A stretch of DNA of 64,000 bases, from positions 2,683,501-2,747,500 of the forward strand of contig AP017991.1 of NCBI GenBank assembly GCA_003609755.1, read 5' to 3'. Source of the stretch: Planktothrix agardhii NIES-204. Its GTDB lineage: Bacteria; Cyanobacteriota; Cyanobacteriia; Cyanobacteriales; Microcoleaceae. The translations under genes and the position numbers were made by a program. A model generated the notes under the pieces. It searched no databases, was not told the DNA's origin, and was given only the letters and a program-made list of their open reading frames with translations. This document shows positions 1-64,000 of this stretch, piece after piece (position 1 is the stretch's first letter; every line of letters begins with the position of its first letter).

Positions 1-2081
1 CAATCAATCGGTTTTTCATCCACATATTGCATCACAGGTTGTAAAGGAATAATAGAACCCGCTTTCACATACAAAGGCATCCGTTCTAAAGGGGCATCTG
101 CTAAAATATATTGTGATCCAGAATAGGGTTTTTCTGTCCACCAATCATACCAGATTCCGGCGGGTAAATACACCGCCCGACATTCTATCCCTGGACGATA
201 AATTGGGGCGGCTAAAATCGCAGAACCCAATAAAACTTGATCGGATAAAGTATAGGTTTTGGTATCATTAGGATAGTGATAAAATAGGGGACGAAGAATT
301 GGGTTTCCTGTTTGTGTCGCTTCCCAAAATAAGCTATAAAGATAGGGTAAAAGACGATAGCGTAATTCTAAATACTCTCGACAAATGTGTTCAACTCGTT
401 CTCCAAATACCCATGGTTCATGTTGGGAAGTCGATAAAGCGGAATGACCTCGCATCAACGGATATAATATTCCCAATTGCATCCAACGGGCGAATAATTC
501 CGGTGTAGCATTTCCCCCAAAACCCCCAATATCAGAACCTACAAATGCTACCCCAGATAAGCCAATATTACATAACATTGGGAGAGACATTTCTAAATGT
601 TCCCAAATCGAATGGTTATCCCCCATCCACACCGATGACCAGCGTTGAATACCCGCATAACCCGACCGAGTTAAGACAAAAGATCGCTGTTTTGGTCGCA
701 ATTTTAACAGCCCTTGGGCACTGGATTTTGCCATCATTAACCCATATAAATTATGGGCTTCGGCGTGGGTTGTTTTTTCTTCTGTTGGCCCCTGTAAACT
801 ATCTAAAGGAAAGGTAATTTTAGTTCCTTTATCCCCCAAAGGACGGTCATCAATGGCGGGTTCATTCATATCATTCCAAATGCCCGCAATACCAATATTT
901 GTTAAGGTTTGATGGCATTCTCCCCACCATTTTTGGACTTGGGGATTTAAAAAATCGGGAAAAACAGCTTTATCTGGCCAAACATAACCATGAAATAGTT
1001 CTCCGTTGGGTTTTCTAATAAAATAATTCTGTTTTAATCCTTGATCAAAAATAGTATAATTTGCTTCGGGTTCATATTTAACTCCTGGGTCAATAATGGT
1101 CACGGTTTTAAAGCCATTTTCAGATAAATATTGAATCAAATTCTCTGGATTTGGAAACCGTTTTTCACTCCAGGTAAAGACTCGATATCCCTGCATATAA
1201 TCAATATCTAAATGAATCACATCACAGGGAAGTTTGCGGGTTCTAAATTGTTTTGTTAGTTCTTTAACAACGGTTTCTGACTCATAACTCCAACGACATT
1301 GATGATAACCTAACGCCCAACGGGGAGGTAAGGGCATTCGTCCGGTTAGTTGGGTATAAGTATTAAGAATTTGCTCCGGTTTGGGGCCATAAATAATATA
1401 ATAATCTAATTCTGGGGCGTGGGTTTCCATCTGCAAAATCCCAGGTTTTTTAACACCAATATCGAAGCGACTCCAATGGGTACTATTTAAAAAAATGCCA
1501 TAACTTAACTCAGGTCGTAAAGCTATAAATACAGGAATAGCTTGATACATGGCATCAGTTAAAGCGTCATACTTGCGACAATTCTCCGTCCAATTGGTTT
1601 TAATTTCTCCAGTTTTATCTAAAAATCCGGTGCGTTCTCCAAAGCCATAAAAATGTTCTTCTGGTTCTATTTTTTTATCAATAACTGTTAATTCTTGTTG
1701 CCATCTAAACCCTAATTCTGTATCGGTAGCAAAGGGTTGATTTTGCAGATCATAACATTCAATTCGGCAAGAGTGATGTTGAACGGATATTCTAATTTTT
1801 TCGGTAATAATTTCTGTAGTTTGTTCGGTTTGGTGAGTTTGAAAGGGAGTAGGTTGCCATTCACTATCATCTAAATTAATTGCCCAAGAACGACGGGGAA
1901 AAAAATTACCAGAAGGGGAATAACGAATTCTAATTAAATTATTGGATAATATACTAATTTTAACATAGACATTTCCGCAGTTAAAGAGAAAATAGTGATC
2001 GCCTATTTCTACACTTTGCACCGCTTCAATTTTTGACCAATTTGGTTCTAGGCCGTGTAACTGTCCGAAATATTGAGGCAT
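1..2081 (-). CDS. Glycoside hydrolase family 31 alpha-glucosidase, C-terminus outside the window
   Basis: About 693 residues are visible, read leftward from an ATG at 2081-2079 and running off the left edge without a stop. The GH31 nucleophile motif WNDMNEP lies near 858-878 and the acid/base region RWSSVWMGDNHS near 600-650; both are intact. GH31 enzymes remove terminal alpha-glucose from maltooligosaccharides and related glucans, so a role in glycogen or starch-type glucan turnover is likely, but the exact substrate cannot be read from sequence. No signal peptide is visible at the start (MPQYFGQLHG), so it is probably cytoplasmic. GH31 enzymes usually have 750-800 residues, so perhaps 80-100 are missing. 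Confidence 0.93.
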   Translation of the reverse strand, partial: MPQYFGQLHGLEPNWSKIEAVQSVEIGDHYFLFNCGNVYVKISILSNNLIRIRYSPSGNFFPRRSWAINLDDSEWQPTPFQTHQTEQTTEIITEKIRISVQHHSCRIECYDLQNQPFATDTELGFRWQQELTVIDKKIEPEEHFYGFGERTGFLDKTGEIKTNWTENCRKYDALTDAMYQAIPVFIALRPELSYGIFLNSTHWSRFDIGVKKPGILQMETHAPELDYYIIYGPKPEQILNTYTQLTGRMPLPPRWALGYHQCRWSYESETVVKELTKQFRTRKLPCDVIHLDIDYMQGYRVFTWSEKRFPNPENLIQYLSENGFKTVTIIDPGVKYEPEANYTIFDQGLKQNYFIRKPNGELFHGYVWPDKAVFPDFLNPQVQKWWGECHQTLTNIGIAGIWNDMNEPAIDDRPLGDKGTKITFPLDSLQGPTEEKTTHAEAHNLYGLMMAKSSAQGLLKLRPKQRSFVLTRSGYAGIQRWSSVWMGDNHSIWEHLEMSLPMLCNIGLSGVAFVGSDIGGFGGNATPELFARWMQLGILYPLMRGHSALSTSQHEPWVFGERVEHICREYLELRYRLLPYLYSLFWEATQTGNPILRPLFYHYPNDTKTYTLSDQVLLGSAILAAPIYRPGIECRAVYLPAGIWYDWWTEKPYSGSQYILADAPLERMPLYVKAGSIIPLQPVMQYVDEKPID

Positions 2082-2351
2082 AGAAACAGGGTTTTTATTT
2101 TAATTCTATATTATCACATAAACTGAAAATATTGATTTTTGGATTTTGAAGAAACCACAAAGACACAAAGACACGAAGAAAGATGAGTAAGTTCAGTTTT
2201 GAGGTATAATAAACGAAGTTTTAAAAATAGGGTTTATTGTTTTTTATGATCTCTCTAAAATTGAAAATAATGTGCTATAATTAACAGCAATGTTTTTTTG
2301 TTTCTCCCGTTATCTTGATCTCATTTCTGAATTTTTTAAATTTTTCTTTCT
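2082..2351. other. Intergenic region with short simple repeat
   Basis: This 270-base gap separates the divergent GH31 gene and the next rightward gene, so it must hold promoters for both. It contains a small tandem block of ACAAAGAC-type units at about 2153-2177, a low-complexity repeat often seen between cyanobacterial genes. No ORF or RNA gene is visible. Confidence 0.5.
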
Positions 2352-2672
2352 ATGATTAGTTTATCTTTGGTTACAGTATTACTCAATTCTACAAGTTCAA
2401 AATGGCAGACTGCAACCTGGGATGATTATTTAGCCTATCGAGATCATCCGAGTTTAGAACGAGTTAAGTTATTTTATCAAGAAGGAAAACAGGTGATTGC
2501 CTTTTGTTTAGGAGATCATGGCAAATATGAACAGATAGAATATTCCATGGCTCTTTCGGGTTTACCGATTATTCTTTTGGAGCAAACTTTAGAACAATTA
2601 ACTGAATTGGATAATGGTTTGGCGGCTATCTGGTTTAATCAACAAATTGTTAATATTAATATTAAGGAATAG
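2352..2672 (+). pseudogene. Internally deleted Uma2-family (DUF820) protein, 106 aa
   Basis: Residues 13-45 (WQTATWDDYLAYRDHP and following) look like the N-terminus of cyanobacterial Uma2-family proteins, which have a PD-(D/E)XK-like nuclease core and are about 190-250 aa long. Residues 50-104 (YEQIEYSMALSGLPI, LLEQTLEQL) look like the extreme C-terminus of the same family. The whole catalytic centre between them is absent, so I read this as an in-frame internal deletion with no nuclease activity expected. It still has an ATG and stop, and lies 5 bases upstream of the MFS gene, so it may be co-transcribed. Family assignment is from memory of conserved ends. Confidence 0.5.
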
Positions 2673-2677
2673 GTATT

Positions 2678-3922
2678 TTGAACGCTTTTCGCAGGTTTGA
2701 ACCCAAATGTCAACGCAGTTTGCTGGCTTTATTTATTGCAGGTTTATGTTTCTGGACAAGTATCACCACACTATTACCAACCCTACCATTATATATTGAA
2801 TCTCTTGGCGGAACGACACAACAAATTGGCTGGGTAATGGGGGCTTTTGCCTTGGGTTTATTGCCGTCTCGATTTTGGTTTGGCCCCCTAGCCGATCGCA
2901 AAAGTCGCAAATTAGTCTTATTAATCGGAACAATAGTGGGGACGATGGCTCCTTTGGGATATCTGTTTGCTGAGTCGATTCCATCACTACTGAGTTTACG
3001 AGCCTTTCATGGGATCAGTGTGGCGGCATTTACCATCGGTTACAGTGCCTTAGTTGCCGATATAGCACCCGTTGAACGTCGGGGAGAAGTGATTGGATAT
3101 ATGAGTTTAGTGGCTCCGATTGGGATGGCAATTGGCCCGGCGGTGGGGGGGGAAATGCAAGCGATGGTGGGGTATGACCCGATCTTTTTGTCCAGTAGTG
3201 GGTTTGCGTTTTTAGCATTTTTAGGAATTTGCCAAGTTTGGGAACCCCAACACAATAAACCGACAACAAAAGCCGATTCCACTTCTCTCTTAGAAAAGGG
3301 GTTATGGTTTTTCAAAACCTTATGGAGTCCCCCCCTACGAATTCCAGCATTTGTGCTATTAATGGTGGGTTTAATTTTTGGAACATTAGTCACATTTTTA
3401 CCTTTGGCGGTGAAAGAATCGGGGTTAAATTTTAATGCCGGATTATTTTATAGTACCGCCGCGATCGCTAGTTTTTTAATCCGTATTCCTACGGGTCGAG
3501 CTTCTGACCGTTATGGTCGAGGTTTGTTTATTACTGGGGGATTAATCTGTTATTTTTTAGCGATGTTACTCCTCTCTCAAACTATGCACAGTAATATTAT
3601 TTTATTGGCTGCATTACTCGAAGGAATGGGGGCCGGGGTTGTGCTTCCGATGATGATTACTTTAATTACTGATCGATGTTTACCTGAACAACGGGGTCAA
3701 TTTTTCTCCTTATGTTTAACTGGATTTGATCTGGGAATTGCCCTGGCTGGCCCTATTTTTGGCATCTTTGCCGAACAGTTGGGTTATTCAGTTATGTTTG
3801 CTTTAGATGCGGGTTTAGCTTTAATTGCTTTAATTAGTTTTGCTACCTTTTCTAATAAAACTATTCGCCTTTCTCTCAAGTTTGCTTTCGGTCAATCTAA
3901 AGATATCTATAGTTTAAATTAA
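2678..3922 (+). CDS. MFS transporter, 414 aa
   Basis: A major facilitator superfamily efflux-type permease with about 12 hydrophobic segments in two halves. The motif-A-like loop GPLADRKSRKLVL follows TM2, and the related loop GRASDRYGRGLF sits at the equivalent place in the second half, which supports two intact six-helix bundles. The substrate cannot be predicted. The start is a TTG five bases after the preceding stop, and no in-frame ATG lies before the first helix. The gene is closely followed by lnt, suggesting one transcript from about 2350 to 5566. Confidence 0.85.
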   Translation: MNAFRRFEPKCQRSLLALFIAGLCFWTSITTLLPTLPLYIESLGGTTQQIGWVMGAFALGLLPSRFWFGPLADRKSRKLVLLIGTIVGTMAPLGYLFAESIPSLLSLRAFHGISVAAFTIGYSALVADIAPVERRGEVIGYMSLVAPIGMAIGPAVGGEMQAMVGYDPIFLSSSGFAFLAFLGICQVWEPQHNKPTTKADSTSLLEKGLWFFKTLWSPPLRIPAFVLLMVGLIFGTLVTFLPLAVKESGLNFNAGLFYSTAAIASFLIRIPTGRASDRYGRGLFITGGLICYFLAMLLLSQTMHSNIILLAALLEGMGAGVVLPMMITLITDRCLPEQRGQFFSLCLTGFDLGIALAGPIFGIFAEQLGYSVMFALDAGLALIALISFATFSNKTIRLSLKFAFGQSKDIYSLN

Positions 3923-3943
3923 TCCCGAATTTTGTCATTATTT

Positions 3944-5566
3944 ATGAACAAACGAGAACTAATTCAGCCTTTATTATTAACAGGAATAGCAGGGGTTTTA
4001 ATGGGGGTAGCTGCCGAACCTTGGGGACTTTGGGGATTAGCTTGGGTGGCCTTAGTTCCTTTATGGGTTAATGTTTTATCGAATTTTACCCCCCCTAACC
4101 CCCCCTTGTTAAGTGGGGGAAGTTTTGCGAGATTTAAAATTACTTTAATATTAGCTTTAGTTTGGGGAATCGGCTATTACGGAACCGCCTTATTTTGGAT
4201 TACGGGAATTCATCCGATGACTTGGTTAGGAGTTCCCTGGTTAGCGAGTTTAGCGATTACTATATTTTGTTGGAGTTTTCTCACCCTTTGGGGGACTGCT
4301 TTAGTAATAATTTGGACGGGATTATTTGTAATTTTATCGGCTCAATTTGCTCAAAGATTCTCTAAGATTTCCCTAGGATTAAGCCGAGTTTTAATTGCCA
4401 CAGTTTTATGGTGTGGTTTAGAATATTTATGGAGTTCCACTGCTTTATGGTGGTCTTCTTTGTCCTATACCCAAAGTTTTGGAAATCTGATTATTTTACA
4501 CTTAGGTCAAATCTCTGGCCCCACAACTATTACCGCCACTTTATTAATTGTAAATGGGTTAATGGCGGAAGGTTTTATTTTAAATCGGGATAAATATTAT
4601 TCTCAGACTCAAGATCAAAACTCCTATTTATTATTAATTTTAGCGGTATTATTTTTGATTTTTGCCCATGGATTGGGATTGATTTTATATAGTATTCCTT
4701 TACAAAAAAATCTAGACCATGCGTTAAAAGTGGGAATTATTCAAGGAAATATTGCCAATGAAGTTAAATTAAATTATTCAGGATTTTTACAAGCCCTAAA
4801 TGGCTATACAACCGGATATATTACTTTAGCTAATCAAGGAGTAGACTTTGTAGTGACTCCAGAAACGGCCCTACCTTTTTTCTGGACTGACTCGAATCAG
4901 AGACAAAATAGTTCTTTTTATCAAGCGGTTTTAAAGCAAAAAGTTCCGGCTATTGTGGGAAGTTTTGCCTTGAAAGAAAATGGATATACTAATAGTTTAT
5001 TTTCCATGGATGGGGAAGGAAATATTATCGGTCAATATGATAAAGCTAATTTAGTTCCTTTAGGGGAATTTATCCCCTTTAGTGAAATTTTAGGCAAATT
5101 TATTAGCAGATTATCGCCATTAGAAGCAACATTAATTCATGGTAAACCCAATCAACAATTCCAGACTGCTTTCGGTCAAGCTACGGTGGGAATTTGTTAT
5201 GATTCAGCCTTTGCAGAACATTTCAGACGCCAAACTGCCCAGGGGGGAGAATTTCTGATTACGGCTTCTAATGATGCTTACTATTCCTATACAATTTTAG
5301 CTCAACATCATGCCTTAGATGTGATGCGAGCCATTGAAAATCATCGTTGGACAATACGGGCTACAAATACAGGATATTCGGGCTTTATTGACCCCCACGG
5401 GAGGACTCAGTGGATTTCAAATCAGAATATATATCAACTCTATGCTGATACAATCTATCGTGATCAGACCCAAACCCTTTATGTCCGTTGGGGGGATTGG
5501 CTAATGCCTGTATTATTAATTGCAGGGGCAACCCTATTTTTATTTAAGATTGACCGTTATGGTTAA
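3944..5566 (+). CDS. lnt: Apolipoprotein N-acyltransferase
   Basis: Adds the third acyl chain to the N-terminal cysteine of lipoproteins in the inner membrane. The N-terminal half has several hydrophobic helices and the C-terminal half is a carbon-nitrogen hydrolase domain. The E-K-C triad is visible as the Glu of VTPETALPFF, the Lys of YDKANLVPLGEF and the Cys of GICYDSAF. A final C-terminal helix follows. I prefer the ATG at 3944; an in-frame TTG at 3932 would add four residues. Length (540 aa) is normal for the family. Residues encoded at 4088-4119 come from a C/G-rich repeat read in frame (see separate entry). Confidence 0.92.
   Translation: MNKRELIQPLLLTGIAGVLMGVAAEPWGLWGLAWVALVPLWVNVLSNFTPPNPPLLSGGSFARFKITLILALVWGIGYYGTALFWITGIHPMTWLGVPWLASLAITIFCWSFLTLWGTALVIIWTGLFVILSAQFAQRFSKISLGLSRVLIATVLWCGLEYLWSSTALWWSSLSYTQSFGNLIILHLGQISGPTTITATLLIVNGLMAEGFILNRDKYYSQTQDQNSYLLLILAVLFLIFAHGLGLILYSIPLQKNLDHALKVGIIQGNIANEVKLNYSGFLQALNGYTTGYITLANQGVDFVVTPETALPFFWTDSNQRQNSSFYQAVLKQKVPAIVGSFALKENGYTNSLFSMDGEGNIIGQYDKANLVPLGEFIPFSEILGKFISRLSPLEATLIHGKPNQQFQTAFGQATVGICYDSAFAEHFRRQTAQGGEFLITASNDAYYSYTILAQHHALDVMRAIENHRWTIRATNTGYSGFIDPHGRTQWISNQNIYQLYADTIYRDQTQTLYVRWGDWLMPVLLIAGATLFLFKIDRYG
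4088..4119. repeat. C/G-rich inverted repeat inside lnt
   Basis: A run of CCCCCCCTAACCCCCCC followed by TTGTTAAGTGGGGG forms a short hairpin inside the lnt coding region and encodes the Pro-rich stretch TPPNPPLLSGG between early membrane segments. Similar C/G-rich palindromes occur between genes at 27740-27780 and 56090-56122, so this looks like a dispersed element tolerated in frame. Confidence 0.55.
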
Positions 5567-5576
5567 CTATTAATTT

Positions 5577-5624
5577 AAGTAGTTGCACAAAATAAATTAC
5601 CTAGTTGAGAGAGGGAACACCGGA
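5577..5624 (+). repeat. Dispersed repeat ending in GGGAACACCGGA, copy 1
   Basis: Starts near AAGTAGTTGCACAAAATAAA and ends in GAGAGAGGGAACACCGGA. An almost identical copy lies in inverse orientation at 56126-56176. The terminal 12-mer alone recurs at 24152-24163 and 45773-45784. All four sites are intergenic. Confidence 0.75.
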
Positions 5625-5714
5625 TCTGGGAACCCCCCCGTCCAGTAATCACAAATTGATTTTGTTGATTTCCCGAACATCGATTCGCCGTAATATCACT
5701 ATTTTCCAATTTTC

Positions 5715-6575
5715 ATGCGCTTTCAATGCCCAGTCTGTGACTTTGACTATCAAAAACCGATTCCAGAAACCTGTGTAGTCTGTGGATGGGATTTACAAAT
5801 CCATCTATCTATACCAGAAAATTTAAAACAGGATCAAAAATCTTTAGACTGGGCAAAACAAACTTGGAAACGTCTCCAAACCGTCGATATTTCTAAATAT
5901 AAAACTATTTCTAAATCAAAAAAAAGATTGACCGTTGCCGACCTTTTACCCCGGTTAGAATCCTTGGAAAATCAACTACAACAAGCTACCTTAGAAAGAC
6001 AAAATTTAGAGAATTTGTTGACAGAGATATTACATTATTTAGAAACCATTAACCCTGAATTATTAGTCAATATAAATCCGCCATCTTATCCAGATTTTCC
6101 CCAATCAGAAGTTAACATAGACTACAGTTCACTCAGCGAATTATTAGCCAATGGAGATTGGAAAACCGCCGATGAATATACCTGGGAATTGATTTTATAT
6201 ATTGTCGAAAGAGAAGCCGAAAAATGGTTAAGACCAGAAGATATTGAACAGTTTCCCTGTGCGGATTTAAACACCATCAACTGGCTATGGGAATATTATA
6301 GTCAGGGATTATTTAGTTTAACAAGTCAATGGCAAATTTTCTATGATTTAGAAGGAGATTATCCAAAATTTTGTGATCAAGTGGGTTGGTGTCGGGGAGA
6401 AAGTTGGCTTTATTATGAAGAACTAAATTTTACCCTAAATGCACCGCTAGGACATTTACCTATTATTGCTTGGCGAAAACGAGCCTGTTATGGTGTAGGG
6501 AATGCAGCCCCAAACGAAAATTTATCCTTAATCTTTTCTCGCCTCTCCACCTGTAGTAAGCCCTTTAGGGCTTAA
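5715..6575 (+). CDS. Zinc-ribbon plus GUN4-domain protein, 286 aa
   Basis: The N-terminus carries a rubredoxin-like knuckle (CPVC at residues 5-8 and CVVCGWD at about 20-26), followed by a charged linker with a predicted coiled coil (about 75-110) and a GUN4 domain (about 130-275), recognisable by SELLANGDWKTADEYTWEL, WLRPEDIEQFPC and the TSQWQIFYDL stretch. GUN4 domains bind porphyrins; free-standing Gun4 stimulates Mg-chelatase. This is a multi-domain paralogue, probably a tetrapyrrole-sensing or regulatory protein rather than the housekeeping Gun4. The last residues (SKPFRA) and the stop come from the inverted-repeat element at 6553. Confidence 0.8.
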   Translation: MRFQCPVCDFDYQKPIPETCVVCGWDLQIHLSIPENLKQDQKSLDWAKQTWKRLQTVDISKYKTISKSKKRLTVADLLPRLESLENQLQQATLERQNLENLLTEILHYLETINPELLVNINPPSYPDFPQSEVNIDYSSLSELLANGDWKTADEYTWELILYIVEREAEKWLRPEDIEQFPCADLNTINWLWEYYSQGLFSLTSQWQIFYDLEGDYPKFCDQVGWCRGESWLYYEELNFTLNAPLGHLPIIAWRKRACYGVGNAAPNENLSLIFSRLSTCSKPFRA

Positions 6576-6739
6576 TCTTCTCAAACTTAGAAATATAGGA
6601 GAAAGCCCTAAATCTTAATCATTATCATTTATTGGTTTATGTTGATAAATTTCCAGAATTAAGCCGTTTATTTAATATTATTCATGAAGGATTGGGATGA
6701 TTAATTAATTAATAAAGACAGCCATGAAGGGCTTACTAC
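6553..6739. mobile_element. MITE-like element with 13-bp terminal inverted repeats
   Basis: GTAGTAAGCCCTT at 6553-6565 is repeated exactly in inverse orientation as AAGGGCTTACTAC at 6727-6739, bounding a 187-base element without a transposase. One end supplies the last codons and stop of the GUN4-domain gene; the other supplies the TAG stop of the leftward methyltransferase gene. A direct duplication of target bases is not obvious. The interior holds a short open reading frame (separate entry). Confidence 0.6.
6599..6700 (+). pseudogene. Possible protein fragment inside the repeat element
   Basis: An open frame with no start of its own reads VDKFPELSRLFNIIHEGLG before a TGA at 6698-6700. The composition is protein-like, but I do not recognise the family, and a 33-codon frame can arise by chance in AT-rich DNA. 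Confidence 0.25.
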
Positions 6740-7809
6740 GGTTTTTTTAAGATTAAGATATCCTGGTAGTTAGTGGCGGGAGTTCGTCCACACCATAACC
6801 CATAATATTTGGCGGAAACTGTAAAACCTAATGCTTCAATCCACTGTGTTACTGATACTTCTCGATGACCCATATCACTTTCGGGAATTTCTAAATTTGA
6901 GAAAAATGAGTCTTCAAATTCATGGATTAAATTTTGAGAACTTTTTCCGGCTTTAATTAGAGCTTCTGATTCTTCATTTAACAAAAAGAATGTACATAAA
7001 CACCGTCCTCCTGGTTTGAGAACTCGATAAACTTCTTTGAGATAATTTTGAACTGCATTGGCATATAAATGGGTAAATACGGAAGTTAAGAAAACAAAAT
7101 CAAATTGTTCATCGGCATAGGGAAAATCATAGTTTTCTACTTTAATTGTTCCTTCTGTATTATAGCGTTTATTATAAATATTCGCCCATTGAAAGTTAAA
7201 ATTAGGTCGATGTTCATGAATAACAGATTGATTCCAGTTAATCCATTTTTCAACAATATCAAACCCTTCGTAATGGGCGGTATCATCTAAATAATAGGCG
7301 AGGGAATAGGCCATGCGACCCACGCCACATCCGGCATCTAAAATAGATTCGTGGGGTTTTAATTGGGCTTTATTAACAAAATGACCCAGAAAATCACAGG
7401 CGACAAATTTAAAACTTCCTCCCACTCCTACCCGATCTTCTTTATCGGGAACCGGAAGACTAGATTCTAATAAATTGAATAAAATTTCTCCTTCCTGTCC
7501 CTTGAATAAAGGAATTAATTGTACTAAAGTATTAAATTGATTCGGTGCAATCACTTCTATGGGAATATAAATTAAAAATCGAGCTTGGTCGGCGTTAGGT
7601 AAGGTGGGAAATAGTTTATAAACATCGGGACTAGGCAGATTTTTTTCGATTTTGAATTGGGTGATTTCTTGACCACCAATAATTAGTTTAAATCCTTCTA
7701 TGGGTTCACCTTGAATTGAAGTTACCCATCCTTTTAAACGGACTTGATCCGCTTCTAGGGTAACATCTCCTAAACAGCCAAGGGTTTTGAGCGTGGTATG
7801 AGAATTCAT
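6736..7809 (-). CDS. Class I SAM-dependent methyltransferase, 357 aa
   Basis: Residues 1-105 form a beta-rich N-terminal region (GWVTSIQGEPIEGF, IGGQEITQFK) of a kind also found attached to cyanobacterial glycosyltransferases. The Rossmann methyltransferase domain starts at about residue 150 with motif I ILDAGCGVGRMAYSLAYYL, followed by the methyltransferase-11-type motif DEQFDFVFLTSVFTHL and LKEVYRVLKPGGRCLCTFF. The substrate is unknown; this architecture suggests surface glycan or small-molecule methylation. The stop codon lies in the terminal inverted repeat of the adjacent element. Confidence 0.82.
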   Translation of the reverse strand: MNSHTTLKTLGCLGDVTLEADQVRLKGWVTSIQGEPIEGFKLIIGGQEITQFKIEKNLPSPDVYKLFPTLPNADQARFLIYIPIEVIAPNQFNTLVQLIPLFKGQEGEILFNLLESSLPVPDKEDRVGVGGSFKFVACDFLGHFVNKAQLKPHESILDAGCGVGRMAYSLAYYLDDTAHYEGFDIVEKWINWNQSVIHEHRPNFNFQWANIYNKRYNTEGTIKVENYDFPYADEQFDFVFLTSVFTHLYANAVQNYLKEVYRVLKPGGRCLCTFFLLNEESEALIKAGKSSQNLIHEFEDSFFSNLEIPESDMGHREVSVTQWIEALGFTVSAKYYGLWCGRTPATNYQDILILKKP

Positions 7810-7916
7810 AAGATGATTTTTGGTAACTTTAATTGATTGAAAAATTATTCTCCCCTCTCCGAAAGTAAGGAGAGGTAGAGTTTAATTACTATTCCTTATT
7901 TTTGGATTTAGACTTG

Positions 7917-8450
7917 CTATAATAAGCGTTCTAAAATCTTGACTATAGCCGCCAGTTGTTCTGAATCATATTTCCAACGTTCTAGGAAATCTTGATAGCT
8001 TCCTGCTCCGGTTTGAACACTGTTGAATAGTTGTTGAAGCCGCGATCGCAAAAGGGAAAAATTCAACTGTTGAATTAAATTAGAAGAACGTTGAACAACC
8101 TGTTGTGAACTTTCCTGCATTTCTAAGTTATTATGTCGATGATGATAGACGACCATTGCCGCCGACATCGCCACATTTTTAACCAGTAAATCTGACACAA
8201 TTTCCGGCGAGGTTTCTAAGGCTTGAAGGATCGGAGTCATGGGCTGATCAAAACCGGGGCGAGCATCGGTTAAATAAGTCACAAAAAAGCCCCTAGCCCC
8301 ATTATGAGTTTTAACTAACTCCGTGATCACCCGTGTAATTTCAGCCTCCAATAACGAGTTTTCTTCTAGTGTATTTAACAACAGTTCAGTAATTTCTATC
8401 CCTTGCTCAAAGGTAACATTTTCTGGAACTGATATAGATAAATCGGTCAT
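7917..8450 (-). CDS. Conserved hypothetical protein, 177 aa
   Basis: I do not recognise this family. The protein is largely alpha-helical, without a signal peptide or membrane segment, and has a mid-region ARGFFVTYLTDARPGFDQP followed by helices containing a YHHRHNN motif. It lies about 60 bases downstream of gcvH in the same orientation, so it may share the transcript. Function unknown. Confidence 0.7.
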   Translation of the reverse strand: MTDLSISVPENVTFEQGIEITELLLNTLEENSLLEAEITRVITELVKTHNGARGFFVTYLTDARPGFDQPMTPILQALETSPEIVSDLLVKNVAMSAAMVVYHHRHNNLEMQESSQQVVQRSSNLIQQLNFSLLRSRLQQLFNSVQTGAGSYQDFLERWKYDSEQLAAIVKILERLL

Positions 8451-8510
8451 AGATATTTTTTAATCAAGACTTTGAACAGACCTAAAACCCAAAACCCTCT
8501 GTTAAACGCC

Positions 8511-8888
8511 TTAAACTAAGGCTTGATATTGTTCTGCGGATAAGCTATCATCTAAATCACTAGAATCAGTGATTTTAACTTTGATTAACCATCCATCTCC
8601 ATAGGGATCATCTGATAGAATTTCAGGGGAATCTTCAAGGGTAGTATTACATTCAATCACTATACCGCCTATCGGTGAAATCAATTCTTCCACGGCTTTC
8701 ACAGACTCAACTGTTCCAAACTTTTCTCCCTTCTCAATTTCATCCTCTACATTTGGTAATTCCACAAAGACAATATCTCCAAGTTGACTCACAGCAAACT
8801 CAGTTATCCCAATGGTGGCGATTTCACCATCAAGTCTGACGTATTCGTGGCTATCTAAATATCTCAGGTCTTCAGGATAGGATGTCAT
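8511..8888 (-). CDS. gcvH: Glycine cleavage system H protein
   Basis: Lipoyl carrier of the glycine decarboxylase complex, which shuttles the aminomethyl group between P, T and L proteins and is needed for photorespiratory 2-phosphoglycolate salvage in cyanobacteria. The lipoylation lysine is Lys64 in [13 protein letters not shown], followed by the usual SPIGG turn. Length (125 aa) is normal. The gcvP and gcvT genes are not in the window. Confidence 0.95.
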
Positions 8889-8982
8889 GCTGATTCCTCA
8901 AAGTGTATTGACTAGATTAATTGTTCACAAAATCTATTAAACTACAAAATTAGAATAAAAACAGCTTTACCTTGTAAATAAC

Positions 8983-9807
8983 ATGATCAACCGCCAGACT
9001 TTGATCAAACGCTTTATTATTGGTGACTTTTCGGTAAAACGAATGATCCGTTTTCTGATAATTTTGTATTTAGCGGTTGGGGTTTGGGCATATTTCTATT
9101 CAGAAGGCTTAATTTTTATCCCTCAACCTTCTAGCTATCAACTGACTCCAGAATTCCTAACCCTGAAAACAGAGCCGGGTGTAAATATCACAGCCTTATA
9201 TTTACCAAATCCTAAAGCTAAATATACTATTCTTTATAGTCATGGCAATGCGGAAGATTTAGGAGATATTCGCATTGTATTAGAATTACTTCGTCAGATG
9301 GGATTTGCGGTTTTTTCCTATGATTATCCCGGCTATGGAATCAGTACGGGTAAACCTTCAGAACAGGGTGCTTATCAAGCGATTGATGCTGCCTATGATT
9401 ATCTCACACAACAGTTAAAAATTTCCCCAAATCAGATTATTGTTTATGGCCGTTCAGTCGGTGGTGGGCCATCGGTGGATTTAGCATCTCGTAAACCCGT
9501 GGCGGGGTTAATCCTTGAAAGTACATTTATTAGCACCTTTCGGGTTAAAATAGACCTTCCTTTATATCCTTTTGATAAGTTTGCCAATCTGAGCAAAATT
9601 CCTTTAGTTAAAGCTCCGGTTTTAGTGATTCATGGAACAGTTGATCAAGTGATTCCTTTTAGTCACGGACAACGATTATTTGCCGCCGTAAATACTCCTA
9701 AATTGTCTTTTTGGGTGACAGGGGCTGATCATAATGATGTTATTGAAGTTGCAGGCGATCGCTATGAACAAATATTAAAAGAATTTATCCAAATTATTAA
9801 AAATTAA
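8983..9807 (+). CDS. Alpha/beta hydrolase with N-terminal membrane anchor, 274 aa
   Basis: One hydrophobic segment (about residues 21-42) precedes an alpha/beta hydrolase fold of the BEM46/ABHD13-like type. The catalytic triad is visible as Ser158 (YGRSVGGG), Asp221 (HGTVDQVIP) and His250 (GADHNDV), with the HGN oxyanion loop at about 87-89. Probably a membrane-associated serine esterase, thioesterase or lipase; substrate unknown. It is transcribed divergently from gcvH across a 94-base gap. Confidence 0.85.
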   Translation: MINRQTLIKRFIIGDFSVKRMIRFLIILYLAVGVWAYFYSEGLIFIPQPSSYQLTPEFLTLKTEPGVNITALYLPNPKAKYTILYSHGNAEDLGDIRIVLELLRQMGFAVFSYDYPGYGISTGKPSEQGAYQAIDAAYDYLTQQLKISPNQIIVYGRSVGGGPSVDLASRKPVAGLILESTFISTFRVKIDLPLYPFDKFANLSKIPLVKAPVLVIHGTVDQVIPFSHGQRLFAAVNTPKLSFWVTGADHNDVIEVAGDRYEQILKEFIQIIKN

Positions 9808-10190
9808 ATCTTTCTCTATTGTAGATTTACTGGCTTGTTATCAAATAAATTTATATTACAATTGGAGTGATTTTTTAAAAGTTGGCTATGACATGAATTA
9901 TATTCTTATTGGGTCAGAAAGTATCAAGTGTTAAAGAAAGGTGGGAGGAGGGACTTAAACATAAGTAAGATTTATAATATTTATCAGATACATCTGTTAT
10001 GTTGATGTACCTCCAGATCTATTCATATACTAATGTCTATGGTATAGTTACATTCAACAGTAAAAAATCTATGTTGCTTTTTCAAGTCCCAGCGACTTCA
10101 AAAAACAATAAGGCTCTTGGGTTAAGGTTTTTCCCCCAAGGTAATTCTCCATCTTCATCTTTATTGCAAACTAATCAATAGGTCGCACCA
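9808..10190. promoter_or_regulatory. Upstream region of the CO2-uptake operon
   Basis: This 383-base gap precedes ndhF. An imperfect dyad around CAGATACATCTG (about 9982-9999) is a candidate LysR-type operator; NdhR/CcmR or CmpR control such operons in other cyanobacteria, but this site is only inferred. A 60-codon open frame at 9999-10181 has no family signature and I treat it as non-coding. Confidence 0.35.
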
Positions 10191-12026
10191 ATGACTGATT
10201 TTTTCCTAAAAACCTTATGGTGGATACCCTGCTACCCATTAATCGGAGCTTTGTTATCTACCCTCTGGTTTCCGTCTATTATTCGACGCACTGGCCCCCG
10301 TCCAGCCGGATATGTCAATATCATCACCACCCTATTCGCCTTTGTACATGAGCTATTCGTCCTCACAGAAATTTGGGGTCAACCTCCCCAACAGTTAATC
10401 ATTCCTTGGTTTAGTATCGTTGATCTCAATCTTGATATACCCCTAGAAATCTCTGTTGTCACCGTTGGAGCCACCTTAGTAATTACTGGTTTAAATCTTC
10501 TAGCCAAAATTTACTCCGTCGGTTACATGGAGATGGATTGGGGTTGGGCGCGTTTTTATTCCCTATTAGCCCTATTTGAAGCCGGGTTATGTGGGTTAGT
10601 CCTGTGTAATTCCCTGTTCTACAGTTACATTATTCTGGAAATCCTCACATTAGGAACTTATTTATTGGTAGGATTGTGGTTTAACCAACCCTTGGTTGTC
10701 ACCGGGGCTAGAGATGCCTTTTTAACCAAACGGGTCGGAGACTTATTCCTATTAATGGGAGTAGTCGCCCTATTTCCTCTCGCCGGAACTTGGAATTTTA
10801 CGGAGTTAGCCCAATGGTCACAAACCGCCCAAATTGACCCCCAAGTTGCCACCTTATTAGGGTTAGCATTACTGGCGGGGCCATTAGGGAAATGTGCCCA
10901 ATTTCCCCTGCATTTATGGTTAGATGAAGCTATGGAAGGCCCCATTCCTAGTACGATTTTACGCAGTTCTGTTGTCGTTGCCTCTGGAGCTTGGGTGTTA
11001 GTTAAAATGCAGCCCGTTTTAGCCTTGTCTCCTTTAGTAATGTCAACTATGGTATTTATTGGGTTAGCAACTTCCGTGGGAGCCAGTTGTATTGCTATTG
11101 CTCAAATTGATATAAAACGCGCCCTTTCCTATTCCGTCAGTGCCTATATGGGCATCACATTTATTGCCGTTGGAACCGGGCAAACTCAAGCGGCTCTTTC
11201 ACTATTATTTACCTATGCTTTACCGATGGCATTATTAGTTATGACCACCGGGGGAATTATTAGTAATAATATCACCCAAGATTTAACCCAATATGGCGGT
11301 TTATGGTCACGGCGTACGATATCGGGATTGTGTTTTTTAGTCGGAATTATCTCATTAGTTGCTGTTCCTCCATTCGGCGGTTTTTGGACGATATTAGAGT
11401 TAACACAAACCCTCTGGAACACTCAACCCGCCATTGCTCTTTGCCTGTTTTTAGTTAATGGTTTAACCGTCTTTAGTTTAACCCGTGAATTTGGGTTGAT
11501 TTTTACCGGAAAACCCAAACAAATGACTACCCGTTCCCCGGAAGTGTTATGGGCGATGGTATTACCTATGACAATTTTAGCGGGATTTTGTCTACATATT
11601 CCTTTGTTATTAAAACAATGGAATTTATTACCTGAATGGGAAACTATTAATCTAACAGTTGCAGGTTTATTAATCACCTCGACGGTTTTAGGATGGGGAC
11701 TCAGTGCTATGATTTATTGGAATAGTAATTGGCAAAAACCTGTTAAACTGCCATCTCAAGCAGTACAAGACTTCTTTGCTTACGATTTTTACACCGCAAA
11801 ACTGTATCGAGTCACGATTATTTTTGTAGTCGGATTAATCTCTAATACAATGTATTGGATTGACCGCTATATCGTTGATGGATTTGTCAACCTAGTGGGA
11901 ATAGCCACGATTTTTAGTGGACAAAGTTTGAAATACAACGTTTCTGGCCAAACCCAGTTTTATGCTTTGACAATTATCTTGGGAGTGACTTTACTTTTAG
12001 GATTTTTTACGCTGAATTTGTTTTAA
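10191..12026 (+). CDS. ndhF3: NDH-1 CO2-uptake complex subunit NdhF (F3/F4 type)
   Basis: A 611-residue antiporter-like membrane subunit of the specialised NDH-1MS complex that couples photosynthetic electron flow to CO2 hydration. Features are multiple membrane helices, the invariant GARDAFLTKRVGDL block, HLWLDEAMEGPIPSTILRSS, and the QIDIKRALSYSVSAYMG helix. This form is shorter than the respiratory NdhF1 and begins a gene set with ndhD and the CO2 hydration protein. I favour the inducible F3/D3/CupA set because a CupS-like gene lies nearby; F4/D4/CupB remains possible. Confidence 0.87.
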   Translation: MTDFFLKTLWWIPCYPLIGALLSTLWFPSIIRRTGPRPAGYVNIITTLFAFVHELFVLTEIWGQPPQQLIIPWFSIVDLNLDIPLEISVVTVGATLVITGLNLLAKIYSVGYMEMDWGWARFYSLLALFEAGLCGLVLCNSLFYSYIILEILTLGTYLLVGLWFNQPLVVTGARDAFLTKRVGDLFLLMGVVALFPLAGTWNFTELAQWSQTAQIDPQVATLLGLALLAGPLGKCAQFPLHLWLDEAMEGPIPSTILRSSVVVASGAWVLVKMQPVLALSPLVMSTMVFIGLATSVGASCIAIAQIDIKRALSYSVSAYMGITFIAVGTGQTQAALSLLFTYALPMALLVMTTGGIISNNITQDLTQYGGLWSRRTISGLCFLVGIISLVAVPPFGGFWTILELTQTLWNTQPAIALCLFLVNGLTVFSLTREFGLIFTGKPKQMTTRSPEVLWAMVLPMTILAGFCLHIPLLLKQWNLLPEWETINLTVAGLLITSTVLGWGLSAMIYWNSNWQKPVKLPSQAVQDFFAYDFYTAKLYRVTIIFVVGLISNTMYWIDRYIVDGFVNLVGIATIFSGQSLKYNVSGQTQFYALTIILGVTLLLGFFTLNLF

Positions 12027-12096
12027 AAGATTTCCCAATTTTCCTCTATAATCCATCCAAAGGATTAATTATCTATCAACTCAAGGTGAAAAAGTC

Positions 12097-12801
12097 ATGG
12101 ACAAAACTCAACAAAACTTAACCATCTCCCGTCGGAATTTATTAAAATTTGGTGCAGGAGTAGCGGGAACTGCGGCTTTAACTGCCGGGCTAGGAACAAA
12201 AGTAAGTTTGTTCAAACCTCAACCCGCCGTTGCCCAGAACAATATTACCCCCGAAGAAGCCTTAAAACAACTGTTAGAAGGAAACCAACGGTTTATCGAA
12301 AATAAACGAAAAAGTCCTAATCAAACCCTAACCAGAGTTCAAGAAGTGGCCCAGGGACAAGCCCCCTTTGCCGCTATTCTCAGTTGTGCAGATTCTCGAG
12401 TCCCATCGGAAATTATTTTTGACCGAGGTTTTGGAGATTTATTCGTAGTTAGAAATGCTGGAAATATTGCTACTCCAGAAGAAATTGGTAGTCTTGAATT
12501 TGGAACATTAGTGTTAGGGGCAAAAGTCCTTATGGTGATTGGGCATCAAAGTTGCGGGGCGGTCAAAGCCACTATTGCTGGCAATGCAGTTCCCGGTCAA
12601 ATTGCCAGTATTTTAGATGCAATTAAACCGGCGATCAAGCCTAATCAAACTTTAGAACAATCGACTATTGCTAATGTCAAATTAGGAATTAGTCGTTTAC
12701 AGGCTTCTCCAGTTATTTCTCAATTAATTAAAGACGGGAAATTAAAAATAGCAGGAGGCTACTATAACTTAGAAACCGGAATGATAAAAGTTGTGGCTTA
12801 A
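12097..12801 (+). CDS. Beta-class carbonic anhydrase with Tat signal
   Basis: A complete 234-residue beta-carbonic anhydrase (CO2 + H2O to HCO3- + H+). Predicted zinc ligands and dyad are Cys97, Asp99 and Arg101 in SCADSRVPSE, and His150 and Cys153 in GHQSCGAV. The N-terminus has a twin-arginine signal (SRRNLLKFGAG, residues 11-21) and a likely cleavage region near PAVAQ, so the enzyme should reach the thylakoid lumen or periplasm. It lies 70 bases after ndhF and 117 bases before ndhD, inside the CO2-uptake operon. It resembles the EcaB class, which has been linked to NDH-1 CO2-uptake complexes in Synechocystis; that link is from literature memory. Confidence 0.9.
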   Translation: MDKTQQNLTISRRNLLKFGAGVAGTAALTAGLGTKVSLFKPQPAVAQNNITPEEALKQLLEGNQRFIENKRKSPNQTLTRVQEVAQGQAPFAAILSCADSRVPSEIIFDRGFGDLFVVRNAGNIATPEEIGSLEFGTLVLGAKVLMVIGHQSCGAVKATIAGNAVPGQIASILDAIKPAIKPNQTLEQSTIANVKLGISRLQASPVISQLIKDGKLKIAGGYYNLETGMIKVVA

Positions 12802-12918
12802 AGCTACCTTCAGCAAGTTTATCAAACAAATCATCTAAAACTTTGATAAACTTGCTAATTTCTAAAAAATTGAGTCATTGGTTAACTTAAATATCCCTAT
12901 TCTTCCCAACCTAAACTT

Positions 12919-14409
12919 ATGTTGAGTGCTTTAATTATTATTCCAGTTTTGGCAGTTCTATTAATTGGACTCTTACCTAAACAATTGTCGGCTTCTCAAG
13001 TTCGTTCCATTGCTTTAGCAATCACAGGTGTGATTTTAATTTGGACAATAAAACTCAGCTTTGATTTTGATTTAACCAATCCTAATTTCCAATTGCAAGA
13101 ATATTTAGCTTGGATTCCCCAATTAGGACTATCCTATAGTTTAGGAATAGATGGTTTATCCTTTCCCTTAATCGGTTTAAGCGGGGTTTTAACCTTTATT
13201 GTCATTGCCAGTAGTCACAAAAATTTGGAGCGTCCTCGCCTCTATTACGCCATGATTTTATTGGTAAATGCGGCAATTGCTGGAGCCTTTTTATCTCAAA
13301 ACTTACTCCTGTTTGTTTTATTCTATGAATTAGAATTAATCCCCATTTATCTTTTAATTAGCATCTGGGGTAGCGAAAAACGTGCCTATGCAGGGATGAA
13401 ATTTCTGATTTATACCGCCCTTTCTGGGATTCTAATTCTAGCCGGATTTTTAGGTATGGCGTGGTTAAGTGATGCCGGAAGTTTTGATTATTCTGCCATT
13501 CAAACTCAGAACTTTGAATTAACGACTCAGTTAATTTTACTCACGGTTTTACTATTAGGATTTGGGATCAAAATTCCCCTAGTTCCCCTGCATACTTGGT
13601 TACCCGATGCCTATGTCGAATCTTCTCCCCCCGTGACAATTTTATTAGGAGGAATTTTAGCAAAATTAGGAGCCTATGGTTTAATTCGTTTTGGTTTACA
13701 ACTGTTTCCTGAAGCTTGGCATATTGTTAGTCCTACCCTAGCAACAATTGGGGTAATTAGTGTGTTATATGGAGCCTTAACCGCTATTGCTCAACAGGAT
13801 ATTAAACGCATGGTAGCCTATAGTTCTATCGGCCACATGGGTTATATTTTAGTGGCGGCTGCTGCTGCGAATGAATTAAGTTTAATTGGGGCAATTGCTC
13901 AAATGGTAGCCCACGGTTTAATCCTTGCCATTCTATTTCAATTAGTCGGAATTGTAGAAGAAAAAGTCGGAACCAGGGACTTAAATATTCTCAATGGTTT
14001 AATGAACCCAGTTCGCGGTTTACCCCTAACCAGTGCTTTATTAATTATGGCAGGAATGGCGAGTGCTGGCATCCCTGGTTTAGTGGGATTTGTCGCCGAG
14101 TTTCCCGTCTTTCAAGGCACATTTTCGGTCTTCCCAATTCACAGTTTATTGTGTATTATTGCCTCCGGTTTAACGGCCGTTTATTTCGTGATTCTCCTCA
14201 ACCGAACTTGTTTTGGTAAACTGGATAATAAATTAGCTTATTATCCCAAAGTTACCTTTTCAGAACAAGCTCCCGCATTGATTTTAGCCGCGTTTATTTT
14301 CATTCTCGGTATACAACCTACTTGGTTATTTCGATGGATGGAACCCACCGCCCAAGCCATGGTTATTGCCTTAAATCAATCGGTTCCTACCCAAATCGCT
14401 ATTAAATAA
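12919..14409 (+). CDS. ndhD3: NDH-1 CO2-uptake complex subunit NdhD (D3/D4 type)
   Basis: A 496-residue NuoM/MrpD-like proton-translocating subunit with about 14 membrane helices. Conserved features are the Glu of LLFVLFYELELIPIYLLI, the PLVPLHTWLPDAYVESSPP loop, and the QQDIKRMVAYSSIGHMG helix. It works with NdhF and the CO2 hydration protein in the NDH-1MS complex on the thylakoid membrane. The subtype (D3 or D4) is assigned only by context. Confidence 0.87.
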   Translation: MLSALIIIPVLAVLLIGLLPKQLSASQVRSIALAITGVILIWTIKLSFDFDLTNPNFQLQEYLAWIPQLGLSYSLGIDGLSFPLIGLSGVLTFIVIASSHKNLERPRLYYAMILLVNAAIAGAFLSQNLLLFVLFYELELIPIYLLISIWGSEKRAYAGMKFLIYTALSGILILAGFLGMAWLSDAGSFDYSAIQTQNFELTTQLILLTVLLLGFGIKIPLVPLHTWLPDAYVESSPPVTILLGGILAKLGAYGLIRFGLQLFPEAWHIVSPTLATIGVISVLYGALTAIAQQDIKRMVAYSSIGHMGYILVAAAAANELSLIGAIAQMVAHGLILAILFQLVGIVEEKVGTRDLNILNGLMNPVRGLPLTSALLIMAGMASAGIPGLVGFVAEFPVFQGTFSVFPIHSLLCIIASGLTAVYFVILLNRTCFGKLDNKLAYYPKVTFSEQAPALILAAFIFILGIQPTWLFRWMEPTAQAMVIALNQSVPTQIAIK

Positions 14410-14417
14410 TAAACCCG

Positions 14418-14475
14418 TAGGGGCGGGTTCAAATAAATCTTTCTGAACCCACTATCAACCCAACTAAACCCGCCC
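14418..14475 (+). repeat. GTAGGGGCGGGTTC hairpin repeat, copy 1
   Basis: GTAGGGGCGGGTTC near the start and AACCCGCCC at the end are inverted relative to each other, forming a hairpin between ndhD and the CO2 hydration gene. Related copies lie at 26253-26320 and 45163-45233. It could act as an intra-operon attenuator or RNA-processing site, but nothing here proves that. Confidence 0.65.
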
Positions 14476-14516
14476 TATATCCCAATTTTTAACAACAATT
14501 AAAACCAGGAAAAATT

Positions 14517-15809
14517 ATGACAACAGCAACTTTATCTCAAACAAAGTTACCCCCATCAACCCATGAATTTTCCCAGATTATTCACCGCTTAGAAGCCGGG
14601 GGAGCAATGTTACCCGATACCCCAGAAAACTTAATGCAAATTATCGGGATTTATAAAGCCTATGCAGTACCCATGGATTTCTATTGGCGGGATTTACTTT
14701 ATATTGCAGAACAGGTGTTTTTAAATCCTTTACCATTTTTAAAATACTTCATTCCTCAAGAATATTTAGATTTGCATAATCATTATGCTGGCGATGATGC
14801 TGATTTAAGAGTTTGGCGAGGAGAAGCAACAGCACACCCGGAATTATTAGCCTTTATAGAAAAGGGTGAAACCACAAAAATGCCAAAATTATTGCATCAT
14901 TTATGGCATGATCGGGTGAATATGGAATTTGCAGAAGCTTGTATGCAAGCCATGTTTTGGCATCGAGATATGGGAGGACAATTTGATCCATATTTAGATA
15001 CCGATGAATATAAAACTAATGCCGATAAAGCTATTAAAGCCTATTTTAAGAAAAATCCAATGATGATGGGATTATATAAACTATTCCCTGATTTATTCTT
15101 AGAACAGGTCAAAATGATGTCCTATTATAGTAATTTAGGACTATTCTGGGAAGTGATGGCGCCTGTGTTTTTTGAAATGAGTGATCTCTATGATGAAGGC
15201 AAAATTAGCAGTGTTCCTGAAGCAATGAATTTTCTGGTTAATGGGATTTTTGCTATTGCAGGACGCCCGATTTATCATCATGTTTATATTGATGGGGAAT
15301 GTTATGAAATTATCCCCAAATCTAAGGGGTTTATGTGGTTATATGAGGCGGCATTACCCTACGTTGAAGCCGTGTTTTATCGGACGTCTCCCTTCCGAGG
15401 AACTAAATCCTATAATGCTCAAGCCCAGCAAGTTCCTGATGATCAAAATGATTTCCATTATGGGATTCTTTATGCTGATATTTTTCCCGTTGGGACAGCC
15501 GGAATTCCTCCCACATTATTAATGCAAGATATGTTACATTTCTTGCCTAATTATTTAGTCGAATATTACCAAAAACATTGTCGAGGAGAGGATGATATGT
15601 TGATTCAGTTGGCGAATAGTTTCCAACGGTCAATGTATTGTGTCACTTCTGCGGTTATTCAAGCATTACGCACGGCTTTACTGTATCCTTTAGATGATCA
15701 AAATCCTAAACATTTGATCGCAAATCGTCAATTTTTTGAATCTCAATTAGATCGTTTTAAACGTCCTGAAGCACGATTAAGAGATATTCAATGCTCTGAT
15801 TATCGTTAA
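14517..15809 (+). CDS. cupA: CO2 hydration protein (CupA/CupB, ChpY/ChpX family)
   Basis: A 430-residue cyanobacteria-specific protein that docks on the distal NdhF/NdhD arm of NDH-1 and catalyses vectorial CO2 to bicarbonate conversion in the cytoplasm. Family hallmarks seen include LPDTPENLMQIIG, LLHHLWHDRVNMEFAEACMQ, SYNAQAQQVP, PPTLLMQDMLHFLP and the C-terminal RPEARLRDIQ. His and Asp-rich stretches could bind the metal. Preceded by AAAACCAGGAAAAATT as a ribosome site. Assignment to CupA rather than CupB rests on the nearby CupS-like gene and is not certain. Confidence 0.85.
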   Translation: MTTATLSQTKLPPSTHEFSQIIHRLEAGGAMLPDTPENLMQIIGIYKAYAVPMDFYWRDLLYIAEQVFLNPLPFLKYFIPQEYLDLHNHYAGDDADLRVWRGEATAHPELLAFIEKGETTKMPKLLHHLWHDRVNMEFAEACMQAMFWHRDMGGQFDPYLDTDEYKTNADKAIKAYFKKNPMMMGLYKLFPDLFLEQVKMMSYYSNLGLFWEVMAPVFFEMSDLYDEGKISSVPEAMNFLVNGIFAIAGRPIYHHVYIDGECYEIIPKSKGFMWLYEAALPYVEAVFYRTSPFRGTKSYNAQAQQVPDDQNDFHYGILYADIFPVGTAGIPPTLLMQDMLHFLPNYLVEYYQKHCRGEDDMLIQLANSFQRSMYCVTSAVIQALRTALLYPLDDQNPKHLIANRQFFESQLDRFKRPEARLRDIQCSDYR

Positions 15810-15844
15810 GTTGGGTGTGGGGTGTAGGATTAGTTCTTTAATGT

Positions 15845-16501
15845 TTATCCGATTAAATTTTCTACACCCTCAATTCCTAAAGTTGCTTGTTCGATAATTC
15901 TTCTGTATTGTAATCGCCATTGTAGAGCGTTTGAAATGGTTAAATAACCCAGTTCAGGGGGGTGATTTATAATTCTTTCTGCTAACAGTTGTCGTCCAAT
16001 TTCATCAACGGGTAAATTACGCTCTTCTAAAAAAGCAATAACATCATCTAAATTTCCTTGACGACGCAGAATTTCCCTTAAACCATAGGTTGTTTGATAA
16101 TCTCCTGTTTGATCTTTATGCACAAAAACAGCGTTTTTAAAAACTAACCGACTTGCTCTTAAAATATCTTGATCAATTTTTTCATAGACTAAGACTAAAA
16201 GATGATATCCTAACCCATATATTTTTTGACTCGCATCTCGAAAAGGACAAGAAGATTGAGGTTGACAAATGGATGTTACCTTCAAATCAACTTGTTGTTC
16301 TGGAAAATCAATACCACTAGCAGCACTTCCAGGAGTGTAAATATATCTGGCTTTCAAATATTGATTAAAAACTTGTTCAACATAAGTACCTACCGCTTTT
16401 CCATCTGTGATTCCATATAAATCAGGAATATCTTTTGAACTCAATATCTGAGCAAATTTTCCTGCTTCGTTTTTTAGTAATGATACCGTTAATTGTTCCA
16501 T
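15845..16501 (-). CDS. Probable type II restriction endonuclease, 218 aa
   Basis: The gene lies 13 bases downstream of a cytosine-5 DNA methyltransferase in the same orientation, the usual layout of a type II restriction-modification system. A PD-(D/E)XK-like core can be proposed from GIDFPEQQVDLKVTS (Asp, then Asp-x-Lys after a short strand, about residues 64-76). The protein has no signal peptide or membrane segment. The recognition sequence is not predictable. It appears intact, with no stops or frameshifts, so the system may be active. Confidence 0.65.
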   Translation of the reverse strand: MEQLTVSLLKNEAGKFAQILSSKDIPDLYGITDGKAVGTYVEQVFNQYLKARYIYTPGSAASGIDFPEQQVDLKVTSICQPQSSCPFRDASQKIYGLGYHLLVLVYEKIDQDILRASRLVFKNAVFVHKDQTGDYQTTYGLREILRRQGNLDDVIAFLEERNLPVDEIGRQLLAERIINHPPELGYLTISNALQWRLQYRRIIEQATLGIEGVENLIG

Positions 16502-16514
16502 AAAATAGATATTT

Positions 16515-17687
16515 TTAATTAAATAAAGTTAGTTGTTTATATTTCTTAGGCGGAATTGTTATATTTTTTTGTCCAATTCTCTGACAAATCCATTCAATAC
16601 AAATGGGGACAACAGCATTTCCAAATAAAGCATATTGATCGTAAATTTTAGCGACTCGACACCAAGTGTCAGGAAAACCCATTAAACGGGCATATTCTAT
16701 CGGCGTTAATCGTCTAAACTTATGATCAATTTGATAGCGTTCATAATGTCTGGAAGTGGATGCGGTCAAAGTAGAAGCAACTCCATTAACACCAAAAATA
16801 GTATACCCTAACCTTGCACCTCCCTCTTGATTATATAAAATTTCTACGCCATTATAATAGCGGTTGACTGCTTTACTGTGTTTAATTCGTTCTAACGTAT
16901 CTGTGGTAAAATCAAATTGAGGCTCAACTTCTGATTCAGATTGAAGAATATCTTTTAATCGGGTAGGGGGATAGATATCAGGAAATGGGGGCAGGGATTG
17001 ACTATACATTTTATTTTGATAAGCAATTCCCCAAGGATAGTTTTTAATCTTTAAATCTAAAATAGGAGATAAATATTTCTCGATATTCTCTAAATCAAAA
17101 TTCAAGTATTCAGTCTCACTTTGATTTAAAAAGATTAAATTATCTTCTAAGTTTATCCGGTTTAAATCAAATTTACAACGAGTTCCAAAAATAAAAATCC
17201 GCTCACGATTTTGAGAAATACCAAAATTAATTGGACTGATAATTCGCCATTCAATAAAATAATTAAGAGACGCTAAAGCATTTAAAATTACTTTAAAATG
17301 GTGTCCCTGTTCCATTGTTAAAATACGTTTGACATTCTCTAATAAAAAATACTCTGGTTTTTTCGTATCTATAATTTCTATAATTCGTTCAAATAGGGTT
17401 CCGCGAACTTGATCTCGAATTCCTAATTTTTTACCTGCGGAACTAAAAGGTTGGCAGGGAAATCCTGCGGTTAATAAATCATGGTCAGGAATATCCGATA
17501 TATTGATAGTTTGAATATCTCCTAATACAATTGAATTTTTACCGAAATTACTCTCATAAACTTGACCACATAATTCATTGATATCATTAGCCCAAATCGT
17601 TTGAATTTGACTAGCTTCTAACCCCAAACGAAAACCACCAATTCCAGCAAATAATTCAACCGCCGTCCGTTTTTTAAATTGACTCAA
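16515..17687 (-). CDS. DNA (cytosine-5-)-methyltransferase, type II
   Basis: The m5C methyltransferase motifs are present in order: I (VELFAGIGGFRLGLE), IV (GFPCQPFSSAGKK, with the catalytic Cys), VI (LLENV), VIII (NRERIFIFG) and X (YALFGNAVVPICIEW). The target-recognition region lies between VIII and IX. The open frame extends upstream to 17771, but that part covers a perfect-looking hairpin. I prefer the TTG at 17687, preceded at the right distance by AGGAGAAC, giving 390 residues. Pairs with the endonuclease gene just downstream. Confidence 0.88.
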   Translation of the reverse strand: MSQFKKRTAVELFAGIGGFRLGLEASQIQTIWANDINELCGQVYESNFGKNSIVLGDIQTINISDIPDHDLLTAGFPCQPFSSAGKKLGIRDQVRGTLFERIIEIIDTKKPEYFLLENVKRILTMEQGHHFKVILNALASLNYFIEWRIISPINFGISQNRERIFIFGTRCKFDLNRINLEDNLIFLNQSETEYLNFDLENIEKYLSPILDLKIKNYPWGIAYQNKMYSQSLPPFPDIYPPTRLKDILQSESEVEPQFDFTTDTLERIKHSKAVNRYYNGVEILYNQEGGARLGYTIFGVNGVASTLTASTSRHYERYQIDHKFRRLTPIEYARLMGFPDTWCRVAKIYDQYALFGNAVVPICIEWICQRIGQKNITIPPKKYKQLTLFN

Positions 17688-17744
17688 ATTTTGTTCTCCT
17701 TGATTAATAATTAATAGTCTGGATAGAGATTTTTTTGTTAAATT

Positions 17745-17783
17745 AATCACCCTAGAGTTGGGATAACCCAACCTAGGGTGATT
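17745..17783. terminator. Bidirectional hairpin between methyltransferase and fasciclin genes
   Basis: AATCACCCTAGAGTTGGG and CCCAACCTAGGGTGATT pair across an ATAA loop with one bulged base. T-runs follow on the plus strand. It sits 34 bases past the stop of the leftward fasciclin gene and fits a terminator that separates it from the restriction-modification pair. Confidence 0.7.
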
Positions 17784-17816
17784 TTTCCTGAGAACAGGAG
17801 AATTATTGATTACAAA

Positions 17817-18218
17817 TTAACCCATTAAAATCACCGTATCAATAACATGAATAATGCCATTATCCGCTTCAATATCGGGAGCGAGTACCGTGGCATTTTT
17901 AACTTCAAAACCATCGGAACAGTTAATCGGAATTGGTGAACCTTCCAAAGAAGTAACAGAACCTAATTTTTCTAAATCGGCTTTTGTTAGTTTACCCAAA
18001 ACAACATGAAATTTTAGAATTCTAGCTAACTGCGGTGGATTTTGAACTAAGGTTTGTACTGTTCCAGGGGGAAGTTTTGCAAACGCTTCGTCATTGGGTG
18101 CAAACACAGTAAAAGGGCCAGGACTTTTTAATGCTTCCACTAAACCTGCGGCTTGAACAGCGGCTACCAGGGTTGTAAATGAACCCGCACTTACAGCAAT
18201 ATCAACAATATCAGCCAT
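17817..18218 (-). CDS. Fasciclin-domain protein, CupS-like, 133 aa
   Basis: A single FAS1 domain without a signal peptide: [14 protein letters not shown] (H1 box) and [13 protein letters not shown] (H2 box) are clear. CupS, a subunit of the inducible NDH-1MS CO2-uptake complex, is a small soluble fasciclin-fold protein of about this length encoded right after cupA in Synechocystis. Here the gene lies 2 kb from the CO2 hydration gene on the opposite strand, with a restriction-modification pair between. The CupS identification is likely but not certain, since cyanobacteria carry other small FAS1 proteins. Confidence 0.8.
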
Positions 18219-18282
18219 GGAGAGAATTTAACCTAATTAAAAAAGAGTTCCTCTAAAAATGGTAAACGAATTTTGAACAAAA

Positions 18283-19950
18283 TTAGAAACCATTGCTAGA
18301 ATTAGAAAAATTTGGCAATTGATAAGTGCTGATTACTTCAGACATTAACTTGAGATTACTCATAGCTAAACTCCTAACATCACTTCCTAATTGGGTCGAG
18401 GTTAATTTCCATAATTCATTCCCATGTATGCCATCATCAGCGAGTAAATAAAGTGTATTATTCACATCAACGGGAATGGAAGGATTAGAACTTCCTTTTC
18501 CTGGGTTAATATCTGCCACCATCATTGTACCTGTTTCTGTACCATTACTCATCCACAATTCTTTACCATAAGTTGAATCAGTTAATTGAAAATAAAGGAT
18601 GTTATTGATAACTCCTAATTCGTCCCCACCCATGAAACTGGAGTTAGGAAAATCTTTGACTAATGTTGTCCCGGCATCTGTACCGTCAGTCTTCCATAAT
18701 TGAGCCGTTGATATATTATTGGTATTATAGTCGTATTTTGATATTTGAAAATACAAGTTATTGTCAATAGTTTCCCAGTCCTCAATTGATAAATCTCCCA
18801 CATCTTTGATTAAACTAATATTGCCATCAGTCCCATCTATTTTCCATAACTGATTGTTGTCTGTCTTGGTAAGAGAGTCATATTTATTAACTAAAAAATA
18901 CAAGGTATTGTTTACTGTTGTTAAGTAATCTGGAGAATAATTTCCTAAGTCTTGAACTAAGGTTGTTCCGGCATTTGTGCCATCACTTTTCCATAATTCA
19001 TAGGTTGTTTTATTGTTATTTTCTGAGGGGGAGACGGATACTGAAAAGTAAAAAGTATTGTTGACTTCTCCCCAAAATTTATTAATATCTCTGATGTTGC
19101 CAAAATCTTTAACGACAGTTGTTCCCGTATTAGTTCCATCACTTTGCCAGAGTTGATAATTTACGGGAACCTCTGGCGAATATTGACTATTCACTTCAAA
19201 GTATAAGGTATTATTGATAATGGCTGTGTTATTTTCAGAAGTATCACAAAATATTGAATCACCAAAGTCTTTAACCAAGGTTATTCCTGCTTCTGTACCA
19301 TCGGTTTTCCACAACTGAAACGCAGAGGGAAGGTTAATGGTAGCAAGATCTATATGCAAAACGTTCTTGTCGTTATTAACATCTAAATACAAAACGTTGT
19401 TAATTTCTCTGAAATTAGATATAGTATGGCCGAAATCTTTAACTAAGGTTGTTCCCGCTTCTGTACCATCTGTTTTCCATAACTGATTCTCATCATAGGA
19501 GGAGCCTACTGTAGTAAAATAAAGGCTGTTCTCAATGGGAGTAAAATTCCTGATATTCCAGTAACTTCCCAAGTCTTTAACTAACTGAACTCCTGTATCT
19601 GTGCCATCAGTTTTCCACAACTGCAAGCTTGAGGTCATTGTGCTAGGATCTAGATTGATGACTTGAAAATATAGGGTGTTGTTATCTACTTTCAAGGCTG
19701 AAGAACCGTGAGAGGATAAACCTTGATCTTTAACTAAATTAGTATCTGCTTCTGTGCCATCACTTTTCCACAACTGTTCCTTGGCTGAATAGGAATAATA
19801 ACAAGATCCAGTTTGATCAGCTTGGAAATAGAGGGTATTGTTAAAATTTGTCAACTGATCTGCGGAAAGGTCAGACTGTCCGGGAAAAATATCTTTAACG
19901 AGTTCGGCTTTCCAAGGAGAAATAATGGTTAAATCTTGAACCGTTGACAT
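18283..19950 (-). CDS. ELWxxDGT-repeat protein, 555 aa
   Basis: Contains about ten imperfect copies, spaced 40-55 residues, of a unit centred on LWKTDGTEAGTTLVKDFG alternating with NNTLYFQV-type beta strands. ELWxxDGT-repeat proteins are predicted beta-propeller-like and often extracellular. No classical signal peptide is visible at MSTVQDLTIISPWK, so secretion, if any, would need another route. The tail (residues 515-555) lacks the repeat. Likely a surface or binding protein; ligand unknown. Confidence 0.8.
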   Translation of the reverse strand: MSTVQDLTIISPWKAELVKDIFPGQSDLSADQLTNFNNTLYFQADQTGSCYYSYSAKEQLWKSDGTEADTNLVKDQGLSSHGSSALKVDNNTLYFQVINLDPSTMTSSLQLWKTDGTDTGVQLVKDLGSYWNIRNFTPIENSLYFTTVGSSYDENQLWKTDGTEAGTTLVKDFGHTISNFREINNVLYLDVNNDKNVLHIDLATINLPSAFQLWKTDGTEAGITLVKDFGDSIFCDTSENNTAIINNTLYFEVNSQYSPEVPVNYQLWQSDGTNTGTTVVKDFGNIRDINKFWGEVNNTFYFSVSVSPSENNNKTTYELWKSDGTNAGTTLVQDLGNYSPDYLTTVNNTLYFLVNKYDSLTKTDNNQLWKIDGTDGNISLIKDVGDLSIEDWETIDNNLYFQISKYDYNTNNISTAQLWKTDGTDAGTTLVKDFPNSSFMGGDELGVINNILYFQLTDSTYGKELWMSNGTETGTMMVADINPGKGSSNPSIPVDVNNTLYLLADDGIHGNELWKLTSTQLGSDVRSLAMSNLKLMSEVISTYQLPNFSNSSNGF

Positions 19951-20237
19951 ACAATTATGCTCCTTTTTACAGTTCTAAGTTATTTTGTGAAAGGGTTGGG
20001 TAAAAATATGACTTCCTAGGAGTCTTTCCAAGCAGATGAACCTGTTTATATTACTCTTGAGTATATATACTTAACAAGTATAACTTTCTCAAAATGGGAT
20101 TGTTCTTTTCTTAATCATTTCTTCAATAAATTATTGAGATATATATTTATTTATCAACTATTATTAATATACGAATTGAATCCGTATGTTAATCTTTCCA
20201 GCCTAGTTTTATGATAAAATATTAATAATTGTCAATA
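19951..20237. other. Intergenic AT-rich region
   Basis: Contains the upstream region of the ELWxxDGT-repeat gene, with the ribosome-site-like AAAGGAGC at about 19955-19962 (minus strand). The rest is AT-rich; I see no ORF, RNA gene or repeat. Confidence 0.4.
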
Positions 20238-20525
20238 TTAATTGCTACGGAGGTTTTGACAGCAAGCATAGGTATCAAATAACCCGCCCACTAAACTAAA
20301 GGTTAGAGCAATAACCAAACAACCTTGCAAGGGATGTCCATTGCCAAAGGTGGCAAGAAATTTGAGCATTTGGTGACAGCCTAACGTCCCTAAATTTTGT
20401 ATAATAGGGAGGTGACTCATCAGGACAAAGGTGATTAATCCCACGGCAATGAATAATAGCGGGGCGATGAAACTAAAGGTAATTGCTAGTAACAAAGAAC
20501 GAAGGAAATGGGGCAAAATGCTCAT
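20238..20525 (-). CDS. Small hypothetical membrane protein, 95 aa
   Basis: Two strongly hydrophobic segments (about residues 8-36 and 68-85) suggest an integral membrane protein. I do not recognise the family. The ATG at 20525 is preferred over a TTG 12 bases upstream. It is divergent from the MlaE-like permease, separated by about 245 bases that hold a GAGCGATCGCTC (HIP1) palindrome at about 20632-20643. Confidence 0.6.
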   Translation of the reverse strand: MSILPHFLRSLLLAITFSFIAPLLFIAVGLITFVLMSHLPIIQNLGTLGCHQMLKFLATFGNGHPLQGCLVIALTFSLVGGLFDTYACCQNLRSN

Positions 20526-20770
20526 AAATTTGTCCAAAGGAGATCAGCTATCTTCAGCTTGTTTGCCAGTACCGTTGACTTCAGTTAGATTGGAGATCAG
20601 GGAAAATCTAGCCTATCAACTTCTAAGATAGGAGCGATCGCTCGTTTTTATCGAATCTGTGAGAAATCTTAAATATAAAGTAAAAAAAATTAAGATTTAG
20701 GCTTCATAAATCTTGTTGAAGATTTGTATATTTCTAGTTATCGGTTGAACTTTATACAGTTGTTATTCCC

Positions 20771-21562
20771 TTGAGCAATTCTAAAACTCTTTCCAGCTTT
20801 GGACTTTGGCTACAGCGATTTATGGCCGCCCTGTTATTGGCGGGTCAGGTGGTAGTGCATTTACTCCAGGGCAAAATTCACCGTCGTAATACTTTGGAAC
20901 AAATGATCATAGTTGGCCCGGAATCCTTGATGATTGCTCTGCTCACGGCGAGTTTTGTGGGGATGGTGTTCACAATTCAAGTAGCACGGGAATTTGTCGC
21001 TTTGGGTGCGGTTAATATTGTCGGGGGAGTTCTGGCTCTATCCCTGGCCAGGGAACTTAGTCCGGTATTAACAGCCGTAATTGTCGCTGGGCGAGTCTGT
21101 TCGGCTTTTGCGGCGGAAATTGGGACTATGCGGGTCACGGAACAAATTGATGCTCTTTATATGTTAAAAACTGACCCGGTGGATTATTTAGTAATTCCCA
21201 GGGTAATTGCTTGTTGTTCGATGTTACCAATTTTAATCGTAATTTGTTTAGTTACGGGATTAGCTGGGGGTCTATTAATTTCTACTACTATGTACAATAT
21301 TTCTTCAACGGTATTTTTAGATTCAGTACGGAATTTTCTACAAGTTTGGGATGTTTGTAGTGGGTTAGTTAAAGGCTTAGTTTTTGGGGCGACCATTGCC
21401 ATTATTGGAACCAGTTGGGGATTAACTACCACCGGAGGAGCAAAAGGTGTGGGTCAGTCCACGACAACGGCTGTTGTCACCGCCCTATTATCTATTTTTA
21501 TCATTGATTTCTTCCTATCTTGGATTATGTTTCAAGGGATGGGAAGCTCGGTCAATGGTTGA
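20771..21562 (+). CDS. MlaE-type ABC transporter permease
   Basis: A 263-residue permease of the MlaE/Ycf63/TGD1 family, which moves lipids between membranes. Five or so hydrophobic helices are visible, with the conserved ARELSPVLTAVIVAGRVCSAFAAEIGTMRVTEQIDAL region. Partner genes for the ATPase and the MlaD-like substrate-binding protein are not adjacent. The start is a TTG; no ATG lies near the first helix. A DUF3119 gene follows, as in other cyanobacteria. Confidence 0.87.
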   Translation: MSNSKTLSSFGLWLQRFMAALLLAGQVVVHLLQGKIHRRNTLEQMIIVGPESLMIALLTASFVGMVFTIQVAREFVALGAVNIVGGVLALSLARELSPVLTAVIVAGRVCSAFAAEIGTMRVTEQIDALYMLKTDPVDYLVIPRVIACCSMLPILIVICLVTGLAGGLLISTTMYNISSTVFLDSVRNFLQVWDVCSGLVKGLVFGATIAIIGTSWGLTTTGGAKGVGQSTTTAVVTALLSIFIIDFFLSWIMFQGMGSSVNG

Positions 21563-21663
21563 TAAATTTTTAGGATATTTGCCTAATAATAACCGTACTA
21601 TCCACAAAAATGATGATAATTTTGGTAAAATTGATTGAACTGCTTTTGACTCAAAAATAACAA

Positions 21664-22059
21664 ATGACCACAACACCCACAACCCAAACTTCTAATATCG
21701 TTGAGTTACCTCCGAATTATATAATTCCGATAGTGCTGCTCATTAGTGCTTTTCCCCTATTTTTAATTCAAAGATGGGTGAGTTTAGGAGTCGCTATTTT
21801 TGCCCTATTTTTGTTAGTGCAAACCGCCCTCATTCGTCTACAATTTACCCCCACGGATTTAGACGTTTATCGGTCAGGTAAACTGCTGCGTCGATTTCCT
21901 TACCAAGACTGGATAAACTGGGAAATTTTCTGGACTCCTGTACCAATTTTATTCTATTTTAGGGAAGTTAAAAGCATTCACTTTTTGCCGATTATTTTTG
22001 ATGCTAAATTGTTGGAAACCTGTTTAAAACAACATTGTGGAAATTTAAAACAGAATTAA
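21664..22059 (+). CDS. DUF3119-family protein, 131 aa
   Basis: Two closely spaced membrane segments (about residues 18-55) are followed by a soluble region with FRRFPYQDW-like residues (LLRRFPYQDWINWEIFW) and a C-terminal LPIIFDAKLLETCLKQ stretch, resembling the DUF3119 family. Members often lie next to the MlaE-like permease gene in cyanobacteria, as here. A pleckstrin-homology-like fold and a membrane role are possible. Function unknown. Confidence 0.7.
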   Translation: MTTTPTTQTSNIVELPPNYIIPIVLLISAFPLFLIQRWVSLGVAIFALFLLVQTALIRLQFTPTDLDVYRSGKLLRRFPYQDWINWEIFWTPVPILFYFREVKSIHFLPIIFDAKLLETCLKQHCGNLKQN

Positions 22060-22358
22060 CAATTAGGCTTCTTCTGTCACCCTCCGAGATGTCAATCCCT
22101 AGAATCTTTATTAGTCAGTCAATACAAGCTATCCTATTACAAAAACTAGGTTGTTGTATTTGTTGTTAGAAAGAAATAGCAGCGATCGCTTCCTATGCAA
22201 ACGCTCCATAATCCAGAAATGGCAAATAGGCAATCTTGCTAGGGGAAGAAAGTCTGAATCTGATCGGGTTTGACTAACGGAGGAATTTATGATTGGCATT
22301 TTTGAGCAATTTTTGATACTCTAGGATTAAAATATCTTTGTCAATCTTAGTCAGGATA

Positions 22359-22700
22359 ATGATTGCTATGAAATCTCAACAGATGATTACCTTTTTTTCT
22401 GAAATTGTGACCCAAAAACCCGAACTATTTTCGGCGGAAGTTTTAAATGATTTAACCCGATTAGAAGCGGTTTTGGATAACTCAGAGACAGAATCGAATT
22501 CTGATCGAATTGAATCTATATCGGAAGCTATTATTGAGTTTTGTGATGTCAACCCTCAAATTAATTCTAAATTGACAGAAATGGGATCTGAACCTGAATT
22601 CAATGCGGCTCAAAACTTGGAAGAAAATCAAATTCAAACCTTAAGTAATTCCGTTAAAAAAGTTTTAGATTTACATTTTTTAAACCGCTCTAATGTTTAA
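22359..22700 (+). CDS. Hypothetical protein, 113 aa
   Basis: An acidic helical protein with no recognised domain, signal or membrane segment. I choose the ATG at 22359, just after AGGATA, over an upstream TTG at 22338. A 278-base intergenic region with a GCGATCGC site (about 22182-22189) separates it from the DUF3119 gene, so it is probably transcribed on its own, ending at the palindrome at 22712-22751. Confidence 0.5.
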   Translation: MIAMKSQQMITFFSEIVTQKPELFSAEVLNDLTRLEAVLDNSETESNSDRIESISEAIIEFCDVNPQINSKLTEMGSEPEFNAAQNLEENQIQTLSNSVKKVLDLHFLNRSNV

Positions 22701-22711
22701 ATGTATAGCAG

Positions 22712-22751
22712 TTATATATAGGGATAATTCATGAATTATCCCTATATATAA
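22712..22751. terminator. Perfect 40-bp palindrome after hypothetical gene
   Basis: TTATATATAGGGATAATTCA is followed immediately by its exact reverse complement. It begins 12 bases after the stop of the rightward gene and is followed by TTTATT, so it can act as a terminator. Confidence 0.6.
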
Positions 22752-22763
22752 TTTATTCATGAG

Positions 22764-22785
22764 GTGCGCTTAAGCGCAACAACGG
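22764..22785. repeat. GCGCTTAAGCGCAACAACGG repeat
   Basis: A short palindrome (GCGCTTAAGCGC) followed by AACAACGG. A longer version of the same family, with both halves of the hairpin, occurs at 60431-60485. Both sites are intergenic. Confidence 0.55.
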
Positions 22786-22795
22786 GCAAAAACAT

Positions 22796-22830
22796 AAAAA
22801 ATAACGCGAGATTAGCCGATCCCGCGTTAC
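22796..22830 (-). terminator. Rho-independent terminator of prk
   Basis: On the minus strand TAACGCGGGAT pairs with AATCTCGCGTTA across a short loop and runs into TTTTTT. It begins 33 bases after the prk stop. Confidence 0.85.
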
Positions 22831-22862
22831 CTGAGTTTAATTGAACAGCTAACCGCTAAAAA

Positions 22863-23867
22863 TTAGACCGCAGCGGCAACTTTTTCGTTAGCACTAACTA
22901 AGCGCTCGTAGGTCGCCCGCATTTTCAGACCAACTAACACCTGGAATAATCCGCTACCATTATTGGAACCGGGATACTCTTGGCGTTCGCGGAGGAGGTG
23001 GGTCATCTCTCCATAATATTTCGTAGACAGGTTGCTTAAGTGTCCTTCGACGTAGATCATTTCATCGAGGTTATCGAATTGACCATCAACTTCGAGGATA
23101 GACACTTCATTTCCGTAGTAATTATCGGGGCCGTAATACATTTTTAGACCCGGATAGGAACAGGTGAGTTTACGTCCGCAAGGTATCCAGTAAATCGTTG
23201 ATCCTTGATCAAATAAGTAGGAGGGTTCGAGTCCTTCCACACCTTCTTTCTGTACCAAACGCACCCGCAGAACTTTGTGTTCCTTGTCTTCAGCAATCAA
23301 GTTAGTGGGTAGAATTTGAACCACCACATCCGCATATTGCTTTTGGGGGTCAATATAGGCTTCAAAATCAGGACGACGAGCATTAATTGCCGCCAAAACA
23401 TCTTCATAACGATGTCCCCGTTCCGCCATATCGCGCTGAATTTTCCACGAAATTTTAACTTCGTCGCTGATATCCAGATAAACACTAAAATCAAGCAGCG
23501 ATCGCACTCTTTCGTCATATAACGGGTGCAATCCTTCAATCACAATAATATGATTGGGCTCGATTCGTTCGGGGGGATCTAACTCGCCAGTTTCATGATT
23601 ATAAATGGGTTTATCAATGGATATACCGTTTTTAAGAGCGTTAACTTGCTGATACATTAAATCGAAATTATTAGCTCTAGGATCAAGAGCAGTAATTCCA
23701 GTTTCTTTGCGTTGCTTACGATCTAAACAATGGTAATCATCTAAACAGATAACCGTTACAAAATCTTTTCCAAAGATGTCTGTTATCCGACGTAAAAATG
23801 TTGATTTTCCGCACCCAGAATCTCCAGCAACACCAATTAAAACCACGCGATCCGGCTTATTTCCCAT
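22863..23867 (-). CDS. prk: Phosphoribulokinase
   Basis: Calvin-cycle enzyme converting ribulose 5-phosphate and ATP to ribulose 1,5-bisphosphate. The P-loop GDSGCGKST spans residues 15-23. The redox pairs expected for CP12/GAPDH control are present: Cys19 with Cys41, and a C-terminal pair in PCGRKLTC. Length (334 aa) is normal. The 3' end is followed by a clear terminator, so it is monocistronic. Confidence 0.97.
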   Translation of the reverse strand: MGNKPDRVVLIGVAGDSGCGKSTFLRRITDIFGKDFVTVICLDDYHCLDRKQRKETGITALDPRANNFDLMYQQVNALKNGISIDKPIYNHETGELDPPERIEPNHIIVIEGLHPLYDERVRSLLDFSVYLDISDEVKISWKIQRDMAERGHRYEDVLAAINARRPDFEAYIDPQKQYADVVVQILPTNLIAEDKEHKVLRVRLVQKEGVEGLEPSYLFDQGSTIYWIPCGRKLTCSYPGLKMYYGPDNYYGNEVSILEVDGQFDNLDEMIYVEGHLSNLSTKYYGEMTHLLRERQEYPGSNNGSGLFQVLVGLKMRATYERLVSANEKVAAAV

Positions 23868-24376
23868 CTTCCTCTACCCTAAAAGAAACTGTTGACAACT
23901 TAAGATCATTGAATTTAAAGCATTAAAACCTTGACCAATGCCAGCACCGTTGAGTCTTCACCTGATCCGAAGGTGGAGTAAACCTCAACTTTGTCGTAGT
24001 GAACGGACTCCCAACTGACAAAAGGCCTTGCACTTAGGCAAGCTAAGTATTTAATACTAACTTTTGTTTCTAATTTTACCAGAAGGGGATCATCCCTACA
24101 AGCATTAATTCCAATATATGGCAATCCTATTTGAGTTTTATCCAAAATTCAGGGAACACCGGAAAAGGCAACGGGCAAAAGGCAACGGGCAAAAGGCCCA
24201 CGGGCGACACCGCAACAAAAGATAATCAACGGCATATTACAGATTCGGGGAAGGTGGGGATTATATCCAATATTCATCAAGTTATTCCTTTTTCATTCCG
24301 ATGCTGCACACTCAAAGGTATCCGTAGAGACGTGCCACGGCGCGTCTCTCTACTCCAAATTTTTATCGAAAATAAA
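23868..24376. other. Intergenic region upstream of prk with several repeats
   Basis: This 509-base gap holds the prk promoter region on its left, the GGGAACACCGGA 12-mer (24152-24163), two tandem copies of an AAGGCAACGGGCAA unit (about 24164-24195) and a GTAGAGACGTGCC hairpin (24324-24353). An open frame at 23915-24145 lacks any protein-like signature, and I regard it as non-coding. Confidence 0.5.
24324..24353. repeat. GTAGAGACGTGCC hairpin repeat
   Basis: GTAGAGACG and CGTCTCTCTAC form the two arms of a short hairpin of a type common in filamentous cyanobacterial genomes. It lies about 25 bases downstream of the leftward txlA-like gene end. Confidence 0.6.
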
Positions 24377-24967
24377 TTATTGAACTTGAGCACCATGGGA
24401 ACGGGGATCACTACTGCTAGGTTGATCAATATTTAAGGGAGAATTAAAAGCCGAAACTTGACCGATGGCTTGGGTATAGGGAAGGGGATTTTCTGCAATT
24501 AAAGACTCTAAATTGGCTTCTAAAATCGGGCGAGGAATTTCGCCAATGGTTTGGGCAATTGTTTCGGCTTTTTGATTCAAATAAACGAAATGAGGAATGC
24601 CATCGACTCTATATTTTAGCAGTTCTGGCAACCATTTACTATTATCGACATTCAACATCACAAAATTGAGTTTTTCCGAATATTTATGTTTAATTTCGCT
24701 TAATTCTGGGGCCATGGTTTGACAACTGGTACACCAATTTGCATAAAATTCCATTAGGGTCGGTTTGCCATTATTCAAGGCAATATCTAGGGGAATTGAT
24801 TCTTCCACGAGTTGAGGGAGGGAGGTGGAAGTGGCTTCACTACGAATTGCTAAGAAAACCGAGAGACTCAGAATTATAGCTGCGATAATAATTAAAAAGT
24901 TTCTGATCCGTTTGGCTAAATCGGAAGGTTCGGTTGAGGGGGTTGAATGTAATGGGTTTTCGTTCAT
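24377..24967 (-). CDS. txlA: Membrane-anchored thioredoxin-like protein (TxlA/HCF164 type)
   Basis: One N-terminal membrane helix (about residues 23-42) precedes a thioredoxin fold with the active site WCTSC and the cis-Pro loop GIPHFVYL. HCF164/TxlA proteins carry reducing equivalents across the thylakoid membrane for cytochrome b6f and c-type cytochrome assembly, so this one should face the lumen. The ATG at 24967 (MNENPLHS) is preferred; the open frame extends 63 bases further upstream but encodes a run of isoleucines unlike a real N-terminus. Confidence 0.8.
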   Translation of the reverse strand: MNENPLHSTPSTEPSDLAKRIRNFLIIIAAIILSLSVFLAIRSEATSTSLPQLVEESIPLDIALNNGKPTLMEFYANWCTSCQTMAPELSEIKHKYSEKLNFVMLNVDNSKWLPELLKYRVDGIPHFVYLNQKAETIAQTIGEIPRPILEANLESLIAENPLPYTQAIGQVSAFNSPLNIDQPSSSDPRSHGAQVQ

Positions 24968-25164
24968 ATTGATATTGTCAAAGATGATAATTATTATTGA
25001 TGATTTTAGTTTAACAAAATTTTGAACCAAATTGATTAACGTTCTTGTGAAAATTGTTGTAAAATAGAAATGTCAATGAAATATAAAAGGAATAAAAGTC
25101 TGTGGTGCGATACTAACTTATCCTGAAATGGACTCTGGGACAAAAATAATTTAGGATTAATCAG

Positions 25165-25569
25165 ATGAAAAAACGAGTGACTTTGACGTTTCCCAAACGT
25201 TCTATTCAAATACCGATTACCTATAGATTGGCTAAGGATTTTAATGTAGCTGCTAATATTATTCGCGCTCAAGTTGCGCCGAATCAAGTCGGAAAATTAG
25301 TAGTAGAATTATCAGGAGATATTGATGAACTAGAGGCGGCTATTGAGTGGATGCAAACTCAAAATATTGGAGTTTCTTTAGTCGGACGGGAGATTATCAT
25401 TGATGAGCAAAGTTGTGTGGATTGTGGACTCTGTACTGGAGTTTGTCCGACGGATGCCTTGACCCTGAATCCAGAAACCTTTTATTTGACGTTTACTCGC
25501 TCACGGTGTATTGTTTGTGAACAATGTATTCCAGCCTGTCCCCTTCAGGCAATTTCTACTAATCTTTGA
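25165..25569 (+). CDS. NIL-domain protein with two [4Fe-4S] ferredoxin motifs
   Basis: Residues 1-75 form a NIL domain (a small ligand-binding alpha/beta fold found on methionine ABC transporter ATPases), followed by two cluster-binding motifs: CVDCGLCTGVC with a following CP, and CIVCEQCIPAC with a following CP. Each has the CxxCxxCxxxCP pattern of bacterial 2[4Fe-4S] ferredoxins. Proteins of this layout are conserved in cyanobacteria and may serve in sulfur or methionine metabolism; the exact role is not established here. Confidence 0.88.
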   Translation: MKKRVTLTFPKRSIQIPITYRLAKDFNVAANIIRAQVAPNQVGKLVVELSGDIDELEAAIEWMQTQNIGVSLVGREIIIDEQSCVDCGLCTGVCPTDALTLNPETFYLTFTRSRCIVCEQCIPACPLQAISTNL

Positions 25570-25613
25570 AGGGAAATCCCATCTAAAAATTTATTTTTTA
25601 TCCTAATCTTTCA

Positions 25614-26123
25614 ATGAAATCACAACAACAAATTACAATTATTACTTGGTTTTCCTTTGGATTACTTCTCGTGACTTGTCTGAATTTTGGTTGGTTTTTA
25701 TTTGAGTCGAGTTGGTATTCTTTGGTTTCTGGTCTATTTTTAATGTTGATTTGGTCAATTGATTTATTCTTTACCCTGCCATTGAATCAATTAAATTCGT
25801 TTGTTTTAAAGAAAATCAGAACGGATTTAGGCACATTTTTAATGATTGTGTTTATCTCTATTCTGGGTGTATTTATGCTGACCTGGATTAAGGTTTCTAT
25901 TAATATTTTATTAATGGTTTCAGCGACAGCTTTAGCTCGGTTAGAGTTACAAACTGCCCGTTTTAAAGATTGGCACTCTTTTATTATTTTATCTATATTA
26001 TCTACCCTGGGTTTAATATTAGGATGGGGATTAAATCACTATTTTTCCTTCGGACATTTAGAATCCCAGTTTTGTTTACCCTTTCATTTAGGATGTATTC
26101 ATGTTCCTTATCGTGATAGGTAA
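25614..26123 (+). CDS. Hypothetical membrane protein, 169 aa
   Basis: Five hydrophobic segments can be seen (about residues 8-30, 35-55, 72-90, 92-106, 118-138). No family is recognised. It follows the NIL/ferredoxin gene by 44 bases in the same direction and is probably co-transcribed. The last residues end with a Cys pair (FCLPFHLGC). Function unknown. Confidence 0.6.
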   Translation: MKSQQQITIITWFSFGLLLVTCLNFGWFLFESSWYSLVSGLFLMLIWSIDLFFTLPLNQLNSFVLKKIRTDLGTFLMIVFISILGVFMLTWIKVSINILLMVSATALARLELQTARFKDWHSFIILSILSTLGLILGWGLNHYFSFGHLESQFCLPFHLGCIHVPYRDR

Positions 26124-26332
26124 TGGGGATCACGGATTTAAGAGAATTTCACGGATTTTAATCTGTGTTAATCTGCGTAATCTGCTTAAATTCGTGATAG
26201 GTAATGGGAAAAATATAAGTTTGATCTGTAAACTCTTTAACTGATAACTGATGACTGGTACTGGCGGGTTCATCGAGATTTAGATAATTAACAAAGATCT
26301 AAAAGAACCCGTCCCTACAACCAATAAATTAA
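26124..26332. repeat. Intergenic repeats, including GTAGGGGCGGGTTC hairpin copy 2
   Basis: Contains a diverged direct repeat of the ATCACGGATTTAAG/AATCTGCTTAAATTCG type (about 26128-26210), a CAGTTAT/CAGTCAT heptamer block (about 26238-26256, minus strand) and, at 26253-26320, the second copy of the hairpin element (GACGGGTTC arm at the right, GGCGGGTTC arm at the left). In inverse orientation this copy matches the one at 45163-45233 at both ends, including the flanking TACCAGTCAT. Confidence 0.6.
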
Positions 26333-26872
26333 TTATTTTAAATCTAATAATCCACTGGTTTTTAATTTGGGATTAAAGCGAATTTCCTCTTGTAATCCTC
26401 GGGCTTTTAGTGCGGCAAAAATTTGTTCTTCTACACGACGGGCGATTTGTTTTAACAGTTTTTCTTGACCGATTTCATCGGTTTTTTGATACTGATCTTG
26501 TTCTTCTGGAGTCATCAAAGGTTTCACTTGAATTGGATCATTCCAGATAGATTCATCTTCCCCATTACCGGGAGGAATTGAACCATTTTCATCAATCCAA
26601 GCCTGTTTAATCCCTTCTAAAATAGTGCGACTCGGCCGATCAATAGTTTGTAACTTCAACCAATAGCAGGCTTGATTTTGACGAATAAAATGTTGTTTTA
26701 AACTTAAATATATATCCCTAGAATAGCCTACATATTTTAAATTTTTATCTGAATTAAAAATAGCATAAACTCCGATTTTTCCTTGGATTGATTCGGGAAT
26801 TTTGCCATTTTCATCCAGATAGGGAATATAGTCCAAACTATTAAGGGAAGGAATTTCGGTTGGAGTAGTCAT
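26333..26872 (-). CDS. GIY-YIG-domain protein, 179 aa
   Basis: The N-terminal region has GVYAIFNSDKNLKYVGYSRD, the two-strand GIY-YIG core (here GVY and YVG), followed by an Arg/Lys-containing helix. The C-terminal part is charged and ends with an RFNPKL element. GIY-YIG nucleases cut DNA, but cyanobacterial and plant proteins of this type are poorly characterised, and a repair or structural role is possible. The gene is monocistronic between repeat-rich gaps. Confidence 0.7.
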   Translation of the reverse strand: MTTPTEIPSLNSLDYIPYLDENGKIPESIQGKIGVYAIFNSDKNLKYVGYSRDIYLSLKQHFIRQNQACYWLKLQTIDRPSRTILEGIKQAWIDENGSIPPGNGEDESIWNDPIQVKPLMTPEEQDQYQKTDEIGQEKLLKQIARRVEEQIFAALKARGLQEEIRFNPKLKTSGLLDLK

Positions 26873-27058
26873 TGATCCAAAAAATGCTTTCTCCCTGATT
26901 TTAAAGGTATTGGTGTCGATTTCTGAAAATTGGATACTAAAGTTTTATTAAGCCAAGCTCCATATTAAGGTTTCGGTCAGAATTTCTGCACCAGTTTAAG
27001 GATTATTGTGGAATTTGAGTTAGCATAACTCTAAGATTGTAGTAAGTCAGCCACGACC

Positions 27059-27727
27059 ATGCAGAATAGTGAAGAAGAATTATTAAAACCGTCGCCCCAT
27101 CCTGTCGATGGGTGGAAGTTAGCCGAGTATGTTTCTATTGCGGGGACAGCAGTGGGAACACTCGTTGCTGCATGGTATCAGCCGATTATATTTGCTGGGA
27201 CTCCCCTAACTTTGGCCTTAATTTTAAATGTGGTAAATCGCCAACGGTTTGAACAGGATATGCGTCAATATCTGGATGCGGCGATTACGGATGTTCGGAT
27301 GGTGGTAGAATTGCTGCATCAACAAATTCAACTACTACCCCCGGAGTCGAATGCGAATGAACTTGATCCAATTACGGATGTCCTGACGGAGTTACAACGG
27401 GTGACTCAAGGGTTAGAAAAAAATGCCCTGCGACAAGATGATTGGGAAGTTATGAATGTCCGCTTTCAGTTAATCCAAGAAACAATTGATGAATTGAAAA
27501 CATCAATGGAGACATCAGGACTTAATTTTGAAAAAAACGATCAAGAATCTTTAAACGCAACTTTAGAAGCATTTGTAAATCAGTCAATTACGGATTCAGC
27601 AACCATGCAAATACAAATTGATCAGCTTTCTGAACAGGTTAATATCTTACAAACGGAACAGCAAACCCTAATTAAACCTTATATTAAACGCTTAGTTAAT
27701 GCGGTTAAGGAGTTAAAAAGTCGTTAA
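27059..27727 (+). CDS. Hypothetical membrane-anchored coiled-coil protein, 222 aa
   Basis: A hydrophobic hairpin (about residues 26-60) is followed by a long helical region (about 65-222) rich in Gln, Glu, Leu and Ile in heptad-like spacing, which predicts a coiled coil. No enzyme motif is seen and I do not recognise the family. It may tether something to the membrane. The gene is followed by a C/G-rich hairpin at 27740-27780. Confidence 0.6.
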   Translation: MQNSEEELLKPSPHPVDGWKLAEYVSIAGTAVGTLVAAWYQPIIFAGTPLTLALILNVVNRQRFEQDMRQYLDAAITDVRMVVELLHQQIQLLPPESNANELDPITDVLTELQRVTQGLEKNALRQDDWEVMNVRFQLIQETIDELKTSMETSGLNFEKNDQESLNATLEAFVNQSITDSATMQIQIDQLSEQVNILQTEQQTLIKPYIKRLVNAVKELKSR

Positions 27728-27739
27728 ATTTTAATCCTA

Positions 27740-27780
27740 TCCCCCCTTTTTTATGGGGCTTAGGGGGATTAGTGGGGGAA
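27740..27780. repeat. C/G-rich hairpin between convergent genes
   Basis: CCCCCC followed by TTTTTTATGGGGCTTAGGGGG forms a short stem between the coiled-coil gene and the leftward aldo/keto reductase gene. Related to the in-frame copy in lnt (4088-4119) and the one near 56090. Confidence 0.45.
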
Positions 27781-27793
27781 AATATCAAGGGAT

Positions 27794-28810
27794 TTATCTA
27801 TATTCGTCACCACAATCACCAATTATTTCCATCAGATCTTGGGATTGAAAAAGAACGGAATTAATATTTTGATAATCTTCGGAGTCGAGACTAAATTCAA
27901 AGACTTTAGCATTATCTTTGATATGGTCGGAAAGCCCTAATCTTGTCCCCACCATGGCTCCAGCAACGGTGGGTTGTTCTAGGATATAACGAACTGCAAT
28001 ATTAGGAATTGTTACTTGATGTTTTTGGGCGATCACATTTAAAGTTTTTAAGAGAGTTTGAAATAAATTCCATCCTCCCCAAGCATTGATCATATTTTTA
28101 TATTTTTTCAAGCTAACGGTTTCTAAATTAAAGCCATTTGGTTCAGGTTTTCCCAGATATTTTTCCGATAAAAAACCACCACAAAGAACACCATAGGGAA
28201 GTAACTTAATATTATGATCTTGACAAAATTCGGTCATTTGAGCTAAAGGACGGCGATCAACTAAAGAAAACTGCACTTGATTGGATACAATTTTAATCCC
28301 ATTTTCAACAATAATTTTTAAGTGTTGAGTATCAAAATTGGTTAACGCTAAATGTTTGATTTTACCTTCGGTTTGTAGTTGCGCCAGATAATTTAAAGCA
28401 TCTAAATAATTTTGATCGCGATAATCCCACCAATGAAATTGTAGTAAATCAAGACAATCAACTCCCATACGTTGGCGAGAAATATCAATATTTTTTTCCA
28501 CCAGGGCTTTTGTGATTTTACCCGGACGGGGAACCCATTTGGTAAAGGCTTGTACCTGAGATAAAGCCTCCTGTCCACGGGTGGAAATTAATTGTCGCCT
28601 AAATTCCCCAATAAAATCCTCCGCCGGGCCATAATGATCAGCTAGATCCCAAGTGGTATATCCTGCGTCTAGGTATTTAAACATACTTTCGAGCGCAACG
28701 GTGGGATTAATCCGACCATGGGCACCAGAGACTTGCCACATTCCGTTTAAAATGCGACAAATATTTAAGTCTTCTGTGAATTGAAAACGACTAGAATCGG
28801 TAAGTTTCAT
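27794..28810 (-). CDS. Aldo/keto reductase, 338 aa
   Basis: NAD(P)H-dependent oxidoreductase with a TIM-barrel fold. The catalytic tetrad region includes DLADHYGPAED (Asp and Tyr), AFTKWVPRPG (Lys) and LLQFHWWDYRD (His). The C-terminal cofactor-binding segment GTRLGLSDHI is present. Substrate unknown. Transcription runs leftward from 28810, directly beside a broken HAMP-type fragment on the other strand. Confidence 0.87.
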   Translation of the reverse strand: MKLTDSSRFQFTEDLNICRILNGMWQVSGAHGRINPTVALESMFKYLDAGYTTWDLADHYGPAEDFIGEFRRQLISTRGQEALSQVQAFTKWVPRPGKITKALVEKNIDISRQRMGVDCLDLLQFHWWDYRDQNYLDALNYLAQLQTEGKIKHLALTNFDTQHLKIIVENGIKIVSNQVQFSLVDRRPLAQMTEFCQDHNIKLLPYGVLCGGFLSEKYLGKPEPNGFNLETVSLKKYKNMINAWGGWNLFQTLLKTLNVIAQKHQVTIPNIAVRYILEQPTVAGAMVGTRLGLSDHIKDNAKVFEFSLDSEDYQNINSVLFQSQDLMEIIGDCGDEYR

Positions 28811-28988
28811 AGGTGATTTCGTTACTTATTTATCAATTTTACTCAGTATTGTCGCTCTCCTGATCGCAACTTTAGTGGGTTTAATAACTTCTCGTTGGAT
28901 TTTGATTCCTTTGACCCGTTTAAAAGAGGCTGCGATCGCTTTTTCCCAGGGAAATAATGTTACAGCAGTCGCCAGATCTATTGTTTGA
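28809..28988 (+). pseudogene. Transmembrane-HAMP fragment of a lost sensor protein
   Basis: An uninterrupted frame without a start codon reads a hydrophobic helix (SIVALLIATLVGLI) and a HAMP-like continuation (TSRWILIPLTRLKEAA), ending at a TGA at 28986-28988. This is the junction normally seen between the second membrane helix and HAMP domain of histidine kinases or chemoreceptors. Nothing of the sensor or kinase domains remains; upstream sequence is the aldo/keto reductase gene on the opposite strand. Confidence 0.55.
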
Positions 28989-29061
28989 TCGATTATTTAA
29001 TCAAAGCCAAAAAATAAAACCTGAGACTAATAAATAATCCCAGGCTCTATTTTATATTTAG

Positions 29062-29134
29062 TACCCCCAAGGGAATTCGAATCCCTGTCGCCTCCGTGAA
29101 AGGGAGGTGTCCTAGGCCTCTAGACGATGGGGGC
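29062..29134 (-). tRNA. tRNA-Glu (UUC)
   Basis: A 73-base tRNA on the minus strand. The acceptor stem is GCCCCCA with TGGGGGT plus discriminator A, the anticodon loop is CTTTCAC with anticodon UUC, and the T loop is GTTCGAA-like (GATTCGAAT). CCA is not encoded. In cyanobacteria tRNA-Glu also feeds tetrapyrrole synthesis through glutamyl-tRNA reductase. Confidence 0.97.
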
Positions 29135-29256
29135 TTAGGGTGTTTTGCGGTTAACTTTTTCTCGGTTGAGTTTTGGTCACTCGCCTTTCACCTTTATTAA
29201 TGTAGCCTATATTTTTATCGGTGTCAACCCTTTGAGCAAAATTAGTTTGATCTTTT

Positions 29257-30303
29257 TTAAATTTGGCTGAAATCCTTTTCACAGAAGGCTTGTAGAACTT
29301 TAATACAATTAGCGATCGCTCCCAAATGGGCCAGTTCATAGCCATGGGTGTTCTGAGTCGGGAAACCCAAGCAAGCCGCCCGGGCTACATGGCCAAATTT
29401 CATGGCAATAGAAGCGTCACTTCCAAAACCACTAAGAATTGTCAATTGTAACGGGACTCCGGCGGTGGTCGCCGCCTGTCGTAATTGGCTGTTCAAACCT
29501 TCGTCATAAACACCATAGCTATCCTGGGACAGCAACACCGGTTTTTCATCCCCTGCAATCGGATATTCCGGGGCAAGGGGGCAAATTTCCAAGGCAATTA
29601 ACGCCTCTAAGGTTTGTCTTTGGGTAAAATATAGGGCCCCAATTGCTCCCACTTCTTCCTTTGCCGAAGCCACTAAATATATATCAATGGGCGGGTGTTT
29701 GACGGTTTCTGCTAAGGCTAATAAAATCGCCAGAGACGCTTTATTATCGAGGGTATAACTAGCAATATAATCTTTAATTCGGATAGGTTTTTTACGATGT
29801 TTTCCTACAACTACCCTGGTTCCTGGGCGAATTCCTGCGGTTGCTAATTCTTCCGTTGTGCATTTGGTTTCAATCCAAGTATCTTCCCATTTCAAGGCTT
29901 TTTCTTCCTGGTAAACTTTTTGAGTAGATTCATGGGAAATATGACGAGAACCAAAGCTCAAAATACCGCTAAGAGTTTGATGATCTCCTAATAAATCAAC
30001 CACTCCTTCCCCATAAACCCAAGGAAATGACCCGCCTAATTTTCTAACCGAAACCCGTCCCTTTTCTTCAATGGTTTTGACGATCATGCCAATTTCATCT
30101 TTATGGGCGGTAATGGCGATAGCTCTTTCTGAAGTTTTACCAGGAATTTTGGCAATAATATTATCCGCCTGATCTCGCCAAACCTCTACCCCAAGTTCAG
30201 AAAATCGTTCTAACAACCATTGATTTATTTCCGATTCTACCCCACTGGGAGAATGTTGCAAAACCAAGTTTTCAATTGTATTAAATAAAGTCTGATAATC
30301 CAT
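29257..30303 (-). CDS. M42-family metallo-aminopeptidase, 348 aa
   Basis: A dinuclear-metal peptidase of the FrvX/endoglucanase-like M42 family. Metal and catalytic residues are visible in AITAHKDEIGMIV (His, Asp), YTLDNKASL (bridging Asp), SAKEEVGAIGA (Glu pair) and the C-terminal PTQNTHGYE (His). Probably cytoplasmic and forms large tetrahedral assemblies as in other members. Substrate preference cannot be told from sequence. The start is the ATG at 30303. Confidence 0.87.
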   Translation of the reverse strand: MDYQTLFNTIENLVLQHSPSGVESEINQWLLERFSELGVEVWRDQADNIIAKIPGKTSERAIAITAHKDEIGMIVKTIEEKGRVSVRKLGGSFPWVYGEGVVDLLGDHQTLSGILSFGSRHISHESTQKVYQEEKALKWEDTWIETKCTTEELATAGIRPGTRVVVGKHRKKPIRIKDYIASYTLDNKASLAILLALAETVKHPPIDIYLVASAKEEVGAIGALYFTQRQTLEALIALEICPLAPEYPIAGDEKPVLLSQDSYGVYDEGLNSQLRQAATTAGVPLQLTILSGFGSDASIAMKFGHVARAACLGFPTQNTHGYELAHLGAIANCIKVLQAFCEKDFSQI

Positions 30304-30331
30304 TTTGTCTGTCCTTAATTCAATTATCCCA

Positions 30332-30526
30332 TCAAGAATTATTAGGATTAGGTTTTAATAATAATGCTACAATTAAAGCTGGGGTTCCGCCAATTAATCC
30401 AATGATTAACCATCGGGGATAACTGCGTCCTTTTTCTCGAGCCACAAAAGCTGCGATCGTACCGATAACACCATGAAGAATTGCCAAAATTAAAATCACA
30501 GAAGGGTCATTTAAGGAATCAAACAT
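30332..30526 (-). CDS. Small hypothetical membrane protein, 64 aa
   Basis: Two hydrophobic helices (about residues 8-28 and 38-58) separated by a basic loop (REKGRSYPRW) suggest a small inner-membrane protein. It lies 28 bases upstream of the M42 peptidase gene in the same direction and could be co-transcribed with it. No family recognised. Confidence 0.5.
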   Translation of the reverse strand: MFDSLNDPSVILILAILHGVIGTIAAFVAREKGRSYPRWLIIGLIGGTPALIVALLLKPNPNNS

Positions 30527-30661
30527 TTTACGCTAAGATAGAAATTATAGCCGAGAACAAATAAATAAAATAAATCGGATTTCCGCTATTTAACTCATGA
30601 ATTAAAACATAAGCATTGGTTCAGAAACCCGATTTTTATGAAAAATGATTCAATTGGAAGT

Positions 30662-31147
30662 TTAATCCAAAAATCCCATCAAAGTCATGGGATCATCAAT
30701 ATCATTGCTGGCAATGGGACGGTTCATGATCATTGAGGTAATTTGTAAATGACTGACTTCAATGGGGCGATTAGCTAAGGCTCCCACCGTATCTTCTAAA
30801 TGAATAAAGGCTACATTACTAGCACTATTCGCTTTAAAAATAGGACGTCTTGGTGATAGCATTCCTGAAATTTCAAGATGGCTATGTTCAATTGGGCGAT
30901 TCATAAATGTCGTCATCGCACCGACTTGAATTTGGGTGGATGCAGTATTGGCTTCAGAGCCTTTTTTTGCAGGTTTGTCCACAATATCTAATTTCGTTTC
31001 TTGGTTCATATCTGTAGTTGGTTTGTTTTCAACAAGATCTACTTTAATCTGATCAGCTTCAGTTTTATTATCTTGATTTGAGTTTGCTGTTCCACCGGTT
31101 CGCTTTCGGGTACTCCCCCTTTTGGGTGTAGATGAGCTAACTGTCAT
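30662..31147 (-). CDS. Hypothetical protein with RPI repeats, 161 aa
   Basis: The N-terminal 80 residues are low-complexity, rich in Ser, Thr, Lys and Asn (disordered). The C-terminal half carries four imperfect repeats beginning with RPI: RPIEHSHLEISGM, RPIFKANSASNVAF, RPIEVSHLQITSM and RPIASNDIDDP. No signal peptide or known domain is recognised. The repeat pattern suggests a structural or binding protein. Strong independent placement: over 500 bases of non-coding DNA upstream. Confidence 0.6.
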   Translation of the reverse strand: MTVSSSTPKRGSTRKRTGGTANSNQDNKTEADQIKVDLVENKPTTDMNQETKLDIVDKPAKKGSEANTASTQIQVGAMTTFMNRPIEHSHLEISGMLSPRRPIFKANSASNVAFIHLEDTVGALANRPIEVSHLQITSMIMNRPIASNDIDDPMTLMGFLD

Positions 31148-31703
31148 GATGAATACCTAGTTTTTTTACAGGGTGAATTCATGATTTACACTTAACCTTG
31201 TTATTAATTTCATCGCTGAAATTTCCCTAACCTTTGACTCAATTAAGGACGGGTTAGGTATTAATTTTGGATTAAAGCTAAACCAATTATAAAATAAATG
31301 GGATCTTTAGTAAATGCCATTTTGAGAAAAATATCTTTTTGTAACAATAAGTAAAGACAATCTTGGGAGCAGGGGGAAAAGGGGGAAAAGGGGGAACAGA
31401 GTGAACAGAGTGAACAGAGGGAACAGAGGGAACAGAGGGAACAGAGGGAACAGAGGGAACAGAGGGAACAGAGGGAGGTAAACTCTTGCTATTACCTATT
31501 ACTCATTACCTATTGCCCATTACCCATTACCTATTAATCAAAAATACCGAAAACGGGGCGTTATTGGGGTCACAGGGAGTGTGTCCTTCCTGGCTAAAAC
31601 CCAACTGCCAACCTCTAATTAAAATTTCTTTACAAAATCCAAGGCTGTGATAGTATCTGGATGGATTTACACTACTGATGGACAGCCAATGGGCTGAATT
31701 TCC
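31148..31703. other. Intergenic region with tandem repeat blocks
   Basis: A 556-base gap between the RPI-repeat gene and the oxidoreductase gene. It holds a GGGGGAAAAG block (about 31370-31393), nine perfect or near-perfect 9-base units GAACAGAGG/T (31394-31474), and an ATTACCTATTACTCATTACC-like block (about 31490-31535). An open frame on the minus strand (31527-31730) has no protein signature. Promoters for both flanking genes must lie here. Confidence 0.6.
31394..31474 (+). repeat. Nine tandem copies of GAACAGAGG
   Basis: Nine consecutive 9-base units; the first two end in T and the rest in G. The block is out of any gene and looks like slippage-prone satellite DNA. Confidence 0.9.
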
Positions 31704-31736
31704 GTGGTGGAGGAGAGTAGAGGAGTGCAAAATAGG

Positions 31737-32804
31737 ATGTCCCTTGGATATTCAAATGCTATGACTGGAAGGAATTACCTTGACCCGATTCAAGTTGGTG
31801 TGATCGGTGTGGGTAATATGGGGCAGCATCATACCCGGGTTTTGAGTATGCTCAAGGACGTGGAACTCGTGGGAGTTTCCGATCTCAGTGTTGAACGGGG
31901 AATTGATACGGCGAGTAAGTATCGAGTGAGGTTTTTTGAAGATTATCGAGACCTTTTGCCCCTAGTAGATGCTGTCTGTATCGCAGTTCCAACTCGGTTA
32001 CACTATCCGGTGGGGATGGCCTGTTTACAAGCCGGGGTTCATGTATTAATTGAAAAACCTATTGCTGCGAGTATTGGTGAGGCAGAATTGTTAGTCAACG
32101 CCGCCGCAGATTATCAGCGAATTTTACAAGTCGGTCATATTGAACGGTTTAATCCCGCTTTTCAAGAATTTAGTAAAGTTTTAAAAACGGAGGAAGTTTT
32201 AGCATTAGAAGCCCGTCGCATGAGTCCCTATTCTAACCGAGCCAATGATGTTTCGGTGGTCTTGGATTTAATGATTCATGATATTGATTTAATGTTAGAT
32301 CTAGTGGCGGCTCCTGTTGTTAAATTAACCGCCAGTGGTAGCCGAGCTTCCGACTCTGGCTATTTAGATTATGTGACCGCTACCCTCGGTTTTGCTAATG
32401 GTGTGATCGCAAATTTAATTAGCAGTAAAGTCACCCATCGCAAATTGCGTTCTATTGTTGCCCATTGCAAAAATTCTTTAACCGAAGCCGATTTTCTCAA
32501 TAATGAAATTTTAATTCATCGGCAAACCACGGCTAATTATGTTACGGATTATGGTCAAGTTCTCTATCGTCAAGATGGGTTAATTCAAAAAGTTCATACC
32601 AGTAATATTGAACCCCTACACGCTGAATTGGAACATTTTGTCAGTTGTGTTCGGGGTGGAAATCAACCCTCCGTGGGTGGAGAACAAGCCTTAAAAGCCT
32701 TGCGTCTAGCCAGTTTAATTGAACAAATGGCATTAGATGGTAAAGCTTGGGATTTGGTGGAAACCGACTATCTTTTTGATTCATCGACGGTTTCCATCGG
32801 TTAG
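31737..32804 (+). CDS. Gfo/Idh/MocA-family oxidoreductase
   Basis: NAD(P)-dependent dehydrogenase. The Rossmann fold starts with VGVIGVGNMGQHH; the family motif EKPI (HVLIEKPIAAS) is present, and the C-terminal substrate domain contains the SRAS and DLMIHDIDLMLDL segments with the catalytic His/Asp region. Members act on sugars, inositol or biliverdin-like substrates; this one cannot be assigned a substrate from sequence. I prefer the ATG at 31737 with AGGAG about 11 bases upstream; the frame is open back to 31704. Confidence 0.83.
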   Translation: MSLGYSNAMTGRNYLDPIQVGVIGVGNMGQHHTRVLSMLKDVELVGVSDLSVERGIDTASKYRVRFFEDYRDLLPLVDAVCIAVPTRLHYPVGMACLQAGVHVLIEKPIAASIGEAELLVNAAADYQRILQVGHIERFNPAFQEFSKVLKTEEVLALEARRMSPYSNRANDVSVVLDLMIHDIDLMLDLVAAPVVKLTASGSRASDSGYLDYVTATLGFANGVIANLISSKVTHRKLRSIVAHCKNSLTEADFLNNEILIHRQTTANYVTDYGQVLYRQDGLIQKVHTSNIEPLHAELEHFVSCVRGGNQPSVGGEQALKALRLASLIEQMALDGKAWDLVETDYLFDSSTVSIG

Positions 32805-32885
32805 GGGAAGGAAAAAAAGCGAGGTTTGGGGCTGAAGTTCACCCGATGCGGCTCCCCTCAACCCTCAACAGTTGATCCCTAATTT

Positions 32886-33788
32886 TTAATCCTTAATCCA
32901 TTTCTTTGCTACAGTTTGATAGCCAATTAATTTATAGGTTAATTTAGCAACGGTAAATTCAGAAACCACTGAACCAACCACGGGAGCTAATTCCATGACA
33001 TCACACCCAATTACATCTTTAGATTGAAATAAACGGCGTAAAAATCTTAGGGTAGAATACCAATTTAATCCCCCCGGTTCGGGAGTTCCCACCCCAGGAA
33101 TTAAACTCGGATCAATGCCATCAACATCAATGGTTAAAAAGACTTTTTCTGTGGGAATACTGGCGATCGCTTGTTCAATCCAATCCAGATTAAAAGCCAT
33201 TTCTCTAGCCCTAAAAACCGTTAAATTTTTCTCTTTAATTAAATCAGCTTCCTCTTGACAAATGGCTCTAATTCCCACTTGAACTGTCGGTAATCCCATA
33301 TTCACAATTCGACGCATAACACAGGCATGACTATGAATTGTATCCTGATATTCATGTCTTAAATCCCCATGGGCATCAATTTGAACCACGGTAAAGGATT
33401 CTTGATATACTTGACGATATCCCTGTACCACTCCTTCGGTAATACTGTGTTCTCCACCAATGGAAATCACAAATTTTTTCTGTTCAACTAAAGACTGGAG
33501 CGTTTCTTGGGTCACCCGCAACATTTCTGCGTCTGAAACTGTCTTTCCATGGCGAGTATCTGCAATCGGAGCATGGGTAAAAATTCCCGCATCAAAACAG
33601 ATTTCTCGGTCTAGTTCTTCATCATAACATTCTAACTGATGGGAAGCCTCCAGTAAAGCATTCGGGCCGTTCTCGCAGCCTTTTCGATAGCTAGTTGTGG
33701 CTTCATAGGGAATCGGTAAAATCACAACTTTAGCGGTTTCATATTCCGGGACAATTTCCGAACCCAGAAAGTCTATAGTAGCAGTCAT
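32886..33788 (-). CDS. speB: Agmatinase/arginase (ureohydrolase) family protein
   Basis: A manganese-dependent ureohydrolase of about 300 residues. The metal ligands appear in order: SIGGEHSITEG (His), QIDAHGDLRHEY (Asp, His, Asp), and TIDVDGIDPSLIPGVGTPEPGG (Asp, Asp). The family includes agmatinase, arginase and cyanobacterial guanidine hydrolase; the length and sequence better fit the shorter SpeB-type enzymes than the longer guanidine hydrolase. The ATG at 33788 (MTATIDFLGSE) is chosen, as the upstream extension to 33905 reads unlike protein and overlaps the next gene's start. Confidence 0.85.
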   Translation of the reverse strand: MTATIDFLGSEIVPEYETAKVVILPIPYEATTSYRKGCENGPNALLEASHQLECYDEELDREICFDAGIFTHAPIADTRHGKTVSDAEMLRVTQETLQSLVEQKKFVISIGGEHSITEGVVQGYRQVYQESFTVVQIDAHGDLRHEYQDTIHSHACVMRRIVNMGLPTVQVGIRAICQEEADLIKEKNLTVFRAREMAFNLDWIEQAIASIPTEKVFLTIDVDGIDPSLIPGVGTPEPGGLNWYSTLRFLRRLFQSKDVIGCDVMELAPVVGSVVSEFTVAKLTYKLIGYQTVAKKWIKD

Positions 33789-33893
33789 TTTAATTCGGGA
33801 ATTAACACCTCTTAATTTTGACACAAGAGGAAACATTTTTGTCAAAAGATAGAATGATTTATTGCTATAATCATAACAGTTAAAAAATAAATC

Positions 33894-33926
33894 CCCATTA
33901 CCCATGACCCATTACCCATTACCCAT
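33894..33926 (+). repeat. ACCCATT-type simple repeat
   Basis: Four degenerate CCATTACCC/CCATGACCC units lie directly in front of the hydrolase start codon and cover the false upstream start. Similar units occur at about 31490-31535. Confidence 0.5.
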
Positions 33927-34803
33927 GTTAACTACTTCATCTGTACCGCAAACTTGGATTTGGAAAGGATACCCGATTTGTTATGTCCGAGAGGGTGATC
34001 ATGGCCCGGCGGTGGTTTTAATTCATGGGTTTGGGGCATCTTGGGGTCATTGGCGAAAAAATATCCCTGAATTAGCAAAACATTGTCGAGTCTTTGCTAT
34101 AGATTTAATTGGATTTGGGGGGTCAGCGAAACCGAAACCCAGTCAAGAAATAGGTTATACTTTTGAAACTTGGGGAGAACAAATTGCTGATTTTTGTCGA
34201 GAAATTGTTCAGGATAAAGTTTTTTTAGTGGGAAATTCCATTGGTTGTATTGCAGTAATGCAGGCGGCTATTGATAATCCTGATATTGTTCAAGAAGTTG
34301 CGTTATTAAACTGTTCTTTAAGATTATTACACGATCGCAAAAGATCCGAACTTCCTTGGTATCGAAATTATGGCTCTAGTTTTGTTCAACAGTTATTAAA
34401 ATATTCCTGGTTTAATCAATTATTTTTTAACCTTTTAGCCACCCCAAAAACCGTTAGAAAAGTATTATTACAAGCCTACAAACGAGATGAAGCTGTTACA
34501 GATGAATTGGTAGAAATGTTATTAAAACCCGCCCAAGATCAAGGAGCAGTTGAGGTTTTTGCCGCCTTTACGCGCTATTCTCATGGGCCATTACCGGAGG
34601 ATTTATTGCCAAAATTACCTTGTCCAGCCATAATATTATGGGGAACCGATGATCCTTGGGAACCGATAGAAATTGCTGAACAATTCAAACAATATTCAAC
34701 GGTTAAACAGTTTATTAGATTAGAAGGAGTCGGTCATTGTCCCCAAGATGAAGCCCCAGAATTAGTCAATCCTATTTTATTAAAGCGGATTGCTCTATAC
34801 TAA
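33925..34803 (+). CDS. Alpha/beta fold hydrolase, 292 aa
   Basis: Nucleophile elbow GNSIGC (Ser), HGFGASWGHW oxyanion loop, and WGTDDPWEP and GVGHCPQDE holding the Asp and His of the triad. The sequence resembles the chlorophyll-dephytylase/pheophytinase-like branch of hydrolases in phototrophs, but this is a tentative reading. The open frame reaches back to 33904 through CCCATTACCC repeats; the ATG at 33925 (MLTTSSVPQ) is the more likely start. Divergent from speB. Confidence 0.83.
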   Translation: MLTTSSVPQTWIWKGYPICYVREGDHGPAVVLIHGFGASWGHWRKNIPELAKHCRVFAIDLIGFGGSAKPKPSQEIGYTFETWGEQIADFCREIVQDKVFLVGNSIGCIAVMQAAIDNPDIVQEVALLNCSLRLLHDRKRSELPWYRNYGSSFVQQLLKYSWFNQLFFNLLATPKTVRKVLLQAYKRDEAVTDELVEMLLKPAQDQGAVEVFAAFTRYSHGPLPEDLLPKLPCPAIILWGTDDPWEPIEIAEQFKQYSTVKQFIRLEGVGHCPQDEAPELVNPILLKRIALY

Positions 34804-34838
34804 AATTGTGTCTATAATGCGTTAATTCACTCTTAACT

Positions 34839-35780
34839 ATGTCCCTAAAAAGACGTCAATTTCTATTGTTAGCGAGCTTGAGCACTGCTGGTTTTATCGG
34901 ATTAGGAGCTACTCGAAAAATCCTGAGCCTTCCTGAGATTCCTAAACAACAAATTTCCCAGGGAGACGGTGCAATGCCGCAAGGCGGCGACTACGCCATC
35001 GCACCTATGCCTGAAGATAAACCCCTATTTCGTTTTGTCACTATTGGAGATGTAGGAACGGGAGAAACAGAACAATATGAAGTCGCAAATGCTATGGTTC
35101 GCTATCATCAAAATCATCCTTTTAAAGTAGTCACTTTACTCGGAGATAATATTTATACTAATGGTGAAATTGAAAAAATCAAGGATGTATTTGAAAAACC
35201 CTATCAATCTTTACTAGAACAAAGCGTTAAATTTTATGCCTGTTTAGGAAACCATGATATCAGAACAGAAAATGGTAATCGACAGGTGACTTATCCTTTA
35301 TTTAATATGCAGGGTCGTTACTATACATTCAAATATGATCCTGTACAATTTTTTGTTTTAGATGCGAATGATAATGCCGATTGGGACAAACAAATACCTT
35401 GGTTAGAAGACCAACTTCAACGGAATAAAACTCCTTGGAAAATTGTTTATAGTCATTTTCCCATGTATTCTTCTGGGTTATATGGTGTGAACAAAATATT
35501 GATTAATCGCTTAACTCCTTTATTTAAAAAATATGGGGTTCAACTCTATATGAATGGTCATGAACATAATTATGAACGTACCCAACCCATTCATGGTACA
35601 ACCTATTTAGTTAATGGTAATGGCGGGGCAAATATACGTCCTGTAGGAAGTTCGGAGTGGACAGCAAAAGCCGCCTCAACCCTTGGATTTACTGCGATTG
35701 AGGTTTATGCAGATCGGATGATAATTCAGGCAATTGATACTAATGACCAAGTGTTTGATCAAGAAATTATTCGTTTATAA
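34839..35780 (+). CDS. Tat-exported metallophosphoesterase, 313 aa
   Basis: The N-terminus (KRRQFLLLAS, residues 4-13) is twin-arginine-like. The calcineurin-type metallophosphatase motifs are present: DVGTGE, LGDNIY, LGNHD, YSHFPMY and NGHEHNYER. This resembles purple-acid-phosphatase-like enzymes and suggests extracytoplasmic phosphate scavenging. Residues around 44-55 (GDGAMPQGGDYAIAP) are encoded by an in-frame palindromic repeat (separate entry), which lies in the linker before the catalytic domain. Confidence 0.83.
   Translation: MSLKRRQFLLLASLSTAGFIGLGATRKILSLPEIPKQQISQGDGAMPQGGDYAIAPMPEDKPLFRFVTIGDVGTGETEQYEVANAMVRYHQNHPFKVVTLLGDNIYTNGEIEKIKDVFEKPYQSLLEQSVKFYACLGNHDIRTENGNRQVTYPLFNMQGRYYTFKYDPVQFFVLDANDNADWDKQIPWLEDQLQRNKTPWKIVYSHFPMYSSGLYGVNKILINRLTPLFKKYGVQLYMNGHEHNYERTQPIHGTTYLVNGNGGANIRPVGSSEWTAKAASTLGFTAIEVYADRMIIQAIDTNDQVFDQEIIRL
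34968..35005. repeat. In-frame GGTGCAATG...CATCGCACC palindromic repeat
   Basis: GGTGCAATGCCGC at the left and CATCGCACC at the right are inverted arms of a 38-base element inside the phosphoesterase gene. It stays in frame and adds about 13 residues to the linker. Confidence 0.65.
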
Positions 35781-36022
35781 ACCAATAGTAAACTGGGAAG
35801 ATATAACCTAAATTCCCTATAAATTGAGTTAAGGAAGATGCCCCAAAATCCTCTAAAATAATTATGAATGTTCTTTGATTGGCTTCTAAACTATAGACTT
35901 TAATTACCCTATCTATTTTATAGAATACATCCATATTTTTATTTTAAATCAAAATATTGACTAAAATTTCAATTCAAGTTAAAATGAAATATGTTAATAA
36001 AATTTTGAGGAATTACTGACCT
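35781..36022. other. Intergenic AT-rich region before methylase
   Basis: AT-rich 242-base gap with the promoter region of the Dam-like gene; TTGAGGAATTACTG just upstream of the GTG at 36023 gives a GAGG ribosome site. No other feature seen. Confidence 0.4.
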
Positions 36023-36889
36023 GTGAATGCAAAAAAAAATCCTCTGGTTAAACCATTTTTAAAATGGGCAGGAGGGAAACGGCAATTATTACCTGAAATT
36101 CTCAAATATCTTCCTAAAAATATTGGTAAAACTACATATTTTGAACCCTTTTTGGGGGGAGGCGCACTTTTATTTGAGTTGCAGCCGAAACAAGCAATTG
36201 TTAATGATAGTAACAGGGAATTAATTAATTGTTATCGAGTGATTAAAGATAATGTTGAAGAACTCATTGAGGTTTTAAAAGTTCACAAAGCGAAAAATTC
36301 CAAAGAATACTTTGATTATCTTCGTGAAAGAGATCGTTTAAAACAGTATAATAAATTTTCTGATATTCAAAAAGCTGCTAGAATTATTTATTTAAACAAA
36401 ACTTGTTACAATGGATTATTTAGAGTTAATTCTAAAGGACAGTTTAATGTTCCCTTTGGTAGTTATAAAAATCCCAATATATTAGACGAAGCTGTATTAA
36501 GAGGAGTTAATGATTATTTAAACCAAAAATCAGTAACTTTTTTAAATCGTGATTTTGCTGAAGCTGTTAAAGATGCGAAAAAAGGCGATTTTGTCTATTT
36601 TGATCCTCCTTATGATCCCGTTTCTAATACCGCTTCTTTTACCGGATATGATATTAATGGCTTTAATCAAAATGAACAAAGACGTTTAAAACAAGTGGTT
36701 GATGAATTAACCGAAAAAGGATGTAATGTGATGTTAAGCAATTCAGCAACAGATTTTATTTTAGATTTGTATAAAGATCATAAATATACAATAGAAACTG
36801 TTTCTGCAACCCGCAGTATTAATTCTAATGCTCTTAAACGAGGTAAAATTAATGAGGTTTTAGTTTTAAATTATGTTCCCAAACTTTAA
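36023..36889 (+). CDS. DNA adenine methylase (Dam/M.DpnII type)
   Basis: An alpha-class N6-adenine methyltransferase. Motif I-like PFLKWAGGKRQLL and motif IV DPPYDPVSNTASFTGY are typical of GATC-methylating Dam-type enzymes; RVNSKGQFNVPFG is also a Dam hallmark. The start is a GTG with a GAGG ribosome site. A short gene after it (36895) resembles the start of a type II restriction enzyme, so this may be a leftover half of a restriction-modification system. The HIP1 octamer contains GATC. Confidence 0.88.
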   Translation: MNAKKNPLVKPFLKWAGGKRQLLPEILKYLPKNIGKTTYFEPFLGGGALLFELQPKQAIVNDSNRELINCYRVIKDNVEELIEVLKVHKAKNSKEYFDYLRERDRLKQYNKFSDIQKAARIIYLNKTCYNGLFRVNSKGQFNVPFGSYKNPNILDEAVLRGVNDYLNQKSVTFLNRDFAEAVKDAKKGDFVYFDPPYDPVSNTASFTGYDINGFNQNEQRRLKQVVDELTEKGCNVMLSNSATDFILDLYKDHKYTIETVSATRSINSNALKRGKINEVLVLNYVPKL

Positions 36890-36894
36890 AATAC

Positions 36895-37170
36895 ATGAAC
36901 AACAAAAAACCTGGGAAAAATGATATTGCTTGGGAAACCTTATTTCAACGATATAGCATTTTAGAGATTATTGATCAACAAGGTTATTTTGAAATAGAAG
37001 CTACTAAAATTAATGAAGAACGAGAAAGTCGGTTAATGGCTGAGTTTGATCATTCAGTGAATTTAGAAAACATAACAATTATTACTCATAGACTGCAAGC
37101 CTTCGGGAGAATCGGGGGAATTGTCAAGAATTTTTCCCGAGAACTCAGTGTAATTACGGAATATAATTGA
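36895..37170 (+). pseudogene. Truncated type II restriction-enzyme-like protein, 91 aa
   Basis: The first 65 residues (KPGKNDIAWETLFQRY, EIEATKINEERESRLMAEFDHSVNL) look like the N-terminus of a family of type II restriction enzymes paired with Dam-like methylases. The remaining residues do not continue that family in my reading, and the reading frame ends far short of the usual 250-300 residues. It starts six bases after the methylase stop and is probably translated but inactive. The family assignment is from memory. Confidence 0.45.
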
Positions 37171-37254
37171 TATACTTGAACTACAAAGGCAGTTTTCTTA
37201 TCGTTGGCTGCCCTGGTTGAAGAATATGATGTTTAATTAGGGGGTAAAACGATT

Positions 37255-37479
37255 ATGGTTTCTAGCCTAACATTAAAAAAAACAATCGCACGGGCGAGCT
37301 GTTTGCCCCTAAGTGTTGCCCTAGTTTTCACCTTATGGGTAAAGTTAGAGGCAGCTGCCCAGGTCAATTTTGCTCAGTTGTATAAACATCTGGACACCTC
37401 GTCGCAGTCAATCTGTGAATATGTTCCTCCCGATACGGGAAAACCCCCAGCAGGAGACGGTTCAGGTTCTCGAACCTAA
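37255..37479 (+). CDS. Small secreted hypothetical protein, 74 aa
   Basis: A signal-peptide-like N-terminus (basic KKTIARAS, hydrophobic LPLSVALVFTLWV, AAA) is followed by a short mature region ending in YVPPDTGKPPAGDGSGSRT, a PP-x-GxP...GSGSR motif also found near the start of cyanobacterial DUF928 proteins. It may be a short member or a truncated remnant. Its stop overlaps the convergent nadB stop region by four bases. Confidence 0.45.
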   Translation: MVSSLTLKKTIARASCLPLSVALVFTLWVKLEAAAQVNFAQLYKHLDTSSQSICEYVPPDTGKPPAGDGSGSRT

Positions 37480-39188
37480 TCTAAGACAGGCGAAGATTTC
37501 CAGATTTTGTTTGCTTGAATTAAGGTATGTACTTTCCAGCTTGGGTATGATTGCGGGTATTCCTGTCGATAATGACCTCCACGACTTTCGAGACGGAACG
37601 CTGCACTCTTCAGAATCAACTCACCAATACTCAGTAAGTTATGGGTTTCCCCCCACTGTTTTAGGTCGCTGTGGGCGATTTCTTGTGTTTCCAGTTCAGC
37701 CAAAGAATTTGGATGTAGAGTCGATAAAAATTGGCTGATGGGTAAGGCTAAAAATTCTTCAGACCATGCTTTCACCTGGATTAATCCCTCCTGCAAATGA
37801 TTGGACTGGCGACAGATCCCTGCACTACGCCAGAGAACATCGGGTAACTGTGATCTAATTGTTTTAATGGTAGCATATTGTTCTTCCCATTGGGAGGCTG
37901 GTGATACCGATTTGGATACGGGAGCAGACCCCCCCGGGCCAGATTCAGTTTCAGCAAAATTGAGATTTTCAATTAATGCCATTTGAGCACCGAATACTAA
38001 ACATTCTAGCAAAGAATTACTCGCTAAACGGTTCGCCCCGTGAACTCCCGTACTCGCAGTTTCACCTACGGCATAAAGTCCAGGGATAGAGGTTTGACTT
38101 TGAGTATTGGTAACAATACCCCCCATCCAATAATGGGCGGCGGGAGTGACAGGAATGGGTTCATGGAGAATATCAACCCCCCATTGTTGACAGACCTGAA
38201 TAATATTCGGAAACCGATGCTGGATTTTCTCAGTTGGAATTGACCGTAAATCTAACCAAACCCGTTCACTATTGGCTCCTGGGATTTGCCGTAATTTTTG
38301 TAAATGGCTAAAAATCGCCCGACTCACAATATCTCTGGGGGCTAATTCTCCCCGCTCGTCATAATCAAAAACAAATCTGTGACCCTGGGAATCAATCAGG
38401 TGGGCTCCTTCCCCCCGTACCGCCTCACTAATTAAAAATCGAGGAGCCCCGGGTTGGGTTAGGGCCGTGGGGTGAAATTGGAAAAACTCTAAATCTCGGA
38501 GTAATGCTCCCGCTCTCCAAGCCATCGCCACCCCGTCCCCCGTACTAACGGCGGGGTTAGTGGTATGAGCAAAGACTTGACCTCCTCCCCCCGTTGCTAA
38601 GACAACGGCCTTGGCTTTCACCCAATAAATATGGCTATTATGAATTAAGCTAACTCCCTGACACCGTTGACCCGAGGCATCCATCCATAAATCCAGGGCA
38701 AAGGCAGGGGAAATAATTTTAATATTCGGTCTTTCTAAAACTCGTTCTGTTAAGGTTGTGATCACTGCACGTCCGGTTGTATCGGCGGCGTGTAGGACGC
38801 GGTGACGGGAGTGGGCAGCTTCTAATGTCAAAGCTAACTGGCTTTGATGACGGTCAAAAGCCACTCCTAATTCGACTAAACGGTGAATACATTCGGGGGC
38901 GTGATTAACCAGAAACTCCACCGCCGACCGTTCACATAAACCCGCCCCAGCTTTTAAGGTATCTTCTAAATGCAGACTGGGAGAGTCATCGGTTGAAATC
39001 GCTGCTGCGATGCCTCCTTGGGCCCAATCACTAGCGGACAGGGGTAAAACATCTTTACTGACTACGCCAACACTCAAATGTTTGGGTAAACAAAGGGCGG
39101 TATATAATCCGGCTGCCCCGGTTCCCACTACCAATACATCAAAGGTTAAAGGAAACTCGGACGGGAGGGAAAGATTAATTAGGGTCAT
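37476..39188 (-). CDS. nadB: L-aspartate oxidase
   Basis: FAD-dependent first step of de novo NAD synthesis (aspartate to iminoaspartate). N-terminal FAD motif VVGTGAAGLYTAL, the family signature SDWAQGGIAAA, the HPTALTQPGAPRFLISEAVRGEGA active-site stretch and the GANRLASNSLLE motif are intact. Length (570 aa) fits. The C-terminal helical domain of the succinate dehydrogenase/NadB flavoprotein family is present. Confidence 0.94.
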   Translation of the reverse strand: MTLINLSLPSEFPLTFDVLVVGTGAAGLYTALCLPKHLSVGVVSKDVLPLSASDWAQGGIAAAISTDDSPSLHLEDTLKAGAGLCERSAVEFLVNHAPECIHRLVELGVAFDRHQSQLALTLEAAHSRHRVLHAADTTGRAVITTLTERVLERPNIKIISPAFALDLWMDASGQRCQGVSLIHNSHIYWVKAKAVVLATGGGGQVFAHTTNPAVSTGDGVAMAWRAGALLRDLEFFQFHPTALTQPGAPRFLISEAVRGEGAHLIDSQGHRFVFDYDERGELAPRDIVSRAIFSHLQKLRQIPGANSERVWLDLRSIPTEKIQHRFPNIIQVCQQWGVDILHEPIPVTPAAHYWMGGIVTNTQSQTSIPGLYAVGETASTGVHGANRLASNSLLECLVFGAQMALIENLNFAETESGPGGSAPVSKSVSPASQWEEQYATIKTIRSQLPDVLWRSAGICRQSNHLQEGLIQVKAWSEEFLALPISQFLSTLHPNSLAELETQEIAHSDLKQWGETHNLLSIGELILKSAAFRLESRGGHYRQEYPQSYPSWKVHTLIQANKIWKSSPVLD

Positions 39189-39343
39189 GGGTCAGTGCCA
39201 GGATAGGTTGATTAGAAGTCACAGATCTGGACACTTTCCGTGACGAATTGAAGCAGAGTAAACTGACTTTAAAGATTATGTTAACTTTTTTTAAGTCCGT
39301 CAACATAATCTCAATATTCTGACACTGATCCCCACAGAATGGC

Positions 39344-39775
39344 TTAGTCGTAAGCTCCAACATTTAACCGTTGGTCGCCTTCGATAAATACAGATTCTGG
39401 AGGCGTTACGGTAAAGTTACCTAAATTCTGTTGCAGAATTTCTTTTTGTTTTTCTGTCAAACCAGAAATTTTCAATACATCTTCTACGGAATTATAGGGA
39501 GCATTCTTAATGATCACTGACCCTAATTTCGGAAACATTCCTTTATATTGACGAAAATCTCGCAGATCGCTATTATTTAAGTCCAATTTATTGCGAACGG
39601 TGGCCATTTTCTCGTCAACCCGATTTTTCCGAGGGGCTTCCGTTGCTAAGAGCGGAGCAACAATCCCATACTGCATCACATTGAGGTTTGCAGCTAAAAC
39701 ATTTTGATCTTCAGTCCATGCGAAGCAACCGACTATCAAAACTAACAAAGCCAACAGGCGACTTAATCGTTTCAT
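39344..39775 (-). CDS. psbU: Photosystem II 12 kDa extrinsic protein PsbU
   Basis: Stabilises the oxygen-evolving complex on the lumen side. A signal peptide (KRLSRLLALLVLIVGCFAW) precedes the mature helix-hairpin-helix-like fold with NRVDEKMATVRNKLDLN, YKGMFPKLGSVIIKNAPY and the NFTVTPPE ending. I take the ATG at 39775; the upstream frame to 39808 adds 11 residues but gives a weaker signal peptide. Length of 143 residues fits. Confidence 0.92.
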   Translation of the reverse strand: MKRLSRLLALLVLIVGCFAWTEDQNVLAANLNVMQYGIVAPLLATEAPRKNRVDEKMATVRNKLDLNNSDLRDFRQYKGMFPKLGSVIIKNAPYNSVEDVLKISGLTEKQKEILQQNLGNFTVTPPESVFIEGDQRLNVGAYD

Positions 39776-40382
39776 CAACGCTTTTCTCCCAACTGACATA
39801 AACAGCATTTACAAGAATTTGATATTTTCAGGCTTAGTACCAGACTGTATTTTACCATCTTACGAACTTCTACTGGAGTCCCATAGTTCAATGGAAAAAC
39901 TGGCTGCTCCCCTAGCCAAAAACCCCAGATTTGGAAGTCATTTCAAATCACAGTTAAGTTTATGCTGTTGTCAACCTTTTCCGATTTTATGTAAATTTTC
40001 TTAAAATTTGTTAACAGTTGCGGAGGTGAAAATTAAAATTCAGCAGTCCATCTCTACAAAATAGCTAGGCATAAGTTTAAGTTATCTTTAACTGGTTATA
40101 GTTTTAAATTTTAAAATTAAATCATTTTTTTTGGCTAATTTTGTCAAGAGGTTATTGAATTCCATTCGCAACTATTGACGAAATTCTGGGGTTTGGTGCT
40201 ATAATACAAAAAAGATAATCTGGGGAAGTTTAGCTTATTAAAAAAATAGTGATTAAAAACCTTGATCCTTCGTGTAATCCTAGTGTTACAACTCTGGTTG
40301 GTTTCCGATCTATTGTACAAATCTTTTCAGGGCTAGGTTGAGAACCTCAGAGTCGAGCTTGACAAAAAAACATTTTTGTGTA
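39776..40382. other. Large intergenic region upstream of psbU
   Basis: About 600 bases between the divergent-facing ends (psbU start and the 3' end of the transglutaminase gene). It holds the psbU promoter region; a TATAATAC box occurs near 40200. A plus-strand frame at 39819-40004 has no protein signature. No RNA gene or repeat seen. Confidence 0.4.
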
Positions 40383-42728
40383 TTAAATCCATTTTCGCTG
40401 TTTTAAGCGTTTCCAATGGGAGGATTTTAAATTAATTAATAATTGTCGCATTTGTTTGAGGTTAACCGACTTTCCGCCATAGCGCCAACCCATATAGGCC
40501 TGAGAGATTTCATCAATCACTTCAAATTCTGAAATTGAATGATATTGATCTAACCAAGACACATATTCTAAAGGGGTTTGGGTGGGAGATTTGGGATATC
40601 CTTTACTAGCTAAAACCTGTAAAAGTTGTTGATATAGACTTTCTTCTGGGGGTAATTTAGCTAACCAGCGACGATAGCGCCAACCTCGCCAAATATCCCA
40701 ACTTAACCAGCCGAAAAATGCCATAACTGTTGTGATAATTAATCCGCTAAAAATTCCTAACCATCCTTGAGTAAACAGATTAAAAAACCAGCTAATTACT
40801 TGGAATATTCCTAAAATTAAACGGCCTAAAATCGCTTGTAATCCATTCGCCAATGGAGAAGGTAGCCAACCAGCCACCCAATTCCAAAAGGCTTTTAAGG
40901 CACTAAAGGTTTGATCTTCTTCCACCGAAGGCGGAATTAAATCCATCCCAGGAATAGGGTTAAAACCAAACCAACCATATTCGGGGAAATATACCTCCGT
41001 CATCGCAAAAGCATCGGTATTTTTAACCACATATAATCCCGTAAACGGATTAAATTCTCCTGGGTTAAACCCCGCTACCAGACGCGCCGGAATCCCAATT
41101 GAACGTAACATCATGGTTAAAACCGTGGAAAAATGATCGGGGTAGCCCCCGGTAATTTTTTCTCCGGGGGGACTATCTTGATAACCAAAAAGAAACGCTT
41201 CTACTAGATCTTCATTTTCCCTTAAAAACGGCGGTTCTTCCTGTAATTTATAGTTAGGGTTTTGTTTGAGATACTGGGCTAAATATAAGGCTTTTTCATA
41301 ATTGGAATCTAAGGGTTTTTTGTTTTGGGCGACTTGATGCACACTGGCTAGAATTTCTTCCGTCTTTTTCCTGACTTGCTCTTTAATTTGATCTGGAACT
41401 TGTAAATAGTATTTTTTGATATTTGGAGGATAGTTTTTAGAAGCGGCTTGTAATTGTACCCTGTCGCGCAGGGGAACTTGAGAAACCACTGTATAGGTCA
41501 TGCCCTCTCGTAATTCTAAAGGCGATCGCAAATTGCCATCGGGATCAATCGCAATTTCCTCCGTCGGGAAATAGAGTTCATTCGGTTTATTCATCGCCGG
41601 AATTAAACTAGGAAGTTGTTGAAGTACGGTATAACTTTGAATCACTTCTTGAGTCTTGGCATTAGTGATTGGCGGAAATAGATTGAATTGATATGACCAA
41701 CGGGGACGTCTTAAAGTGATCGCTCTATTATTTCGAGAAATTTCCCATCCCTCTCCAGTATAACGATCAAAAGCTACAACCCGCCAAAATCCCCGGGCTT
41801 GCGATCGCACCCTTAATACTTCTTGTGGCTTTAAATTGCCGCGTAAATTCTGATTAATTTTGGTATTGAATCCATAATAGAAGGTATCATTAAGAGTTCC
41901 TGCCCCTGTTTCCTGATTTAATCCGGTGCCACCTGCACCCGAATTATTATTATTATTATTTCCCGAAGACACATAACCCGGATTGAGAATGCGTTGTCCA
42001 TTAAATTGTCCGGGGGGCATATCAATTGGAGAACTGACCGGAAAAGTTCTTAACTGATAGCTAGGAAACCGAGGAAGAACGGTAAAAATAGTTAATCCCA
42101 AAGCAACAACTACTAAAAAAATAATTCCTAAAGATTTAAAATTTATTCCACTTCCGGGTTGCTGGGGTGTTTTTTTAGAGTTAAATTGAATCTCCCCCAG
42201 CCCTAAACGAGAGCGATAATCTAAAATTAATGTTGGTAAAGCTAAAGCCAAAAATACTAACACCACAGGCCCAAAAGCCAAGGTTTGACTGAGAGTTCCC
42301 GCTACTCCCATTAAAATTAATCCAATCACCATCGAATAGCCTAAATCCTTACGCCGGGGTAAATCAAAACTGTGTAAAACCTGTAATTCTATTAATAATC
42401 TCGCTAAGGCTAACCGCGTATCATTCATTTCGCCAAACAGTCGCCCAAAAAATGCAGCCAGGGCAATTAACATCCCAATAGCAATACAAAATTTAACAGG
42501 CACATTGCGATGGTAACGACGAAACCAACTCCAAGTTGCTCCGACAATGCTAACCGGAATTGCCCATAAATTCAGGGGTTCTTCAATAGCGACGTCCGTG
42601 GCAATAATCCCGGCAATCACTAATAACTGCACCAATATCCGCAGCCAAAGGGAATCTTCAGGAATTGGCTTTGGTATGGCTTCAATCCGTCGCCATAATT
42701 GACTAATCAAAGGGATTGAATTTGTCAT
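40383..42728 (-). CDS. TgpA-family membrane protein with transglutaminase-fold domain, 781 aa
   Basis: Six or so N-terminal membrane helices (DUF3488 region), a periplasmic transglutaminase-like domain, a further membrane helix (about 685-705) and a C-terminal DUF4129 domain. In active transglutaminase folds the triad is Cys, His, Asp. Here the corresponding positions read GGYPDHFST (Asp at the Cys position), NTDAFAMTEVYF (Phe at the His position) and GFNPIPG (Asn at the Asp position), so it should not be a classical enzyme. It may be a scaffold for envelope or peptide processing. Confidence 0.82.
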   Translation of the reverse strand: MTNSIPLISQLWRRIEAIPKPIPEDSLWLRILVQLLVIAGIIATDVAIEEPLNLWAIPVSIVGATWSWFRRYHRNVPVKFCIAIGMLIALAAFFGRLFGEMNDTRLALARLLIELQVLHSFDLPRRKDLGYSMVIGLILMGVAGTLSQTLAFGPVVLVFLALALPTLILDYRSRLGLGEIQFNSKKTPQQPGSGINFKSLGIIFLVVVALGLTIFTVLPRFPSYQLRTFPVSSPIDMPPGQFNGQRILNPGYVSSGNNNNNNSGAGGTGLNQETGAGTLNDTFYYGFNTKINQNLRGNLKPQEVLRVRSQARGFWRVVAFDRYTGEGWEISRNNRAITLRRPRWSYQFNLFPPITNAKTQEVIQSYTVLQQLPSLIPAMNKPNELYFPTEEIAIDPDGNLRSPLELREGMTYTVVSQVPLRDRVQLQAASKNYPPNIKKYYLQVPDQIKEQVRKKTEEILASVHQVAQNKKPLDSNYEKALYLAQYLKQNPNYKLQEEPPFLRENEDLVEAFLFGYQDSPPGEKITGGYPDHFSTVLTMMLRSIGIPARLVAGFNPGEFNPFTGLYVVKNTDAFAMTEVYFPEYGWFGFNPIPGMDLIPPSVEEDQTFSALKAFWNWVAGWLPSPLANGLQAILGRLILGIFQVISWFFNLFTQGWLGIFSGLIITTVMAFFGWLSWDIWRGWRYRRWLAKLPPEESLYQQLLQVLASKGYPKSPTQTPLEYVSWLDQYHSISEFEVIDEISQAYMGWRYGGKSVNLKQMRQLLINLKSSHWKRLKQRKWI

Positions 42729-42816
42729 CGTTTCGATTTGAAGATTAGGGGGGTTAAATGCTCCACCCTACTCTAACTTAATCTGACCTAAACTTCAATC
42801 TGTTGTTGTTGTTCCC

Positions 42817-42861
42817 CATTCGTAATTCGTAATTAGTAATTCCCTATTCCCTATTCCCTAT
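42817..42861 (-). repeat. TTCCCTAT/AATTCGTA simple repeat at the patU end
   Basis: CGTAATTCGTAATTAGTAATTCCCTATTCCCTATTCCCTATG repeats supply the last four codons and stop of the PatU-like gene, so its C-terminus may be shifted relative to the ancestral one. Confidence 0.5.
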
Positions 42862-43881
42862 GATTGCAAAACAGAGGGGATTTTGCTCCTCACTATCTAA
42901 TAAAACATGAAGTCGATAAATCTGGTTCGGTTCAGGGTTAGTCAATTCCAGGGTTAAACATCCGGGGGAATTGCGTTTTGCGGTTACTGATCTGTCATTT
43001 CCTAATAGTTGTAAGCGTCCGCCATCGGGAAATTCACCCCGGATTTTCAAACTTGTACCAGACTCAGTTTCAACATAGTCAACATCAACGGTAAATAGCC
43101 CTAAAGTTGTTAACCATTCCTGATGAACCGTCGATTGATTCAAACGACAATTGAGGGTTAAAGTATTCAGAAGTTCTTGAGCAGCTAATAATAATAACAC
43201 CATTTGTTGTTCAGGAGTCGCTGTTTCATAACAGGGTTGGGACTCCCTTAAATCTAAAGATCCCCGTAAAGAACCTCGAATCACTAAACCTGCTAATTCA
43301 TTCAAGGGTTGGGACTCGTTGGGAAATAAAGTTTCCACCGCCTGAACTAATTTTGCTCCTTCTCGTAGGCCAGATTGTAGTAGAGTAAACAATGGAGCCA
43401 ATAACTGAGCAAAAACCTGATCGGGTAGGGGCATCGACCATCTCAATTGTTGTCGATGAGCCATCCATAAATGAGTAGCGGGAACCTGTTCTTCTCTAAA
43501 TACGTCAGGATACTCATTCAGCAAGTCAGTGCCGATCGGTTCCCACGGAAACAGGGGTGGGTTCATCTCAATTCTGGCTTTAAGTTTTTCTCTTAAAACG
43601 GTCTCAAATCGGTTTTTCACAATTTCTATCTCTCCTATAGCTGAATATTGACTTTCCGGGCGGAAAAGCTGCTCCTCAAAATCGAGGGGATCTAATTCAT
43701 CCCACTCTAGGTTTTCCACCTCACAACTCTGATCAAGCTGTGTATGGGGGTTTAATTCCTCCTCAGCCGAATCAGAGGTAGGGACGGGAGTATCCCGCCC
43801 ATACAAGTCTTTTTGTAACAACCCGTCAAAGAATCGGCGTTCAAACGCTTGCTCGTCTTGGTTTGTTTCGTTATTCATCAC
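42844..43881 (-). CDS. PatU-like conserved protein, 345 aa
   Basis: A soluble acidic protein whose N-terminus (residues 1-90) is charged and probably disordered and whose C-terminal part holds helices and beta strands ending in TNPEPNQIYRLHVLLDS. It starts 11 bases inside the end of hetZ, a tight translational overlap. In Anabaena patU3/patU5 lie just downstream of hetZ, so I assign a PatU-like identity by context and weak similarity; in unicellular cyanobacteria PatU is one unsplit protein. The stop lies in a GGGAATAGGGAAT simple repeat. Confidence 0.6.
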   Translation of the reverse strand: MMNNETNQDEQAFERRFFDGLLQKDLYGRDTPVPTSDSAEEELNPHTQLDQSCEVENLEWDELDPLDFEEQLFRPESQYSAIGEIEIVKNRFETVLREKLKARIEMNPPLFPWEPIGTDLLNEYPDVFREEQVPATHLWMAHRQQLRWSMPLPDQVFAQLLAPLFTLLQSGLREGAKLVQAVETLFPNESQPLNELAGLVIRGSLRGSLDLRESQPCYETATPEQQMVLLLLAAQELLNTLTLNCRLNQSTVHQEWLTTLGLFTVDVDYVETESGTSLKIRGEFPDGGRLQLLGNDRSVTAKRNSPGCLTLELTNPEPNQIYRLHVLLDSEEQNPLCFAIIGNRE

Positions 43882-45031
43882 TAGATGCCCCTGCTCCGGA
43901 TACCGAATGATTCCTGATTTCCCAAGCCAATTCTAACAACTTAAACCAACGTTTTTGAATTTGAGTGGTTTTACAATTTAAAACCTTAGCAATTTCTACC
44001 TCGGATAATCCCTCCTGTTTTAAACTTAATAAACGCTGTTCATTCGCCCCGATTTGATTTAGGAATTCTTGCCATTGATGGGGTAATAACCCTAAATCCC
44101 GTTCTAAATCTGCTTCTAACCATTGGTGAACTAATTCCCAACGGTGTCCTAAAGCAAATCGCAGTAGATGGTACTTAAATCGTTGCTGCAAATAATCACG
44201 CTGACGAGGTGTTAATCCGAGAATTTCCTCTATTTCACGGGTCGGTAAATCCTGTAACCGCAAGGCAAAATAGTCGGCACAATCGGGTTGTTTGTTTTCT
44301 TCTAAATAAGCAATTAGTTCCTCTACGACGGTTTGACGCAAAGAGTCGGACTCTGATTCGTTGGACTCGATGACCATAGCAGCCCGAACTTGTCCGAGGA
44401 AGGAATCATGATTGTTAGTATCTGATTCACTCCCTCCGCCCTGGGCGGCTAATTCTAAATCGACAAAACTTTCTTTAGGCTGTTGTTGAGAGAAGGTTTG
44501 CGCTCTTAAAATAATCAATTGTTGACTCCGACCTCGGGCTAAAGGAATTCGCCGTTTACCGTAGCGTTCCGTAAATGCCATATATTCCGCTAGTTCTAAC
44601 AAGGTTCGAGGACGGTAAGTTGCCGCTAACTTTGCTTCTTTGCGAAAGGCATTGAGGGTTTCTAAATAAAAGGCTTGTAAAAAATCCCTGATTAATTCCA
44701 ATCGAGCTTGATAACTGGACTGGACTTGAGGAGGAGTAATATATCGATATACAATCGCGCTCAAGGTACTATGTAATTCTAAAGACCCTTGTTTCGACCC
44801 TAGCTGATAATATTGAGTACATTGCTGTAAACGATGTTGTGCTAGTGTCATGGCCCAGGTTTCTACGTCCCCGGAATCTTGAATCCGTTTGCTTTCTGTA
44901 CAAATGCGGGCAGCTTCTTCGTTAATTCGTTCGGCTACATCCCGACAATTTTGTTCAGATGCACGGGTGGATTGACTCAGTTCTCTCAATAGCCTTTGGA
45001 AAATGGTTTCGGTTTGGCAGATTTCCCCCAT
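43871..45031 (-). CDS. hetZ: HetZ-type regulator, 386 aa
   Basis: Strong match, from memory, to HetZ, a DNA-binding-type regulator of early heterocyst differentiation that is also conserved in cyanobacteria without heterocysts. Recognisable blocks are TRASEQNCRDVAERI, ELHSTLSAIVYRYI, QTFSQQQP, DCADYFALRLQDLPTREIEEILGLTPRQRDYLQQRFKYHLLRFALGHRWELVHQWLE and the C-terminal KRWFKLLELAWEIRN. The REIEEILGLTPRQRDYL segment looks like a sigma-70 region-4-like helix-turn-helix. The start is the ATG at 45031. Confidence 0.83.
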   Translation of the reverse strand: MGEICQTETIFQRLLRELSQSTRASEQNCRDVAERINEEAARICTESKRIQDSGDVETWAMTLAQHRLQQCTQYYQLGSKQGSLELHSTLSAIVYRYITPPQVQSSYQARLELIRDFLQAFYLETLNAFRKEAKLAATYRPRTLLELAEYMAFTERYGKRRIPLARGRSQQLIILRAQTFSQQQPKESFVDLELAAQGGGSESDTNNHDSFLGQVRAAMVIESNESESDSLRQTVVEELIAYLEENKQPDCADYFALRLQDLPTREIEEILGLTPRQRDYLQQRFKYHLLRFALGHRWELVHQWLEADLERDLGLLPHQWQEFLNQIGANEQRLLSLKQEGLSEVEIAKVLNCKTTQIQKRWFKLLELAWEIRNHSVSGAGASSDE

Positions 45032-45103
45032 GATGTCTAATTACTACAATGACCCTAACACAATGATTCTGTGAGTTGGCTTGGATTTCCGGATCGTTTT
45101 AAT

Positions 45104-45166
45104 CAGTTATCAGTCATCAGTTAACAGTTAGCAGTCAGCAGTCAGCAGTTAGCAGTTAACAGTTGT
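45104..45166 (+). repeat. Nine CAGTYAN heptamers
   Basis: Consecutive units CAGTTAT, CAGTCAT, CAGTTAA, CAGTTAG, CAGTCAG, CAGTCAG, CAGTTAG, CAGTTAA and CAGTTGT. This is the short tandemly repeated heptamer type common in filamentous cyanobacteria; it directly abuts the hairpin element at 45163. Confidence 0.85.
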
Positions 45167-45233
45167 AGGGGCGGGTTCTTTTAGATCTTTCTTAATCACG
45201 GCGCATCTTGATGAACCCGCCCGTACCAGTCAT
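45163..45233 (+). repeat. GTAGGGGCGGGTTC hairpin repeat, copy 3
   Basis: TTGTAGGGGCGGGTTC and GAACCCGCCCGTACCAGTCAT are the outer parts, with ATC-rich DNA between. Its inverse matches the copy at 26253-26320 closely at both ends, including the AGATCTTT block, while the middle diverges. Confidence 0.75.
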
Positions 45234-45280
45234 TAGTTAACAGTCTATTAATATTCTTGATCTTTATTTTTTTAAACATA

Positions 45281-45769
45281 ATGAATTTAGACCTACAAAT
45301 TCAGTCTTTAATTGATCATGCGCCTCAAGATGGAACAACTCCTCAAATTGTGGAAGCGATCGCTCCGGCCTTAAAATTATTAGCAGAACAATTAGAACAT
45401 CCCGAATATTATATTTTGCAAACTTTAGACCAAAGTTGGGTGATTCAACCGTTTATCAATGTAGATCAACCGCAGATAAAAAAGAGAGTAATTTATGCTT
45501 TTTCTACCGTAGAAGATGCTTTAAGTTATACTAATCCTGATGCAGATTCTCAAGTTTTGGCGATTCCTTTACCCGTGACTCATATTTTATTTCAAATGGT
45601 TGTTTTAGAAATGCCGGATAGTTTATGCTTTTTTGAAACGCCTAATAATTTTCAGTCTGCTACGGAAATTAAACGCAGTGAAATCCAAGAGTTAATTCAG
45701 GTTTATTTACAGGACTATCAACAACGGCGTCAGTCAAAATCCCGTAAAATTCCGCCGAATATTGCTTAA
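45281..45769 (+). CDS. Hypothetical protein, 162 aa
   Basis: A soluble alpha/beta protein without recognised domain. A plausible conserved segment is YILQTLDQSWVIQPFINVDQ and the helix-rich end QELIQVYLQDYQQRR. The ATG at 45281 is preferred (weak upstream extension begins with a TTG at 45257). It lies between hetZ (divergent) and the PP2C gene (convergent). Confidence 0.6.
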   Translation: MNLDLQIQSLIDHAPQDGTTPQIVEAIAPALKLLAEQLEHPEYYILQTLDQSWVIQPFINVDQPQIKKRVIYAFSTVEDALSYTNPDADSQVLAIPLPVTHILFQMVVLEMPDSLCFFETPNNFQSATEIKRSEIQELIQVYLQDYQQRRQSKSRKIPPNIA

Positions 45770-45772
45770 GAA

Positions 45773-45821
45773 GGGAACACCGGAACAGGTAATAGGTAAT
45801 AGGTAATAGGTAATAGGTAAT
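45773..45821 (+). repeat. GGGAACACCGGA plus five AGGTAAT units
   Basis: The 12-mer GGGAACACCGGA (45773-45784) is followed by ACAGG-type bases and five perfect AGGTAAT heptamers (45787-45821). It lies between convergent genes. Confidence 0.75.
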
Positions 45822-45913
45822 AGGGTATTTCAATCCCTAATAGATAAACTGTTTATACCCAAAATTTCCCCTTCTATTTCAAACAGCTATAGGTTGTCGG
45901 AAATTGAACCCCA

Positions 45914-47839
45914 TCAGCGCGTCTGAGTTGGTTGACCCGAAGGAATAGATTTGATTTGAGTTTGACGAACTTGCCACCATATTGCAAAACCCCCAGCAAT
46001 AAATATCGCAAATAAACTCAAAATAAAAAATACCTCTTTCCACTTAGACATTGACTTAGAGGGGGGCTGAACCTCTTGCTCAGGAATCGATTCATCATAT
46101 AATAAAACCTTAGAGGCTTCCGTTGGTTCAGACTCCAAAGATTCAGTTTTTGTGGCTAGAGGTGTAGTTTCTACTAATACTAATTTTTGCGGAGATACCC
46201 CACAATAAATCATCACAACCGAGATATTATCATGACCATTCTTATCATTAGCAATGTCAATCCATCCCTGCACCGCCGACTCTAAAGATTGTTCTCCATT
46301 TAACACCGAAGCAGAAAAATTTTGCCAACATTGTTCCACCCGTTGATTATCACTTAATCCGTCGGAACATAATAATAATAATCCATCTTCTTCAATAATA
46401 AATCGTTGTACAGTTGGCCGTAAAAACTCCGCTTCTCGGGTTCCTAATGCTTGGGTTAAAGCTCCCGAACCCGACCTTTGAACAGCATCCCAATATAAAC
46501 TCCGACCATGACAAACCTCCCGATTTGCCACATCATCATCGACGGTTAATTGTTTGCAGGAATTTTGAGTAATCCAATAGGCGCGACTATCGCCCACATT
46601 CACCAAATATAATTCATGGCAATTGGTTAACTCAATACCTTCGGGAGTTTTTACCTTTTGAGGTAACTGTAAAGCCATGACTAAAGTTGTTCCCATCCGT
46701 TGTCTAAATTCTCGCCCTTGTTCATTATTTTGGGCAGCAATAACATTATTAACAACTCGGGTAATTTCTTGCAGTTGTTCCATAATTAATTCCGGTGGGG
46801 CTAACTCCTCCTGCTGGGAAATTTCCGCCATAAAACTATAAATCAAAGGCTTTAAAGACTGTACCGCCAATTGACTCGCCACCTCACCGCCATCATGACC
46901 CCCCACCCCATCACAAACAATACTTAAATGGGGAATTAATTTATCATTTGGATAAAGATGAAAATTTCGGACATCGTGCAGACCCGGATAATAACTATCC
47001 TCGTTCTCCGAACGTCTGACCCCCACATCCGTTAATCCCGTTACCGCTAAATGTAAGGGGAGTTGGGCCGCCTGTTCCATTAATAATTGATTCAGTTGAC
47101 TCGCCACTTCCTTTAAGGAGTCCTCCTGACGACGCATCAATTGATGAATGGTCTGTAAACGATACTGTATAGTCGGATGGGCTGTTTCTATTAAAGCAAC
47201 CCAAGATTCGGCTAAATCTCGTTGGGTAGGTTGTAATGCGCCCTGATGCAGTTCTCGCAACCGCACCCGCCAACCGTCTACCCGCAGGTTCTCCTTGACA
47301 AATAAACTATAGGCCGCCCCCTGTTCGGTTAAAGGTGTCCACAGTTGTAGTATTTGCCATAACCAATAGACCTGACGCACGGCGGAGGTTTTGGGCCAGA
47401 CTTCCACCAAGGTCGGGAATAGTTGACCCCGACTATCGACGGGAATATTATCCAATAGTAGGGTTTCCGTCGCTTCTGGAGAAATACCCAATGGATAAAC
47501 CCCAAACACCCCAGGAATATGCAAATGATGGGGGGAAAGATATAAATAGGATAATATCGACTCGGAGAGAATATCGGGCAAAATCGGTGGGGCACCGGGT
47601 TTAGTATCTAACCAAACTTGGGGGAAGGTGACATAATAGCGATTTCCCACTAACTGACAGGGTTGAATTTGTCCCGCCCCCGAACCAGTAGCCCATAAAT
47701 ATCTATAGGTTAGGGGAGTTTGGCAAGTCTGACAAATTTGATGTCCCAAGGAGTTACGCGGTTGGGGACAGGCGGGGTTGGTGCAATGAATTGGCGGCGG
47801 CGCCGAGGTGCTAATTTGGAATAATTTTTCTAAGGACAC
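45914..47839 (-). CDS. PP2C-family protein phosphatase with zinc ribbon and C-terminal TM helix
   Basis: The N-terminus has CTNPACPQP and CQTCQTP zinc-ribbon motifs, followed by a region (about 60-260) typical of cyanobacterial Stp-like proteins, then the PP2C domain: TDVGVRRSENEDSYY, CDGVGGHDGGEVAS, GDSRAYWI, CSDGLSDNQRVE and KNGHDNISVVMI, which together hold the metal-binding Asp and Gly residues. A single membrane helix lies near residues 610-630. The start codon is a GTG. It probably dephosphorylates targets of Ser/Thr kinases, at the membrane. Confidence 0.88.
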   Translation of the reverse strand: MSLEKLFQISTSAPPPIHCTNPACPQPRNSLGHQICQTCQTPLTYRYLWATGSGAGQIQPCQLVGNRYYVTFPQVWLDTKPGAPPILPDILSESILSYLYLSPHHLHIPGVFGVYPLGISPEATETLLLDNIPVDSRGQLFPTLVEVWPKTSAVRQVYWLWQILQLWTPLTEQGAAYSLFVKENLRVDGWRVRLRELHQGALQPTQRDLAESWVALIETAHPTIQYRLQTIHQLMRRQEDSLKEVASQLNQLLMEQAAQLPLHLAVTGLTDVGVRRSENEDSYYPGLHDVRNFHLYPNDKLIPHLSIVCDGVGGHDGGEVASQLAVQSLKPLIYSFMAEISQQEELAPPELIMEQLQEITRVVNNVIAAQNNEQGREFRQRMGTTLVMALQLPQKVKTPEGIELTNCHELYLVNVGDSRAYWITQNSCKQLTVDDDVANREVCHGRSLYWDAVQRSGSGALTQALGTREAEFLRPTVQRFIIEEDGLLLLCSDGLSDNQRVEQCWQNFSASVLNGEQSLESAVQGWIDIANDKNGHDNISVVMIYCGVSPQKLVLVETTPLATKTESLESEPTEASKVLLYDESIPEQEVQPPSKSMSKWKEVFFILSLFAIFIAGGFAIWWQVRQTQIKSIPSGQPTQTR

Positions 47840-48006
47840 GGCTAGGACTGTTAATAGGGACTTAATTGTAGAAAGGTTAATTATAAAAGGGGATATTTAA
47901 AATTCACCAGTGTTAAACGGTGAGAGTGTCAACAAAGTTTTCGGTTCACACAAGCATCTAGTACAGTAATACATAGAAAGTAGTAATTATTGAAACCTTA
48001 ACATTA

Positions 48007-48684
48007 ATGAACACAGAATCTTATATTTTTGTTGCGGGTGCAAGTCGCGGTGTGGGACGAGAAGTGGTCAAATCCCTCCGCAACCAACAGATAAACGTCA
48101 AAGCCCTATTAAGAACACCGGATACTCGCCCCGAATTAGAAGCCTTGGGGGTGCGGGTGGTGATGGGGAATGCCTTGGATATAACCGCCGTTGAACAGGC
48201 GATATTAGGCCCAGAAACAATTTCGGCGGTGATTAGTACCATTGGCGGTTTACCCAAGGATGGAGAGCGGGCGGACTATTTAGGGAATCAACATTTAATT
48301 GACGCGGCGGTGAAAGCGGGCGTCGGGAAGTTTATTCTGGTATCTTCGATTGGGAGTGGCAAAAGTGTGGTGGCTTTACCTCCCCAAGCGTTTGAAACCT
48401 TAAAATCGGTTTTGGTAGAAAAGGAAAAAGCAGAACAGCATTTAATTGATAGTGGACTGAATTACACGATTATTCGTCCGGGGGGACTGAAATCTGAACC
48501 CGCCACCGGAAACGGCGTATTAACAGAAAATTATCGGGTAGCGGGAACAATTCATCGGGCTGATGTGGCTCAATTGCTCTGTGATTGTTTATGTTCAGAG
48601 GTAGCTAATCATAAGATTCTTTCAGCTATTGACCGGAATATGACCTACGGACAATCGGATTTTGAAATTTTGAATTTGAGTTAA
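48007..48684 (+). CDS. SDR-type NAD(P)H-binding protein, 225 aa
   Basis: An atypical short-chain dehydrogenase of the NmrA/YwnB-like class: FVAGASRGVGREVVKSL is the dinucleotide motif near the N-terminus, and KFILVSSIGSGKS and YTIIRPGGLKSEP are typical of the family. The canonical YxxxK catalytic pair is not clear, suggesting a binding or regulatory role or reductase with a distinct active site. Single gene between divergent neighbours. Confidence 0.8.
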   Translation: MNTESYIFVAGASRGVGREVVKSLRNQQINVKALLRTPDTRPELEALGVRVVMGNALDITAVEQAILGPETISAVISTIGGLPKDGERADYLGNQHLIDAAVKAGVGKFILVSSIGSGKSVVALPPQAFETLKSVLVEKEKAEQHLIDSGLNYTIIRPGGLKSEPATGNGVLTENYRVAGTIHRADVAQLLCDCLCSEVANHKILSAIDRNMTYGQSDFEILNLS

Positions 48685-48698
48685 ATTTACCAGTTTTT

Positions 48699-48947
48699 CT
48701 AATCTAAATTAACCTGGATTCTCGTTTCATCCCAACTATTTTCTACTTGCCAATTTGGATCTTGATTATTTTCTAAATTGGCATTAATATTTTGGGCAAC
48801 TTGATTGAGTTTATCTTGGGATAAACCTTCTGAATTAGAAGTTTTTGCTTGCTGTTCATCGACACCAATACTAACAATTTCTAAACCCTCTCCAGACTTA
48901 GGAGATGGCTCGGAATTGGAGAGATTTTTAGCTTCGGATTTAGACAT
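48699..48947 (-). CDS. Hypothetical acidic protein, 82 aa
   Basis: A small acidic, Asn/Ser/Glu-rich protein without signal or membrane segment. The middle (QDKLNQVAQNINANLENNQDP) is probably helical. It lies 14 bases from the convergent end of the SDR gene and downstream of the 48996-49866 pair in the same direction. No family recognised. Confidence 0.45.
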   Translation of the reverse strand: MSKSEAKNLSNSEPSPKSGEGLEIVSIGVDEQQAKTSNSEGLSQDKLNQVAQNINANLENNQDPNWQVENSWDETRIQVNLD

Positions 48948-48995
48948 TTTAACTTTTTTATAAATAAGGATATAACTCTATTATAACCTGAATTT

Positions 48996-49631
48996 TCAAA
49001 AAGGCAAATCATCTTCCAAATCTTGATTATTGTCTAAAGGTTGTACTTGAGGCATAATCATTTTTTCAGCTTGTTTAATTCTTTCAAATAAAGAAGAACG
49101 AGATTGTTGGCGTTTTTGAATTAATTTGTTAATATTGTATTTGACCTTTAATTCTTCTCGTTGCTCTGGGGATAATGGCTCATAATCCGGTAAAAAATCC
49201 GCCGCCGTCACAATAGGAACCCTAGGGCCTAGTTTCTCCACCGGAATTTGGGGAAGACGGGCTAAAAAATAGTCTTTTCTGTTTCTAATTTGTTCAGACT
49301 TATTATTGATTTCGGTAATAATCCCGATAATTTGACTCAAATGATGGTTAGATAAAGCCCTCTGAATATCAATACTTTCTAAGGAAATTTCCAAGGTTTC
49401 TATTTGTTTTAAAATATCGGCAGGAATATGATCCAAATTCGGCGGATTAACCGTTGTTTTTAAGGTAATTAAAGCCTGATTTAATTGAGTTTCAATCTCG
49501 TTGATAACCTCACGGTGATGGTCTTGAGAAACCGGGTTTTGTAATAGGTCTTGCAGGTTTTGAGTGGCTTGTTGCACAAGCTCAAGGGTCGCCTGAAGTT
49601 GGGGGGAATTTGTAGATTTAAAGTGATTCAA
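48996..49631 (-). CDS. Hypothetical helical protein, 211 aa
   Basis: Predicted mostly alpha-helical, with long Gln/Asn/Leu-rich helices (residues 10-110), a conserved-looking middle KDYFLARLPQIPVEKLGPRVP and a basic helix (NINKLIQKRQQSRSSLFERIKQ). No known domain is recognised. It starts 14 bases inside the end of the upstream Trp-rich gene (TTG start), a translational overlap. Confidence 0.5.
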   Translation of the reverse strand: MNHFKSTNSPQLQATLELVQQATQNLQDLLQNPVSQDHHREVINEIETQLNQALITLKTTVNPPNLDHIPADILKQIETLEISLESIDIQRALSNHHLSQIIGIITEINNKSEQIRNRKDYFLARLPQIPVEKLGPRVPIVTAADFLPDYEPLSPEQREELKVKYNINKLIQKRQQSRSSLFERIKQAEKMIMPQVQPLDNNQDLEDDLPF

Positions 49632-49866
49632 GGTCTTCTAATTCCTGGGTAGACTGCCATCCGGGTTGCCATAAAGCCCGGTCTTGAAGTTGTTGAGCAT
49701 TTAACCAAAATCTCACCTGGGGGTCACAGGATGCAACCATTTCGGCAAATACCCATTTGCCCTGATTTTTGCGGTTTGCGACTTGGAAATGCCTCCAGCC
49801 CCAGGTTTTTTGATGGGATGTCCATTTAGAACCTAATAGATAGGGGAATTTTTGCTTTTTTGCCAT
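49618..49866 (-). CDS. Trp-rich TIGR02450-family protein, 82 aa
   Basis: A short basic protein with many Trp residues (KWTSHQKTWGWRHFQV, KWVFAEMVASCDP, FWLNAQQLQDRALWQPGWQ). This pattern matches the Trp-rich TIGR02450 family of bacterial proteins of unknown function. It overlaps the following gene and likely forms an operon with 48996-49631. Confidence 0.75.
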   Translation of the reverse strand: MAKKQKFPYLLGSKWTSHQKTWGWRHFQVANRKNQGKWVFAEMVASCDPQVRFWLNAQQLQDRALWQPGWQSTQELEDLESL

Positions 49867-50024
49867 TGTTGAGATTAGGGCACTGGACTATAACAATAAT
49901 AGTTAAAGATTGTGACAGATTTTTTGCCCACTTGCCAAGGTTGTTTTTTAATACGACAGGTTGTCATAGTTTATGGTAGGATGTTCGTTATCGCTTATAA
50001 AGTTACATTTTTTAGAGGCAAGTT

Positions 50025-50438
50025 ATGAATCAGATGGTTTCAGTGTCCAAGCGGGTCGCCTTAGTTTTGTCTGTGGCCTTTTTAATGATTAGCACCTTTG
50101 TATTTGGTGTGGGTCAAGCCTCCGCAGAAACCTTTACTGTTAAAATGGGTGCTGATTCGGGGATGTTAAAATTTGATCCGAGCAAAGTAGAAGTCAAATC
50201 GGGTGATGTGGTTAAATTTGTTAACAACAAACTCCCTCCCCATAATGCAGTTTTTGATAAAGCTAAATCTCCTGATGCGGCTGTTGCGGTGAAACTTTCC
50301 CATAAAGCATTACTTCAAAAACCCGGTGAGTCCTTTGAAGTTGCCTTCACCGATGATATGCCTGCTGGTGTCTATTCCTACTATTGTGAACCCCACCGTG
50401 GCGCGGGTATGAACGCTGAAATTGTTCTGAAAAAATAA
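50025..50438 (+). CDS. petE: Plastocyanin
   Basis: Copper electron carrier between cytochrome b6f and photosystem I in the thylakoid lumen. A signal peptide (residues 1-34, ending QASAE) precedes a 100-residue mature protein. The type-1 copper ligands are His in PPHNAVF and Cys, His and Met in YYCEPHRGAGM. Ribosome site AGAGGCAAG lies just before the ATG at 50025. In copper-poor conditions such genes are replaced by cytochrome c6; no petJ is in the window. Confidence 0.96.
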   Translation: MNQMVSVSKRVALVLSVAFLMISTFVFGVGQASAETFTVKMGADSGMLKFDPSKVEVKSGDVVKFVNNKLPPHNAVFDKAKSPDAAVAVKLSHKALLQKPGESFEVAFTDDMPAGVYSYYCEPHRGAGMNAEIVLKK

Positions 50439-50681
50439 TGAGAGTCTAGTTACTTTACTTGTTGAATTAATAATTAATTTTGGGTGGTTTTTTGTTGGTA
50501 ATTAAACTAACAAGAGACTACCCAAATGTTTTATATAGTAGGGAACAGGGAATTAGACTTTAGATTTTAAATTAAAGATAATTTTGTTTGAGTTTCCCCA
50601 CCTTTAGTAGAAATAGCTAAAACATTAAAATCATCCCCAACTCAAAACCTAAAGTCTAAAATTGTCAATTGTTAACTGATG
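50439..50681. other. Intergenic region between petE and psbV
   Basis: AT-rich 243-base gap between convergent genes. It contains a weak inverted repeat around TTGGGTGGT and ACTACCCAA (about 50479-50525) that might end petE transcripts. No ORF seen. Confidence 0.4.
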
Positions 50682-51173
50682 TTAGCGCAGGTATTTACCA
50701 CCACCCCATTGTTCAGGACGAACTTTGGGTTCTAATAATAGATATCCAGCCAGATTATATAAATCATCTTCTGTCAGATTTCGCATGGCGACGAAAATAT
50801 CTGAACTCTTGGTGCTGGGGTGGGTTTCGGAAATTTCTTCTAACCCATCATAGGTAGTGGGATTTTTGATAAAGTCGATCAGGGCGACAATATTATCGCG
50901 GGAGGGGGATGCTCCTGCCAAGGTTGGAGGACTGAGGTTAATATCAGGGTTGGTTTTGGTCATCCCTAAAGCGTGACAGGAGGCGCAAGCCTTATTAAAT
51001 AATTTTTTGCCCTTTTTCAGTTCTTTTTCACTCAGAACAACGGTTTGGCCCTGGTCATTTAGGGGTAAAGTCCGAAGTTCTTTGGTCAGGTCTAATGCAT
51101 TGGCATTAGTGACAAACAGTTGAAAGGTGAAAAATACAGTGGCTATTGCCAGCCAAAAGTATCTTTTTAGCAT
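50682..51173 (-). CDS. psbV: Cytochrome c-550 (photosystem II extrinsic protein)
   Basis: Lumenal heme protein of photosystem II that stabilises the oxygen-evolving complex. A signal peptide (residues 1-26, ending NANA) precedes ALDLTKELRTLPLN, the usual mature N-terminus. The heme site is CASCH and the distal ligand is His in SETHPS. The C-terminal WGGGKYLR matches the family. Length (163 aa) is standard. Confidence 0.94.
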   Translation of the reverse strand: MLKRYFWLAIATVFFTFQLFVTNANALDLTKELRTLPLNDQGQTVVLSEKELKKGKKLFNKACASCHALGMTKTNPDINLSPPTLAGASPSRDNIVALIDFIKNPTTYDGLEEISETHPSTKSSDIFVAMRNLTEDDLYNLAGYLLLEPKVRPEQWGGGKYLR

Positions 51174-51380
51174 GGTTCTCCTTATGACTAAGTTAGTGAT
51201 TAAAAGCTAAATCCAGTCTTGGCTTGATCCGCGAGCAGAAGTTAGTTAAGTTTGGGTTCAGGTTATTGAATGTCCCCGATCCCGGTGATTAGCTGATCGG
51301 CATTTGTCAATCGTCTATTGTTATTTACCACCTTAACCCTCTGCGAAATATAATTTCACAGAGGGTTAAGGTGGATTGAA
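51174..51380. other. Intergenic region upstream of psbV
   Basis: A 207-base gap between psbV and the small conserved gene, holding the psbV promoter region and the terminator at 51328-51374. A TGATTAGCTGATCGG-type stretch is present at about 51286-51300; no ORF is seen. Confidence 0.4.
51328..51374 (-). terminator. Long hairpin terminator after small gene
   Basis: CCACCTTAACCCTCTG and CAGAGGGTTAAGGTGG form a 22-bp stem (one mismatch) with an ATA loop, starting 7 bases after the stop of the leftward gene. No long T-run follows, but the strong stem and position support termination. Confidence 0.75.
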
Positions 51381-51566
51381 CTATTGGGACTCTGGGGACT
51401 GACGTTGGGCTGTGATTTTAGACATCAAAGCCTTAGCATCCTCCAGGGCTAAACGGGTTTGAGAATGTTGATAGGCAATTCCCAATTGGTCACACAGTTG
51501 GAGTACAGTCTCAACGGGGAGATTGTAGTCCTCTGCTATTTCTGTGATGGACAGGTCGGCAAAACC
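51381..51566 (-). CDS. Small conserved protein, 61 aa
   Basis: A short soluble protein (MGFADLSITEIAEDYNLPVE and a helix with LCDQLGIAYQHSQTRLALEDAKALM) that looks like a small helix-turn-helix or the N-terminal domain of IF-2; no clear family. I choose the ATG at 51566; a TTG at 51599 would add 11 residues. It lies downstream of accD in the same orientation (about 110 bases), ending at a strong hairpin terminator. Confidence 0.6.
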   Translation of the reverse strand, partial: GFADLSITEIAEDYNLPVETVLQLCDQLGIAYQHSQTRLALEDAKALMSKITAQRQSPESQ

Positions 51567-51679
51567 CATAAGTCTGTTTAAACAATAGGTCTTGATCAAA
51601 AATTATAGGAACCTTTGGTATTTTGTGAAAACCAACAATTTGATCGCGATCGCCACTAAACATCGATCAACAGTTCCCG

Positions 51680-52642
51680 CTAGACTGACTTAGACGCTGA
51701 GACACCCTGAGATAAATCTATGGGTGTATCACCCGAAGTTAGGGGGATAACTTCAGCAGTATGGGATAAGGGCCCGGAGGTTTGGGGAAGACGATGGAGG
51801 CGAATCAATTGGGCTAGGGTTTTTTTGAGTTGGGTACGGGGAACAATGGCATCCACAAACCCATAATTCAATAGGTATTCTGAGGTTTGGAAATCATCGG
51901 GTAACTTCTCTCTCAGGGTTTGTTCAATTACCCGTCTTCCAGCAAAACCAATAGTCGCTTTTGGCTCGGCTAAAATCATATCCCCTAACATGGCAAAACT
52001 GGCCGTCACCCCTCCGGTGGTGGGATGGGTGAGGACGGGAATATACAGCAGTCGGGATTTGCGGTGGCGATGCAAGGCGGCGGAGATTTTCGCCATCTGC
52101 ATCAGACTTAACATTCCCTCCTGCATCCTCGCGCCCCCGGAGGCACAAATAATCACCACGGGATAGCCTTCATTAGTGCCATGTTCAATCAGGCGGGTGA
52201 GTTTTTCCCCGACCACTGAACCCATGCTACCGCCCATAAACCGGAAGTCCATGACTCCCAGGGCCACGGGTTCACCTTCGAGTAAGCCGATTCCGGTTTG
52301 TACCGCATCGGATAATCCGGTTTTTTCCCGGGTTTCTCGGAGTCGATCACTATAGGATTTGCGATCGCGAAATTTCAGGGGATCAACCGCATACATTTCG
52401 GCATCTAAAGCCATCCAGGTATTAGGATCAATCAATTGCCCAATTCGCTCGTCGCTATTGACCATGAAATGATGACCGCATTCCAAACAAACCTTATTAT
52501 TGGCTTGTAGGTCTTTGGCATAAGTTAAAGCATTGCACTTTTCGCACTTAACCCATAGCCCATCAGCAATTTCTCGTTCCTGCGGTTCGGGAGTGTTGGG
52601 TAATAATTTACGCCGATTTGCGAACCAATCAAATAGAGACAT
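51680..52642 (-). CDS. accD: Acetyl-CoA carboxylase carboxyltransferase subunit beta
   Basis: First committed step of fatty acid synthesis, with AccA. A four-cysteine zinc finger (CEKC and CLECGHH, residues 33-57) is followed by the crotonase-fold carboxyltransferase domain with [20 protein letters not shown] and [11 protein letters not shown]. The protein has 320 residues, typical for cyanobacteria. Confidence 0.95.
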
Positions 52643-52778
52643 TAAAAATTGTTTTGACTTTTGCTATTTCTAATTTTAAGACTGTGAGGCCTTGGGAAAT
52701 TGGGGGATTCCCGTTAGCCCCATTAGTTAAATTCAAAATCTACACCATAATAGAACGATATATAGCAAGTCTTAACGT

Positions 52779-53024
52779 TTAATCTACAGATTCTAATTCT
52801 TCATCAATGGGGCTTAATAGGAGCAACGCCTCCCAGCGATGAGCTAAGGGGACTTGTAGCCCTACCGGACTGCCCATCCCCAGGGAAGAACTGACTCCTA
52901 AGTCAATTACCCGGGTGGGAATATCCTGGGCTTCTAAGACTTGCTGCATAAATTCGGCTTCCCATCGCAGAGCCGTTGTATGAATGTTGACATCCGCCCC
53001 GCCGTAAACGGACGGGGATTCCAT
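52779..53024 (-). pseudogene. DUF2007-like protein with IS-derived start
   Basis: The body (ALRWEAEFMQQVLEAQDIPTRVIDLG) is a DUF2007-like putative signal-transducing domain, but the first 13 residues (MESPSVYGGADVN) are encoded by the right end of an IS200/IS605-type element. The likely original start codons remain on the other side of the element at about 53950-53976 (ATG TCT TGG ATT, reading MSWIT). So the gene was split by insertion and now uses a start inside the element; function may or may not survive. Confidence 0.55.
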
Positions 53025-53420
53025 CTATTTCAACAAATCAAATATTGATAACTGTTGAAATGCTGGTGGGTTGACGCTTCGCCGAGATGCGCTTTCCTGG
53101 GAAAGTCTGACCTTCTCTCCACGTCCGTTTAAAGTCTCCGAAAGCCCTCCGGCGACTTTAATATTAATTGCAGCATTAACATCTCGATCATGAGATTCGC
53201 CACAATTTAAACAAATCCAATCTCTCACAGACAAATCTAATTTACCAATTTTGAATCCACAACAAGAGCAAGTCTTAGATGTAGGTTCCCATCGGTCTAT
53301 GATTCGGAAATCTCTACCATACTTTTCTGATTTAGCTTCTAGGAAAGTTCTAAAACTTCTCCACCCTAAATCAGAGATAGCTCTTGATAATTTCCGGTTT
53401 TTAACCATTCGGTGAAACAT
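53025..53420 (-). pseudogene. TnpB, C-terminal part (frameshifted)
   Basis: The second half of a TnpB RNA-guided nuclease: MVKNRKLSRAISDLGW, the zinc ribbon CSCCGFKIGKLDLSVRDWICLNCG and the third RuvC aspartate in DRDVNAAINI. It is out of frame with the first part by one base around 53407-53412, where the other frame ends VSPNG and stops. TnpB is a programmable nuclease guided by a transcript from the element's right end. Confidence 0.8.
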
Positions 53421-53868
53421 TTAAGTCCTCCAAGACTATTGTTTGGTTTTCACGAACAATCTGGGTAGACAATTTATGCAAGAAATCGGTGCGGGTATCA
53501 GAAACTTTAGCATGAAGTTTAGCTAATCTTTTTCTGGCTTTTTCATAACGTTCAGACCCTTTGGTTTTCCGAGACAATTGCTTAGAAAATTTACGAAGCT
53601 CCTTAATTCGCTGTTTTATCGGCTTAGGAGCTTTTATTTTTTGCCCATTACTTAATGTGGCAAAGGTTGTTATTCCCAAATCAATGCCAACTGAGTTTTC
53701 AGATTGTGGCAAGATTTCGGATTGAATTTCTACTACAAAACTCAGGAAGTATCGGTCAGCACTGTCTTTGACAATCGTGACAGAACTGGGTTCAGAGGGT
53801 AGTTGTCTTGACCAAATTACATCAATCTTACCTATTTTAGCGAGATAAACTTTAGCGATACCTGGCTT
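53401..53868 (-). pseudogene. TnpB, middle part (truncated N-terminus)
   Basis: An open frame without a proper start reads from 53868 to 53401: KIDVIWSRQLPSEPSSVTIVKD, RYFLSFVVEIQSE, the first RuvC catalytic residue in NSVGIDLGITTFA, and the second in IVLEDLNVS. The helical N-terminal domain expected before KIDVIW is missing; only about 40 bases of unrelated sequence separate this from the left-end hairpin. The frame terminates at a one-base shift relative to the C-terminal part. Confidence 0.8.
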
Positions 53869-53982
53869 TCATACTTTTGTTGATTACAGCTTGTTTTATC
53901 ATACATCAAGTTAGAATAAAAAGCCGTCGTGGAACGACGGGGCTTTAAACCCAAAATTTCCGGTAATCCAAGACATGGTATT

Positions 53983-54786
53983 TCAATTGACAAGGGGAAA
54001 AAATAAGCCTAGATAGGTGGAGAGGATTTGATGCCCCCAGAGGGCAGTAATAGCCGCACCAACGGCTAGAAAAGGGCCGAAGGGGATGGGATTGCGACGA
54101 CTGATTAAACCTAGTGCGATCGCTCCTCCTCCCACCACAGCCCCGAATAAGCAAGCTATAAATCCGCCTACGAGTAAATATTTCCACCCTAGCCAAGCCC
54201 CCATCATCGCCGCAAGTTTACTATCTCCGGCTCCCATAGCCGTTTGTCCCATGACCAGAGTTCCCACAAAGGATATGATGTCAAATAACCATAATCCCAG
54301 CACCGCCCCAATTATCCCCATCATTAACCCGTAACTGGGGGATGGGGACTGGCTGAGTTGAAACCCTAAACCCAAGACTAACCCCGACTGGGTGAGAACA
54401 TTGGGGAGGGTATAGGTATCTAAATCAATTAGGGATAGGGCAATTAACCAACTGAATAATACCCAATAACCTAATATCTGGGGGAGGGTAGGAAAACTGA
54501 AAAATATGACTAAAAATAATAGTCCTGTAGTCGCTTCTACTATGGGATAGCGGCTGGAAATTGGTGCATGGCAATGTTTACAACGTCCCTGTAGCCACAG
54601 CCAACCAAAGACGGGAATATTTTCTGAGGGACTCAACCGGGTTAAACAGTGGGGACAGCGAGAGGGGGGGTGTAGTATGGATAAACCCGCCGGAATTCGA
54701 TAAATCACGACGTTGAGAAAACTGCCTATTGATGCTCCCAGGGCAAACACAATTAAATAGGCAGGTAAACTCAGTATAATATTCAT
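53983..54786 (-). CDS. pilD: Prepilin peptidase/N-methyltransferase (A24)
   Basis: Inner-membrane aspartic protease that cleaves and N-methylates type IV prepilins. The N-terminal cytoplasmic zinc motif (CPHC and CKHC) is present, along with the two catalytic aspartates in DLDTYTLPN and GAGDSKLAA, within about eight hydrophobic helices. The ATG at 54786 (MNIILSLPAYL) gives 267 residues; the longer open frame to 54927 has no protein-like N-terminus. Confidence 0.92.
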   Translation of the reverse strand: MNIILSLPAYLIVFALGASIGSFLNVVIYRIPAGLSILHPPSRCPHCLTRLSPSENIPVFGWLWLQGRCKHCHAPISSRYPIVEATTGLLFLVIFFSFPTLPQILGYWVLFSWLIALSLIDLDTYTLPNVLTQSGLVLGLGFQLSQSPSPSYGLMMGIIGAVLGLWLFDIISFVGTLVMGQTAMGAGDSKLAAMMGAWLGWKYLLVGGFIACLFGAVVGGGAIALGLISRRNPIPFGPFLAVGAAITALWGHQILSTYLGLFFPLVN

Positions 54787-54814
54787 GCTTGATCTCGATT
54801 TCTGACTTGGGCTG

Positions 54815-55078
54815 TTAAAACAAATCGGCTTCAATCTGTTCAAAAGGGATAAAATATTCCCCAGGGAGCAAAATCGGTTGACCGGAAAATAATAGGCAAC
54901 TACGATAATTGCTAGGATTGATGGCAACTCCCAACGGCCGCCGCATTCGTTGGGCGTGGACTTCTACATAGGCATGATATATCTGTTTAGCTACCCTAAT
55001 TAAGTCGGCATTAAGCTCATGGGATGGGGTTTGAGGGTTAGCCAGAAATTCAGTTTGGAGTTGTAAGGCTTGTACCAT
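54815..55078 (-). CDS. Hypothetical protein, 87 aa
   Basis: A small protein with a helical N-terminal half and a C-terminal segment FSGQPILLPGEYFIPFEQIEADLF. No domain is recognised. It lies 28 bases upstream of pilD in the same direction and may be co-transcribed with it. Confidence 0.5.
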   Translation of the reverse strand: MVQALQLQTEFLANPQTPSHELNADLIRVAKQIYHAYVEVHAQRMRRPLGVAINPSNYRSCLLFSGQPILLPGEYFIPFEQIEADLF

Positions 55079-55176
55079 AGTAGACCCTCAATTACAAATT
55101 TTAGAGGCAAAAAACGGTGTTAATTTAATATTAGGTTGAGTTAATTCCGAAATTGTCAATTTCAAATTAAAGTTTT

Positions 55177-55968
55177 ATGATAAACGATAAACCAACTTTA
55201 CTAGCGCTAGATTTTGATGGGGTTCTTTGTGACGGACTTCTGGAATATTTTCAAACCGCATGGCGAACCTATTGTCAACTTTGGTCGGTTCCGACCGACG
55301 TTTCGCCGGAAGCATTGGCTCCTTTATTTTATCGAACTCGCCCGGTGATTGAAATTGGTTGGGAAATGCCTGTTTTAATTCGGGCTTTGGTTTTGGGAAT
55401 TTCTGAAGGTGAAATTTTACACAATTGGTCGGGAATTGCTCACAATATCGTAACGGAAGAACAATTACATGCGGAAATAATTGGCCCCCATTTGGATAGG
55501 GTTCGGGATGAATGGATTGATACGGATTTATCGGGTTGGCTAGGATTACATCGGTTTTATCCGGGTGTGATTGAACGAATTAAACCTTTAATTGAAAAGG
55601 GTTTTCCTGTTTATATTATTACCACGAAAGAGGAAAGATTTGTGCGATCGCTCCTCCAAGAACAAGGAGTTACCCCACCCGAAAATCAACTTTTTGGCAA
55701 AGGCTATAAACGCCCTAAATATGAAATTTTACGGGAATTATTAGCAAGTATTGAACCGACTCCGAATATTTGGTTTATTGAAGATCGCTTACAAACGTTA
55801 TTATCGGTGCAACAACAACCGGATTTAAACAAGGTGCAATTATTCTTAGCAAATTGGGGTTATAATCTTCAAAAAGAACGGGATTTGGCTTTGGAATCTT
55901 CAGCTATTCATTTATTATCTTTGCCTCAATTTAGCCAGAACTTTTCTGAATGGTTGACTGTTGAATAG
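55177..55968 (+). CDS. HAD-family hydrolase, 263 aa
   Basis: Haloacid-dehalogenase-type phosphatase: motif I LALDFDGVLCDG (the first Asp is the nucleophile), motif II-like VYIITTKEERF, and motif III/IV region FGKGYKRPKYEIL and IWFIEDRLQTL (Glu-Asp of motif IV). Cyanobacterial members of this type act on small phosphorylated metabolites; the substrate is unknown. Start at the ATG 55177. Confidence 0.82.
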   Translation: MINDKPTLLALDFDGVLCDGLLEYFQTAWRTYCQLWSVPTDVSPEALAPLFYRTRPVIEIGWEMPVLIRALVLGISEGEILHNWSGIAHNIVTEEQLHAEIIGPHLDRVRDEWIDTDLSGWLGLHRFYPGVIERIKPLIEKGFPVYIITTKEERFVRSLLQEQGVTPPENQLFGKGYKRPKYEILRELLASIEPTPNIWFIEDRLQTLLSVQQQPDLNKVQLFLANWGYNLQKERDLALESSAIHLLSLPQFSQNFSEWLTVE

Positions 55969-55984
55969 CTTCATTAAGAAATGA

Positions 55985-56176
55985 TATCAAAAATTCAAAG
56001 TTCAACCCTATCTCCCAATGTTGAACTCTGAATTTCTGTTAAGTACCTAAACAAAATTAATTACACATCCTCCACCCTGTTCCCTCCCCCCTAGCCCCCC
56101 GTGCACGGGGGGTTTGGGGGGCTGTTCCGGTGTTCCCTCTCTCAACTGGGTAATTTATTTTGTGTAACTACTTAAT
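55985..56176. repeat. Intergenic region with C/G palindrome and dispersed repeat copy
   Basis: CCCCCCGTGCACGGGGGG (about 56095-56112) is a perfect palindrome inside a longer AGCCCCCC...GGGGGGCT structure. Directly to its right, 56126-56176 is an inverse copy of the repeat at 5577-5624, ending in TCCGGTGTTCCC. The region lies between convergent genes, so the palindrome could terminate transcripts from either side. Confidence 0.7.
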
Positions 56177-57782
56177 TCCCAGACAGCATTGATGGATTTA
56201 AAGGTTGGAGTTGGGTTCCTGGGAAGTAAAAGTTTAAAATTTGTTCGCTTGACCATCCCAATTTAGCCAGATGATAAGATCCTGTCTGACTCATTCCTAC
56301 TCCATGTCCGAAACCACCGCCAACAAAAACATAACCTTTAAGGGTTTTATTGGGATTGTAAACCGGATCAATATAAAATAAAGTGCTAATCGGGGGTAAA
56401 AATGCACTTTGAATTTCATCTTTAGCAATTTCTAACATCCCTTGATCTGTCGTTACTATCATTTTCAATACTCGGCCAGTTGGCGATCTCTTTACAATCT
56501 CAACCTTTTGAACTTTCTTAAAATTAGCTTGAGGCAAATTGCGCCGTTTTAAGTAAGATCGCAATTGTACTGCAATCCCTTCTAAGGTAGCTTCTCCTCG
56601 CCAACGAAAATCAAGTTCTCCGGTTTCATTAAATCCGGTTTTCAGATTGATAAACTTTCTAAAATTAGGTTCGGAAGCTAAATTTTGTTGAGATAAATCC
56701 CAAATTTTATTCGGAGCGTCAATTACTCCTTGCAAATAGGGCCGGGGTTCCCCATTCCAAATATCATTATAATTTGCCGTGACCCCCCCACTGCTGGAAA
56801 AATACACCGCCTCCGTCAAGTTATTATTATGGGTTAAAACTAAACCTTTAGTCACCTCAATAGCTTGATCTGTAGTCGAATAAACTTCCGTTAACCCCTT
56901 ATAAACTTGACAGTCAGTATTAGCACAAAGATGATAATTGTCCGCTTCAAACCGTTGCAGGTTTTGCAAGGCGTAGGTTCGCGCTAGAACCGCCTGGGCT
57001 TCGATGGAGGCTGCCGGAGGCCAAGCACCAATTTCATGTGGCACGACGCCCCGCAAATAGGTCTCTAATGGCACATTATTAACCAGGGTGTAGGTTCCGT
57101 AGGCATCGGGTTGTAGTCGCAAACTTCCCCCATAAACCAAAGGTTCGGGATCATTGGGTTTTTGACTAACTTGAATCACATTCTCGGAGGCCGTGATCTT
57201 CAATTCATTGCGGTTGTAGCGATATCCGGCCGCCGTCCAATAGGGGGTACGTTTTTGGGTGAGAACTTGAGTTTCCAGGCGCGGCAGTTTATGGCCTTGG
57301 GCCTGTAAACTATCAATTAACCACCGCCGCAATAGGGGGGTATTGTAAACGCTGCGTTTGGCCCAAACTTGCCAGCGATCGGGTTGGGCCAGTTCCACTT
57401 CTAAACCCAGCGATCGCCATTTTTGAGCGTCTTCTTCAGCATTTTCATAGCTGCGGTGGGTACTCAAAACCACTCTTTCTTCGACTTCCGGTTCCGGGAG
57501 GGGTTCAAATCCCATTTTCAGGAGCACACTCTCAGTCTGGAGTTGTTTGTTCCCTTGGGGCGTCTGAAATTGCAGGGTTAAGTAATCTCCTGGTTGGGCT
57601 TTGAGAATCAATTTATCGGTGGGTTTATCCCCAAAATGTTGTACCACACCTATTTTTAACGTGGGGTTGAGGTCTGGAGCTTGGGGTTGTTGTTCTTGAG
57701 CGTTTGTTGGAGTGGGGGAGAGGATCAAAAAGCAGAATATACTTAATACTTTTGGAGGGGAAAATAATATCATCTTAGCCAT
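56172..57782 (-). CDS. SpoIID/LytB-domain protein, 536 aa
   Basis: A signal peptide (about residues 4-28) precedes a region of WxW-like and SPOR-type segments and a SpoIID/LytB domain containing IEAQAVLARTYALQN, SSSGGVTANYNDIWNG and the GFGHGVGMSQTGSYHLAKLG signature, the catalytic part in Bacillus SpoIID (lytic transglycosylase). In Bacillus SpoIID degrades peptidoglycan during engulfment; cyanobacterial proteins likely act in cell-wall remodelling. Starts at ATG 57782; an in-frame ATG at 57773 is also possible. Confidence 0.87.
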   Translation of the reverse strand: MAKMILFSPPKVLSIFCFLILSPTPTNAQEQQPQAPDLNPTLKIGVVQHFGDKPTDKLILKAQPGDYLTLQFQTPQGNKQLQTESVLLKMGFEPLPEPEVEERVVLSTHRSYENAEEDAQKWRSLGLEVELAQPDRWQVWAKRSVYNTPLLRRWLIDSLQAQGHKLPRLETQVLTQKRTPYWTAAGYRYNRNELKITASENVIQVSQKPNDPEPLVYGGSLRLQPDAYGTYTLVNNVPLETYLRGVVPHEIGAWPPAASIEAQAVLARTYALQNLQRFEADNYHLCANTDCQVYKGLTEVYSTTDQAIEVTKGLVLTHNNNLTEAVYFSSSGGVTANYNDIWNGEPRPYLQGVIDAPNKIWDLSQQNLASEPNFRKFINLKTGFNETGELDFRWRGEATLEGIAVQLRSYLKRRNLPQANFKKVQKVEIVKRSPTGRVLKMIVTTDQGMLEIAKDEIQSAFLPPISTLFYIDPVYNPNKTLKGYVFVGGGFGHGVGMSQTGSYHLAKLGWSSEQILNFYFPGTQLQPLNPSMLSGN

Positions 57783-57811
57783 ATTAATTACTGCTATAGT
57801 TGTTGATTTAG

Positions 57812-57856
57812 TTATTCTTCTTCAGATGATTCTTGTGTAATTAAATATCGGCTCAT
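57812..57856 (-). pseudogene. ParE toxin stump, 14 codons
   Basis: Beginning with an ATG that overlaps the parD stop (ATGA), the frame reads MSRYLITQESSEEE and then stops. ParE-type toxins commonly begin MSRYxxxxxA. The rest of the toxin is gone; the next gene starts 29 bases further on. This overlap arrangement is standard for parDE operons. Confidence 0.6.
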
Positions 57857-58137
57857 GACATTACTTCCTCTGCTTGAAGTTCAGCTTCCATCCGTTGCAA
57901 ATCGGCTTCTAATTCAGCAAAAACTTCTTCACCATCTAAACCTTCACCTCGATCTAGTTCTGCAATTCCTTCTTGAATTTTAGCTTTTAATTCGGCTAAC
58001 TTAGCTTCCCGAATGCGATCGCGTTGATCTAATAACATTAACGCTTCCCCAATGACATCACTCACAGAAGCATAGCGACCGCTATTAACTTTATCCTGAA
58101 TAAACTCTGTTAAGTGCTTCGTTAATGGAATTTGCAT
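57853..58137 (-). CDS. parD: ParD-type antitoxin, orphan
   Basis: Residues 1-50 (IPLTKHLTEFIQDKVNSGRYASVSDVIGEALMLL) form a ribbon-helix-helix DNA-binding domain typical of ParD/CopG-family antitoxins, followed by a long charged helical tail that would bind a ParE toxin. The toxin gene has been reduced to 14 codons, so the antitoxin is now an orphan, possibly autoregulating or countering a toxin encoded elsewhere. Confidence 0.82.
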   Translation of the reverse strand: MQIPLTKHLTEFIQDKVNSGRYASVSDVIGEALMLLDQRDRIREAKLAELKAKIQEGIAELDRGEGLDGEEVFAELEADLQRMEAELQAEEVMS

Positions 58138-58293
58138 GGTTTCAATATCCTTAATTCGTCTTGACCATCAATTTATAGTTTAATCGTTTTTTAGGATAAC
58201 CGCAAATAAAACCCGGCTATCCTTGAGAGATAAAATCAAGAAAACCGGATTTACTTAATATTAACTTATTAAGGATTAATTAACAGGGGTTTT

Positions 58294-58860
58294 TTATTGC
58301 GATCCCATCCATCGGGGATCACCATTTTCATTGCGTAATTGTAAGGTTTGATTGCCTTTTTTAATCTCTCCGACAATTAAAGATTGTTGTCCTCCCCAGT
58401 CAATTCGTGTTCCCGTAACTTCTACGGTATCATTGGGTTTAATTTGAAAGTTTTGTTGTTCTAAATACCACACAGGGCCAATATGAAGTCCTAGAGTTTC
58501 TGTATTTGTTTTAATCTGTAAATACATACCATGAGGCATTTGATTTCCTCGATTTCCTGGTTGTATTTCTAATATTGTTCCTTGAACTGTTTCTACACGA
58601 CTCGGATCATACATCATCCCAGAATATTGCCCTTTTCCTCTTTGGGAATTTCCCCGCCAACCCTGACCCATCATGGGATGATTTTGCCCCATAAGTTCGT
58701 GGCAGGGGGGATCAAAATCATTGTCATTGGTAGGGGTTGATTGGGGAAAATTGGAGTTAGGTTGTGCAAATAAAGGCGGGGAATAATTAAGGGAAATAAA
58801 AGCAATCCCTGTAGCAATTACAGCGCTTGTAACTAAAGTTTTAGATAAATTAATTTTCAT
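58294..58860 (-). CDS. Secreted Met/His-rich OB-fold-like protein, 188 aa
   Basis: A signal peptide (about residues 1-32) precedes a Met/His-rich stretch (CHELMGQNHPMMGQ and GQYSGMMYDPS) and a small beta domain (ETVQGTILEIQPG, LGLHIGPVWYLE, DTVEVTGTRIDW). The Met/His clusters suggest copper or another metal. A truncated response regulator lies upstream, in the same direction, so a lost two-component metal-response link can be guessed. Confidence 0.6.
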   Translation of the reverse strand: MKINLSKTLVTSAVIATGIAFISLNYSPPLFAQPNSNFPQSTPTNDNDFDPPCHELMGQNHPMMGQGWRGNSQRGKGQYSGMMYDPSRVETVQGTILEIQPGNRGNQMPHGMYLQIKTNTETLGLHIGPVWYLEQQNFQIKPNDTVEVTGTRIDWGGQQSLIVGEIKKGNQTLQLRNENGDPRWMGSQ

Positions 58861-59065
58861 GGTTCAGTCCTCCTGGTGAATTAACCAGTTTTGCCGATAG
58901 ATATATGATAAAGTATCCTGCAAGTGAAGAGTCTAGTTAAGTTGATAAAACTTTATAAAAAATAGCAAATCTTCATCAAATTAAGAATAGATTAGTTTGT
59001 TCTTTTCCCTTGAGAATAGGGCAGAAAAATTGTATAGCAATCCTAAATGATTTGTGATAAAAATC

Positions 59066-59125
59066 TGTAGGGGGTTTTGTCTCTAAACCCTCTTTGCGTC
59101 TGGGTTTGGAGATCAAACCCCTACG
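59066..59125. repeat. GTAGGGGGTTTTG hairpin, 24-bp arms
   Basis: GTAGGGGGTTTTGTCTC and GAGATCAAACCCCTAC bound a 60-base imperfect hairpin element. It lies 19 bases from the premature stop of the response regulator gene. Confidence 0.7.
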
Positions 59126-59144
59126 ATAAAATATTACAACCTAT

Positions 59145-59444
59145 TTAATCATCCACTCCAGCATCTAACCCCATAATTTCATCGGCTTCGGTATATTTTG
59201 CTGTTAAAATTAGAATAGGAATCAAACTGCCTTGGTGTCGTAGCTTTTGGCAGAGTTCAATTCTCGATAAGCCTGGTAATAACCAATCAAAAATAACCAA
59301 AGTGTACTGTGTCCATTGATTTTCCAAATAATCCCAAGATTCTATACCATCCCGAACCCAATCTACAATATAGGCTTTTTGGCTTAATATTCGTTTAATG
59401 GCTTCCCCTAAATCTGGTTCATTTTCCACCAACAAAATTCTCAT
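59145..59444 (-). pseudogene. Truncated OmpR-type response regulator, 99 aa
   Basis: A good receiver-domain start with phosphoacceptor Asp53 (LVIFDWLLPG) and the acidic ILLVENEPD patch; the conserved Thr and then GLDAGVDD are reached, but the frame stops exactly where DDY-x-x-KPF normally continues. The conserved Lys and the whole winged-helix DNA-binding domain are missing. The stop lies next to a hairpin repeat, suggesting a deletion or insertion that removed the 3' part. Not expected to regulate transcription. Confidence 0.75.
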
Positions 59445-59504
59445 GGTTTAAAATCCCTAAAAGGATATAAAATTTTTTCCAGTATAACCTACAAAAATAT
59501 TGCT

Positions 59505-60407
59505 ATGATTCGCCGACGTTCAACTCCTTGGATTCATCAAAAATCGAGATTTATCATTGCTAGTGTAGCTGCTTTTGGTGCAGTAATTGCCGCCTATTTA
59601 ACCTTTGTTAAACTGACAGGAGGAAGTGCGGCTTGTCCGACAACAGGTTGCGATCAAGTTCTGGAAAGTCCCTATGCCATTGTTTTTGGTTTACCCCTGC
59701 CTTTGTTTGGGTTAGTGGCTTATATTATCATGGCAGGGATGGCAGTTTCCCCTTGGTTAATTAATACAGAAACTCAAAAAAGTTTAAGAACCAAAACAGA
59801 AGATTGGACATGGATATTGATGTTTGCTCAAGCATCTGCCATGATGATTTTCAGTTTTTATCTGATGTATATAATGGCATTTGTCATTAAAGCCTTGTGT
59901 ATTTATTGTACTGCTTCTGCCATTTGTTCTATCAGTTTATTCCTTTTAGTTTTATTAGGTAAAGATTGGGAAGATCGAGGTCAACTATTTTTTATTGCGG
60001 TAGTAGTAGCAATGATCACATTAATTGGAACCTTAGCGGTATATGCTCCAATTAATAGCCCTCGCGCTGAAGAAAGTCAGTTTAACATTACCACAATATC
60101 CGACCCGGCGAATATTGAACTGGCTGAATATTTAACCCAGTCTGGGGCAAAAATGTATGGGGCTTTTTGGTGTGGTCACTGTCATGATCAAAAGCAATTA
60201 TTTGGTCAACAAGCAGTAGATAAAATGCCTTATATTGAGTGTGACAAAGAAGGTAAAAATCCTCAACTTGATTTGTGTAAAGCCAAGAATATTGAAAGTT
60301 ATCCCACCTGGGAAATTAAGGGTAAAATGTATACAGGAATTCAGAGTTTAGAAAAGTTATCAGAGGTTTCAGGATATAAAGGATCTCGGGCTTTTGGGAC
60401 TCGTTAA
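59505..60407 (+). CDS. VKOR-thioredoxin fusion (LTO1-like), 300 aa
   Basis: An N-terminal vitamin K epoxide reductase domain with about four or five helices: the loop cysteines Cys44 and Cys49 (CPTTGC) and the active-site pair Cys132 and Cys135 (CIYC) are present. It is fused to a C-terminal thioredoxin-like domain with Cys223 and Cys226 in FWCGHC. Such proteins oxidise cysteines of lumenal or periplasmic proteins and pass electrons to plastoquinone. Plant LTO1 supports photosystem II assembly. Appears complete. Confidence 0.93.
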   Translation: MIRRRSTPWIHQKSRFIIASVAAFGAVIAAYLTFVKLTGGSAACPTTGCDQVLESPYAIVFGLPLPLFGLVAYIIMAGMAVSPWLINTETQKSLRTKTEDWTWILMFAQASAMMIFSFYLMYIMAFVIKALCIYCTASAICSISLFLLVLLGKDWEDRGQLFFIAVVVAMITLIGTLAVYAPINSPRAEESQFNITTISDPANIELAEYLTQSGAKMYGAFWCGHCHDQKQLFGQQAVDKMPYIECDKEGKNPQLDLCKAKNIESYPTWEIKGKMYTGIQSLEKLSEVSGYKGSRAFGTR

Positions 60408-60430
60408 TATCAATTAAAATCTACAAACTT

Positions 60431-60485
60431 CGTTGTTGCACTTTAGTGCTAATTCCTATGGGGATGCGCTAAAGCGCAACAACGG
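60431..60485. repeat. TTGTTGCACTTTAGTGC/GCGCTAAAGCGCAACAACGG hairpin
   Basis: Two inverted half-elements of the same family as 22764-22785, separated by an AATTCC-type spacer. Located in the gap after the VKOR gene, possibly serving as terminator. Confidence 0.6.
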
Positions 60486-60506
60486 AATCTAATTGGGTTA
60501 GAATTT

Positions 60507-61354
60507 ATGCAGTTTTTACCAAATTTCAACAGATCTCGTCGCAATTTCATACAATTGAGTGCTTTAGTTGCTGCTTCTTTTCCCCTTTGGTCAAGTTGTC
60601 AAAATAACTCTCAAGCTATTTCAGAAAATGTTATTATATTGGTGCGGGAATTGCGGGAATTGCATCGGCGAAAACCTTGAAATCTCAAGGATTTCAAGTT
60701 ACTATTTTAGAAGCCCGCGATCGCATTGGGGGCAGAATTTATACAGATAAAACATTAGGTTTTCCCGTCGATTTAGGCGCGTCATGGATTCATGGAATTC
60801 AAAATAATCCGATTGGAAAACTAGCCCATGACTTTAATATTGCTATTAAACAAACCAATTATTATCATATAGATTTATATACGAATAATCAAAATAAAAT
60901 TCAAGATTCTGAATTAGAACAAGCTGAATCTCTGTATGAAAAAATTATAGCCCGGGCTAAATCTTGGAGTGAAAATTAAGAACAAGATGTCTCAGTTTAT
61001 CAAGCTGTTAACCGCTTTTTTAAACCCGATAACTTATCACCCCGTCAAGCTAAATTAGTCAATTGGTTATTAACTTCAGAAATTTTAATTGAGACAGGAG
61101 CAGACTTAGAGCAACTTTCAATTTGGGAATTGGATGAAGATGAAGCTTTTGGCGGAGAGGATTATCTTTTTCCTAATGGTTATGAGCAAATTATTCAAAA
61201 CTTAGCCCAAGGACTAGAGATTAAACTTCAACATCCCGTTACTGAAATTCAATATAATAATCAACAAGTTACTGTAAAAACTCCTCAAGGTAATTTTCAG
61301 GGAAGTGCGGTATTAATCACCGTACTATGGTATGAAGATTTTTTCCAATACTAA
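60507..61354 (+). pseudogene. Flavin amine oxidase, broken
   Basis: The first part reads MQFLPNFNRSRRNFIQL with a Tat-like signal, then loses frame just before the FAD-binding motif (expected GAGIAGIASAK, seen in the next frame at about 60640-60675). The frame then carries EARDRIGGRIYTDKTLGFPVDLGASWIHG, typical of flavin amine oxidases, and a stop at 60977-60979. A third stretch (61000-61354) continues the family without a start and ends well before the C-terminal FAD-binding part. At least one frameshift, one stop and a 3' deletion are present. Confidence 0.8.
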
Positions 61355-61601
61355 TAGGTGTGGCTTTTTGTTTTGAGCTATTTTAGTAAAAGGATGAACT
61401 TAAGATGCAACTCAGCAACCATGATAGAATAGGTCAATCTTTGACATTATTAAGTCAAGCATTATCTCCTTATGTCTAGGAAAAAATGAGGCGAGTTTAC
61501 TAGGTTGACTTTCCATCATGATCATTATAGCGATCGCTCATCCCCAATTTTATCAAAACAATCCATTTTTGAGGCAAATTTTGGGATAGTTAACAATAGG
61601 G
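61355..61601. other. Intergenic region with HIP1 site
   Basis: Between the amine oxidase remnant and the DNA methyltransferase. It includes the HEPN-like fragment, a GCGATCGC site (about 61531-61538) and nothing else that I can support. Confidence 0.4.
61405..61479 (+). pseudogene. Swt1/HEPN-type N-terminal fragment
   Basis: A 24-codon frame MQLSNHDRIGQSLTLL followed by SQALSPYV and a stop. The HDRIG...LL....L.P(F/Y)V pattern resembles the start of Swt1-type HEPN-domain proteins found in some phage-defence loci. All catalytic parts are gone. Identification rests on a short segment and is tentative. Confidence 0.4.
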
Positions 61602-62504
61602 ATGGGTTATATTAGGATAATGATCAAAAATTTAAGCTCGATGACTATTACTGAATTTATTAATAAAATAGTCCAAGGAGATTGTATCGAAGTGATGAAA
61701 AACTTCGAGAATAACTGTATTGATATGGTGTTAACTTCTCCCCCCTATGATAACCTGAGAAAATACAGAGGTTTTGTATTTCCCTTTGAAGATATTGCTA
61801 GAGAATTATACCGGGTGATTAAACCAGGGGGGGTTATGGTTTGGGTGGTTGCTGACGCCACTATTGAGGGAAGTGAAACTGGAACCAGCTTTAAACAGGC
61901 GATATTTTTTAAAGAAATTGGTTTTAATATTCATGATACCATGATCTTTAGAAAAAGAAATCCTATTCCACAAATTTATCGACGCAGATATAGTAATGAA
62001 TTTGAATATATGTTTGTTTTCAGTAAAGGTCAAGTTGCTACCCATAACGCCCTAATGGTAGACTGTTTACACGCCGGATTAGAACTAAATGGCACAACCT
62101 ATAAAAATTATTCAAAGGATGATCAAAAACGTTCAAAAATGGCAAAACCTGTAAAGAATCAAAAAATTAAAGGGAATATTTGGGAATATGTAGTGGGAAA
62201 AAATCTCGAAGATCAAGAAGCTAAAAATCACCCTGCACCCTTTCCCTGTGAATTAGCGAGGGATCATATTTATTCTTGGTCAAATGCTGGGGATTTGATT
62301 CTTGACCCGATGTGTGGAAGTGGGACAACTTGCAAAGTTGCTCAACAAATGGGGAGAAATTTTATCGGAATTGATATTAGTCCAGAATACTGTGAAATTG
62401 CGAGAAATCGAATTGAAAAAGTCGATGGATTCCAGTTGCAATTGCCCCTAGATACCATCGAATTAAATCAAAATTCTATTCCGTCATTACCCCAACTTTC
62501 CTAA
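61602..62504 (+). CDS. Beta-class DNA methyltransferase, orphan
   Basis: The motif order IV then I (SPPYDNLRKYRG before DPMCGSGTTCKVA) defines a beta-class amino-methyltransferase acting on adenine N6 or cytosine N4. The target-recognition part lies between. No restriction enzyme gene is adjacent; upstream is only a HEPN-like stump and downstream a convergent ABC permease. In-frame ATGs at 61620 and 61641 are alternative starts. Probably an orphan or a remnant of a larger defence unit. Confidence 0.85.
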   Translation: MGYIRIMIKNLSSMTITEFINKIVQGDCIEVMKNFENNCIDMVLTSPPYDNLRKYRGFVFPFEDIARELYRVIKPGGVMVWVVADATIEGSETGTSFKQAIFFKEIGFNIHDTMIFRKRNPIPQIYRRRYSNEFEYMFVFSKGQVATHNALMVDCLHAGLELNGTTYKNYSKDDQKRSKMAKPVKNQKIKGNIWEYVVGKNLEDQEAKNHPAPFPCELARDHIYSWSNAGDLILDPMCGSGTTCKVAQQMGRNFIGIDISPEYCEIARNRIEKVDGFQLQLPLDTIELNQNSIPSLPQLS

Positions 62505-63526
62505 TATCTAATTCTCGGATCAATACAGGCATTCAGAACATCAATTAGAATACTAGCAGCAACAACAATAGCCGCGAAAAAGACAACAATTCCCTGCACC
62601 GTTGGATAATCTCGGAAACTAATGGCTTCATATAAACGATTAGCTAATCCCGGCCAAGAAAAGGTAACTTCCGTTAAAATTGCCCCCCCTAATAACGCTG
62701 CAAAAGTTAAACCTAAAACCGTAATTACTGGAATCATGGCATTTTTTAAAGCATGGGCTAAAACAATTCTTAATTCGGGAATTCCTCTGGCCCTAGCCGC
62801 TTCTACATAATCGGCTTTTAAAGTTTGTTTGAGGTTAACCCGCACAATGCGTTCAAAAATACCACTTAACAATAAACCTAAAGTTAAAGAAGGTAAACAG
62901 AGGTAATAAAGTGCGACTCCCAACTGCATTAAGTTTCCCGTAAATAAACTATCCAAGGTATACAAACCACTCCAACCTTCAGGAGTAGGAATTGTCACCG
63001 GAAATCGTGTTCCCAGGGGAAACCAACCCAACTGCACCGCAAATATTAACTGAAACAGCATCCCGGCCCAAAAAGGAGGAATTGCATAGGTAATAATTCC
63101 GAATAAACGGCCCCCCGTGTCCCAAATCGTATCGGGATGGGACGCGGCTACGGCCCCAACGGTAATTCCCACCGCCAAAGCCACCATCATGCTAAATAAA
63201 GCCAGTTCAACCGTTGCGGGAAAGTGATTTTGAATAATTTGCCAAACCGTTTCCCCTCGACTGGTGAGGGATGTGCCTAAATCAAGATGTAGGAGTTTTC
63301 CCATATACTCAAAATATTGTTGCCATAGAGAACCTTTTAACCCCAATTGCGATCGCAAAGCCTCCTTTGCGGCTTCGGGCGCACGGGGGCCAAGAATCGC
63401 ATCCACAGGGTCACCAGGCGTGGCGCGTAACAGCAAAAAAACCACGGTGGTAATTGTCCACAACATTAAGGGGGCTAACAGTAAACGACTAAAAACGTAA
63501 TATTGTAAAGCTTTAGAACGAGACAT
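62501..63526 (-). CDS. Oligopeptide/dipeptide-type ABC transporter permease
   Basis: A DppB/OppB-type permease with six hydrophobic helices. The N-terminal LLRATPGDPVDAILGP loop and the cytoplasmic EAA-type motif EAARARGIPELRIVLAHALKNAMIP that contacts the ATPase are present. Partner genes (DppC, DppA, ATPases) are not in the window. Its stop overlaps the convergent methyltransferase by four bases. Confidence 0.9.
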   Translation of the reverse strand: MSRSKALQYYVFSRLLLAPLMLWTITTVVFLLLRATPGDPVDAILGPRAPEAAKEALRSQLGLKGSLWQQYFEYMGKLLHLDLGTSLTSRGETVWQIIQNHFPATVELALFSMMVALAVGITVGAVAASHPDTIWDTGGRLFGIITYAIPPFWAGMLFQLIFAVQLGWFPLGTRFPVTIPTPEGWSGLYTLDSLFTGNLMQLGVALYYLCLPSLTLGLLLSGIFERIVRVNLKQTLKADYVEAARARGIPELRIVLAHALKNAMIPVITVLGLTFAALLGGAILTEVTFSWPGLANRLYEAISFRDYPTVQGIVVFFAAIVVAASILIDVLNACIDPRIRY

Positions 63527-63613
63527 AATCGACTAAAAATCACTTTAGACTTATATTAAAGCCTCTGGATCAATAAACTTACAATTCACCCCAAATAAAA
63601 AATAATTACCCTG

Positions 63614-63799
63614 TTAAAAGGAATAAATAAACGCCCGCCAATCAACTCCTTCACGGAAGATCAAATCAACGGTATCTATCGCTTCTTGAAACAATTTAGT
63701 AAATTCATCTGGCCCAAATTCTCCGCTACTGGGGCGACGTTCTCGGTCATCGGTTCCAGGTTTAGGATATTCTAAGAGATAAATAAACTTACAATTCAC
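63614..63799 (-). pseudogene. Fragment related to pentapeptide-repeat-associated domain
   Basis: A 61-codon frame with a GTG start reads PGTDDRERRPSSGEFGPDEF and TVDLIFREGVDWRAFIYSF. The latter resembles the start of a domain at the C-terminus of cyanobacterial pentapeptide-repeat proteins. The start overlaps the preceding stop (38-codon fragment at 63796-63912), so it may be the second half of a broken gene. A 20-base sequence at its start is repeated at 63572-63591. Confidence 0.4.
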
Positions 63800-63912
63800 C
63801 CATAATAAATTAGTTGATAATATTTAGGATCTTTCAAAAGTTCTCGACAAGCATCCCTATCTCCTTGAAGATAACGCTTGAGCAATGCTTCTGGTGGTTC
63901 TGATAATGGCAT
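63796..63912 (-). pseudogene. Short N-terminal fragment, 38 codons
   Basis: Reads MPLSEPPEALLKRYLQGDR and continues for 19 more residues to a TGA. No complete family is seen. It overlaps the next fragment's start, consistent with one broken gene. The sequence between 63913 and the window edge shows no gene. Confidence 0.35.
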
Positions 63913-64000
63913 AGCAAAACCTGGTTAGGTGAAAAGTGGATGATTTTAAAAAGGATATATTCCCCTCAAGTTAGTTATAGCATTGATTTTAAAAAAATAA

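What the first reader, a model, noticed from the sequence alone, without database searches (positions are those of the whole stretch)
10191..15809. A Tat-exported beta-carbonic anhydrase inside an NDH-1 CO2-uptake operon
Seen: ndhF, beta-carbonic anhydrase (with Cys/Asp/Arg/His/Cys site and twin-arginine signal), ndhD and the CO2 hydration gene run in one direction with gaps of 70, 117 and 107 bases. Known: NDH-1MS hydrates CO2 on the cytoplasmic side via CupA or CupB, and EcaB of Synechocystis has been linked to such complexes. Inferred: co-expression of a lumenal or periplasmic enzyme with the vectorial hydration complex, which could feed CO2 to the membrane or dissipate HCO3-. The operon placement ties the two functionally.
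Basis: partly seen in the sequence, partly recalled or inferred. Interest (0 to 1): 0.7.

Follow-up and report, generated by a model that had tools for sequence, protein, structure and literature searches.

The report
Exported carbonic anhydrase in CO2-uptake operon
In this cyanobacterium, and in a scattering of others, the genes for the light-driven CO2-trapping complex have a second, apparently exported CO2-converting enzyme wedged between them, which suggests that the complex may be served from both sides of its membrane and makes that idea testable.

Summary
The window is probably Planktothrix. The arrangement is real and recurrent but patchy: the CA lies between ndhF3 and ndhD3 in 10 of 10 genomes of the genus (broken in one), in 18 of 290 sampled class genomes, and in Nostoc, Microcoleus, Oscillatoria, Microcystis and others. 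The 47 distinct operon-borne CAs tested all keep a twin arginine and the active-site motifs. Synechocystis-genus CAs that I take to be EcaB (reported to contact CupA/CupB) form one supported clade with operon-borne CAs of Microcystis and another Synechocystis species, within the larger family that holds the window's CA. Other placements (cupB-sbtA-sbtB-CA-ndhF3-ndhD3-cupA-CA; ndhF4-ndhD4-cupB-CA) strengthen the functional link. My reading: an EcaB-family enzyme exported to the thylakoid lumen that works with NDH-1MS, most likely equilibrating HCO3-/CO2 at the lumenal mouth of the proposed NdhF3 CO2 channel. Export side, direction and co-transcription are untested; a conserved stem-loop follows the CA. 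The searches I ran showed no paper describing this gene position.

The parts
10191..12026 (+). ndhF3: distal membrane subunit of NDH-1MS, carries the proposed CO2 channel
   Evidence: TIGR01960 945.8 bits; best solved relative 6tjv chain F, 707.7 bits
12097..12801 (+). beta-carbonic anhydrase of the EcaB kind, 234 aa
   Evidence: PF00484 123.8 bits; tree; AlphaFold2 model mean pLDDT 87.1, 93-98 in ten-residue blocks from residue 51 on; best fold match 2a5v, Rv3588c, TM 0.77/0.89, 35% identity
12097..12234 (+). Tat-type signal peptide (SRRNLLK, hydrophobic stretch, AVA before Q47); cleavage site read by eye
   Evidence: PF10518 23.8 bits; RR plus hydrophobic stretch in 47 of 47 distinct operon-borne CAs
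12385..12555 (+). active-site codons C97, D99, R101, H150, C153
   Evidence: invariant in 24 of 24 and 29 of 29 rows
12812..12856 (+). stem-loop directly after the CA stop codon: 15-bp perfect stem, 15-nt loop
   Evidence: z -4.63, 0 of 200 shuffles as stable; 11-bp core of the stem kept in 10 of 10 Planktothrix genomes, with one A-to-G change that leaves a G-U pair in two
12919..14409 (+). ndhD3: proton-pumping membrane subunit
   Evidence: NF005611 836.4 bits over its cut-off 764; NF005060 scores 708.6, under its cut-off 747; D3 rather than D4 is inferred from these two models and from its place
14517..15809 (+). cupA (chpY): cytoplasmic CO2 hydration subunit
   Evidence: TIGR01964 784.5 bits, PF10216 555.2 bits
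17817..18218 (-). cupS: fasciclin-fold cap of CupA, here separated from cupA by an unknown ORF and a DNA methylase gene on the opposite strand
   Evidence: best solved relatives 6tjv chain Q (191.3 bits) and 2mxa CupS (191.0 bits)

Best explanation
The gene is an EcaB-family beta-carbonic anhydrase that belongs functionally to the NDH-1MS CO2-uptake complex. It is folded in the cytoplasm, exported by the Tat system (inferred from the signal) and acts mainly in the thylakoid lumen (inferred). There it speeds HCO3- + H+ <-> CO2 next to NdhF3, so that HCO3- that has leaked into the lumen becomes CO2, enters the proposed NdhF3 gas channel, is hydrated to HCO3- at CupA and released into the cytoplasm, while NdhD3 pumps the proton back to the lumen (all inferred). 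In short, a leak-recapture enzyme on the far side of the same machine. Shown here: gene content, synteny, signal, catalytic residues, membership in one family with EcaB-like CAs of Synechocystis, purifying selection. My confidence in the functional partnership alone is about 0.75; in the lumenal, dehydrating direction about 0.4.
For: Synteny ndhF3-CA-ndhD3 in 10 of 10 genomes of the genus (one copy broken), in 17 of 59 relatives (own genome counted) with an intact copy plus the broken one (DNA held for the best 30 hits only), in 18 of 290 class genomes, and in 17 of 80 named loci with ndhF3, CA, ndhD3 and cupA all in order, plus one cut by the contig end. Other placements with CO2-uptake genes: L187 cupB-sbtA-sbtB-CA-ndhF3-ndhD3-cupA-CA, L110 Chamaesiphon ndhF4-ndhD4-cupB-CA. 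RR plus hydrophobic stretch, C-x-D-S-R and GHxxCG in 47 of 47. Synechocystis-genus CAs group with operon-borne ones of Microcystis and Synechocystis, 100%. dN/dS 0.07-0.21 in eight comparisons within the genus. In PMC9283085 and PMC10096703 (passages) EcaB is reported thylakoid-associated, active, and interacting with CupA/B (they cite Sun et al. 2019, which I did not see). PMC6981117 (passages) models a non-polar tunnel in NdhF3 from the lumenal side; PMC13249358 (section 14) says biochemical evidence is still missing.
Against: 266 of 290 class genomes have an NdhF3/F4 hit but 18 have the CA in that place. Planktothrix G006 has only a broken copy and no other beta-CA hit, with ndhF3 and ndhD3 present, so the enzyme seems dispensable there. 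One of 5 Synechocystis-genus genomes has no such CA and three have it outside the operon. The Tat-type N-terminus is a property of the wider family (168 of 184 non-operonic relatives), so it says nothing special about the operon form. Some beta-CAs close below pH 8.3 (PMC5746736, passages), which would suit an acidic lumen badly; the nearest fold, Rv3588c, is one that I recall as pH-switched. CupA/B lie on the cytoplasmic side, so the reported EcaB contact is hard to square with a lumenal enzyme. No bestrophin-type HCO3- channel was found, but that search was uninformative because no control genome rang.
Confidence: 0.5

Rival explanations
1. Periplasmic enzyme: the CA acts at the cell envelope, converting external HCO3- to CO2 (or the reverse), and is placed in the operon only so that it is induced with CO2 uptake at low carbon.
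For: Tat signals serve both membranes (general knowledge); PMC11360081 and PMC10096703 (passages) report Synechocystis EcaB first found in the periplasm, with a minor pool at the plasma membrane. In L187 one CA sits next to sbtA and a P-II (sbtB-like) gene; SbtA is a plasma-membrane HCO3- transporter.
Against: The same papers report that most EcaB is with thylakoids; the partner genes here are for thylakoid complexes.
Confidence: 0.25
2. Cytoplasm-facing assembly or activity partner of CupA/CupB, as the reported EcaB-CupA/B interaction suggests, with the twin-arginine stretch acting as a membrane anchor or not used.
For: Interaction with CupA/B reported for EcaB (PMC10096703 passages).
Against: RR plus hydrophobic stretch kept in 47 of 47 operon-borne CAs; CA expressed in the cytoplasm is reported to stop growth at very low CO2 (PMC6981117 introduction, passage).
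Confidence: 0.1
3. Position without function: an old insertion carried along, co-regulated but not coupled to NDH-1MS.
For: At least 9 gains or losses on an NdhF3 tree of 57 loci, no better clustered than many shuffles (76 of 500) (the sample is enriched for the CA); CA distances follow NdhF3 less closely (r 0.59) than NdhD3 does (r 0.88).
Against: Several different placements beside cupA, cupB, sbtB and ndhF3, and the biochemical EcaB link.
Confidence: 0.12
4. Not a CO2 enzyme: the beta-CA fold also holds COS and CS2 hydrolases.
For: Weak sequence matches to CS2 hydrolase and COS hydrolase structures, E 2e-5 and 6.5e-4.
Against: Far stronger matches to true CAs (2a5v, 114.3 bits), intact Asp-Arg dyad, CO2-gene context.
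Confidence: 0.03

Closest known systems
EcaB (slr0051) of Synechocystis sp. PCC 6803
   Same: beta-class CA, Tat-type signal, thylakoid association and CupA/B contact reported (passages); the EcaB-like CAs of three Synechocystis-genus genomes form one clade with operon-borne CAs of Microcystis and Synechocystis, inside the family of the window's CA
   Different: in those three genomes the gene lies outside the NDH-1MS operon (for L050 the neighbouring ORFs are other genes); in the window, and in Synechocystis-genus genome G268, it lies between ndhF3 and ndhD3
ndhF3-ndhD3-cupA-sll1735 (cupS) operon (NDH-1MS, NDH-1_3) of Synechocystis
   Same: same subunit genes in the same order (PMC5853218 passage)
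   Different: CA inserted between ndhF3 and ndhD3; cupS displaced to 17817-18218 on the other strand behind an ORF and a methylase gene
CcaA, carboxysomal beta-CA
   Same: beta-CA class
   Different: far branch of the tree; no signal peptide seen by eye in the intact copy of the same species
Rv3588c beta-CA (2a5v, 1ym3)
   Same: nearest solved structure, 35% identity, TM 0.77/0.89
   Different: the alignment starts at residue 9 of the chain, so no counterpart of the signal; no NDH context (recalled)
CAH3 of Chlamydomonas (lumenal alpha-CA; recalled, from no call)
   Same: would be the functional analogue: a lumenal CA that makes CO2 from HCO3-
   Different: different CA class; feeds Rubisco, not an NDH-1 complex

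Membership tests
NDH-1MS (NDH-1_3) operon | NdhF3-type, NdhD3-type and CupA-type genes in order on one strand | tested here: met
   NdhD3 rather than NdhD4 inferred from NF005611 over NF005060
NDH-1MS (NDH-1_3) operon | CupS gene | tested here: met
   17817-18218 (-), best match to 6tjv chain Q and 2mxa; not adjacent to cupA
NDH-1MS (NDH-1_3) operon | low-CO2-induced single transcript | not testable with these tools
   no expression data; internal stem-loop. A recalled NdhR motif is not clearly enriched in the window: 134 matches with up to 3 mismatches against 117.35 expected, 6 of 100 shuffles as high
EcaB family | beta-class CA with complete zinc site and Asp-Arg dyad | tested here: met
EcaB family | export signal of Tat type | tested here: met
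   sequence evidence only
EcaB family | common descent with Synechocystis EcaB | tested here: inconclusive
   Synechocystis-genus CAs group with operon-borne ones of Microcystis and Synechocystis at 100%; the window's CA is in the same large family but not in that clade; slr0051 itself was not retrieved, and the genus is inferred from PsaB
EcaB family | thylakoid location, contact with CupA/CupB, CA activity | not testable with these tools
   reported for Synechocystis EcaB only (passages)
CcaA (carboxysomal beta-CA) | falls with CcaA in a tree; no export signal | tested here: not met
   separate from the three CcaA-like rows, 100% on a very long branch; Tat-type signal present

The most novel reading that the evidence does not exclude
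NDH-1MS is a two-sided CO2 machine: its operon encodes, besides CupA on the cytoplasmic face, a lumenal carbonic anhydrase that makes CO2 from leaked HCO3- with pumped protons and feeds the NdhF3 gas channel, giving a proton-driven HCO3- recapture cycle across the thylakoid membrane. This would be genetic support for the lumen-fed model, which the review I read says rests on structural data alone.
Probability: 0.33. Interest if true: 0.82.

Novelty: new variant of a known kind. Interest (0 to 1): 0.6.

Why it matters
Whether NDH-1MS takes CO2 from the cytoplasm or from the lumen is open in the reviews I saw (PMC10096703 passages; PMC13249358 section 14). A recurrent, apparently exported CA inside the operon is an independent, genetic pointer to the far side of the membrane and gives a single-gene knock-out that can help decide it. 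It also gives EcaB-type enzymes, whose role is unsettled, a genomic home, and suggests a part that may be missing when cyanobacterial CO2 pumps are moved into other hosts.

Tried and rejected
CcaA identity: rejected, since the CcaA-like rows branch far away. NdhR/CcmR-like site upstream of ndhF3 using a motif recalled from memory (TCAATG-N10-ATCAAT): near the start only hits with 3 mismatches, and 134 in the window against 117.35 expected (6 of 100 shuffles as high), uninformative. Sigma-70 and terminator scans: near shuffle expectation (22 against 17.4; 6 against 6.8). Bestrophin-type HCO3- channel: no hit, but no control rang, so uninformative. Papers placing a CA between ndhF3 and ndhD3: none seen in the listings of searches (one returned nothing), nor in the passages read of PMC5472144, PMC9120777, PMC4419860, PMC11360081, PMC9283085, PMC10096703, PMC5853218, PMC9477826 and the section and passages of PMC13249358; the library lacks most subscription journals, Sandrini 2014 was not held and Sun 2019 was not tried, so absence from print is not shown. 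Counting the gene across the class was limited: one search printed 150 matches and said more were not listed; I held DNA for 148 of these (two, in G312 and G073, were not fetched). In the relatives sample only the best 30 hits had loci, so weaker or partial hits there were not placed. For the CA tree I gave 104 of 253 distinct CAs: all 47 operon-labelled, all 11 'near' and 46 of 195 others chosen by hand.
Full report
What is there. They are NdhF3, a beta-class carbonic anhydrase with a Tat-type signal, NdhD3 and CupA by curated models (D3 rather than D4 is inferred from two NCBIfam models). NdhF3 matches chain F of 6tjv at 707.7 bits, and a fasciclin protein at 17817-18218 on the other strand is CupS by its best matches, 6tjv chain Q and 2mxa, so the variable module of NDH-1MS lies within 8 kb. 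The genome is probably Planktothrix: a stretch of a second contig of the same assembly matches 13 plasmid records, 11 of them Planktothrix, though no record listed covers more than 26% of the query and several matches are insertion elements.

The enzyme. 234 residues; C97, D99, R101, H150, C153 are invariant in 24 of 24 and 29 of 29 rows. The N-terminus reads SRRNLLK, a hydrophobic stretch and AVA-Q; PF10518 scores 23.8 against a cut-off of 22.7. The model is confident from about residue 50 on (ten-residue blocks of 93-98 pLDDT) and matches Rv3588c best (TM 0.77/0.89, 35% identity). Among 47 distinct CAs labelled operon-borne (ndhF3 and ndhD3 both within 900 bases on the same strand; the first copies of tandem pairs fall under another label and are not counted), 47 carry RR plus a hydrophobic stretch, 47 the C-x-D-S-R core, 47 GHxxCG; a crude AxA test was met in 31. 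Of 184 non-operonic relatives with enough N-terminus (of 195), 168 also have RR plus a hydrophobic stretch, so export is a property of the family, not of the operon.

How widespread. In the genus, 10 of 10 genomes have the CA between ndhF3 and ndhD3; in G006 it is broken. In 59 relatives, own genome included, 17 have an intact copy in place plus G006 (DNA held for the best 30 hits). In 290 class genomes, 144 have a CA hit at 1e-25, 266 have a hit to the NdhF3 model, which also catches NdhF4, and 18 have ndhF3-CA-ndhD3 (148 of 150 printed matches examined, more were not printed). Among 80 named loci, 17 show ndhF3-CA-ndhD3-cupA, in Nostoc, Oscillatoria, Pelatocladus, Calothrix, Microcoleus, Limnofasciculus, Westiellopsis, Scytonema, Chlorogloea, Mastigocoleus, Laspinema, Microcystis, Anabaena and two records named only to order or family, and one (Dolichospermum) is cut by the contig end. 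Of the 30 NdhF loci fetched, 10 are NdhF3-like by identity; 2 of these 10 have the CA next to them and 8 do not. So the placement is recurrent but patchy.

Other placements. L187 (G077) reads cupB-sbtA-sbtB-CA-ndhF3-ndhD3-cupA-CA with cupS beyond on the other strand; SbtA and a P-II protein were confirmed by Pfam, the sbtB label is by position and cupB by 46% identity to CupA and the ChpXY model. L110 (Chamaesiphon MAG) reads ndhF4-ndhD4-cupB-CA; the NdhD4 call rests on NF005060 802.0 over NF005611 675.2 bits, CupB on 40% identity to CupA. In the 118 further regions fetched, 113 show none of these genes and no second CA within about 2.5 kb; the other five are L187, L205 (CA divergent upstream of ndhF3), L230 (CA divergent from an NdhF-like gene of 55% identity, about 1.6 kb away), and L173 and L175 (CA convergent with an NdhD-like gene of 41-42%).

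Descent. In a quick tree of 104 of 253 distinct rows operon-borne CAs are strongly clustered (13 changes, shuffled mean 34.6, 0 of 500 as low) but not one clade; some of the 13 changes come from the separate label of the tandem first copies. Three Synechocystis-genus CAs outside the operon (G041, G257, G338) form a 100% clade with the operon-borne CA of a fourth (G268) and of Microcystis; the window's CA lies elsewhere in the same family. The genus is inferred: PsaB of G257 and of G041 match chains of 4kt0/5oy0 closely, entries that I recall as Synechocystis PCC 6803. I take these CAs to be EcaB; slr0051 itself was not retrieved. NdhF3 of G257 is followed directly by ndhD3 (L062). An NdhF3 tree of 57 loci (46 with CA, enriched for it) needs 9 changes. 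Across 29 loci CA distances correlate with NdhF3 (r 0.59) and NdhD3 (0.48), less than those two with each other (0.88); 0 of 999 permutations reach any of these. This fits an old insertion, mostly inherited, often lost or moved, but repeated gains are not excluded.

Within the genus. Five of 10 genomes (G001, G002, G004, G007, G008) carry two CA genes in tandem (the second 58-62% identical to the window's CA); G005 keeps a relic of the second; G006 holds a frameshifted hybrid of both. dN/dS of the first copy against the window's is 0.07-0.21 in eight comparisons, 0.05-0.12 for NdhF3 and 0.06-0.12 for NdhD3. Right after the first CA's stop codon lies a stem-loop (12812-12856; z -4.63) whose stem core is kept in 10 of 10 genomes, followed by five or six T in four of them. 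It may stabilise ndhF3-CA mRNA or end part of the transcripts, so 'one operon' is a hypothesis.

Mechanism. Reviews describe EcaB as thylakoid-associated, active, and in contact with CupA/B (PMC10096703, PMC9283085, passages). The NDH-1MS structure paper proposes a non-polar CO2 tunnel in NdhF3 from the lumenal side (PMC6981117, passages), and a 2026 review says that this would mean rehydration of CO2 formed from HCO3- leaked into the acidic lumen, still without biochemical proof (PMC13249358, section 14). An exported CA made with NdhF3 and NdhD3 would suit that model. Shown: genes, order, signal, residues, family, selection. Inferred: lumen, direction, coupling. Against: apparently dispensable in G006, absent from or outside the operon in most sampled genomes, possible closure of beta-CAs at low pH (PMC5746736, passages), and the cytoplasmic position of CupA.

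Verdict. It matters because it makes the side from which NDH-1MS draws CO2 testable by one gene deletion.

Noticed in passing
G000:C1:4024383-4024697 (L002), outside the window: The carboxysomal-type CA gene ccaA of this strain is cut down to its C-terminal part, next to a P-II (SbtB-like, by eye) gene, while a same-species genome (G339, L303) has an SbtA-like ORF, two P-II-like ORFs (by eye) and an intact ccaA in a row. The operon-borne CA is therefore the only intact beta-CA hit in the window's genome.
   Followed up: partly
window 12802-12918: Conserved stem-loop directly after the first CA gene in 10 of 10 Planktothrix genomes, in four followed by a run of five or six T, like a terminator or attenuator.
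   Followed up: partly
L004, L005, L008, L009, L010 (Planktothrix relatives): Tandem pair of CA genes between ndhF3 and ndhD3; the second copy is absent, decayed or recombined in the other strains.
   Followed up: partly
L187 (G077:C15:11921-24550): A carbon-uptake supercluster: cupB-sbtA-sbtB-CA-ndhF3-ndhD3-cupA-CA, cupS opposite.
   Followed up: partly
window 15845-17771 (-): A C-5 cytosine DNA methylase gene and an ORF without Pfam match (perhaps its restriction partner) sit between cupA and cupS.
   Followed up: no
window 14410-14516: The ndhD3-cupA gap holds a GC-rich inverted repeat (GGGGCGGGTT...AACCCGCCC) that folds moderately well, z -2.40.
   Followed up: no
L112, L113, L114, L136, L139, L142, L145: Relatives of this CA family occur in Gemmatimonadota and Planctomycetota MAGs; these seven rows group together (fork support 89) inside the otherwise mostly cyanobacterial tree.
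   Followed up: no
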